From a virus, in IMG/VR virus record IMGVR_UViG_3300009068_000140, positions 1 to 28,949 of that record: 28,949 nucleotides of DNA; one strand, 5' to 3'. Numbering within the stretch: the first letter of the stretch is position 1; each line of letters starts with the position of its first letter. Below, piece by piece: positions 1-28,949 of the stretch. The notes under the pieces were generated by a model. That model was not told the origin of the DNA and did not search any database. It worked only from the letters and a program-made list of their open reading frames with translations. The position numbers were made by a program, and so were the translations under genes.

Positions 1-185
1 ACTTTGATCTCCTCCACTCGCTGCTGGGCCTCAAACCCGGCTTTGCGTAGCTCAAGCTCACGCTCGATCTGCAACTGGGCCATTGCCATTTCATGCTTCT
101 TGTCAGCGCGGTCTTGGAAGAAACCCAGCAGCTTGGGCAGGCCACCAGCGAGGAAGGAGATTAGGGTTGAGAGTAGGGTCAGCAT
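1..185 (-). CDS. Membrane-proximal lysis-cassette protein, partial (C-terminus off the window)
   Basis: Starts at the ATG at 185-183 and reads leftward without a stop to the window edge, giving 61 codons. The first 20 residues are a hydrophobic, Gly/Pro-containing segment (MLTLLSTLISFLAGGLPKLL). They are followed by a charged, helix-forming stretch rich in Glu, Lys, Gln and Ala that should form a coiled coil. This N-terminal anchor plus amphipathic helix layout is common among small phage proteins next to holin genes. The start overlaps the stop of the upstream holin-like gene by 7 bases, so translation is probably coupled. I infer a role at the membrane in lysis (Rz-like or holin partner), but no diagnostic motif is visible. 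It could also be a virion protein. Confidence 0.7.
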   Translation of the reverse strand, partial: MLTLLSTLISFLAGGLPKLLGFFQDRADKKHEMAMAQLQIERELELRKAGFEAQQRVEEIK

Positions 186-403
186 TTCTTTTCTTCCTCA
201 TGGGACAGTTTGACGCCAGCAAGTAGGCCAATGAAACCACCGACGATGGTTTGAAACGCAGGGCCAACCAACTCAAAAATTTTATTGTTGTCCACCTTTT
301 CGTCAAACAGGCCCATCAGCATTACACCGGACATTGACAGGACAACAATACACAAGGTCATGCTGACCATGAGCGTAACGAAGAAGGTGAGCTTGGCTTT
401 CAT
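179..403 (-). CDS. Small membrane protein, holin candidate
   Basis: This 74-residue protein has two predicted membrane segments, at about residues 5-31 and 47-64, joined by a short polar loop containing DEKVDNNK. The C-terminus is charged (HEEEKKC). Two membrane spans, a small size and a charged tail fit a class II-like holin, which would form membrane lesions to release endolysin. No endolysin is visible in the window, though one could lie to the left. The ATG overlaps the upstream stop as ATGA, and the stop overlaps the next start by 7 bases, so it sits inside a translationally coupled cassette. The holin call rests on topology and neighbours only. Confidence 0.65.
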   Translation of the reverse strand: MKAKLTFFVTLMVSMTLCIVVLSMSGVMLMGLFDEKVDNNKIFELVGPAFQTIVGGFIGLLAGVKLSHEEEKKC

Positions 404-552
404 TTGTCTTTGCGGTTGAAAATCTCAAACAACGATTTAACTTTTTCCTCAAGCACGGCGATTTTGATGTCCATCTTCGCCAGCACGATGATGAGCGTTA
501 TCAGCGCCAACAGCATCGGCCAACCTTTTGCCAGTGCTTCGAAAAACTCCAT
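400..552 (-). CDS. Tiny membrane/coiled-coil protein (50 aa)
   Basis: The reading frame starts at the ATG at 552-550 and encodes 50 residues. A membrane segment at about residues 11-25 (WPMLLALITLIIVLA) is followed by a charged helix (KMDIKIAVLEEKVKSLFEIF) and ends in NRKDK. The gene is packed between neighbours: 2 bases after the previous stop, and its own stop is shared as ATGA with the holin-like gene. N-terminal span plus amphipathic helix is typical of accessory lysis or holin-like phage peptides. The exact function is unknown. Support comes from the intact frame, the stop/start overlap and the membrane-helix pattern. Confidence 0.6.
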   Translation of the reverse strand: MEFFEALAKGWPMLLALITLIIVLAKMDIKIAVLEEKVKSLFEIFNRKDK

Positions 553-554
553 GA

Positions 555-719
555 TCAACGGAATGTGAGTGACGCATAAACGATAGCTGACATACTGACG
601 ATAAGCACCCCGGCGGTCTTCATAATCACGCCCTCTAATCGTTTTAGCCTTGCATTTATCTGCGCGTATCGTTCGGCGCAGACCGCTTCATGGCTTGTGA
701 ATTGTGCTTCAAGGTTCAT
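555..719 (-). CDS. Tiny coiled-coil protein with C-terminal membrane segment (54 aa), XhlA-like
   Basis: Starts at the ATG at 719-717. The first 30 residues form a polar helix with heptad-like spacing (YAQINARLKRLEGVI) and residues 33-52 form a single membrane span ending in LTFR. A soluble coiled coil followed by a C-terminal anchor is the arrangement of XhlA/haemolysin-type phage proteins, which associate with holins. The start lies 11 bases inside the upstream gene. Assignment to the XhlA class is by topology only. Confidence 0.6.
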   Translation of the reverse strand: MNLEAQFTSHEAVCAERYAQINARLKRLEGVIMKTAGVLIVSMSAIVYASLTFR

Positions 720-855
720 CTTTTGCTTTCGTTACTTGCGCCTCGGCTTGCTCTTTGATTTTGACAATCAAGGGCCACACGCCTGATTTGCTGGGCAACT
801 CGCCCAAGGTTTGCAGGATGAAATTGATTTCGTTGATGTCGAGGTCGAGGGTCAT
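709..855 (-). CDS. Small conserved-type phage protein (48 aa), function unknown
   Basis: The frame starts at the ATG at 855-853, overlapping the previous stop as ATGA, and encodes 48 residues with no membrane segment. The sequence (DINEINFILQTLGELPSKSG, then WPLIVKIKEQAEAQ) looks like two short helices around a Gly/Pro turn. I recognise the general pattern from small proteins found near tail and lysis genes in other phages, but know of no function. The stop lies 11 bases inside the next gene. The packing on both sides supports a real gene. Confidence 0.6.
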   Translation of the reverse strand: MTLDLDINEINFILQTLGELPSKSGVWPLIVKIKEQAEAQVTKAKDEP

Positions 856-1151
856 GCTGTTGTCCAAGGTGTGCCAGTGGCGGTTACGGGGTTCTTCTGC
901 AATGCAATCTGCTGTGCCAGTGCTGCCTCAGTTGCGTCCTTGTCCACGCCTGATGCGTAGCACCAATCCAAAACTTCTTGCATCGTGACGCTGGCGTAGG
1001 GGATGGTGGGCGTACCCGGTTGCCATGAACAGGTTGACCAGATTGATGCGGTGTAGCCCTCATCTACTGCTGTGGCAGTCCAGTGGGCTGTGGTGATGAA
1101 ACCCGTTGCGGTTTCGTAGTTGGTCTGGGTGATTGTCCAAGTGGTTGTCAT
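852..1151 (-). CDS. Small conserved phage protein downstream of tail fibre (99 aa)
   Basis: A 99-residue protein starting at an ATG that shares ATGA with the fibre stop. The N-terminal half is a Thr/Trp-rich beta-type sequence (MTTTWTITQTNYETATGFI, then HWTATAVDEGYTAS). The C-terminal half is helical, beginning at TMQEVLDWCYASGVD. Proteins of this shape often lie directly after tail-fibre genes in podoviruses (I believe a DUF7936-type family, name not checked). It may be a fibre accessory or chaperone, but this is inferred only from position. No catalytic motif is seen. Confidence 0.6.
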   Translation of the reverse strand: MTTTWTITQTNYETATGFITTAHWTATAVDEGYTASIWSTCSWQPGTPTIPYASVTMQEVLDWCYASGVDKDATEAALAQQIALQKNPVTATGTPWTTA

Positions 1152-2941
1152 GTTGTCTCCAGTGCAGTGATACGAGCGGTGAGTTGAGTGATGAGGGCTT
1201 GTTGTTCTTGCATTGCTTTGACTAAGTGTGGCGTTAACTTTGAATAGTCAAGTTGCCACATATCATTTTCAGTTTTGCCTTTGGTAACTACGCCATTCAA
1301 AACAGGCTCAAGTTCTTGTGCAATAAAACCATACTCTTGATGTAAATCACCAACAGTCCAATCGTATTGACGGACTTGGACTTGCATCAATTTTTCAAGA
1401 ACTGGGTTTGCATTTTGAATCTTTGATTTAAGTCGTTGGTCAGAGGTCGTATTAAATGCAACGGCACTTGTAGAACCAATTCTTGTAATAGAACCAATAC
1501 TAGTACCACTTACAAAAAAGTTAGCAAAAACAGTACCGCTTGCTGAAGCAGTATCATTTAATGCAATACCATTAGTTGCTGAACCATTAAAATCGGTAGT
1601 TATTTGCGCTCTTGCTGTCGTAGTCCCCACCAGCAAGTTACCGCTGGAGTCGATAACGGCGCGAGTAACACCATTGGTGCTGTCCCTAAACGCAAGACTG
1701 CCCACATTGCCAACAACAGACGACGATCCAACTGAGAATATGTTCCAGTTGTAGCCGCCGGTGCTGGTGTTGATGATGTTTATAGCCGTTCCAGTAGTAT
1801 CCGCGCTGCTTAGTCCAAGTTTCTGTGCAGGCGAACTCGTCCCAATACCCAAGTTACCGCTTGCATCCAGCGTCATTGCTTGGGTGAAGGAAACAGGTGT
1901 TGCTCCTGCACCAGATGAGTTACTTGGGGCCGTGTACCAAGCGTGTTGGCCGCTTGTTTGGTAATACAAGGTGGCAAAACCATTAGCAATATATGCCGAA
2001 GCATCACTGCTGTTATAAAAAACATTTTGACCTAATGCAGTAGCCGCACTACGACTAAACAAAGCCGCACCATTTGTTAATTGCAATGCGGGTCTGCTTG
2101 CGCTACTCCAAGCACTCGGAGTAACCCCCAAGCCCAAGTTACCGCTGCTATCCAACGTCAAGCTGGTCGCTGGCGCACTGCCTGAGAAGCTGTACGCTGT
2201 GCCGCTTGTGCCGCCGCTTAATGTGCCCGTAGCACTCAGCGTCCCGGTGACTGCTAGACCTGCACTGGTCAAGCGCATTTGTTCGGCAGCGTTTACATAG
2301 AAAATTGTGCCTGTATTGCCGCTGTTATATAGATTTAAAAAATTGGATGTGTCGTTAAAAATTGAAGCCGCATAAGTACCAGTAGTGTTTTTAAACCCAA
2401 TATATTTATTGTTGTTTAAAAGAATCTGGGTTGAAAGAGTTACATCACCCGTAGCACTCACCGTAGTAAACGCACCCGTGGTCGCAGTCGTAGCGCCGAC
2501 AGTCATGCCGTTGATTGACCCGCCCGTCAGCGTTGCACCGCTTGACACAAGCGTGTTGAGCGTAGCCGTGGACGATGCGCCGAGGGTTGTGAATGAACCA
2601 GCAGCCGGGGTGACGTTGCCAATGATGCCTTGCAGTGATGTGGCTGTGGCTGCTCCAAGGACAGGGGCAACAAGGGTCAGTACTGTGCCGTTGCTTGTAG
2701 CGCCTGTAATCCCTGCCAGTACGCCAGCATTGTTGTACTGCACCTGAGTGGTCGAGCCACCAGCAGGGCCAGAAGTTGAGCCTGCCAGCAGGGTGACTAC
2801 GCCAGAACTGTTCTTGAAGTACAGCTTGCCGTCGTTGGTATTGAGTGCCAATTCACCAGCAACTAGGTTTCCAGCCGACGGGACAGCAGCGCCTGTTGCC
2901 GAGTAGTAAAGGGAGATTGGGGTGTAGCCGCTTTGTGCCAT
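1148..2941 (-). CDS. Tail fibre/spike with C-terminal S74 intramolecular chaperone
   Basis: A 597-residue protein. The N-terminus has a typical fibre head motif (GELALNTNDGKLYFKNSSG, about residues 29-47). The middle is low-complexity Ser/Thr/Gly/Ala beta-type repeat sequence, with recurring units such as LTLDSSGNLGLG, MTLDASGNLGIG and AVIDSSGNLLVG. The last ~100 residues match the peptidase S74 endosialidase-type chaperone: TTSDQRLK, with S500 and K505 as the likely Ser-Lys dyad, then YGFIAQELEPV and a terminal coiled coil (LVKAMQEQQALITQLTARI). In this family the chaperone drives trimer folding and then cuts itself off. The protein probably binds the host surface at the tail tip. It follows another fibre gene by 9 bases. 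Confidence 0.9.
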   Translation of the reverse strand: MAQSGYTPISLYYSATGAAVPSAGNLVAGELALNTNDGKLYFKNSSGVVTLLAGSTSGPAGGSTTQVQYNNAGVLAGITGATSNGTVLTLVAPVLGAATATSLQGIIGNVTPAAGSFTTLGASSTATLNTLVSSGATLTGGSINGMTVGATTATTGAFTTVSATGDVTLSTQILLNNNKYIGFKNTTGTYAASIFNDTSNFLNLYNSGNTGTIFYVNAAEQMRLTSAGLAVTGTLSATGTLSGGTSGTAYSFSGSAPATSLTLDSSGNLGLGVTPSAWSSASRPALQLTNGAALFSRSAATALGQNVFYNSSDASAYIANGFATLYYQTSGQHAWYTAPSNSSGAGATPVSFTQAMTLDASGNLGIGTSSPAQKLGLSSADTTGTAINIINTSTGGYNWNIFSVGSSSVVGNVGSLAFRDSTNGVTRAVIDSSGNLLVGTTTARAQITTDFNGSATNGIALNDTASASGTVFANFFVSGTSIGSITRIGSTSAVAFNTTSDQRLKSKIQNANPVLEKLMQVQVRQYDWTVGDLHQEYGFIAQELEPVLNGVVTKGKTENDMWQLDYSKLTPHLVKAMQEQQALITQLTARITALETT

Positions 2942-2950
2942 GAGAGTTCC

Positions 2951-4705
2951 TTAAAATGTTCCGCCCGAGATGCCTGCCCACACTGGTGCGCTGGCTCCTG
3001 CCGATGTTAATACTTGCCCAGCAGTTCCTGCCGCAGTGAACGCAAATGCAGTTCCAGTGCCGTATGCAGAGCCACCCGCAGTTGCAGTTGCAGTTGAGTT
3101 GGTTCCGCCGTTGGCAATAGCCAAAGTGCCTGCAACCGTCACCGCGCCAGTCGTCGTGGTTGCGGGTGTCAGCCCTGTTGTGCCAAAGGTGATTGAACTC
3201 ACCCCAGAGCCAGCGCCTGAGAACTGCGCCCAAGTCATGGCGGTGACATTGATTGTGCCGCCTGCGTCACTTGTGCAGACCCAACCTGTGTCGGCCAGTG
3301 TGGTTCCTGTTTCAATAAAGACGTAAGCGCCGGGAACTTGTGCCCATGTACTCATGTCAGCCGCTCTTGCCCATGCTGTGGCCGACGCAACATAAATCCC
3401 GTTTTCCGCTGGCGCTGTTTGGTTCTTTACCAAAACACGGTCAGTTGCAACGATTGAGATGCCATCAATGGTCTGCGCTCCAGACAGTGTGATGTTTGCC
3501 GTTGTTCCAGCCACCACGGAGGCTTTGGTATCCAAGCCCTGTGCAACAGTATCGACATACGACTTGTTGGCAATGTCTGTGGCCGCTGACGGCGTTGTGG
3601 CAATGGTTCCTGCCGTCACCACAAGGCTTGTAATCGTTCCCAAACTTGTCAGCGAGGAGGCTGTAACCCCAGATGCCAGCGTTGCACCAGACAGGGTTCC
3701 TGCGGGCGCAATGACTGCTGCCGTGCTGATGCTTGTCGTCAAGCCCTTGGCGTTGATGGTGATGACAGGGATTGCTGTGCTAGACCCTGTAGAGCCTGCC
3801 GAAGCCACTGTGGCAAGCGTGGTTGCGTTTCCTACCGATGTCACATCACCTGTCAGATTGGCATTGGTTGTGACGTTGCTTGCGGTAAAAGCTGTGGCCG
3901 TTCCCGTGATGTTTGTGCCAACCAAAACAGTTGGCGTGCCAAGATTCGGCGTTACCAGCGTTGGGCTGTTGGACAGCACGACATTTGTCGTTCCTGTGGA
4001 TGTGGTAACGCCGGTGCCTCCGTTGAGTACCGCTAATGTTCCTGCAACGGTGACAACCCCTGTACTCGTTGTAGATGGAGTCAAGCCGGTTGAACCAAAA
4101 GAAATTGAACTGACGCCGGAGCCGCTGACAATGGAACCCCATGCACCGTTGGCGTAGCCCTCAAAACTGGCCGTTGTGGTGTTGTACCGCAGATTGCCGT
4201 CGCTTGATGTTCCGCGCTGACCTGTCGTGCCGACGGGCAGAATCATGCCGCCCGTGCCGGGAACTACGGGGTTGTTGGCTATGGCTATCGTTGGCCCAGC
4301 CGATATAGTAATTTGATTGGCCGTGCCGGTAACCGATGGGACGGCAGCCGGTGTAGTGGTTGCGGTAGCCAAGCGACCGTTTGAGTCAACCGTGAAAACC
4401 GGAATGTTTGTGGCGTCACCATAAACACCAGGGGTTACACCTGTGGCATTAAGCTGGGTGGCCCCTATTCCAGCAACCGCAACACTGAGAGTCACATTGC
4501 TAGAAAGCGCACCGCCGCCTGTCAAACCTGTACCGGCAATCACTTGCCGGGTTATAGGAACCCCTGCCACAGTTAGCAAGTCACCGACACGAATCTTGTA
4601 GTTGTTGCCTTGGTAGACAATCATCATCAAACTGTTATCATCAGCTACAGGAGCTGTTGGAAGCTGCGTGATTCGCGTTGGGATTAGGTTGCTAGGTACT
4701 GACAT
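2951..4705 (-). CDS. Repetitive tail fibre / tail protein
   Basis: A 584-residue, very Thr/Ser/Gly/Ala-rich protein with no obvious enzymatic motif. It contains internal repeats: residues 196-236 recur at 501-541 (SSISFGSTGLTPST versus SSITFGTTGLTPAT). A segment ending in a VDSNG/INAKG turn at 96-120 recurs at about 306-330. The stretch TDRVLVKNQTAPAENGIYVA followed by WARAADM (421-451) is widespread in phage tail fibres and baseplate-attached proteins. It probably forms a trimeric beta-rich fibre shaft and may connect the tail to the S74 fibre encoded next. Start is the ATG at 4705, directly after the upstream stop. Confidence 0.8.
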   Translation of the reverse strand: MSVPSNLIPTRITQLPTAPVADDNSLMMIVYQGNNYKIRVGDLLTVAGVPITRQVIAGTGLTGGGALSSNVTLSVAVAGIGATQLNATGVTPGVYGDATNIPVFTVDSNGRLATATTTPAAVPSVTGTANQITISAGPTIAIANNPVVPGTGGMILPVGTTGQRGTSSDGNLRYNTTTASFEGYANGAWGSIVSGSGVSSISFGSTGLTPSTTSTGVVTVAGTLAVLNGGTGVTTSTGTTNVVLSNSPTLVTPNLGTPTVLVGTNITGTATAFTASNVTTNANLTGDVTSVGNATTLATVASAGSTGSSTAIPVITINAKGLTTSISTAAVIAPAGTLSGATLASGVTASSLTSLGTITSLVVTAGTIATTPSAATDIANKSYVDTVAQGLDTKASVVAGTTANITLSGAQTIDGISIVATDRVLVKNQTAPAENGIYVASATAWARAADMSTWAQVPGAYVFIETGTTLADTGWVCTSDAGGTINVTAMTWAQFSGAGSGVSSITFGTTGLTPATTTTGAVTVAGTLAIANGGTNSTATATAGGSAYGTGTAFAFTAAGTAGQVLTSAGASAPVWAGISGGTF

Positions 4706-5005
4706 TCAAATCTCCAAGTACTCATCACCGTCTTCGGTAGTGATGAACAAGTCACCTGCTTCCTGTATCAACCCTGCAGGATGCGTATTGATAGGGGTGT
4801 CAGGGCGGGTGAAAGGCAGCACAATCTGGTCAGGCGCTCGGGGTGCAAGTCGGTACGGATCATAGTCATCTAGGTCTTCTTTGCAAACCATAAGGCCCGG
4901 CGAATTTGGGTCCGGTGACAGTTCAGCAAGTAAGAACTTGCGTGAACACCGTCCGCATATGGCAATCCCGTAGGTAGCCTGACCAGAAACGTCTAGGTAT
5001 ATCAT
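4706..5005 (-). CDS. Small Cys-containing phage protein (99 aa), function unknown
   Basis: A 99-residue acidic protein that starts in an ATGA overlap with the tail adaptor gene and ends directly against the fibre start. Near the N-terminus it has CGRC (residues 17-20), and a further Cys follows at MVCKEDL, a partial zinc-ribbon pattern lacking a clear fourth ligand. The rest is Pro/Asp-rich (DDYDPYRLAPRAPDQI). Position between adaptor and fibre suggests a small tail or connector component. I do not recognise a defined family and assign no function. Confidence 0.6.
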   Translation of the reverse strand: MIYLDVSGQATYGIAICGRCSRKFLLAELSPDPNSPGLMVCKEDLDDYDPYRLAPRAPDQIVLPFTRPDTPINTHPAGLIQEAGDLFITTEDGDEYLEI

Positions 5006-5982
5006 CGCGTGTACGCACCGATGGCAGGCTGGATAAAGATTGGCGAACCATCATTGTCGCCATCCCAAGCTGTTTGACGAGACGCCAAATATTTCTGCTC
5101 AAGAATCGGAATCAAATTAATGTCTACTTGAGCTGTTTCTGAGGCCACCTTAGCGGCTAGCCCGTTCACAATGGCTTCCAACCAACGCTGCGGCACCTCA
5201 ACGTCTTGCTGCAAGTTTTCGGTATCCATGATGTGCCGATGACGCCAAACGATAAGTTGGGCTTGCTCAGCGCCAGCAAATGGCGCGGGCCACACATGCA
5301 TCACAGGCTCTGGAATGTCTCGTTGAAACCAGTAGCTATTAGGCCTGCCTGGAAAAACCTTGTTTGACTGCGCAACGTAGGTATCCCTGTTCAGCACACC
5401 AAAGGGTATTTCCTGAGGCATGTTGCCCAGCGTAATGGTCGTATAAAGGATTGTGCTAGCAGAGGTGATCCTGAAGTACTGGTACGCAAGAGCGCCGGAA
5501 ATATCTGTCCAAACAATCTCACCTGCAACTGCGGCCACCGACGAGCTACCGACTGTAACCCAAGTTGTGCCGTTCGTTGAGACCTGAAACGTGACAGTAA
5601 CTGAGGTGCCTGACCATTCAATGCCAATCGTGTCTACCACCGTGGCTGAGCCAAAGTTGACTGTATACGACGTGCTGGTTGTTGTTTCTGTGCCAGTCAC
5701 CGGCTGAATGACTCGGTAGTTAGCATTGAGCACCTCTACCGTGCCGACAGGGAGAGGGATAATCTCCTGGTTTTCGTAGAAGGGCAAGATGAGTTTTTCA
5801 ATGCACCAACTAGGAGTCTTGATGTTTGCCATTTCAGACAACTGCAAGTAGAGTGACTCTAGTGCATAAGTCTGCATCTCAGCAGTAATGGCTTGCGCAG
5901 GCAAACGGCAACGCCTAAAGGCATGGTCGACTACCTTTAGCGCATTGAATGTTGTGCCGCTTACATTGCCAGAAAACGCCAT
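5002..5982 (-). CDS. Tail adaptor / tail-tubular-type virion protein with inserted beta-sandwich
   Basis: A 326-residue protein. The N-terminal helices (ALKVVDHAFRRCRLPAQAI, then YALESLYLQLSEMAN) and the C-terminal half (RDTYVAQSNKVFPGRPNSYW, PEPVMHVWPAP, WRHRHIMD) resemble podovirus tail-tubular-A/gp4-like head-tail adaptors that dock under the portal. Between them, at about residues 98-190, sits a Thr/Ser/Val-rich stretch with a F5/8 type C (discoidin)-like pattern (IGIEWSGTSVTVTFQVSTNG, then YQYFRITSAS). This would be a surface carbohydrate-binding-type insertion. The adaptor call is by resemblance and gene order. The insertion call rests on composition and strand pattern. Confidence 0.65.
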   Translation of the reverse strand: MAFSGNVSGTTFNALKVVDHAFRRCRLPAQAITAEMQTYALESLYLQLSEMANIKTPSWCIEKLILPFYENQEIIPLPVGTVEVLNANYRVIQPVTGTETTTSTSYTVNFGSATVVDTIGIEWSGTSVTVTFQVSTNGTTWVTVGSSSVAAVAGEIVWTDISGALAYQYFRITSASTILYTTITLGNMPQEIPFGVLNRDTYVAQSNKVFPGRPNSYWFQRDIPEPVMHVWPAPFAGAEQAQLIVWRHRHIMDTENLQQDVEVPQRWLEAIVNGLAAKVASETAQVDINLIPILEQKYLASRQTAWDGDNDGSPIFIQPAIGAYTR

Positions 5983-6037
5983 ACCAGCTCCGGGTTGGGG
6001 TCAAGTGGCCGCTGTTTCAGCACGCCCGGAAGACTAA

Positions 6038-6063
6038 ATTATAAGCTCAAATTAGCAATTTGA
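6038..6063 (-). promoter_or_regulatory. AT-rich stem-loop and TATAAT box between two late genes
   Basis: On the minus strand a perfect inverted repeat, TCAAATT-GCT-AATTTGA (6063-6047), spans the stop codon of the upstream Met/Lys-rich gene. It is followed at 6043-6038 by a consensus TATAAT. The box lies 56 bases before the tail-adaptor start. A possible -35 is poor (TTCAAA, 15-base spacer), so promoter activity is uncertain. The remaining gap (5983-6037) shows nothing else convincing. Confidence 0.3.
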
Positions 6064-6435
6064 ATTTGCCATGCCACCTTTTTTCATGGCGGAGTTCTTC
6101 ATCATTTTTCCGTCAGGCATCTTGTGCATACCACCCTTGTTCATGGCAATCATCGGAGCCATTGGAGCTACGGGTACTGAGCGGCGAGGTGCACGCATGC
6201 TAGACTTTTGCATGATCTCTTCGCGTTGCATCCTAGGAGTTTCCTCCTTCTCATGCATCATCATGGCCTTGCGGCTTGGGTAGACCTCACCTGTGGCCTT
6301 CTCCATCACCTTGCCGCCCTTGGCCATTTTGGTCATTGGCTTGCCAGGGTGCAAAGCTTTCTCATGCTTATGCACGGCTACGGTGGGTGTAACCTTGCCG
6401 CCGAAACTAAACTCTTTTACGTAAGTGCAGCCCAT
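6052..6435 (-). CDS. Met/Lys-rich protein with repeated KGG motifs (127 aa)
   Basis: I place the start at the ATG at 6435-6433, preceded by a good AAGGAA ribosome site; an upstream in-frame alternative would overlap the previous gene. The 127-residue product is strongly basic and has 19 Met residues. It repeats a Lys/Met-Gly-Gly element: FGGKV (11-15), MAKGGKV (37-43), MNKGGM (98-103) and MKKGGM (117-122), ending in a Cys. No fold is evident and it is probably disordered. Similar basic GGK-rich proteins occur among virion or DNA-associated proteins of marine and freshwater phages. A packaged, DNA- or partner-binding role is a guess. Confidence 0.6.
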   Translation of the reverse strand: MGCTYVKEFSFGGKVTPTVAVHKHEKALHPGKPMTKMAKGGKVMEKATGEVYPSRKAMMMHEKEETPRMQREEIMQKSSMRAPRRSVPVAPMAPMIAMNKGGMHKMPDGKMMKNSAMKKGGMANSNC

Positions 6436-6446
6436 GTTATTTCCTT

Positions 6447-6857
6447 TTACGCGCTTGCGTAGGTTTTGATACATTCGAGGACAATGGTGTACATGTCACC
6501 ACTAGAAGCATCTGAAGTGGTAAACAGTACGTTTCCAGTTACTCCGGTCCCACCATTGTTTTGCAAGCCGCCAAAAGAAGAGAAATCCATCAGGTAGTTT
6601 GTATTCTGAGGAACTAACCACGCAAATACGTCCGTGCTAGCATCCCAAAGAATGCGTACTTCCATGCCATGAGTAGTGGCCCAGATTTTGTTGATTTTGA
6701 CACCATTGCATGCCAAATTAAAAGAATTTCGCGCAAGAGTGGTGACATCAATTTTTACAACGCCGGTCTCACCTGTACCGTCAGATATGTTTGTAAACTT
6801 GGCGATGAACAGCCGTTCGCCGTCAAGTAGAGTTTGTGATGCTACTGCGTCAGCCAT
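6447..6857 (-). CDS. Putative virion structural protein (136 aa)
   Basis: A 136-residue, mostly beta-type protein starting after GGGAG. Features are an N-terminal FIAKFTNISDGTGETGVVKI strand pair, a central NGVKINKIWATTHGMEVRILW and a long Gly-rich loop (GGLQNNGGTGVTG). I recognise this general type as a small structural protein near capsid genes in phages. It may be a head decoration or head-tail joining beta-sandwich. It follows the 159-residue protein by 13 bases. No enzyme motif is visible. Confidence 0.6.
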   Translation of the reverse strand: MADAVASQTLLDGERLFIAKFTNISDGTGETGVVKIDVTTLARNSFNLACNGVKINKIWATTHGMEVRILWDASTDVFAWLVPQNTNYLMDFSSFGGLQNNGGTGVTGNVLFTTSDASSGDMYTIVLECIKTYASA

Positions 6858-6870
6858 GTTGATCTCCCGA

Positions 6871-7350
6871 TCAAACAGCAGCGCTGAATGGTGTAGCTTC
6901 TGTGCCGGTGCCGGTCAAATTGCAATGTACCAAAAACAATCCACTGGCAATATCTGTGATGTAGATCGTATCGCCCTTGGTGCCGCCTTTGGTGGTGCCG
7001 TTTAGGGTAATAGTGTCAGATGCGGCAACGGTTTCAAAGCCGACTACTGTATCGGCGGCGTCTTGCAACATGACGGCGCGACCCGCCATTACATCAGTAG
7101 CGTTTGCAACTTGCACAACATAGTTGTTGCTAGTGACTGTGGTTTGCACGGCAAAATTGTATTGGTTGCCACTGCCAGTAGCCGCAGGCAGTGTAACGAT
7201 TGCCCCGGCAGCTACGTTAAACAGATTCAAGCGCCCAGCATTTGCTGCGCTAGTGGCTGTAGTTGCAGCCGTGATTTGAACGAGTGAGCCTGAACCAGTA
7301 ATGAATCCATTGGTGGACGTTACTGGGCCCGAAAAGGTCGTGGATGCCAT
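6871..7350 (-). CDS. Putative virion decoration/fibre-like protein (159 aa)
   Basis: A 159-residue Thr/Ala/Val-rich protein with strand-turn composition (ITAATTATSAANAGRLNLFN, VTLPAATGSGNQYNFAVQT, DTITLNGTTKGGTKGDTI). It starts after a good AAGGAA site. It resembles head fibre or decoration-type beta proteins placed after the capsid gene. It is separated from the capsid gene by a 129-base gap with strong hairpins, so it may be expressed at a different level. Function is inferred from composition and location. Confidence 0.55.
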   Translation of the reverse strand: MASTTFSGPVTSTNGFITGSGSLVQITAATTATSAANAGRLNLFNVAAGAIVTLPAATGSGNQYNFAVQTTVTSNNYVVQVANATDVMAGRAVMLQDAADTVVGFETVAASDTITLNGTTKGGTKGDTIYITDIASGLFLVHCNLTGTGTEATPFSAAV

Positions 7351-7373
7351 GATGTTTCCTTACATGCAAGTGT

Positions 7374-7425
7374 AATGCGTCTGTCTGCATGTCGTCAGCT
7401 TGAGGTCTAAGCTGTCAGACGCATT
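7374..7425 (-). terminator. Nested stem-loop downstream of the capsid gene
   Basis: A 10-bp perfect inverted repeat (AATGCGTCTG at 7374-7383, CAGACGCATT at 7416-7425) encloses a second 6-bp stem (CAGCTT 7396-7401, AAGCTG 7409-7414). This gives a two-tier RNA hairpin in the capsid/159-residue intergenic gap. There is no clear U-tract, so it may be an mRNA-stabilising or processing element instead of a terminator. Confidence 0.45.
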
Positions 7426-7441
7426 AAAACTACCTCCATAA

Positions 7442-7464
7442 CCCCCAACCTTGTGAGTTGAGGG
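7442..7464 (-). terminator. Stem-loop just after the capsid stop codon
   Basis: Read on the minus strand, CCCTCAAC pairs with GTTGGGGG (8 bp including one G-U) around a 7-base loop, 15 bases after the capsid stop. A weak T-rich stretch (AGTTTTAA) follows further on. This would suit an attenuating terminator that sets capsid expression above that of the genes after it. Confidence 0.4.
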
Positions 7465-7479
7465 TTAAAGCCCGTAGTC

Positions 7480-8394
7480 TTAGATCCCAGGGGTTCCGAA
7501 AACGCCGCGTGGGTCAGTCCAACCCAGCACGTAACGCTCTGTCGCTTTGTAGCGCATGGAGTCAGTCTCAAAGTCGCCTTCCATAGACTTCTCCAAGCCA
7601 CGACGCATCAACAGCTTCAAACCGTCTGGCGCATCGGTCTGGACCCACCAAGCGGTGGTAGACGTGATACGCGACAGATTGCCCTGACCTTCAGCCAGCA
7701 AGCCCATAGACTTGACCGGGTTGATGTCATTGTCAGCAGTGCCGCTGCGCAGTACAGACTTGAGTAGCACTTCGGCCTGGAACACATTGCTGGGTCCAGA
7801 AACGATTTTCTTTGGCACCAGACGAATACGCTTGCCGTTGTTGTCAACAGCGTTGCGAATCTGAACCAAAATCTGCTCAAGCGATGTTTGCGACAGAGCG
7901 GCAGCGGTAGTTAGCTGGTTGCTAAACGTACCACTGACAATCGGGTGGGCTGTAGACACCAAAGAAACACCGTCACCACCCAGATACGCGCTGTTGAAGG
8001 CACGGTTCAAGATGTTGGCAGCCAGGGTTTCCTTAGTCTCAATCAGCGACTGAGCCAAGTGCTTGGCGTAAGTCTGACCGATGCGGATGTGGTCACCGTC
8101 TTCAACGAGCACCTTGGTCAACGCGAAGGCCAAGCCAAACACTTTGTAAAGGTAACGCTGAATAAAGAGCACACCACCGCTTTGGTAGGTCACAGCCATG
8201 CCGTCAGGCAACTCAGGAGCCGCGCCGAAACCGTACAAGACGGGCTCTTCGTGGTAATTCCGAGGAATGCCTTTTTGCTCACGGAAGACCATCTTCCATT
8301 CGTCAGCACGTTGCTCATAAACGCCGTCGAACACCTCGTTCATAATCGGCTCAACAACCGACCTAAAGTCGGTACTGCGCATTGGGGTAGCCAT
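7480..8394 (-). CDS. Major capsid protein (HK97-fold, Mu-like head subunit type)
   Basis: A 304-residue protein with a strong ribosome site (AAGGAGG). The N-terminal arm (FRSVVEPIMNEVFDGVYEQR) and the segment STAHPIVSGTFSNQLTTAA, followed by LSQTSLEQILVQIRNAVDNNGKRI and LVPKKIVSGP, are characteristic of HK97-fold major head proteins of the Mu gpT-like type. The C-terminal part (GLKLLMRRGLEKSMEGDFET, then RYVLGWTDPRGVFG) also fits. About 415 copies would form a T=7 shell, if the head is T=7. It lies after the scaffold and decoration genes, the normal head-module order. No protease gene is seen nearby. Confidence 0.9.
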   Translation of the reverse strand: MATPMRSTDFRSVVEPIMNEVFDGVYEQRADEWKMVFREQKGIPRNYHEEPVLYGFGAAPELPDGMAVTYQSGGVLFIQRYLYKVFGLAFALTKVLVEDGDHIRIGQTYAKHLAQSLIETKETLAANILNRAFNSAYLGGDGVSLVSTAHPIVSGTFSNQLTTAAALSQTSLEQILVQIRNAVDNNGKRIRLVPKKIVSGPSNVFQAEVLLKSVLRSGTADNDINPVKSMGLLAEGQGNLSRITSTTAWWVQTDAPDGLKLLMRRGLEKSMEGDFETDSMRYKATERYVLGWTDPRGVFGTPGI

Positions 8395-8407
8395 TTGTCA
8401 GCCCTCC

Positions 8408-9007
8408 TTAGATTGAGTTAACAGCAGCTTTGTAGATATGCTCGTTGATACGAACAATGGCTACAATGTATGCGTCTGTTATGGAGTCGTTGATTTCGCC
8501 CGCAAAGCCAGTCAACTGGAATTGACCAGATGTGGTTTCGATGACGCCGATTTGGGTGTTTGACAACCCTGTTGAGGTGGAACCGCCAGGCGAGGCCACA
8601 ACCCAATCCATCTGTTCACCAACGGCAGTTTGCATAGTCGTGGTGCCAGGTGTACCCGGATTAGAGTACTGCACGTTGAACAGAGTTTCCGGATCGTCAT
8701 AGACCCAAGCCGTAATATCCGTTGCGGTTACTCCAGAAGGCCAGTACGATGATAGGGTTGGCTTGCCCAATGCATCGGTATATTGGCAGCCGGCAAAGAT
8801 GCCGAGCAGCAAAATACCAGCAACAGTTCCTGAGCGAGTGCCGTCAGATGTGCCGAGTTGAACAGTACCTGCATCCACCAACTTTACGGGGTCTCCCTCG
8901 AAAATGTTGGCAGCGTAAGTGCTGGCGATTGTGTAGGCTTTAGGGCGCATCTGTCCACTGTTGTGGAAACTTGCCCTAAAACCAAAGGGTGCGCTAGTCG
9001 AGGACAT
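8408..9007 (-). CDS. Head decoration/stabilisation-like protein (199 aa)
   Basis: A 199-residue protein encoded immediately before the capsid gene. It begins MSSTSAPFGFRASFHNSGQ and contains KAYTIASTYAANIFEGDPVKL and GTRSGTVAGILLGIFAGCQY-like strands (LLLGIFAGC at about 66-74). This arrangement of a short N-terminal arm followed by a beta-barrel matches capsid-neighbour proteins annotated as decoration or stabilising proteins in many phages. It probably sits on the outside of the shell. Based on pattern and gene order. Confidence 0.6.
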   Translation of the reverse strand: MSSTSAPFGFRASFHNSGQMRPKAYTIASTYAANIFEGDPVKLVDAGTVQLGTSDGTRSGTVAGILLLGIFAGCQYTDALGKPTLSSYWPSGVTATDITAWVYDDPETLFNVQYSNPGTPGTTTMQTAVGEQMDWVVASPGGSTSTGLSNTQIGVIETTSGQFQLTGFAGEINDSITDAYIVAIVRINEHIYKAAVNSI

Positions 9008-9036
9008 TAGCTTTCTCCTAAGGGGTTAAAAGTCTG

Positions 9037-9567
9037 TCAAGCAAGATCAAACTGAGCTTGCCGCTTTTGTCCCAATTCTGTATTACCATCGCCCAGCGTC
9101 AACTTCGATTTAGATGATCGTGCTTGTTGCTCAAGGAAGTCAGCCGTATCGGTGAGCTTTTCCTCTTCGCGCAGAGGGGCATCGTGATGGGCTTCGCGCA
9201 TGTACTTTTCGTACAAACTCATGGGCAACTTAAACGCAAGCATCTCATTGACCCCAATGAATCCGGACCAATCACCTGTTTTAAGGGTGGCGTATTCCCA
9301 GCCAGGAACATCTTCTGGCTTGATGGGCTGATAGCCCAAGCGGATACGAGTTTGGATAGAGTCACGTGGGTTCGTCGTTGTTAGCCAGCAAGGATGCCAG
9401 CCGGGCAGCTTTGGTAAGTCAGGTAACGAGGACTGGAAAAACTGTTGACGGAACATTTCAACTCGCTCATCATCGGACAACTCACGATTCTCAGTCGCCG
9501 TGCGGTCTTGCACAGCGCGTTGCTCGCGATTGTCACCAGCGGATTTCTTTAAGCGTTCGTCGGACAT
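9037..9567 (-). CDS. Head-module protein between scaffold and decoration (176 aa), function unknown
   Basis: A 176-residue hydrophilic protein with a strong AAAGGAG site. It has a charged helical N-terminus (ERLKKSAGDNREQRAVQ, then LSDDERVEMFRQQFFQS) and a compact Trp/Pro core (LPGWHPCWLTTTNPRDSI, RIRLGYQPIKPEDVPGWEY). The C-terminus is helical and Lys/Gln-rich. Similar proteins occur beside scaffold genes in phages, but I know no function. It could be a minor head protein or a scaffold partner. Confidence 0.6.
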   Translation of the reverse strand: MSDERLKKSAGDNREQRAVQDRTATENRELSDDERVEMFRQQFFQSSLPDLPKLPGWHPCWLTTTNPRDSIQTRIRLGYQPIKPEDVPGWEYATLKTGDWSGFIGVNEMLAFKLPMSLYEKYMREAHHDAPLREEEKLTDTADFLEQQARSSKSKLTLGDGNTELGQKRQAQFDLA

Positions 9568-9590
9568 ATTCTCGCTCCTTTCAGCGATTG

Positions 9591-9608
9591 TTGAGGATTA
9601 TACCTCAA
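9591..9608 (-). promoter_or_regulatory. TATAAT box inside a perfect inverted repeat (candidate capsid-module promoter)
   Basis: On the minus strand TTGAGG-TATAAT-CCTCAA is a 6-bp perfect inverted repeat whose loop is a consensus -10 box. Upstream is an A/T-tract region (9609-9632) that could act as an UP element; no good -35 is visible. It lies 24 bases before the start of the 176-residue gene and upstream of decoration and capsid genes. It could be an extra late promoter or a small hairpin. Confidence 0.35.
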
Positions 9609-9628
9609 TTTTTGAAAAATAAAGTTTT

Positions 9629-10540
9629 TTATGCTTGATTGCGTTGATTGCGGTCGTATTCTGCGTATCGAGCAGCGTATTTCTTGCGCAAAATAGGGTC
9701 ATCCCACACCCCTGCCTCAATCAGAGCTTGCTTTCGTTCTGGATTGATGTAGACTTCATTGCGAGTTGAGGTTGGCGCGTGTTCTCGGCCAGAACCAACG
9801 ACAGGACCGCCTCGTGCAACCCGTGTTTCGGTCTTAAACCGCTCCGGCAGGCGGCGAGCGGCACGACGTTTGAGTTCTGCCCAATATTCGTCAGACTTAG
9901 AGTCGTAGCCGTCCCTATTTAGCGATTGGTCAATTGCTAGAACAATTGCGCTATCCTCGTCACGCCCATTGACGTCATACCAAGGGTGGTCAGCCATGAA
10001 GTCCCTGGCGTGGTTCAGGGTAGCTTCATCAACTTGCTGTTGCGGCTTTACCGGCGCTTGTGAAGCCTGCGCTTTAATAGCATGGAGTTGATTGATTTTG
10101 GCCAACGCCTGGTCTCGGTACTTCAACGCCTGCGCCACGTCAGCACCGTTGCTTGACTCAATGGCTTTAGCGATGACCCGGTCTGACATTTCAGCCTCTT
10201 CTTGCGCACGACGGATGTGCGCGTCAATGTTCTGCAAGTCCGTCTGGTGAGCGCGCTGCTCCTGCGCCCCCATGCGACGTTCTAGCTCGTCATTGCGCTT
10301 GCGCAGGAAGTCTAGTTCTGTTTTGTCGCGAGTGATTGCCTTGTCTTTGCGGTCACGGCGCTCAACTTTCTCTAACCGACGCCGTTCACGGATTGCTTCC
10401 CGCTCAGAGTCAGTGCCGCTGTCTTCGTCAGCCTTAATTCGATCATCATCCTCATCGTCTTGAGGCGGTTTGTCTTCCAAAATGACAAGGTCTTCTAGAG
10501 GCTTTTTGTCCTCGTCGTTCTCGTTCAGGGTTTCAGCCAT
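9629..10540 (-). CDS. Scaffolding protein
   Basis: A 303-residue, highly charged, helix-forming protein. The first ~45 residues are strongly acidic (EDKPPQDDEDDDRIKADEDSG). Residues 46-95 are mixed-charge coiled coil (REAIRERRRLEKVERRDRKD) and further helices follow (RAQEEAEMSDRVIAKAIES). The C-terminus is basic and aromatic (KYAARYAEYDRNQRNQ), suited to bind capsid subunits. Charge, low complexity and position between portal and capsid are typical of internal scaffolds that guide procapsid assembly and then leave. AAAGGAG precedes the start. Confidence 0.8.
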   Translation of the reverse strand: MAETLNENDEDKKPLEDLVILEDKPPQDDEDDDRIKADEDSGTDSEREAIRERRRLEKVERRDRKDKAITRDKTELDFLRKRNDELERRMGAQEQRAHQTDLQNIDAHIRRAQEEAEMSDRVIAKAIESSNGADVAQALKYRDQALAKINQLHAIKAQASQAPVKPQQQVDEATLNHARDFMADHPWYDVNGRDEDSAIVLAIDQSLNRDGYDSKSDEYWAELKRRAARRLPERFKTETRVARGGPVVGSGREHAPTSTRNEVYINPERKQALIEAGVWDDPILRKKYAARYAEYDRNQRNQA

Positions 10541-10553
10541 TTCTCATCTCCTT

Positions 10554-10961
10554 TCAGATGAATGCACGAATGGACAGCGGATCGACGTTAACTCGCCCGA
10601 TGATGTCCAAGTCGTTAAAGATTACAAACAGCGCCGATTCGCCGTTTGACATGGGAACCTCCCACCTATCGCCACCATACTTGGCAACTCGCACATACTC
10701 ACCCTCCTCGCACCAAGAACCCTCGGGCCAACTGGCCATCGTGTTGCGATTCTTGAATGCCAAGGGGCCAATTGAGATGACTTTGGCTACCTGAGTATTC
10801 CACTTTTCAGTGTCTCGGGAGCCCACATCTAAAATTATGCCCGAAGCGGTGCGTTGTTTGGGACTGCGAATTTGTACCAGAACACGGCTCCCAAAAGGCT
10901 GAATGCCGGCTTCTGCAGCCGGAAAAGCCTCTGCCATTGCGTCCTCATAAGTCATTGCCAC
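10554..10961 (-). CDS. Phage GroES-like co-chaperonin
   Basis: A 135-residue protein starting at a GTG (10961-10959), 7 bases after GAGGAG; the ATG two codons later is less well spaced. The core aligns by eye with GroES/Cpn10: IQPFGSRVLVQI (IRPLHDRVIVK in GroES), the mobile-loop signature SGIIL (40-44; GGIVL in GroES), TQVAKVISIGP, and a C-terminal EYVRVAKYGG, then ALFVIFNDLDIIGRV. A ~20-residue insertion (KNRNTMASWPEGSWCEEG) replaces the short roof-loop area. In T4 and RB49, gp31/CocO replace host GroES so that GroEL can fold the capsid protein. The location between portal and scaffold suggests the same job here. Confidence 0.85.
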   Translation of the reverse strand: MAMTYEDAMAEAFPAAEAGIQPFGSRVLVQIRSPKQRTASGIILDVGSRDTEKWNTQVAKVISIGPLAFKNRNTMASWPEGSWCEEGEYVRVAKYGGDRWEVPMSNGESALFVIFNDLDIIGRVNVDPLSIRAFI

Positions 10962-11142
10962 TGTTTTTCTCCTCTTCCAAAATGGTAAAAAGTACATCTA
11001 ACGCTGCGTCGTAACCTGATACAACGCCCACGCGATAGCCGTACTCAAAGGCATCGCGGTTTTGAGGACGCTTGAGTGATTCAAGCGCAAAACTTGCTTG
11101 CGCGGCTTTTAGCCGATGCAACAAAACGTCTTCTATTCTCAC
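10945..11142 (-). CDS. Small helical protein (65 aa), function unknown
   Basis: A 65-residue helical protein starting with a GTG that overlaps the previous stop as GTGA. Its end overlaps the co-chaperonin start by 17 bases. The sequence (RIEDVLLHRLKAAQASFALES, then FEYGYRVGVVSGYDAALDVLF and EEEKNSG) suggests a small helical bundle. I do not recognise a named family. The coupling to a co-chaperonin and portal implies a head-assembly role or simple hitchhiking. Confidence 0.6.
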   Translation of the reverse strand: MRIEDVLLHRLKAAQASFALESLKRPQNRDAFEYGYRVGVVSGYDAALDVLFTILEEEKNSGNDL

Positions 11143-11267
11143 GCAGGCGTCTTTGGCATTGCGGGCGCTGCGGGCAGGGTCTGGCCAGTTACGGGCTCTC
11201 CTGCCGCCATGCGGTGGTGTTGCTTGACCGCGCCGTTATTCATTGGGACTGCGGGGGTATTGTTCAT
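11139..11267 (-). CDS. Tiny Ala/Pro-rich protein (42 aa)
   Basis: A 42-codon frame from the ATG at 11267-11265, preceded by AGGAGA at good spacing. It fills exactly the gap between portal stop (11286) and the GTG of the next gene, which it overlaps by 4 bases. The product is Asn/Ala/Pro-rich (MNNTPAVPMNNGAV, then GQTLPAAPAMPKTPA) and probably disordered. No function is known. The perfect fit to the gap and its ribosome site support it being translated. Confidence 0.55.
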   Translation of the reverse strand: MNNTPAVPMNNGAVKQHHRMAAGEPVTGQTLPAAPAMPKTPA

Positions 11268-11285
11268 CGTGGTTTCTCCTGTGTG

Positions 11286-13874
11286 TCAAGTGCCGGGATT
11301 GACGCCTGTACCTGTTGAGACGGCAAACTTCTCGCCCGTAGCTAACTCGGTTGCAGCTAAGCGTAGGGCTGTGTTGTTGTCGTCGGTGTTCATTTGATAG
11401 CGGGTTTGCAGTTCGATCTTTGTGCGCTCGTTCGCTGATTGCTCTTTGAGGATTGTTTGCTGAGCGTCTTCTGCCATCTTTTGTGCATTTTGCTGTGCAT
11501 CTTGCTGCACTTTGACTTGCTCAAGTTGTAGCTTAGCTTGCTCAAGTTGCATATTAACTTGTTCAGCCTGTATAGCTTGCTGCATTTTTGCTTGCTCAAG
11601 TTGAGCGGTTTGCTGCATTTTTGCTTGCTCAAGTTGAGCGGTTTGCTGCATTTTTGCCTGATCAAGTTGTGTGCGTTGCTGTAGTGCTTGGCCTTGCAAC
11701 TGCGCATTGAGTTGTGCTACTTGCATGCTGCTGTCTGGCGGCATAGGCGGTTGAGGTTTAAACTGCTGAGCAGCTTGGTCAATCTGTGCCAACTCTTGGG
11801 CAAAGCCGCTAAGCTGTTGCTCAATGATTTCTTGCACCTTGAGAATCACCTTGACCTGTTGCTCTGCTTCTTTCTCAATCAAGTCCTTCTTCTGCGCAAC
11901 GTCCACTGCCTCATGAGCCTCAGTCAGATAGTAGTTCAGCAAGTGGTCGCGCAGGTGAGTGGCCATCGGGAACATGTAGGTTTTAACGATGGCCGGGTTC
12001 TGGCCAAACAGCGGCGACTTCAGAAACGCCAAGTGTGTTTTGAGGTGAGCAATGTGGTCTTGCTGCGGCAGAACATAAACAGGAGTTCCCATAACTGCAG
12101 CCACGTTCTCGCTCACCGGGTCAATGTCCTCGGTGCCTGGCGCGGGTTGTAGTACATCGTCAGCGCTGATCTTCAGCGTGCGCAAAAACAATTGCTCAAT
12201 TTTGCGCTGGTCATACATCTGCGGCATGGTGGCCGAGCGTTGCATGAGCGCTTGAGTCTGAGCAAAGCGTTGCGTCTCGCTGAAGATTGCTGGGTCACTT
12301 ACCGGCACAACGTCCATTGGACCGTCAAAGTCTTCTGGCTTGACATCCAAACCAGATGCCTGCGCTTCAATGTCTTCAATGGTCAGGTAGGCGCTGTTGA
12401 TCCGGTGCAGAATCTTAAACACACGGCTCATTGAGCTATGGATGCGCGAGTGAATGCTAGAGAAGACCACCATACCCTGCTCAATCAGGGCCATCGTGGT
12501 ACCAACCGGCTGTGCTTGGTTGGCATCGCTCAGCTTCTCAAAGCTGGTCTGCACAACGCCCTTGCCTGCGTCAACCACAAAGCCTAGTAGCTGAAACAGT
12601 ACAGGGCTAGGACCATTGAACGGCAGCGGCATGGCCAGTTTGCGCACATCATCGATGAGCGCTCCGCCTTCAAGTTCCACAACCTCGGTGGGTTGGACGT
12701 TGAGCGTCTGGCCACCAGGACCGCCTTTTAGCTTGAGCAGGGTTGGGATGTTCTGAATGTGGGCGGAGTCCAGCAGGGCGCGTAAGGCACCTGTAGCTGC
12801 CCCTGACAAGCCGCCAATCATGTGGGTCAGGCCGATGGGGTAAGCACCCCGCCATGGCACAAAGGGGAATTCCACAATCCAGTCAAGTTCTACACGGCGC
12901 TCGTCTTCAGGTTCCCAGTTGCGGTACAGCGCCACGGCCTTGCTGCTGGTCTTGTCAATGCTGATGATGTACGGCTCAACCCCATCACCAAAGTCTAAGT
13001 GGGTGTAGATCTCGAAAATGGTGCGCAGACCGTCTTCATTGTAGGAGGTGTCCTTGCGCCCTTCAATTTTGTCATTGGCAATCGACGCCTTGCTGAAGTC
13101 AGGCACTTCTGGCGAACCAAGGTCAACGTCAATGTACATCTCACATTTGACCCGACGCTGGTACTCCATCTTAGTCACATACTGGACGTGGGTCTTGCGC
13201 TCAGCGCTGTAGAAGTTGGTAGCCGCAAAGGGCAAATACACATCATCGATGGGGATGAACTCAGCGCAAGGGCGCAGGTATTGGGCGCTCCACATCATTT
13301 TGAGGTACTGAGCACCGCCCAAGGGCAGTTGGGTACTGAGCTGCTCTAACTCACCACGGAACTCAACCATCTGCTCAGTAGCCTGCCAGTTCATGTAGTC
13401 AGTCTTGCGCTCGGCCTTGGCGACCTTGTCCTTCTCCTTCTCGCCTAGGATCTTGCTCTTGACTGGGCCGCCAGGAGGGAAGATCTCCTTCATCACTCGG
13501 CTAGAGAAGTCCACGCAGGCTTCCACCAGCATGGGGTGGACAACCTTTGTTGAGCCGGTGAACTGCGCACCGCCCGGTGCATCGTCACCTAAGCCAGTAC
13601 GGCGCAAGCCTTCCTCGTAGAGCTTGTCTCGCTTCTGCCGTGCGTCTTTGTCCTTGGCAACCTTGTCTAGCAGGTCGGTGACGGCGTCTTGCAAGTCGGC
13701 TTGGTCAACCTCGTCAACAATGTTGGCAAAGTGCGCTTGCTTTTGGCGTTGGTCGTCCTCGTTCTTGAGTTTGACCATTGCGCCGCCGTCATCAGTATCC
13801 TCGGTGTCTGACTCGTCATCATCTACCTCAACGATTTCGTCTTCTTCAATGGTCAGGTCTGTATTTTTAGGCAT
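11286..13874 (-). CDS. Portal protein with long Gln-rich C-terminal coiled coil
   Basis: I use the ATG at 13874-13872 (862 aa), 8 bases inside the preceding gene. The protein has an acidic N-terminus, then a portal-type body (HPMLVEACVDFSSRVMKEIFP, YLKMMWSAQYLRPCAEFIP, WIVEFPFVPWRGAYPIGLTH, then a clip/stem region around GFVVDAGKGVVQTSFEKLS). Twelve copies would form the DNA-entry ring where terminase docks. From about residue 719 to 809 the sequence is Gln/Ala/Leu-rich with 11-residue repeats (EQAKMQQTAQL). P22 gp1 has a long C-terminal helical barrel, and this region could be its counterpart. The length is more than the usual 500-750 residues, mostly because of this tail. Confidence 0.9.
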   Translation of the reverse strand: MPKNTDLTIEEDEIVEVDDDESDTEDTDDGGAMVKLKNEDDQRQKQAHFANIVDEVDQADLQDAVTDLLDKVAKDKDARQKRDKLYEEGLRRTGLGDDAPGGAQFTGSTKVVHPMLVEACVDFSSRVMKEIFPPGGPVKSKILGEKEKDKVAKAERKTDYMNWQATEQMVEFRGELEQLSTQLPLGGAQYLKMMWSAQYLRPCAEFIPIDDVYLPFAATNFYSAERKTHVQYVTKMEYQRRVKCEMYIDVDLGSPEVPDFSKASIANDKIEGRKDTSYNEDGLRTIFEIYTHLDFGDGVEPYIISIDKTSSKAVALYRNWEPEDERRVELDWIVEFPFVPWRGAYPIGLTHMIGGLSGAATGALRALLDSAHIQNIPTLLKLKGGPGGQTLNVQPTEVVELEGGALIDDVRKLAMPLPFNGPSPVLFQLLGFVVDAGKGVVQTSFEKLSDANQAQPVGTTMALIEQGMVVFSSIHSRIHSSMSRVFKILHRINSAYLTIEDIEAQASGLDVKPEDFDGPMDVVPVSDPAIFSETQRFAQTQALMQRSATMPQMYDQRKIEQLFLRTLKISADDVLQPAPGTEDIDPVSENVAAVMGTPVYVLPQQDHIAHLKTHLAFLKSPLFGQNPAIVKTYMFPMATHLRDHLLNYYLTEAHEAVDVAQKKDLIEKEAEQQVKVILKVQEIIEQQLSGFAQELAQIDQAAQQFKPQPPMPPDSSMQVAQLNAQLQGQALQQRTQLDQAKMQQTAQLEQAKMQQTAQLEQAKMQQAIQAEQVNMQLEQAKLQLEQVKVQQDAQQNAQKMAEDAQQTILKEQSANERTKIELQTRYQMNTDDNNTALRLAATELATGEKFAVSTGTGVNPGT
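11581..11646 (-). repeat. 33-bp tandem repeat in the portal gene
   Basis: Two identical 33-base units (11581-11613 and 11614-11646), with a diverged third unit starting at 11647, encode the 11-residue repeat EQAKMQQTAQL. The exact DNA identity, including third positions, suggests recent unit duplication by slippage inside the coiled-coil coding region. Confidence 0.85.
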
Positions 13875-16800
13875 ATGCACTTTCACGTTGCGCAACTATT
13901 TGCTGGATGCGTTCAGGATCATACTCATCATCTAAGCCAGCAATGATTTGTTGAATTTTAATTGGGTCAAAATTGGTTGAGACTAAGCCGCCGTGGGCCA
14001 TGCCTTCGGGTTTAGGAGCAAACTCAGCTTTAAATGCCTCGAGCTCCTCATCAGTCATGAACGCGGGTCGGCCTTCTATAGCCTTACCAGCAGCGCGGGC
14101 ATCATGTAGCCCTGCATTCGCCAAGTCATTAACTTCAGACCAATTGCCACTCTTGACAAAGTCCTGCACGAATGGTAGGTACTCATCAGCAGGTTTTTTG
14201 TTCCTGAAGCCTTTGATTTGAATGATTCTTTCAGGTCCAGACTTATCATCACGTTTCCATGCGTCAAAGGTGGTGTACCCAGGTCTAGTTTCAATTGTCA
14301 CCTGTGGTTGACCTTTTGCATCACGTAGTGAATAAATGCTAGCTTCACCTTCTCGAATGGCGGTTATGCCTCCTGCGCCATAGTTACCTTGAATGCCATA
14401 CCCGCCGACAGAGTGGCCCATGACGTCGCCTTCATACTTTAAGGCCTTTTTAAGCGGGTCATTCTTAAAATACTGAGGATAATTTTCCCTAAGATCATCA
14501 AAAGCGTAAGTATAATTGTCGTGCGAAACCAGCAATTCACCTTTAGAATTTCGAATAACGTATTCGTCACCTTCTTGTTTACCTTTAAGACTTTTAGGTA
14601 AAATATCAAGAGTTGGGTCATGTCTAATTTGCACCCACTTTAAACCAAGCTTATTAGGGGTATCTAATCCGGGAATAGTTGGATACTCTTTGTGCAGGAA
14701 TGTAGCTGCATTGTTGGCAATCAATTGGTTGGCTTCTATCTTCTGTGTGGCACGCCAAGCATTGATGTCAGCCACACGGTCAACCGCTTGAGTCATTGTG
14801 AGCTTGCCTAAGTCGGCAGGGTCAATGAGCAAGTTTTTAGGCAAACCAGATGCAGGATTAGTGGCATTGCGAAGTTCATCAACGAGGTGGTCAAAGCCAA
14901 GGTCACTATTTAAACCGTTATATAAGTTATAAACTGGTGTTTCCGAAGGAACTTTAAAAAGCCAAGGATTTTTTATTTGAACCCCTTGGTAGTCCCCGGT
15001 GGTCAGGTCAGATGCTTTAAGGCTATTGATAAATGAGTCAGACTTGCTTTCCCATGCCTTGGCTTGTGGAGATACACCCATACCCTCTTCTGGGAAACCT
15101 CTCTCTTTGCGTTTACGTCCCATGTCGTATGTGGTTGGTAAAATTTCTGCATGAAGTGCCTCCCTAACTTGCAACAGGTCTCTCTCTTTCTCTAGGCCAA
15201 TCATCTGCTGGCGCATTGAGGTCAGCATCTCAACAGGCACGCCACGCTTTCTAGCCGTTTGTTCCATCTTGGCAGCAAAGGCATCAATCCGACCTTGCAC
15301 CTCAGCCAGCCTAACTGGTTTGTCCACAGCATACTTCTCAGCCATTGCTCGCAACGGATCATTAGGTGTGGCCATTTCATCGCGGATGTACGGTGCAATC
15401 TTCTTGTCAATGAAGTTGTTGACCGGGTCAGGCGGTAAATAATAACCATCTCCTCCTGACTTATCTCTAACAAAACCTCTTGCAATAAAGTCATCAGCTT
15501 CTTCTTGGCTAAATGCAATTGAAGGAGTTCCACGCCGTTTCATTGGACTCACAGATTCTTCCACCGAGCCGGACAACCAGTTGCCGCCAGGCATTTTGAT
15601 GACACCAAGTTGGGCTGCACGGCTGCCAGAAGCAGGTCCGGGGGCAGCTTCAGCAATTGCTTTGGCCGTTGCCTTTGCACTCTTGATGCCATACCGAGCA
15701 AGTGTCGTGGAGCCTGCACCGCCAAGCAAGTTGCCTGCAGCGGTAAATGCTTTACCTGTTGGAGTTTGATTCAACTGAGCACCCGGCAGATACTCGTTAT
15801 AGAACTCAGTGGTTGGTAGCTGTGGAGTAGGGTCTGCACGGCTGCCTATGCCAAATGCACGTAGTGCAGGGAAAGCTGCCAACACTTGCGGCGGCAGTTG
15901 AGAGATGCCTGCACGGGCCAACCCCTCAATGTCTCCTGGCAATCCGGCAGTACCCGCTGCGTAGCCTCGGAGTGCAGATAGTGGTGCATTGGCCGCAGCC
16001 TCACGGTCTTGCAGTGCCCGGCGTGGCTTCATCTGCGGGAATACGCCAAAGGCTGCACCGCCTTCGTCAAAGTGGACTGCGCCGCCCTTGGCAAAGCCTT
16101 CTGGCGGCTCAAGAAAATCAGAAAATTGTCTGGTTGACATAAACCGATTTGCTTCAGGATTAAAATTGACCGCGTAGTTAAACTTGTCAATCCGATCTTT
16201 TGGCAAGTCCCTATCTAAAACTTCTCTTAAAGCCCTCTGAACGCTATGGGTATCCTTTAAATCAACAATGTTGAAGTGGTCCAAATCGGTTACCGTACCC
16301 CATTCACTAGAGTTAAGGAACTTTAACGTTGAGTCTGTGATCTTGTTCTGATACTGTGGGTCGCGACTCTTGTACTCCAGTGCACGGGCACTGGAGAAGT
16401 CATTGCTAACAGGTTTAATCTCTGTGATATTGGATGGGCCGCTGATTGATGCAAGGTAGCGCTTGTAAGATTTAGGCATATTGCTTTGCAACCATGCCAA
16501 TACTTCTTCCGTGTCAACGTCACCATGCGGTGCAAATTCGTTAGAGCCTATATACCTATTGAATTTGCGCTGTTCTGCTGCAGACATTGTTTGCATTATG
16601 TCGTCAACGTCATCCATGATGTCCCCGGAATAGGGGATAGATGTAATCTTTGCTTGTGCATGAGGGCGGCCATCGGCATCTATCAAAGTAGTAAGCCGAT
16701 TTGGCCCAGAGCCATAACTCTTAGCTAACCCTTCGCCTTGAGTACACCAACCACCTTGCTTACCAATGGTAGTGCAAAGGTTCAACCCAATCTTGTCGGT

Positions 16801-18237
16801 TGTCTCGGGGATGTCAACCCATTTCATTCCAGGCTTGTCAACAAACGATAGTTGTGTTGTTGGATCTTCAAGACGTGAATTAGCATTAAGGTTGCCCATC
16901 ATGCCTGCTTTTTCAGCTTTAATAGCTTCTGCAGCACGCCAAGCATTGATCTGGCTGACACGCTCAACAGCTTGAGGTACACTTAATTGTGGTAAACTAC
17001 TAGACTTTAAACGTAAATTAGGTGGCAGACTACTGGCTAAGTCTGTAGCATTACGAAGTTCGTCAACGATGTGGTCAAAACCTAGCTGTTGTCCCGAGTT
17101 AGCGTAAGCACCATACGTCATTGTCTCTGGTGGAACTTTAGCTAGCCATGGGTTTTCCAATAGGTTTTTTTCTGATGCTGAAATAGTAGTATTGAGCCGT
17201 TCCCTAGCAGGGGCATTATGAATAGCCTCGTCAGCAGCTGCTTCCCAACGTTGAGCTGCTTCTGATTGCCCAAAACCCTTAGCAGGAAAGCCAACAGATT
17301 CTCGACGACGACCTAGTACGTCACTCAAATAAGTATTAAGCGGCGCCATTTCAGCATAGGTTATACCCCGCTCAGCTAAGGCCCGGATTGGGTCTCCGGG
17401 GGTGGCCATGTCATTCTTAATATAATTGGTCAGTTGTTTGTCAATCCAGGTATTGAGTGCCTGATCTTTTGTTTTGCCTGTCAACAACGAATCTATGATT
17501 TCCGGATGATTTTGTTTCAACCATGGAATTTGCTTTTTTGCGTAGTCCATTGAGTGCATCCCAGAAGCACGAAAAGCGTCCGAATATTCCTGAGTGATTC
17601 CCGGAAAGTTTTGTTCGATAAAGTTGGCGTCCGTTTGTTTCATATTTCTGCCTTCAGAAAAGTCAAACGCAGGCACGTCGGTTTTTAACCCTTTCAATGA
17701 ATTCTCAAAACTACCGGCCAATTGGTTACCACCTTTGGGCTTAATAACGCCGGGCATCAAACCTTGCCGCTGCAAATAGTCCTCGCCTATCCGCACAGCG
17801 GTTGGCCCTAGTGCTTGGCCCGTTGCCTTTGCACTCTTAATACCATACTTAGCAAGTGTCGTAGTTCCTGTGCCGCCAAACAAGTTGCCTGAAGTAGTGA
17901 ATGCTTTGCCTGTTGGAGTTTGATTCAACTGAGCACCGGGTAGGTATTCGTTGTAGAACTCGGTTGTTGGCATTTGCGGCGTGGGATCTGCGCGACTGCC
18001 TATGCCAAATGCACGAAGTGCAGGAAAGGCTGTCAGCAGTTGTGGCGGCAGTTGGGAGATACCTGCACGGGCTAAGCCTTCTATATCTCCTGCTAACCCT
18101 GCTGTGCCTGCTGCCCAACCCCTCAACGCTGACAATGGCGCATTAGCAGAAGCGGTTCTGTCGTTGTTGGCCTCAGGCCTACGACCAGCAGACCGATAGC
18201 GTGGAGGCAAGAACTCGTCAAGAGGGTCAAGCGGCAT
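13867..18237 (-). CDS. Giant internally duplicated protein (1456 aa) between terminase and portal
   Basis: The start at 18237 follows AAGGTG by 7 bases and overlaps the terminase stop by 11 bases. The protein is two full-length diverged copies in tandem. Residues 31-~142 match 749-~862 almost exactly (GISQLPPQLLTAFPALRAFG versus GISQLPPQVLAAFPALRAFG). Later blocks also pair: NDMATPGDPIRA/DEMATPNDPLRA, NPWLAKVPPE/NPWLFKVPSE, GFDHIVDELRNAT/GFDHLVDELRNAT, and QINAWRA/DINAWRA. Each unit ends with a GFAKGG- or GMAHGG-type motif (714-720, 1412-1417). The C-terminal part of each unit carries a PcfJ-like pattern (copy 2: GHSVGGY, IYSLRDAKGQPQVTIE, IIQIKGFRN). Function is unknown. An injected virion/ejection protein or large polyvalent protein is possible given its size and place. 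Confidence 0.75.
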   Translation of the reverse strand: MPLDPLDEFLPPRYRSAGRRPEANNDRTASANAPLSALRGWAAGTAGLAGDIEGLARAGISQLPPQLLTAFPALRAFGIGSRADPTPQMPTTEFYNEYLPGAQLNQTPTGKAFTTSGNLFGGTGTTTLAKYGIKSAKATGQALGPTAVRIGEDYLQRQGLMPGVIKPKGGNQLAGSFENSLKGLKTDVPAFDFSEGRNMKQTDANFIEQNFPGITQEYSDAFRASGMHSMDYAKKQIPWLKQNHPEIIDSLLTGKTKDQALNTWIDKQLTNYIKNDMATPGDPIRALAERGITYAEMAPLNTYLSDVLGRRRESVGFPAKGFGQSEAAQRWEAAADEAIHNAPARERLNTTISASEKNLLENPWLAKVPPETMTYGAYANSGQQLGFDHIVDELRNATDLASSLPPNLRLKSSSLPQLSVPQAVERVSQINAWRAAEAIKAEKAGMMGNLNANSRLEDPTTQLSFVDKPGMKWVDIPETTDKIGLNLCTTIGKQGGWCTQGEGLAKSYGSGPNRLTTLIDADGRPHAQAKITSIPYSGDIMDDVDDIMQTMSAAEQRKFNRYIGSNEFAPHGDVDTEEVLAWLQSNMPKSYKRYLASISGPSNITEIKPVSNDFSSARALEYKSRDPQYQNKITDSTLKFLNSSEWGTVTDLDHFNIVDLKDTHSVQRALREVLDRDLPKDRIDKFNYAVNFNPEANRFMSTRQFSDFLEPPEGFAKGGAVHFDEGGAAFGVFPQMKPRRALQDREAAANAPLSALRGYAAGTAGLPGDIEGLARAGISQLPPQVLAAFPALRAFGIGSRADPTPQLPTTEFYNEYLPGAQLNQTPTGKAFTAAGNLLGGAGSTTLARYGIKSAKATAKAIAEAAPGPASGSRAAQLGVIKMPGGNWLSGSVEESVSPMKRRGTPSIAFSQEEADDFIARGFVRDKSGGDGYYLPPDPVNNFIDKKIAPYIRDEMATPNDPLRAMAEKYAVDKPVRLAEVQGRIDAFAAKMEQTARKRGVPVEMLTSMRQQMIGLEKERDLLQVREALHAEILPTTYDMGRKRKERGFPEEGMGVSPQAKAWESKSDSFINSLKASDLTTGDYQGVQIKNPWLFKVPSETPVYNLYNGLNSDLGFDHLVDELRNATNPASGLPKNLLIDPADLGKLTMTQAVDRVADINAWRATQKIEANQLIANNAATFLHKEYPTIPGLDTPNKLGLKWVQIRHDPTLDILPKSLKGKQEGDEYVIRNSKGELLVSHDNYTYAFDDLRENYPQYFKNDPLKKALKYEGDVMGHSVGGYGIQGNYGAGGITAIREGEASIYSLRDAKGQPQVTIETRPGYTTFDAWKRDDKSGPERIIQIKGFRNKKPADEYLPFVQDFVKSGNWSEVNDLANAGLHDARAAGKAIEGRPAFMTDEELEAFKAEFAPKPEGMAHGGLVSTNFDPIKIQQIIAGLDDEYDPERIQQIVAQRESAYA
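15652..15993 (-). repeat. Repeat unit 2 (N-terminal module of copy 2) of the duplicated gene
   Basis: This stretch encodes residues 749-862 and is closely similar at DNA level to 17812-18147, in the same orientation 2.15 kb apart. It is the best conserved part of the internal tandem duplication; flanking parts of the two copies have diverged much more. Confidence 0.8.
17812..18147 (-). repeat. Repeat unit 1 (N-terminal module of copy 1) of the duplicated gene
   Basis: Encodes residues 31-142 and pairs with 15652-15993. Shared protein blocks include GDIEGLARAGI, FGIGSRADPTPQ, EFYNEYLPGAQLNQTPTGKA and YGIKSAKAT. Long nearly identical DNA repeats in direct orientation could recombine and collapse the gene to one unit. 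Confidence 0.8.
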
Positions 18238-19804
18238 ATGGGTTCACCTTGTCTTTGCTCTTAGGCCGTGGTTCGTCAACGTCCTTGGCTTGCGGCAGCT
18301 CAAACCAACCATCATCCTTGAGGTAGATGATGGCTTGCGTAAACGTATCCACATAGTCGTCATGCTCGGCCAGTGGGAACTTGGTAAGCTGTTTGATGAA
18401 CGCCGCTGCCCAGCTGACAGGCTGTCCAGGGTTGCGCTTTGACTCGGGTATCCACAATAGTCCAAGCTCCAAGGTGGGTGCTGCTTGATGTGCACGGCTT
18501 ACTTTGTCGGCGTTTCCCGGATTATACCCTACTGCAGGCACTCTGGCCAAACGCAAGTCTTGAAGCAGCGATTGACCACTGGCCTTGGCTTCTACCAAGA
18601 TGCGATCAGGCCGTCGAGCCCGAGTAGGCATGCCTGCCCCATTATTGTTGTCGCCACCATACTCGGTCGTCCAATCCTTAACGGCTTTGGTTCTTAAGTC
18701 AGGATAGCTGAGGTGTTCGTCCCAAGCATCAAGCAGCATGCAGTTCCGCTCGCCTTTGTGCGTGAACATTCCCCATACCGTGCAGGCCGTAGGGTCGCCT
18801 GTAGTCTTCTCGGTGAATGCACAGTCGTAGCTCTGCAGTATGTACTCGTACTGCGGCAGCCGTTCATTGTGTGGCCATTGCTGGAAGAACGCAGTCTTGA
18901 GCAAGCCGCCGGTACTCGGCACAGGATCTTGCTGCAGTTGACCGCTTGTGCCGTACGAACCGAGTAGCTGCTTTAAGGCCGTGATCTCTATCGGCCCGAA
19001 GCGCTCAGGGCAGATGAGTTCACCTTTCTTGGTGCGTGGGTCGTATGGACCGAGCACTGTCTTGCGCACCTTGCCGTCCCACTCGGCAGGGATACAAATG
19101 TGCTCCCAGCCTTTGATGTCATCGAGTATGTGTCCGCTGATGTCGCGCTCATGCAGCCGCTGCATCACAACTACCATTGCGTCGGTCTTGGGGTTGTTCA
19201 GCCGCGTTGACCAGACCATGTCAAACCAGTCCAACGTACTCTCACGCATGGCGTCTGACTGGGCTTCTTGTGCACCGTGTGGATCGTCAAGCACCAATCG
19301 AGAGCCGCCTTCGCCTGTAGCCGTGCCGCCAGGTGACGTGGCTATGCGGTAGCCGGTCTTGCTGTTCTCGAACCGTTGCTTGGCATTCTGGTCGCCCGAC
19401 AGTTCAAACAAACCGCCCCAACGTTCTTGATACCAAGGCGACTGCACTAAGCGCCGTGCCTTCAAGTTGTCACGAATGCTCAGGTTGCCTGCGTAGCTGG
19501 CACACAAGAACTTCTGCTCAGGCGTTGTCAGCCATTCCCACATCGGCCACATGACCGACACAATGGTTGACTTGGAGTGCCTTGGCGGTATGTTGATGAG
19601 CAGCCGCCGAATGTCACCGCATGAGATGGCCTCAAGGTGTTCGCAGATCTCTTGGATGTGCCAGCTCTGGATAAATGGTATGCCAGGCTCTACGACATGC
19701 CAGCTTTGCTTGACAAAGTCATACAAGCAACCCTCAGCTCGGCGACGGTCTCGCTCATGCTTGATCATGTCAAGCATTGCAACCGGGCTGAGTGGTGCGT
19801 TCAT
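18227..19804 (-). CDS. terL: Terminase large subunit (ATPase and nuclease)
   Basis: A 525-residue packaging motor protein. The N-terminal ATPase has a Walker A-like PPRHSKST (73-80), a Walker B with acidic pair RLVLDDP (169-175) and the coupling-type segment VVVMQRLHERD (211-221). The C-terminal RNase H-like nuclease has the three expected acidic sites: SYDCAF (325-330), ILVEAKASG (402-410) and HDDYVDTFTQA (481-491). It cuts concatemeric DNA and pumps it through the portal. The start overlaps the small-subunit stop as ATGA, and the length is normal for TerL. Confidence 0.95.
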   Translation of the reverse strand: MNAPLSPVAMLDMIKHERDRRRAEGCLYDFVKQSWHVVEPGIPFIQSWHIQEICEHLEAISCGDIRRLLINIPPRHSKSTIVSVMWPMWEWLTTPEQKFLCASYAGNLSIRDNLKARRLVQSPWYQERWGGLFELSGDQNAKQRFENSKTGYRIATSPGGTATGEGGSRLVLDDPHGAQEAQSDAMRESTLDWFDMVWSTRLNNPKTDAMVVVMQRLHERDISGHILDDIKGWEHICIPAEWDGKVRKTVLGPYDPRTKKGELICPERFGPIEITALKQLLGSYGTSGQLQQDPVPSTGGLLKTAFFQQWPHNERLPQYEYILQSYDCAFTEKTTGDPTACTVWGMFTHKGERNCMLLDAWDEHLSYPDLRTKAVKDWTTEYGGDNNNGAGMPTRARRPDRILVEAKASGQSLLQDLRLARVPAVGYNPGNADKVSRAHQAAPTLELGLLWIPESKRNPGQPVSWAAAFIKQLTKFPLAEHDDYVDTFTQAIIYLKDDGWFELPQAKDVDEPRPKSKDKVNPYAA

Positions 19805-20277
19805 TGGCCTGCTGCTTTGCTCATCAATCTCTGCATCGTGTCAAGCTCTACGTCACTCAGTCCCTTTAGATCGACAGCAGCAATCGGTATTGCACTGCCA
19901 TTTGGTCCGCTGATTTCACTGCGAGCCAACTTAGGCACATGATACTCGACCACGCTTTGAAACAGATTGAAAGCACGTTCAGGGTTTGGCCGAGTCACGT
20001 AGACTTTGTTGCCGTCTTGATCGTAAATTTGTTTACCGTCAAGATCAAGCATTGGTGTGCCTTCAGCCACGGCATCAAGCCAGCCGGTCAATCGATGCGC
20101 ATTGCCGTCGACAAACTCAGCAATCGCCAACTTTGCAGTCAGCGTAACTTTGTTAGGAGTACCGGGTTGCCGGCCAGAACCAACCGGTCGTACGCTGCCA
20201 GGTTTAGCACCGCCGCCATTGTTCGACCCGGGCAATGCGCCGCCGGTTCGCTTTGGAGCAGGGGTTCGTAATTGCAT
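19801..20277 (-). CDS. terS: Terminase small subunit-like protein
   Basis: Start at the ATG at 20277-20275, preceded by AAAGGG; 158 residues. The basic, Gly/Pro-rich N-terminus (LPGSNNGGGAKPGSV, then GSGRQPGTPNKVTLTAKLAI) matches the GR-PGTPNK signature of many phage DNA-binding terminase small subunits. A helical middle (ERAFNLFQSVVEYHVPKLARSE) and acidic C-terminal helix (LSDVELDTMQRLMSKAAG) follow. It would recognise the packaging site and recruit TerL, which it is coupled to by ATGA overlap. The gap 20278-20318 contains a TACAAT box 38 bases before the start but no good -35. Confidence 0.75.
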   Translation of the reverse strand: MQLRTPAPKRTGGALPGSNNGGGAKPGSVRPVGSGRQPGTPNKVTLTAKLAIAEFVDGNAHRLTGWLDAVAEGTPMLDLDGKQIYDQDGNKVYVTRPNPERAFNLFQSVVEYHVPKLARSEISGPNGSAIPIAAVDLKGLSDVELDTMQRLMSKAAGQ

Positions 20278-20318
20278 AATCAACCCTTTCGGTCAGATTG
20301 TCTTCTACGGATTGTACC

Positions 20319-20756
20319 CTATTTATTTTTAATTGGCATCGTGGTCTTACCAGGATGATCCACAAAGCGCTTAAGCCACGCAGGAGGTTGATCACCATAG
20401 ACATAGCGCAGAAACTCACTGTAAGCCTCGTCTGCTCCCTCGCACACTACGACGTGATACCCTTTCTCTTTCAACTTGTCGATGATCGAATCCTGATTAT
20501 TGCTTGTCCGGCCACCAACCTTCTTCATCTCGATGAACAAACCATGTGACCCTTGCCTCGGTTCTGCCAGAAAGAGATCAGGCACGCCGGCCAAAACGCC
20601 TTCACGCTTCATCTGCGCAGCTACTCGTGGATCCCTTTTGCCTCCGTTCGGGATGCTCATAAAAACCAGGTCAGGATGGAAGTTGCGCACCCTGGCAACT
20701 AGAGTCGTTTGCTCGCTAGACTCTGACTTAGACTTAACTTGTTTGTATACAACCAT
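20319..20756 (-). CDS. VRR-NUC domain nuclease (putative Holliday-junction/flap endonuclease)
   Basis: A 145-residue stand-alone VRR-NUC protein, the usual size for phage members. Conserved features are SIPNGGKRD (34-42), KREGVLAGVPDLFLAE (50-65) with the GVPD active-site motif, and FIEMKKVGG (74-82) holding the E-x-K pair. SNNQDSIIDKLKEKGYHVVV (85-104), with its conserved Gln, follows. Members of this family are metal-dependent nucleases that resolve branched DNA. Placed first in the late block before terminase, it may clear replication junctions before packaging. It starts just downstream of the repeat-rich gap. Confidence 0.85.
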   Translation of the reverse strand: MVVYKQVKSKSESSEQTTLVARVRNFHPDLVFMSIPNGGKRDPRVAAQMKREGVLAGVPDLFLAEPRQGSHGLFIEMKKVGGRTSNNQDSIIDKLKEKGYHVVVCEGADEAYSEFLRYVYGDQPPAWLKRFVDHPGKTTMPIKNK

Positions 20757-20823
20757 TTATTTTCCGTCACTAAACTTCCAGGTTCGGGGTTCGGGGTTCG
20801 AGGTTTATTGAAGTCCATCCCCA

Positions 20824-20871
20824 CCGGCAGATATATATACTATTTTTTGTTCATATATACATTCCTGCCGG
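20824..20871. repeat. CCGGCAG/CTGCCGG inverted repeat around the late -10 box
   Basis: A 7-bp perfect inverted repeat with arms 20824-20830 and 20865-20871 and A/T-rich inner sequence (ATATATATAC, CATATATAC). One arm lies in the spacer of the predicted leftward promoter and the other just after its start point. It could be an operator or a hairpin. Confidence 0.5.
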
Positions 20872-20878
20872 CTGTCAA
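20850..20878 (-). promoter_or_regulatory. Candidate leftward late promoter
   Basis: On the minus strand there is a perfect -35 TTGACA (20878-20873), a 17-base spacer and TATGAA (20855-20850) as -10. It would start transcription about 85 bases before the VRR-NUC start and serve the terminase-to-lysis block. The CTGCCGG dyad surrounds the -10, suggesting control by a bound protein. Confidence 0.45.
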
Positions 20879-20998
20879 CTTTATAGTATTATTTCGAACT
20901 TCGAACCTTTTAAGTAAAATATGTATAAAAATCAATAGCTTAAGCTAGTTCGAATCGAGGTTCGAATTGAGGTTCGAGATAGCTTTAGTTCGGGACAT

Positions 20999-23371
20999 TC
21001 AGCTTAAAAGGTCTTTACCTTGCGTTTTTTCCAATAAATTTCTAATTTGTTCGTTCACTTCAGATTTTTCCATTCCTTTAAACGTTTTCAAGTACGAACC
21101 TTTTAGCCATATTGTGCAAGCCTTACCTTCCCATTTTACGGGGTGTCCAAGCGCAGAATAGCCAAGTTTCATGAAGATTTTGTTCAACGAAATGGTCTTT
21201 GGTACCTCGATATTTTCAATAAAACTTAGCGCTGTTGTGAAGTGGCGGCTAGACAAAATTTGATCATTGAAGCCGAATCCACCTTCTGATAGCAATTCTT
21301 TTACAACACCAAAATCCTCACTTACGTTTAAACTGACCATCTGGTCTTTAGCCAAAGATGATGGTGCTTGGCCTTTTGGATTGAACAATGGGTTGAGTTG
21401 GTACTCAAGCAACCACTTCCTAAGCCCAGGTGAATGATCACGAATGGCATTGAACAAGTTGCTGAAGTAGTCCGAATTGGCTACTTTGAGCAACTCACCT
21501 TGATTGTTAAAAGGTGTAAATTGAACCCACCATCGGCGATCCGTGTCCTCAAGTGGGAGGGCATCGTGGTGGTTTGTGAATGCAATGTAGTTGACCGTGT
21601 TTGGTGCTACATACTCGTTGATACCTTTGGGGTGTATTGTGACCTGATCGTTGGTAATATACGGCTTTATGGTATTCAGCACATCATGGCGGTTGTGACC
21701 AACCATGCGAATCTCCTCAAGCACATTGACACACCTGCCTGCTGCCCAACTCGTAAAGCCGGTTGCCAATACGCTAGGTGACACAATGCCTACGTTGGCC
21801 ATACCCATCACACCCATCATCAAGTTGCCTAGCACCGACTTGCCGTCGCCCTCAATGCCTTTGATCAACGGAGCCCACCGAATTTTAGACCCTGGATTCT
21901 GAACGCAGTAAGCCATCCAACTGAGCATGATCTCTACAGCGTGTTGTTCAACTAAGATCATTGACAGATGGGCTTGCACAACTTCAATGGCTTTAAGGTC
22001 GCCGGCACTTAAAGAAGCAGGCACATCTGGCGGGCTGTTCTTGTTGTATTCATTGACACATTCAATCCCATTTAGCTCAAACAGATCCTCAGCAGCAGGC
22101 AAGTAGATGATCTTGTCAGGAGTAGGAATCCTAAACAGATCTAAGGACAATGTAGCTGCTGAGTCATCGCCACAAAACCGGTTGAACATTGCACCAAAAC
22201 CCTGTTGCGAGACTTTCCTTTTGCTATTGACATTGAAAAACTTGTCTTCGTGAGTGACATAAACCCAATCACCTAACCATTCTGGTACACCCTCATGAAT
22301 CTTTGGCTTGATCAGGTTCTTGGCATCATTGATTGAGATGGGGAAGTTTAGATCCTTGAACTTGGTCTTGAGAATGCCTGCCAAAACATTGCGACTGATG
22401 TGGTCAAGGCCAAGCTCAGCTTTGATTGCCTCAACTACCACGGTCTTAAGCTGCTCAAGGTCAGTCTCGTCAACAATCAAAGCCTTACAACGATCAAAAG
22501 TCCTGGTCTGCTCAGCCTTCTTGAACTCAATGACCTTTTTGATGATCGAGGCAAGGGTTATGGCCCCGCCCCCTGAGCCGTGTTGTTCACTAAAAGAGTC
22601 CCACTTGGATTCCAACTCACGGCGGTCGTATGAACCAGTCTGACGACTGGCTTGATCCCAAAGCTCCATCCATTCCTCACCGCCTCGACCTTGATGATGC
22701 AAAGCCATACCAAGTTGGAGCCATAGGTCGTACGGCTCAAGGTCACCTATGAATGGCAGCAGTTCAATCTCTACCCGCTCAAGATCCCAATCATTGAGCG
22801 GCGGCTTATAAGACTCAAGGCCAAGGGCCTCATTTGTTCCAAAATGTCGTTCAACAAACCAGTCTACATCTTGGATAGTGTCGGGCAAAAGGCCGTGACC
22901 ATTTAAGGTATGGCCCGTCACTGTAAAGTAGCGGCCCTCTTTATAGACCTCAATGTCACCAACTTTGCCTGACTTGGCTAAATTTGATCTAGTGAATAGT
23001 TTGATGCCTGTACCTGAAGGGCTGGTCTCTGCATAGCCATCAACCCGGTCTAGCAGCTCATTGGCCACATGGTTCATTTTGCCATCAATGATGCAGTCAT
23101 CTAGATCAATGCCCTGAAAGTCACCAGAGCCATCGATTGTTATGCCTATGCCATCAAAACCATCGACAAAATAGGCATCTAGTGCATCTTCATACGTTGA
23201 CCATGTACTAGGGTCTGTACTCTTTGCCATTCGACCGTTTGTTTGATACGGTATTTTTTTCCACTTTTTCCCGTCAAGCACTAGCTTCCAAACGACCCAT
23301 CTTGGGATGGCCTTGAGAGCTTGAGGGATAAATTCTGGTAAAACTGCTAAGACTGTAGGTTTAGTTTGCAT
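20999..23371 (-). CDS. PrimPol-type primase/polymerase fused to SF3 helicase
   Basis: Start chosen at the ATG at 23371-23369, preceded by AAGGGGAAG; 790 residues. N-terminal PrimPol-like domain: IPRWVVWK (22-29), STDPSTWSTYEDA (51-63), GIDLDDC (87-93) with catalytic acids, and SPSGTGIKLF (117-126). A PriCT-2-type module lies at about 200-280 (YDLWLQLGMALHHQGRGGEEW). The SF3/DUF5906-type helicase has Walker A KGIEGDGKS (504-512), Walker B VNVLEE (548-553), motif C NYIAFTN (594-600) and Arg finger DTDRRWW. This fusion resembles the NrS-1 phage polymerase-primase. It should open the origin and prime replication. It is transcribed opposite to the other replication genes. Confidence 0.9.
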   Translation of the reverse strand: MQTKPTVLAVLPEFIPQALKAIPRWVVWKLVLDGKKWKKIPYQTNGRMAKSTDPSTWSTYEDALDAYFVDGFDGIGITIDGSGDFQGIDLDDCIIDGKMNHVANELLDRVDGYAETSPSGTGIKLFTRSNLAKSGKVGDIEVYKEGRYFTVTGHTLNGHGLLPDTIQDVDWFVERHFGTNEALGLESYKPPLNDWDLERVEIELLPFIGDLEPYDLWLQLGMALHHQGRGGEEWMELWDQASRQTGSYDRRELESKWDSFSEQHGSGGGAITLASIIKKVIEFKKAEQTRTFDRCKALIVDETDLEQLKTVVVEAIKAELGLDHISRNVLAGILKTKFKDLNFPISINDAKNLIKPKIHEGVPEWLGDWVYVTHEDKFFNVNSKRKVSQQGFGAMFNRFCGDDSAATLSLDLFRIPTPDKIIYLPAAEDLFELNGIECVNEYNKNSPPDVPASLSAGDLKAIEVVQAHLSMILVEQHAVEIMLSWMAYCVQNPGSKIRWAPLIKGIEGDGKSVLGNLMMGVMGMANVGIVSPSVLATGFTSWAAGRCVNVLEEIRMVGHNRHDVLNTIKPYITNDQVTIHPKGINEYVAPNTVNYIAFTNHHDALPLEDTDRRWWVQFTPFNNQGELLKVANSDYFSNLFNAIRDHSPGLRKWLLEYQLNPLFNPKGQAPSSLAKDQMVSLNVSEDFGVVKELLSEGGFGFNDQILSSRHFTTALSFIENIEVPKTISLNKIFMKLGYSALGHPVKWEGKACTIWLKGSYLKTFKGMEKSEVNEQIRNLLEKTQGKDLLS

Positions 23372-23564
23372 GGCTTCCCCTTGCTTGGTCGGCAAGGAGT
23401 GCCGCCACGCCAATCTCCATGAACGCAACGATCAAAGCCGTTCTGTTCATACCTTTTGGCAAATTGGATGTGGCCTTTATGGCTTCAGAGAGATAGATGC
23501 GGGTTGCGTCACAGCTGTCATAAACGCGACCCTCTATTGAAGAGGTTGGCTGCGGAGAGTCCAT
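23361..23564 (-). CDS. Small protein upstream of primase (67 aa), function unknown
   Basis: A 67-residue frame starting after GAAAG, with its stop 11 bases inside the primase start, so the two are probably coupled. The sequence has a polar N-terminus (MDSPQPTSSIEGRVYDS) and a helical C-terminal half (YLSEAIKATSNLPKG, TALIVAFMEIGVAALLADQA). It is not clearly a membrane segment. No motif is recognised. It is the first gene of the leftward transcript from the divergent control region, so a regulator or primase accessory is possible. Confidence 0.5.
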   Translation of the reverse strand: MDSPQPTSSIEGRVYDSCDATRIYLSEAIKATSNLPKGMNRTALIVAFMEIGVAALLADQARGSHAN

Positions 23565-23603
23565 GTTTTTCTTTCAATGCCCATTCACAAGTGTAGGTTG
23601 GGC

Positions 23604-23629
23604 GGATGCTGTGAAAGGGGAAAGCATCC
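23604..23629 (-). other. Hairpin in the leader of the leftward primase transcript
   Basis: GGATGCT (23604-23610) and AGCATCC (23623-23629) form a perfect 7-bp stem with a 12-base loop. It lies between the divergent promoters and the 67-residue gene, so it would be in the 5' leader of the primase mRNA. No U-tract follows, so an mRNA structure is more likely than a terminator. Confidence 0.45.
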
Positions 23630-23663
23630 TTGTCGGTCGAGTAGCTAATTCGTCCCAAGCCCA

Positions 23664-23702
23664 TTGACATCATACATCAAAAAACTGATGTACAATACAT
23701 CA
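23664..23702. promoter_or_regulatory. Divergent early control region with four TACATCA-type half-sites
   Basis: Half-sites GACATCA (23666-23672), TACATCA (23673-23679), TGATGTA (23686-23692) and TACATCA (23696-23702) are packed in 37 bases up to the regulator's ATG. A TACAAT box (23691-23696) would start rightward RNA at or next to the ATG. A TTGACA (23664-23669) lies 21 bases upstream, which is long. On the other strand TTGTAC (23695-23690) and TATGAT (23674-23669) could serve the leftward primase genes. Such spacing fits cooperative binding by the Cro-like protein encoded next. Confidence 0.55.
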
Positions 23703-23959
23703 TGATTGAAAAAAAACCCAAACCTTTTAAAGCCGATTGTCAAGAGGCCCTAGACCTCCTCCTAGTCCACATGGGTACAAAGGCTGAGATGGCTCGGCAA
23801 GCAAAGATGAGCCGGAACACCGTTTCCTACTGGTTCACACGAGGACAGATCGGCCGTGTTGCGGCCAGAAAATTTGGCTCGATGAAGGCCATACCATTCA
23901 CAAAAGAGCAGCTCAGACCAGACATCAAGGACTGGACCCCTATGTATAAACGCAAATAG
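23702..23959 (+). CDS. Cro/YdaS-like helix-turn-helix regulator
   Basis: An 85-residue protein with a clear helix-turn-helix at about 26-52 (TKAEMARQAKMSRNTVSYWF). TRGQIGRVAARKFGSM follows, then the typical Cro-like tail FTKEQLRPDIKDW. It should bind DNA as a dimer and repress promoters, very likely its own, since the half-site cluster reaches its start codon. There is no Shine-Dalgarno sequence before the ATG, and the predicted -10 is only 5 bases upstream. The mRNA may therefore be leaderless, as for lambda cI from PRM. Its TAG stop is part of the first repeat cassette. Without an integrase in view, lytic timing control is as likely as lysogeny. Confidence 0.85.
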   Translation: MIEKKPKPFKADCQEALDLLLVHMGTKAEMARQAKMSRNTVSYWFTRGQIGRVAARKFGSMKAIPFTKEQLRPDIKDWTPMYKRK

Positions 23960-24044
23960 TTGCAAAATAGTTGTGCAACACTCAAAAAGTGTTGTACAAT
24001 GCAATCACGGCAACCTCGCCGTCTCAATGTTGTAAAGGATCATC
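23954..24044 (+). promoter_or_regulatory. Repeat cassette, copy 1: promoter, operator, 5' hairpin
   Basis: From the upstream TAG stop onward: -35 TTGTGC (23971-23976), 18-base spacer, -10 TACAAT (23995-24000). The spacer region holds the inverted repeat CAACACT-CAAAA-AGTGTTG (23976-23994). The predicted mRNA begins near 24007 with ACGGC-AACCTC-GCCGT (24007-24022), then TCAATGT (24024-24030), AAAGGA and the ATG of the protease-like gene. The same layout recurs at 24436 and 27625. Confidence 0.75.
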
Positions 24045-24437
24045 ATGGAATATAAATTCAATGACGGCGGCCGTCAAGCTGCAGGCTTCAAGGGCACAGC
24101 AGGTGACTGCGGAGCTCGGGCAATGGCAATAGCTTTGCAGCTTGACTACAAAGCCGTGTACAAGGAACTATCACAAGCAAACTGTGACAACGGTCGTTCA
24201 AGGTCAGCACGCAATGGCATCATGAAAGACATTTACACAGTAGTGCTCAAGCGTTATGGGTGGGCATGGCACAAGGCCCCTCAGTTTATAGGCCGTAAGG
24301 CTCGCTGCAGTGATATGCCAAAAGGCAGTGTGATTGCCAAGCAAGCCCATCATCTTGTAGCAGTGATTGACAGTGTGGCAAACGACACCTGGGACTGCAC
24401 CCACAAAATGGTCTATGGCTACTGGGCCAAGCAGTAA
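24045..24437 (+). CDS. Cysteine-protease-like (papain-fold type) phage protein
   Basis: A 130-residue protein with a good AAAGGA site. The pattern TAGDCGARAMAIA (18-30), GRSRSARNGI (50-59), KRYGWAW (69-75), MPKGSVIAKQAHHLVAVIDS (91-110) and NDTWDCTHKMVYGYW (113-127) resembles a small phage family with a papain-like arrangement. The likely catalytic Cys is C22 at the helix start, with His H102/H103 before a strand and an Asp/Asn near 113-117. It is the first gene behind its own promoter cassette. Cleavage of a host or phage protein, or a non-enzymatic fold, are both possible. No substrate can be named. Confidence 0.55.
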   Translation: MEYKFNDGGRQAAGFKGTAGDCGARAMAIALQLDYKAVYKELSQANCDNGRSRSARNGIMKDIYTVVLKRYGWAWHKAPQFIGRKARCSDMPKGSVIAKQAHHLVAVIDSVANDTWDCTHKMVYGYWAKQ

Positions 24438-24525
24438 AATAGTTGCAAAATAGTTGTGCAACACTCAAAAAGTGTTGTACAATGCACTCACGGCAGTCTC
24501 GCCGTCTCAATGTCGAAAGCCTATC
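24436..24525 (+). promoter_or_regulatory. Repeat cassette, copy 2: promoter, operator, 5' hairpin
   Basis: Nearly identical to copy 1 for about 75 bases, beginning in the TAA stop of the protease-like gene. TTGTGC (24454-24459), 18-base spacer with CAACACT-CAAAA-AGTGTTG (24459-24477), TACAAT (24478-24483), hairpin ACGGC-AGTCTC-GCCGT (24490-24505) and TCAATGT follow in order. The stem is unchanged from copy 1 while the loop differs. The ribosome site (GAAAG) is weaker. Confidence 0.75.
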
Positions 24526-24729
24526 ATGACCGTCCTCACAGCCAACAACCCACTCATCGTCACCATCAAAAATGTCTATGGAAAAGAGATGATCTATCCT
24601 GCCAACTCTGTTGCTCAAATCTTTGCCGACATTGCACGGCAACATACTTTGAGCCGCGACACACTCAAGCTTGCTCAAGCCCTCGGCTACAAGATCGAAG
24701 TCAAGCAAACTGCCTTGGAGCTTGCATGA
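24526..24729 (+). CDS. Small conserved-type early protein (67 aa), function unknown
   Basis: The start is the ATG at 24526, right after cassette copy 2. Sequence: MTVLTANNPLIVTIKNVYG, then IYPANSVAQIFADIARQHTL and SRDTLKLAQALGYKIEVKQ. It looks like a small alpha/beta protein. I recall similar short proteins in early regions of other phages, without a function. The stop overlaps the next start as ATGA. It leads the transcript that contains the helicase and nuclease genes. Confidence 0.65.
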   Translation: MTVLTANNPLIVTIKNVYGKEMIYPANSVAQIFADIARQHTLSRDTLKLAQALGYKIEVKQTALELA

Positions 24730-24887
24730 ACGCCCTTACTAGAGACATCATGAAGTGGCTCAACATCAGTCTTGAGCTTGCACTTGATGTGCAATACAAG
24801 ATGATGGAAACAGGCATTTCATTTGGCAGCAGCTCGACTCGTGAGCTCAAGCAGTGTGCAAAAGAATGTCTGGACTTGATCAAATGA
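24726..24887 (+). CDS. Tiny helical protein (53 aa), function unknown
   Basis: A 53-residue frame with ATGA overlaps at both ends. It is all helical (TRDIMKWLNISLELALDVQYK, then TRELKQCAKECLDLIK) with two Cys residues near the end. No motif is recognised. Coupled start and stop overlaps argue that it is translated. Confidence 0.6.
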   Translation: MNALTRDIMKWLNISLELALDVQYKMMETGISFGSSSTRELKQCAKECLDLIK

Positions 24888-24997
24888 AAGTCTTCTTGGC
24901 ACTCTTTGTTATGGCAATCTTAGTGCCATTCCTTTTATTAGGCATGGCAGCAAGTGTGCTCATCAGTCGCATTTGGTATTGGGCCATTGCCAAATGA
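24884..24997 (+). CDS. Single-span membrane peptide (37 aa)
   Basis: The ATG at 24884 overlaps the previous stop as ATGA, and its TGA overlaps the helicase start as ATGA. The 37-residue product is nearly all hydrophobic (VFLALFVMAILVPFLLLGMA, then SVLISRIWYWAIAK) with Lys at both ends. It should cross the membrane once, perhaps twice if the span folds back. It may anchor replication to the membrane, block superinfection or alter the host envelope. This is speculation. Confidence 0.6.
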   Translation: MKVFLALFVMAILVPFLLLGMAASVLISRIWYWAIAK

Positions 24998-26535
24998 ACC
25001 TGTACCCTCATCAAGTCCAAGCCGTCAAGTGGCTAGGTCAACGACCTAAGGCTATTCTTGCGCTTGACATGGGTCTAGGCAAGACAGGTGTGTCTAGCCT
25101 AGACTTGTCTGTGCCTGCATTGGTCGTGTGTCCTGCATCACTCAAACTCAACTGGCAAGCCGAGCTCAAGATGTGGCGGCCTGAACTTAGCGTGCAGGTT
25201 GTTCGCAGCCCCAAGGATCCAATCAAAGGCCTTGACGTCACCATTGTCAACTACGACATACTAGGCAAGCTTGACCTACCTAAACCGGTCACTTTGATAG
25301 TGGATGAAGCTCACTACATCAAGAACTACAAAGCCAAGCGTACAAAGCTGTTAATGAGTCTGATCAAGACCACAACCAATGTCAGCCTGTTGACAGGCAC
25401 ACCTATAGTCAATCGACCTATCGAGCTGTGGACTTTACTCTATTCGATTGGAGCCACAAAGCTAGGTTACTTTGAGTTTGGTATGAGGTTCTGTGCAGGA
25501 TGGAAAACACCCTGGGACACCTACGACTTCAGCGGTTCAAGCCGTAAAAGTGAACTGATTAAAGTGTTAGAACCGTTCATGCTGCGGATGACAAAAGCTG
25601 AGTGCATTGACTTGCCATCAAAAACCTATCGAGTCATTGCCCTTGATTTGCCAGTTGACAAGCGCGAGAAGCAATTTACAGCTGACGAGATTGACAAGCC
25701 TGATTCGATTCCGTTTGAAGCCATCAGTGACATCAGACGCCTCAATGCAGAGCGCAAGCTAGACCAATCTATAAGCTACATCAAAGACTGTCTTGAACAG
25801 ACAGACAAGGTTGTAGTCTTTGCTCATCACACTCACATCATTGACGGGCTCATGACCGCCTTTAAGGACTATGAACCGGTCATGGTTACCGGCGCAGTCA
25901 AGAATGAAGACAGGCATGCTGCAGTTCAAACATTTCAAAACAACGCCAAGTGCAGGGTCTTTGTAGGCAACATCAAAGCTGCTGGAGTAGGTCTGACCCT
26001 GACAGCAGCAAGCCATGTCGTATTTGTTGAAGCACCATGGTCTCCCTCAGACCTTCAACAGGCAGCAGACCGCTGCCACAGAATCGGTCAACAAGACAAT
26101 GTCACTATTGACTTGTTGACGATAACCGGGTCCATCGATGAAATTATCTTACACAAGATATTGACCAAGATGGATGTCATTGATAGTGTCATTAAGGAGT
26201 CTACGGACATGAATGAAAAATTGATTGCAGCCAAGCTGCGTGAGTTGGCCGAATTGTTTGATTTGGCTGAAGAGGCACCAACACCCAAGGCCGTTGAACA
26301 AGAGGAACCTAAGGCTGTTGAGCAAGAGGTGTCAACCCCTAAAAAGCCAGCCAAACAAGTGGAGATTGAGCCACTTACGCTTGACCACATTCGCCAAGCA
26401 ATGGCCAAACTGATTGGCGCAGGCAAGCGTGAACAAGCTCTTGCCATCCTGGCTGAACTTGGAGTCAAAAAGGTCAGCGAGATCGGTGAAGAGCAATTCC
26501 AACAAACTATGGAATTGGTCAATGAAGCACGCTAA
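24994..26535 (+). CDS. SNF2/SMARCAL1-like superfamily 2 helicase
   Basis: Start at the ATG at 24994, coupled by ATGA; 513 residues. Helicase motifs in order: LYPHQ (3-7), Walker A DMGLGKT (25-31), VVCPASLKLNW (44-54), VDEAH (103-107), LLTGTP, and later GVGLTLTAASHVVFVEAPW and QAADRCHRIGQ. These are typical of DNA-translocating or annealing SF2 enzymes. After a charged linker with repeated KAVEQE, a ~55-residue helical C-terminal module follows (LDHIRQAMAKLIGAGKREQA, then LAELGVKKVSEI). This probably binds DNA or a partner. A role in fork remodelling or recombination with the downstream nuclease is likely. Confidence 0.9.
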   Translation: MNLYPHQVQAVKWLGQRPKAILALDMGLGKTGVSSLDLSVPALVVCPASLKLNWQAELKMWRPELSVQVVRSPKDPIKGLDVTIVNYDILGKLDLPKPVTLIVDEAHYIKNYKAKRTKLLMSLIKTTTNVSLLTGTPIVNRPIELWTLLYSIGATKLGYFEFGMRFCAGWKTPWDTYDFSGSSRKSELIKVLEPFMLRMTKAECIDLPSKTYRVIALDLPVDKREKQFTADEIDKPDSIPFEAISDIRRLNAERKLDQSISYIKDCLEQTDKVVVFAHHTHIIDGLMTAFKDYEPVMVTGAVKNEDRHAAVQTFQNNAKCRVFVGNIKAAGVGLTLTAASHVVFVEAPWSPSDLQQAADRCHRIGQQDNVTIDLLTITGSIDEIILHKILTKMDVIDSVIKESTDMNEKLIAAKLRELAELFDLAEEAPTPKAVEQEEPKAVEQEVSTPKKPAKQVEIEPLTLDHIRQAMAKLIGAGKREQALAILAELGVKKVSEIGEEQFQQTMELVNEAR

Positions 26536-27631
26536 GCTCTCACCGAGTGCTAGCTCTAGATGGATGACTTGCCCAGGCAGCGTCCATCTGGAACCTGACA
26601 TCAAAGGTGGCGACTCAAGCATCTATGCAGAGAAAGGCACTGCAATGCACACAGTGTCTGACCTTTGTCTGACTAAAGGCCTTGAACCAACCATGTTTGT
26701 TGGCAAGACGATCAATGGCCACATCATCACGCATGAAATGGCTGAGCTTGTTCAAGTCTATGTCAACTACATCCAAGCCCTCAACGGCCAAAAGTTTTAC
26801 GAAGAAAAGGTCACACTTGCAGAAGTCATTAATGATTGCTGGGGTACCGCAGACGCCATCGTCATTGATGGTTCATTGATGCGTGTCATTGATCTTAAAA
26901 CCGGCAGCGGTGTGCGCGTAGAGGCTGAAGGCAACACGCAGTTGCTCTGCTATGCATTGGGTGCTTACCTTAAATACGGCCTTGTGTACGACGTAGACAC
27001 GATCATGATGACTATCGTTCAACCACCGATGAACAGTATTGACAGCTGGACCATTGAACTAAAGGAACTCTTAGCATTTGCTGAAGAACTAAAGCGTTCT
27101 TACGCAGCCATTCAAAACGAACCTAACAAGTTTGTGGCTAGCGAGAAAGCCTGCAAATGGTGTCGTGCAAAAGCCAAATGCCCAGAGATGAACCGCTTAG
27201 CCAATGAGGCTGCAGCCATTGACTTCAAGACTAAGCCAGTTGGAATGGACCTTATAGAGGAATGGTTGCCTAAGTTGTCGGTGCTCAGCGCGTTTGTCGA
27301 AGCAGTAGAAGCCAAAGCAAAAGACATCTTACTGACCGGAGGCTTGATCCCTGGCTGGAAAGTTGTTGAAGGCCGTAAGACTAGGTCATGGCAAGACGTG
27401 CCAAAAACCGAGTTATGGTTGAAAAAACAAGGCTATGACCAGATCTATACAAAGTCAGTCTTGCTTAGCGTGGCTCAAATGGAGATTGCTCTTAAAGCTG
27501 AAAGCCTAGACATGAGCGCCTTGATCAAGGTAGACGTTGGCCAACCAACCATTGCTCCTGAGAAAGACAAGCGGTCATCCGTGGACAAGACTCAGTCCGC
27601 AAAAAAAGATTTTGCAAAAAGCTCAAAATAG
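26522..27631 (+). CDS. PD-(D/E)XK nuclease, DUF2800/Cas4-AddB-like
   Basis: Start at the ATG at 26522, 14 bases inside the helicase gene; 369 residues. N-terminus SPSASSRWMTCPGS carries a first Cys (C16). A GTAMHTVSDL helix and the nuclease core follow: GTADAIVID, then MRVIDLKTGSGVRVEAEGN (D and E/K ligands: IDLKT). NTQLLCYALGA, then ACKWCRAKAKCPEM with CxxC and a third Cys, complete the pattern. The four Cys residues suggest a Cas4-like iron-sulphur cluster. The Lys/Ser-rich C-terminus (VDKTQSAKKDFAKSSK) is probably disordered. It likely resects DNA ends in phage recombination along with the helicase and DUF2815 protein. Confidence 0.85.
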   Translation: MKHAKLSPSASSRWMTCPGSVHLEPDIKGGDSSIYAEKGTAMHTVSDLCLTKGLEPTMFVGKTINGHIITHEMAELVQVYVNYIQALNGQKFYEEKVTLAEVINDCWGTADAIVIDGSLMRVIDLKTGSGVRVEAEGNTQLLCYALGAYLKYGLVYDVDTIMMTIVQPPMNSIDSWTIELKELLAFAEELKRSYAAIQNEPNKFVASEKACKWCRAKAKCPEMNRLANEAAAIDFKTKPVGMDLIEEWLPKLSVLSAFVEAVEAKAKDILLTGGLIPGWKVVEGRKTRSWQDVPKTELWLKKQGYDQIYTKSVLLSVAQMEIALKAESLDMSALIKVDVGQPTIAPEKDKRSSVDKTQSAKKDFAKSSK

Positions 27632-27704
27632 TTGTGTACAGGCCTAAAAGTGTTGTACAATGCAATCACGGCAATGTCGCCGTCTCAATGTTAAAAGGTC
27701 TAAA
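27625..27704 (+). promoter_or_regulatory. Repeat cassette, copy 3: promoter and 5' hairpin, altered operator
   Basis: Begins in the TAG stop of the nuclease gene. TTGTGT (27632-27637), 18-base spacer and TACAAT (27656-27661) are kept. The left operator arm is changed, so the 7-bp dyad is lost; the right arm AGTGTTG stays. Hairpin ACGGC-AATGTC-GCCGT (27668-27683), TCAATGT and AAAAGG follow before the DUF932 start at 27705. A different operator suggests different control of this gene. Confidence 0.7.
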
Positions 27705-28676
27705 ATGGCACACGAACTAGATTTCTCAAATGGTCAAGCAAACGTTGCACTTGCTAAAAAAGGTGCATGGCATGGTCTCGGTCAGATTCTTGAAGCCGGT
27801 CAGCCTATCGGCGTGTGGGCAAAAGCTGCAGGCTTGACGCACACGGTTAACCGCTCAACGGTTCAGTATCAAGACAGCGAGGGTTCGTTTGCCGCGTACC
27901 CAAACAAAGATGTTCTCTATCGGTCAGACACGTTTGCCCCTCTCGGTGTTGTCAGCAATGACTACAACATCGTTCAACCAGCAGATGTGTTGGACTTTTT
28001 TGCCAAGCTTGCCGAGAACAATCACTTTGAACTGGAATCAGCAGGCGCACTCTCAGGTGGCAAGCGTATCTGGGCAATGGCCAAAGTCAATGATGGAGCT
28101 ACCATAATTGGCCAGGATGTTGTCAAACCATATGTCCTGTTGGCAACATCATATGACGGTACTCTTGCAACCACGGCGCGATTTACCTCAGTCCGTGTTG
28201 TGTGCAGCAACACTCTCGGTTATGCTTCAGCTGAGTCTGGTGACACGGTCCGTATCAATCATTCAAAAGAGTTCAGCGCAAAAGACACAGCACTAGATCT
28301 TGGCATTGCTTTGAATGGCTTTGAAAAGTTCTTGATCGACTCACGCCGTCTTGCAAAACAGCAAATCAATGCAACCTTTGCGGTTGAGTTCCTTAAAAAG
28401 CTGTTGCCTACATCGATGTCAACTAAGTTTGTTGATGGCATCAAAAAGATGGAAGTTGTGCCAGTAGAAAAAACAAAGGCTTTCCAGTCTATCATGGCTT
28501 TGTTCAATGGACAAGCCATCGGCAATGAGCTGCCAGAAGCAGAAGGCACAGCTTGGGGATTGCTCAATGCTGTGACTGAGCACGTTGATCATGGCCTTAA
28601 CCAGAATGCAGCATGGTTTGGTTACGGCAACACTCTCAAGAACAAAGCACGTGAGTTGCTAATGGATGTGGTCTAA
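27705..28676 (+). CDS. DUF932 / phage-plasmid-like protein
   Basis: I start at the ATG at 27705, behind AAAAGG; an ATG at 27660 lies inside the promoter cassette and is not used. The 323-residue product has the DUF932 (TIGR03299-type) pattern: WHGLGQI (22-28), APLGVVSNDYNIVQP (78-92), GGKRIWAMAKV, LATSYDGTLATTARFTSVRVVCSNTL (in two parts) and a C-terminal FGYGNTLKNKARELL. Members occur on phages and plasmids. Their function is not settled; a DNA-related or anti-restriction role has been suggested. It sits between the nuclease and the DUF2815 gene. Confidence 0.85.
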   Translation: MAHELDFSNGQANVALAKKGAWHGLGQILEAGQPIGVWAKAAGLTHTVNRSTVQYQDSEGSFAAYPNKDVLYRSDTFAPLGVVSNDYNIVQPADVLDFFAKLAENNHFELESAGALSGGKRIWAMAKVNDGATIIGQDVVKPYVLLATSYDGTLATTARFTSVRVVCSNTLGYASAESGDTVRINHSKEFSAKDTALDLGIALNGFEKFLIDSRRLAKQQINATFAVEFLKKLLPTSMSTKFVDGIKKMEVVPVEKTKAFQSIMALFNGQAIGNELPEAEGTAWGLLNAVTEHVDHGLNQNAAWFGYGNTLKNKARELLMDVV

Positions 28677-28689
28677 CGACCAAATGACA

Positions 28690-28733
28690 GGGAGGAAAGA
28701 CTCCCATTTTCATCAATGTTTTAAGGACTAAAA
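28690..28733 (+). promoter_or_regulatory. Degenerate fourth leader: 5-bp hairpin and TCAATGT box
   Basis: GGGAG-GAAAGA-CTCCC (28690-28705) has the same 5-bp stem and 6-base loop as the three cassettes but a different stem sequence. ATTTT follows, so it could also be a weak terminator. TCAATGT (28713-28719) and AAGGACT then lead to the next ATG. No TTGTGC/TACAAT promoter is present here. Confidence 0.5.
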
Positions 28734-28949
28734 ATGTCAAAGCTTGTTACCCCTGAGTTCCGTGGATCTTTTGTGCACGTACTTGAACCGCATGCCATTA
28801 AAGGCGTTGAAGGTGCAAAGCCTCGTTACCAAATCACCATCCCACTGCCTAAAAAGAGTTCGTTCTGGACTGATCTCAACAAAATGGTTGATGAGACAGC
28901 CAAAGCAAAATGGGGCAAAATCCCTCCAAAGATGAAGTCGCCTGTCAAA
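28734..28949 (+). CDS. DUF2815-type single-stranded-DNA-binding protein, partial
   Basis: Starts at the ATG at 28734 after AAGGA. 72 codons are present and the 3' end is beyond the window. The sequence VTPEFRGSFVHVLEPHAIKG, then PRYQITIPLPKKSSFWTDLNK, matches the N-terminus of DUF2815 proteins, phage OB-fold-type single-strand binders that often lie beside DUF2800 nucleases. It probably coats single-stranded DNA during replication and recombination. The rest of the recombination set may continue to the right. Confidence 0.75.
   Translation, partial: MSKLVTPEFRGSFVHVLEPHAIKGVEGAKPRYQITIPLPKKSSFWTDLNKMVDETAKAKWGKIPPKMKSPVK

Follow-up and report, generated by a model that had tools for sequence, protein, structure and literature searches.

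Three copies of a short promoter–hairpin cassette precede genes in a viral sequence of 28,949 nucleotides (IMG/VR record IMGVR_UViG_3300009068_000140, positions 1 to 28,949; hereafter, the window), and the pairing of the hairpin was kept in all 74 distinct cassette units collected from IMG/VR contigs by searching with sequence patterns and proteins. With moderate confidence, we interpret the cassette as a promoter that would start the mRNA at a 5′-terminal hairpin, protecting the message from RppH and RNase E. Sequence comparison establishes the cassette itself, the constant 6 nt between the −10 box and the stem, the Y(−1)A(+1) step, and the conserved pairing.

A preliminary description of this DNA had proposed near-identical promoter–hairpin units dispersed upstream of phage genes. 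These units are real: repeat detection placed three of them at 23964, 24447, and 27625, within repeat family D2 (23954–24035, reference; 24437–24518, 94%; 27615–27696, 79%). All three have the same order, in which TTGTGC or TTGTGT is followed by an 18-base spacer, TACAAT, 6 nt, ACGGC-N6-GCCGT, C, and TCAATGT, and their loops are AACCTC, AGTCTC, and AATGTC. The core pattern, with up to three mismatches, occurred at exactly these three sites in the window and in none of 100 shuffled sequences. In each of the three units, the −35 hexamer is weak, agreeing with TTGACA at only three of six positions. The case for the cassette rests on comparison because its parts are unremarkable by themselves: the promoter hexamers alone (up to two mismatches) gave six matches (three exact), no more than chance given a mean of 9.97 in shuffled sequences; a generic sigma-70 scan picked up none of the three cassette promoters; and the leader folding energies had z-scores of −0.84, 0.55, and −1.37.

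Table 1. Features of the window around the cassettes and the ssDNA-binding-protein (ssb) gene leader
Feature	Position	Strand	Remarks
Small HTH gene, upstream of cassette 1	23702..23959	+	Weak YdaS-like match, below Pfam cut-off
Cassette 1	23964..24045	+	Model match E 8.1e-18 (own unit part of model)
Cassette 1 promoter	−35 23971-23976; −10 23995-24000	+	TTGTGC; 18-base spacer; TACAAT
Dyad TTGTGCAACACT/AGTGTTGTACAA, across −35 to −10	23971..23999; also 24454-24482	+	One mismatch in 12; candidate operator
Cassette 1 type I hairpin	24007..24022	+	ACGGC-AACCTC-GCCGT; predicted mRNA 5′ end
Cassette 1 leader	+1 24007; TCAATGT 24024-24030; AAAGGA 24034-24039; ATG 24045	+	+1 predicted
Variable-slot gene, between cassettes 1 and 2	24045..24437	+	130 aa; PHROG 3754
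Cassette 2	24447..24528	+	Model match E 3.5e-17 (own unit part of model)
Cassette 2 parts	−35 24454-24459; −10 24478-24483; type I hairpin 24490-24505; TCAATGT 24507-24513; ATG 24526	+	
Conserved gene behind cassette 2	24526..24729	+	67 aa; no Pfam or PHROG match
Cassette 3	27625..27706	+	Model match E 3.4e-17 (own unit part of model)
Cassette 3 parts	−35 27632-27637; −10 27656-27661; type I hairpin 27668-27683; TCAATGT 27685-27691	+	
DUF932 gene behind cassette 3	27705..28676	+	E 2e-54; ATG at 27705
Second hairpin of the ssb leader, upstream of type II hairpin	28669..28682	+	UGGUC/GACCA; folding, leader comparison
Type II hairpin of the ssb leader	28690..28705	+	GGGAG-GAAAGA-CTCCC; 5-bp stem, 6-nt loop
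TCAATGT, common to ssb leader and cassettes	28713..28719	+	TCAACGT in many relatives
Enc34-like ssDNA-binding-protein gene	28734..28949	+	E 3.9e-7; cut by window end

The first alignment reduced 64 promoter matches to 61 units after two chance matches (L052 and L076) and the promoter of an HTH gene (L016:4540) were dropped. Eight of 23 later listed matches extended it to 69 units, the others either lying at places already covered in an overlapping locus or copying aligned units. The hairpin was missing from some promoters of the family, and these (L008 near 3599, and the fused promoters of L055 and L081) were kept out of the alignment. A further 29 loci added five units (L335, L336, L355, L357, and L361), bringing the total to 74; four loci (L356, L358, L359, and L363) repeated known units, and 20 were left out as non-cassette, including L340, L347, and L350, whose loop, CCGAGC, is at odds with the closing rule given below. 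The cassette was present in all 23 contigs whose DUF932 protein was at least 70% identical, three of which had been overlooked by earlier patterns. In 36 distinct leaders from 56 DUF932 loci at 35 to 42% identity, no hairpin followed at 6 nt from a −10 box when up to one mismatch was allowed in the box; among these distant leaders, L322, L329, and L331 come near the cassette, with a weaker −10 box.

All five stem pairs were intact in each of the 74 units, which comprised seven stem versions with the 5′ arms ACGGC, ACAGC, ACACC, ACGAC, and ATGGC. Compensatory changes were found at three of the five pairs, and G-U intermediates occurred in L250 and L361. In the 69-unit alignment, all 345 stem cells were paired and 21 double changes were counted, a score matched by none of 500 shuffles, the independent events being far fewer than the cells because related contigs share stem versions. 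Slid structures paired at no more than 60% in the same units, and one covariation measure, the number of further pair types, was reached by 73 of 500 shuffles. Stem conservation and covariation in relatives, which had been put forward as a check on selection for structure, were thus both observed. The position closing the loop was A..C in 70 units and G..U in four, a pattern equaled in none of 100,000 permutations. The loop was 6 nt long in 59 of the 69 aligned units and 5 nt in 10, with 19 sequence versions, and a CUYAAUGUU element lay downstream of the hairpin (CTCAATGT in 55 of the 69). The gap between the −10 box and the stem was 6 nt, the base before the stem was C or T, and the first stem base was A, without exception among the 74 units. 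From this constant gap and the Y(−1)A(+1) step, we infer that transcription would start at the first stem base, in agreement with the earlier placement of the hairpin at the mRNA 5′ end.

The 5-6-5 inverted repeat, at +1 to +16, could also be a DNA operator for a dimeric phage repressor, a symmetrical protein that would make the half-sites change together. The repeat is perfect in DNA and lies at a classic repressor position, small proteins of HTH or HTH-like type are encoded by these phages (a winged-helix-like protein is encoded at L006:4631-5095), and compensatory changes alone cannot tell DNA symmetry from RNA pairing. However, the G-U states of L250 and L361 preserve RNA pairing yet break DNA symmetry, the A..C or G..U closing is never palindromic, the half-site spacing varies with the two loop lengths, and a single protein would have to bind the differing stems present within one contig (e.g., L012, L025, and L250). 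For these four reasons, a DNA operator was rejected as the main reading, and we consider such a role distinctly improbable; the conserved pairing is best read at the RNA level. An RNA site might instead be recognized by a phage or host RNA-binding protein at the mRNA start, with a role in antitermination or in controlling translation, like that of boxB or a coat-protein operator. A short stem–loop fixed in place in several leaders and followed by a conserved element would suit such a site, whereas the diversity of loop versions makes a loop-reading protein unlikely, and we judge the explanation as a whole to be rather unlikely. The apical loop of lambda boxB/nut is conserved, which is not the case for the cassette loop. 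A pseudoknot between the loop and the downstream element, judged by eye, was rejected because the loops are too variable. N4-type single-strand promoter hairpins, taken as a comparison class, were also set aside, since the cassette hairpin sits downstream of the promoter and is therefore in the wrong place.

Termination or attenuation of transcription by the hairpins is barely credible. The hairpin at 28690 was flagged as terminator-like on both strands, but the cassette hairpins were not, and in the relatives L026, L253, and L254 the sequence after the former hairpin is not rich in T. The cassette hairpins are followed by CUCAAUGUU, and a terminator reading of them was rejected because the U run is missing. 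A different alternative is suggested by gene content. The variable gene slot bounded by cassettes contains 0 to 2 gene-plus-cassette modules beyond the minimum in relatives, in which the slot gene of the window is absent or replaced, and the copies are near-identical inside one genome; the conserved stretch might therefore serve chiefly in recombination, as a patch of homology through which small genes are shuffled, with a hairpin that by itself does little. Compensatory changes, a constant 6-nt gap, and the Y(−1)A(+1) step are not what homology alone would predict, and we regard this explanation as very unlikely.

The preliminary description also assigned an operator, CAACACT/AGTGTTG, to two of the units. 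As stated there, only units 1 and 2 of the window have the full dyad, and unit 3 lacks it, but it did not hold as a defining part of the cassette: of seven positions, at least five were kept in 19 of the 66 units scored, four in 17, and three or fewer in 30, so the dyad is weaker in relatives.

The hairpin at 28690 had been taken for a partial fourth copy, and this view had to be abandoned. The cassette promoter is absent upstream of it, and in relatives the GAAAGA loop is invariant while the stem covaries, the reverse of the cassette. Across 19 ssb leaders, all 95 stem cells were paired, and the 18 double changes were matched by none of 500 shuffles. Among the DNA searched, this type II element was found only before the ssDNA-binding-protein gene. 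Simple hairpins suffice in the folds of this leader, and some relatives have different stems in place of the second hairpin (28669..28682). A small upstream ORF opening at TCAATG was set aside, as the ATG is lost from most type II leaders. We take the element for a second, loop-specific RNA element that would most likely serve as a translational operator bound by a protein.

Database searches returned little. Three Rfam matches over the region (E 2.7 to 4.5) were all far under the curated scores; cassette 1 had no match in 50,697 phage records and one 21-base match (E 0.6) in plasmid records; and positions 23500–28949 matched three phage records, in two short intragenic stretches. The host was not found, and the cassette-pattern matches listed among genome contigs fell in unrelated groups, the outcome to be expected from a short pattern. 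The integrase search gave no match in eight records, which may be fragments (positive control, 14 of 14), and the search for a T7-like RNA polymerase domain gave none in eight records but, as its positive control gave none either, carries no information. A search of the isolates DSL-LC04 and CRP-901 with the cassette model found no match. In DSL-LC04, whose DUF932 protein has 44.5% identity, TTGCGC-18-TATAAT-6-GCGGGA-AUCC-UCCCGC was spotted by eye before the DUF932 gene; a scan of this genome for promoters with a hairpin 3 to 10 nt downstream yielded two other places, with gaps of 4 and 9. As background, 0.6% of its positions open a hairpin with 6 or more base pairs and a loop of 3–6 nt, and 2.3% open one with 5 or more base pairs and a loop of 3–8 nt.

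In the mechanism that we favor, a sigma-70-like promoter, placed before presumably early genes, has its start site locked onto the first base of a 16-nt hairpin, and the mRNA would open with pppA inside a blunt-ended stem, with zero unpaired 5′ nucleotides predicted. Terminal hairpins of this form are known to hinder RppH and RNase E. RppH, which requires about two unpaired 5′ nucleotides, could not then produce the 5′ monophosphate that activates RNase E; with RppH blocked, RNase E would not be activated and the message would be longer-lived. The CUYAAUGUU element and the Shine–Dalgarno region downstream would remain open for ribosomes. The two-nucleotide rule is given for Bacillus RppH in PMC3997798 and for RppH, in work on E. 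coli, in PMC10667835. The cassette stems are short, at five pairs. More tentatively, the cassette may be a portable structural cap, in which selection acts jointly on promoter and hairpin, so that the messages of a small early regulon would all start in a blunt stem that marks them for survival, and the ssb gene would have another new leader RNA, one recognized through its loop. The blunt stem would here consist of the five pairs and a wobble closing pair.

Hairpins at the 5′ terminus are a textbook means of stabilizing bacterial mRNA. Here, a phage family seems to have put such a hairpin into a reusable promoter module with the predicted start site tied to the stem. The E. coli ompA/papA-type stem–loops likewise lie at the extreme mRNA 5′ end, where they would block access by RppH and RNase E, as described in PMC3997798, and the cassette hairpin shares with this class its conservation as an RNA structure; unlike them, it is built into a promoter unit that recurs ahead of several phage genes and whose start site appears to be fixed to the stem. 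A 2010 review described the role of RppH in T4 mRNA turnover as undetermined (PMC3014915), and the cassette offers a direct, cheap system for asking if phages act against RppH and RNase E at mRNA 5′ ends. The PeSLs of T4-type phages are also small, dispersed early-promoter and stem–loop cassettes tied to gene shuffling, and are called "promoter-terminator motifs" in the title of Comeau 2014, as cited in PMC4503421. Similar dispersed cassettes in a gene-shuffling region were found here, whereas the cassette hairpin lies downstream of the promoter, within the leader and without a U run; units 1–3 had no terminator-like match, with CTCAATGTT or a near form next. The SAS/ESAS of Cluster K mycobacteriophages are likewise dispersed, conserved start-associated repeats with inverted repeats before some non-structural genes, and the authors who described them saw little support for RNA pairing in ESAS (PMC3203893), in contrast to the pairing of the cassette, which is maintained through compensatory changes. 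The 13-bp SAS GGGATAGGAGCCC, a motif near start codons, had no match in the window with up to two mismatches and occurred in none of the 69 aligned units. Finally, the ssb leader is another candidate RNA element without an Rfam match. It resembles the T4/RB69 gp32 and gp43 operators (PMC535899, PMC3014915), which are structured leader RNAs of phage genes for an ssDNA-binding protein or a polymerase, but it differs from them in consisting of simple hairpins, with a GAAAGA loop that is invariant, and in preceding a gene for an Enc34-like ssDNA-binding protein.

Each of the three long units, which the preliminary description had placed correctly, has the same layout: the end of the upstream gene is followed by TTGTG(C/T), an 18-base spacer, TACAAT, six bases, the 16-base hairpin ACGGC-N6-GCCGT, a C, TCAATGT, a purine-rich stretch, and the next ATG. 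The core motif occurred three times in the window and in none of 100 shuffles. The promoter hexamers alone were no more frequent in the window than expected by chance, a generic promoter scan of the window did not detect the cassette promoters, and the folding energies of the cassette leaders were ordinary, so that the window by itself is no proof of function.

The window is a 28,949-base virus record from IMG/VR. In IMG/VR contigs, a pattern with the stem fixed matched 30 stretches and a pattern without the stem matched 77, many of the latter by chance. A model built from 61 units gave one to five matches per record in 38 records, a tally that follows by construction because 37 of the 38 had been picked for holding the pattern. 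Contigs were also retrieved independently of the promoter, by alignments of the DUF932 protein (encoded behind cassette 3) and the ssDNA-binding protein, with the best 80 of 224 DUF932 matches kept. Among these, all 23 contigs with a DUF932 protein at least 70% identical carried the cassette hairpin at its 6-nt distance from the -10 box, and three of the 23 had been missed by both pattern searches.

Coordinates of the elements in the window and in loci from related contigs (L-numbers)
Sequence	Position	Feature
Window	11493-11679	33-bp tandem repeats in a predicted portal-like ORF
Window	13867-18237	ORF of 1456 aa, no Pfam match; direct repeats within it (spacing 2154 bp for 300 nt at 82% identity, 2184 bp for others)
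Window	23664-23700	Promoter region of the small HTH gene, with its own dyad TACATCA-N6-TGATGTA next to TACAAT, unlike the cassette dyad; sequence differs in relatives, e.g. L016
Window	23964, 24447, 27625	Cassettes 1-3
Window	28690	Hairpin GGGAG-GAAAGA-CTCCC
L006	4631-5095	155-aa protein behind a further cassette; weak MarR/TrmB-like match (E 0.0011, below cut-off)
L008, L025	507-590, 10078-10161	Cassette hairpin separated from TCAATGTT by an insert of ~28 bases that includes another, imperfect hairpin
L008	3599-3667	Cassette-like promoter without the cassette hairpin
L055, L081	183-281, 3929-4037	DUF932 absent; fused promoter remnant directly before the ssb leader
L340 (also L347, L350)	5600-5670	Contigs without the cassette; TTGACA-17-TACAAT, 6 nt (TCACTC), ACGGC-CCGAGC-GCCGT, before a 74-aa ORF; hairpin selected by the search pattern, TTGACA not

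The suggestion that the stem is under selection for its structure was borne out in the relatives, where pairing was kept and both sides changed at three pairs. Standard pairs filled every one of the 345 pair cells across 69 units, and both-side changes occurred in 21 cells, a level reached by none of 500 shuffles. When the partner was slid along the stem, pairing fell to 60% or less. The extra pair types were not exceptional, with 73 of 500 shuffles reaching the same. The stem versions were ACGGC/GCCGT (49 units), ACAGC/GCTGT (14), ACACC/GGTGT (2), ACGAC/GTCGT (2), ATGGC/GCCAT (1), and ATGGC/GCCGT (1), and one contig (L250) contained both the U-A pair and a U-G intermediate at stem position 2. 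A pattern with both bases of position 4 free added five units (74 in total), including one with a G-U intermediate at that position (L361) and another with an ACGAC stem (L357). At the position inside the stem, 70 of the 74 units had A..C and four, on three different stems, had G..U, an arrangement equalled in none of 100,000 permutations. Since A..C and G..U can form wobble pairs of like shape, the helix may comprise six pairs with a four-base loop. None of these counts takes kinship into account, and the real events are fewer.

The compensatory changes are also compatible with a DNA palindrome bound by a dimer. However, the G-U states, the non-palindromic A..C/G..U position, the two loop lengths (5 nt in 10 and 6 nt in 59 of 69 units), and the presence of different stems within one contig all favour RNA. 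The dyad in the promoter spacer differs from this hairpin: it precedes the predicted start and would work at the DNA level. Units 1 and 2 have the whole of the CAACACT/AGTGTTG operator proposed there, but it is less well kept across the set: among 66 scored units (three L250 units could not be parsed), at least five of the seven positions were retained in 19, four in 17, and three or fewer in 30. Its best-kept part, the right half plus the -10 box (GTTGTACAAT), was present in 67 of 69 units and belonged to the patterns that had been used to find most of these units.

The gap between the -10 box and the stem was 6 nt in every unit, in 19 sequence versions among the 69 aligned units, and in all 74 its last base was C or T and the first stem base was A. 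In bacteria, the usual start lies 7 nt downstream of the -10 box and has a pyrimidine at -1 and a purine at +1. The mRNA is thus predicted to start at the first base of the stem itself. With such a blunt stem, the mRNA would have no unpaired nucleotide at its 5' end. In E. coli, RppH is described as turning the 5' triphosphate into a monophosphate that stimulates RNase E, a conversion hindered by a 5' hairpin (PMC3997798, PMC10667835). We somewhat favour a 5'-end block to this route as the main function of the cassette hairpin, and the variability of the loop agrees with a structural role.

The hairpin at 28690 had been regarded as a partial cassette copy, but the copy in the window lacks the cassette promoter, and here the loop is fixed and the stem free. 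The hairpin belongs to the leader of the gene for an Enc34-like ssDNA-binding protein (ssb). Pairing held in each of the 95 pair cells of 19 leaders, with double changes at four of the five pairs (18 cells; none of 500 shuffles as high); the number of changed pairs alone was reached by 60 of 500 shuffles. RNAalifold recovered the same stem unaided, and the GAAAGA loop and its closing G-C pair were invariant. Scanning the collected viral loci for GGAAAGAC with four flanking pairs yielded 14 sequence versions before the ssb gene and one unrelated match. A second hairpin lies immediately upstream, with different stems in some relatives. A fixed loop on a free stem is the mark of an RNA hairpin read by sequence. 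T4 gp32 and gp43 are described as controlling their own translation via leader structures (PMC535899, PMC3014915), and by analogy, autoregulation by the ssDNA-binding protein would be a first guess.

Phage DSL-LC04 (OR003939), whose DUF932 protein is 44.5% identical, may carry a distant instance of the promoter and hairpin arrangement: its DUF932 leader reads TTGCGC, 18 bases, TATAAT, 6 bases, and a 16-base hairpin (6 bp, four-base loop) of unrelated sequence. Across its genome, 0.6% of positions begin a hairpin of 6 bp or more with a 3-6-nt loop, and 2.3% begin one of 5 bp or more with a 3-8-nt loop; the leader hairpin was spotted by eye, so the case is only suggestive. At 56 other distant DUF932 loci (35-42% identity), none of 36 distinct leaders combined a -10 box of no more than one mismatch with a hairpin 6 nt behind it. 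Three loci (L322, L329, and L331) have a hairpin with a GCCGTC/GACGGC stem 6 nt after TAATAT (5 nt with an outer U-G pair), a -10 box with two mismatches.

Rfam gave no credible match in 23500-28949, cassette 1 had no match among 50,697 phage records, and the cassette was not described in any title or abstract beginning listed by searches of openly licensed papers. Precedents exist separately for stabilising 5'-terminal hairpins, for promoter-stem-loop cassettes, and for ssb operators; we met no description of their combination or of the start-locked stem. The small HTH gene and the conserved second-slot gene enclose one, two, or three pattern-found cassettes in the window and in 29 loci (some from the same contig), along with a variable set of small genes. 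In L007, L022, and L028, a single cassette is all that separates the HTH gene from the second-slot gene, whereas the window has one additional gene plus cassette. Related contigs carry a further cassette ~8 kb beyond, outside the window, before a weakly MarR-like gene, whose product in L006 is a candidate regulator of the cassette set. Whole modules look to have been gained or lost through recombination between cassettes, which resembles the proposal made for T4-type PeSLs, as cited in PMC4503421, that recombination occurs between their cassettes.
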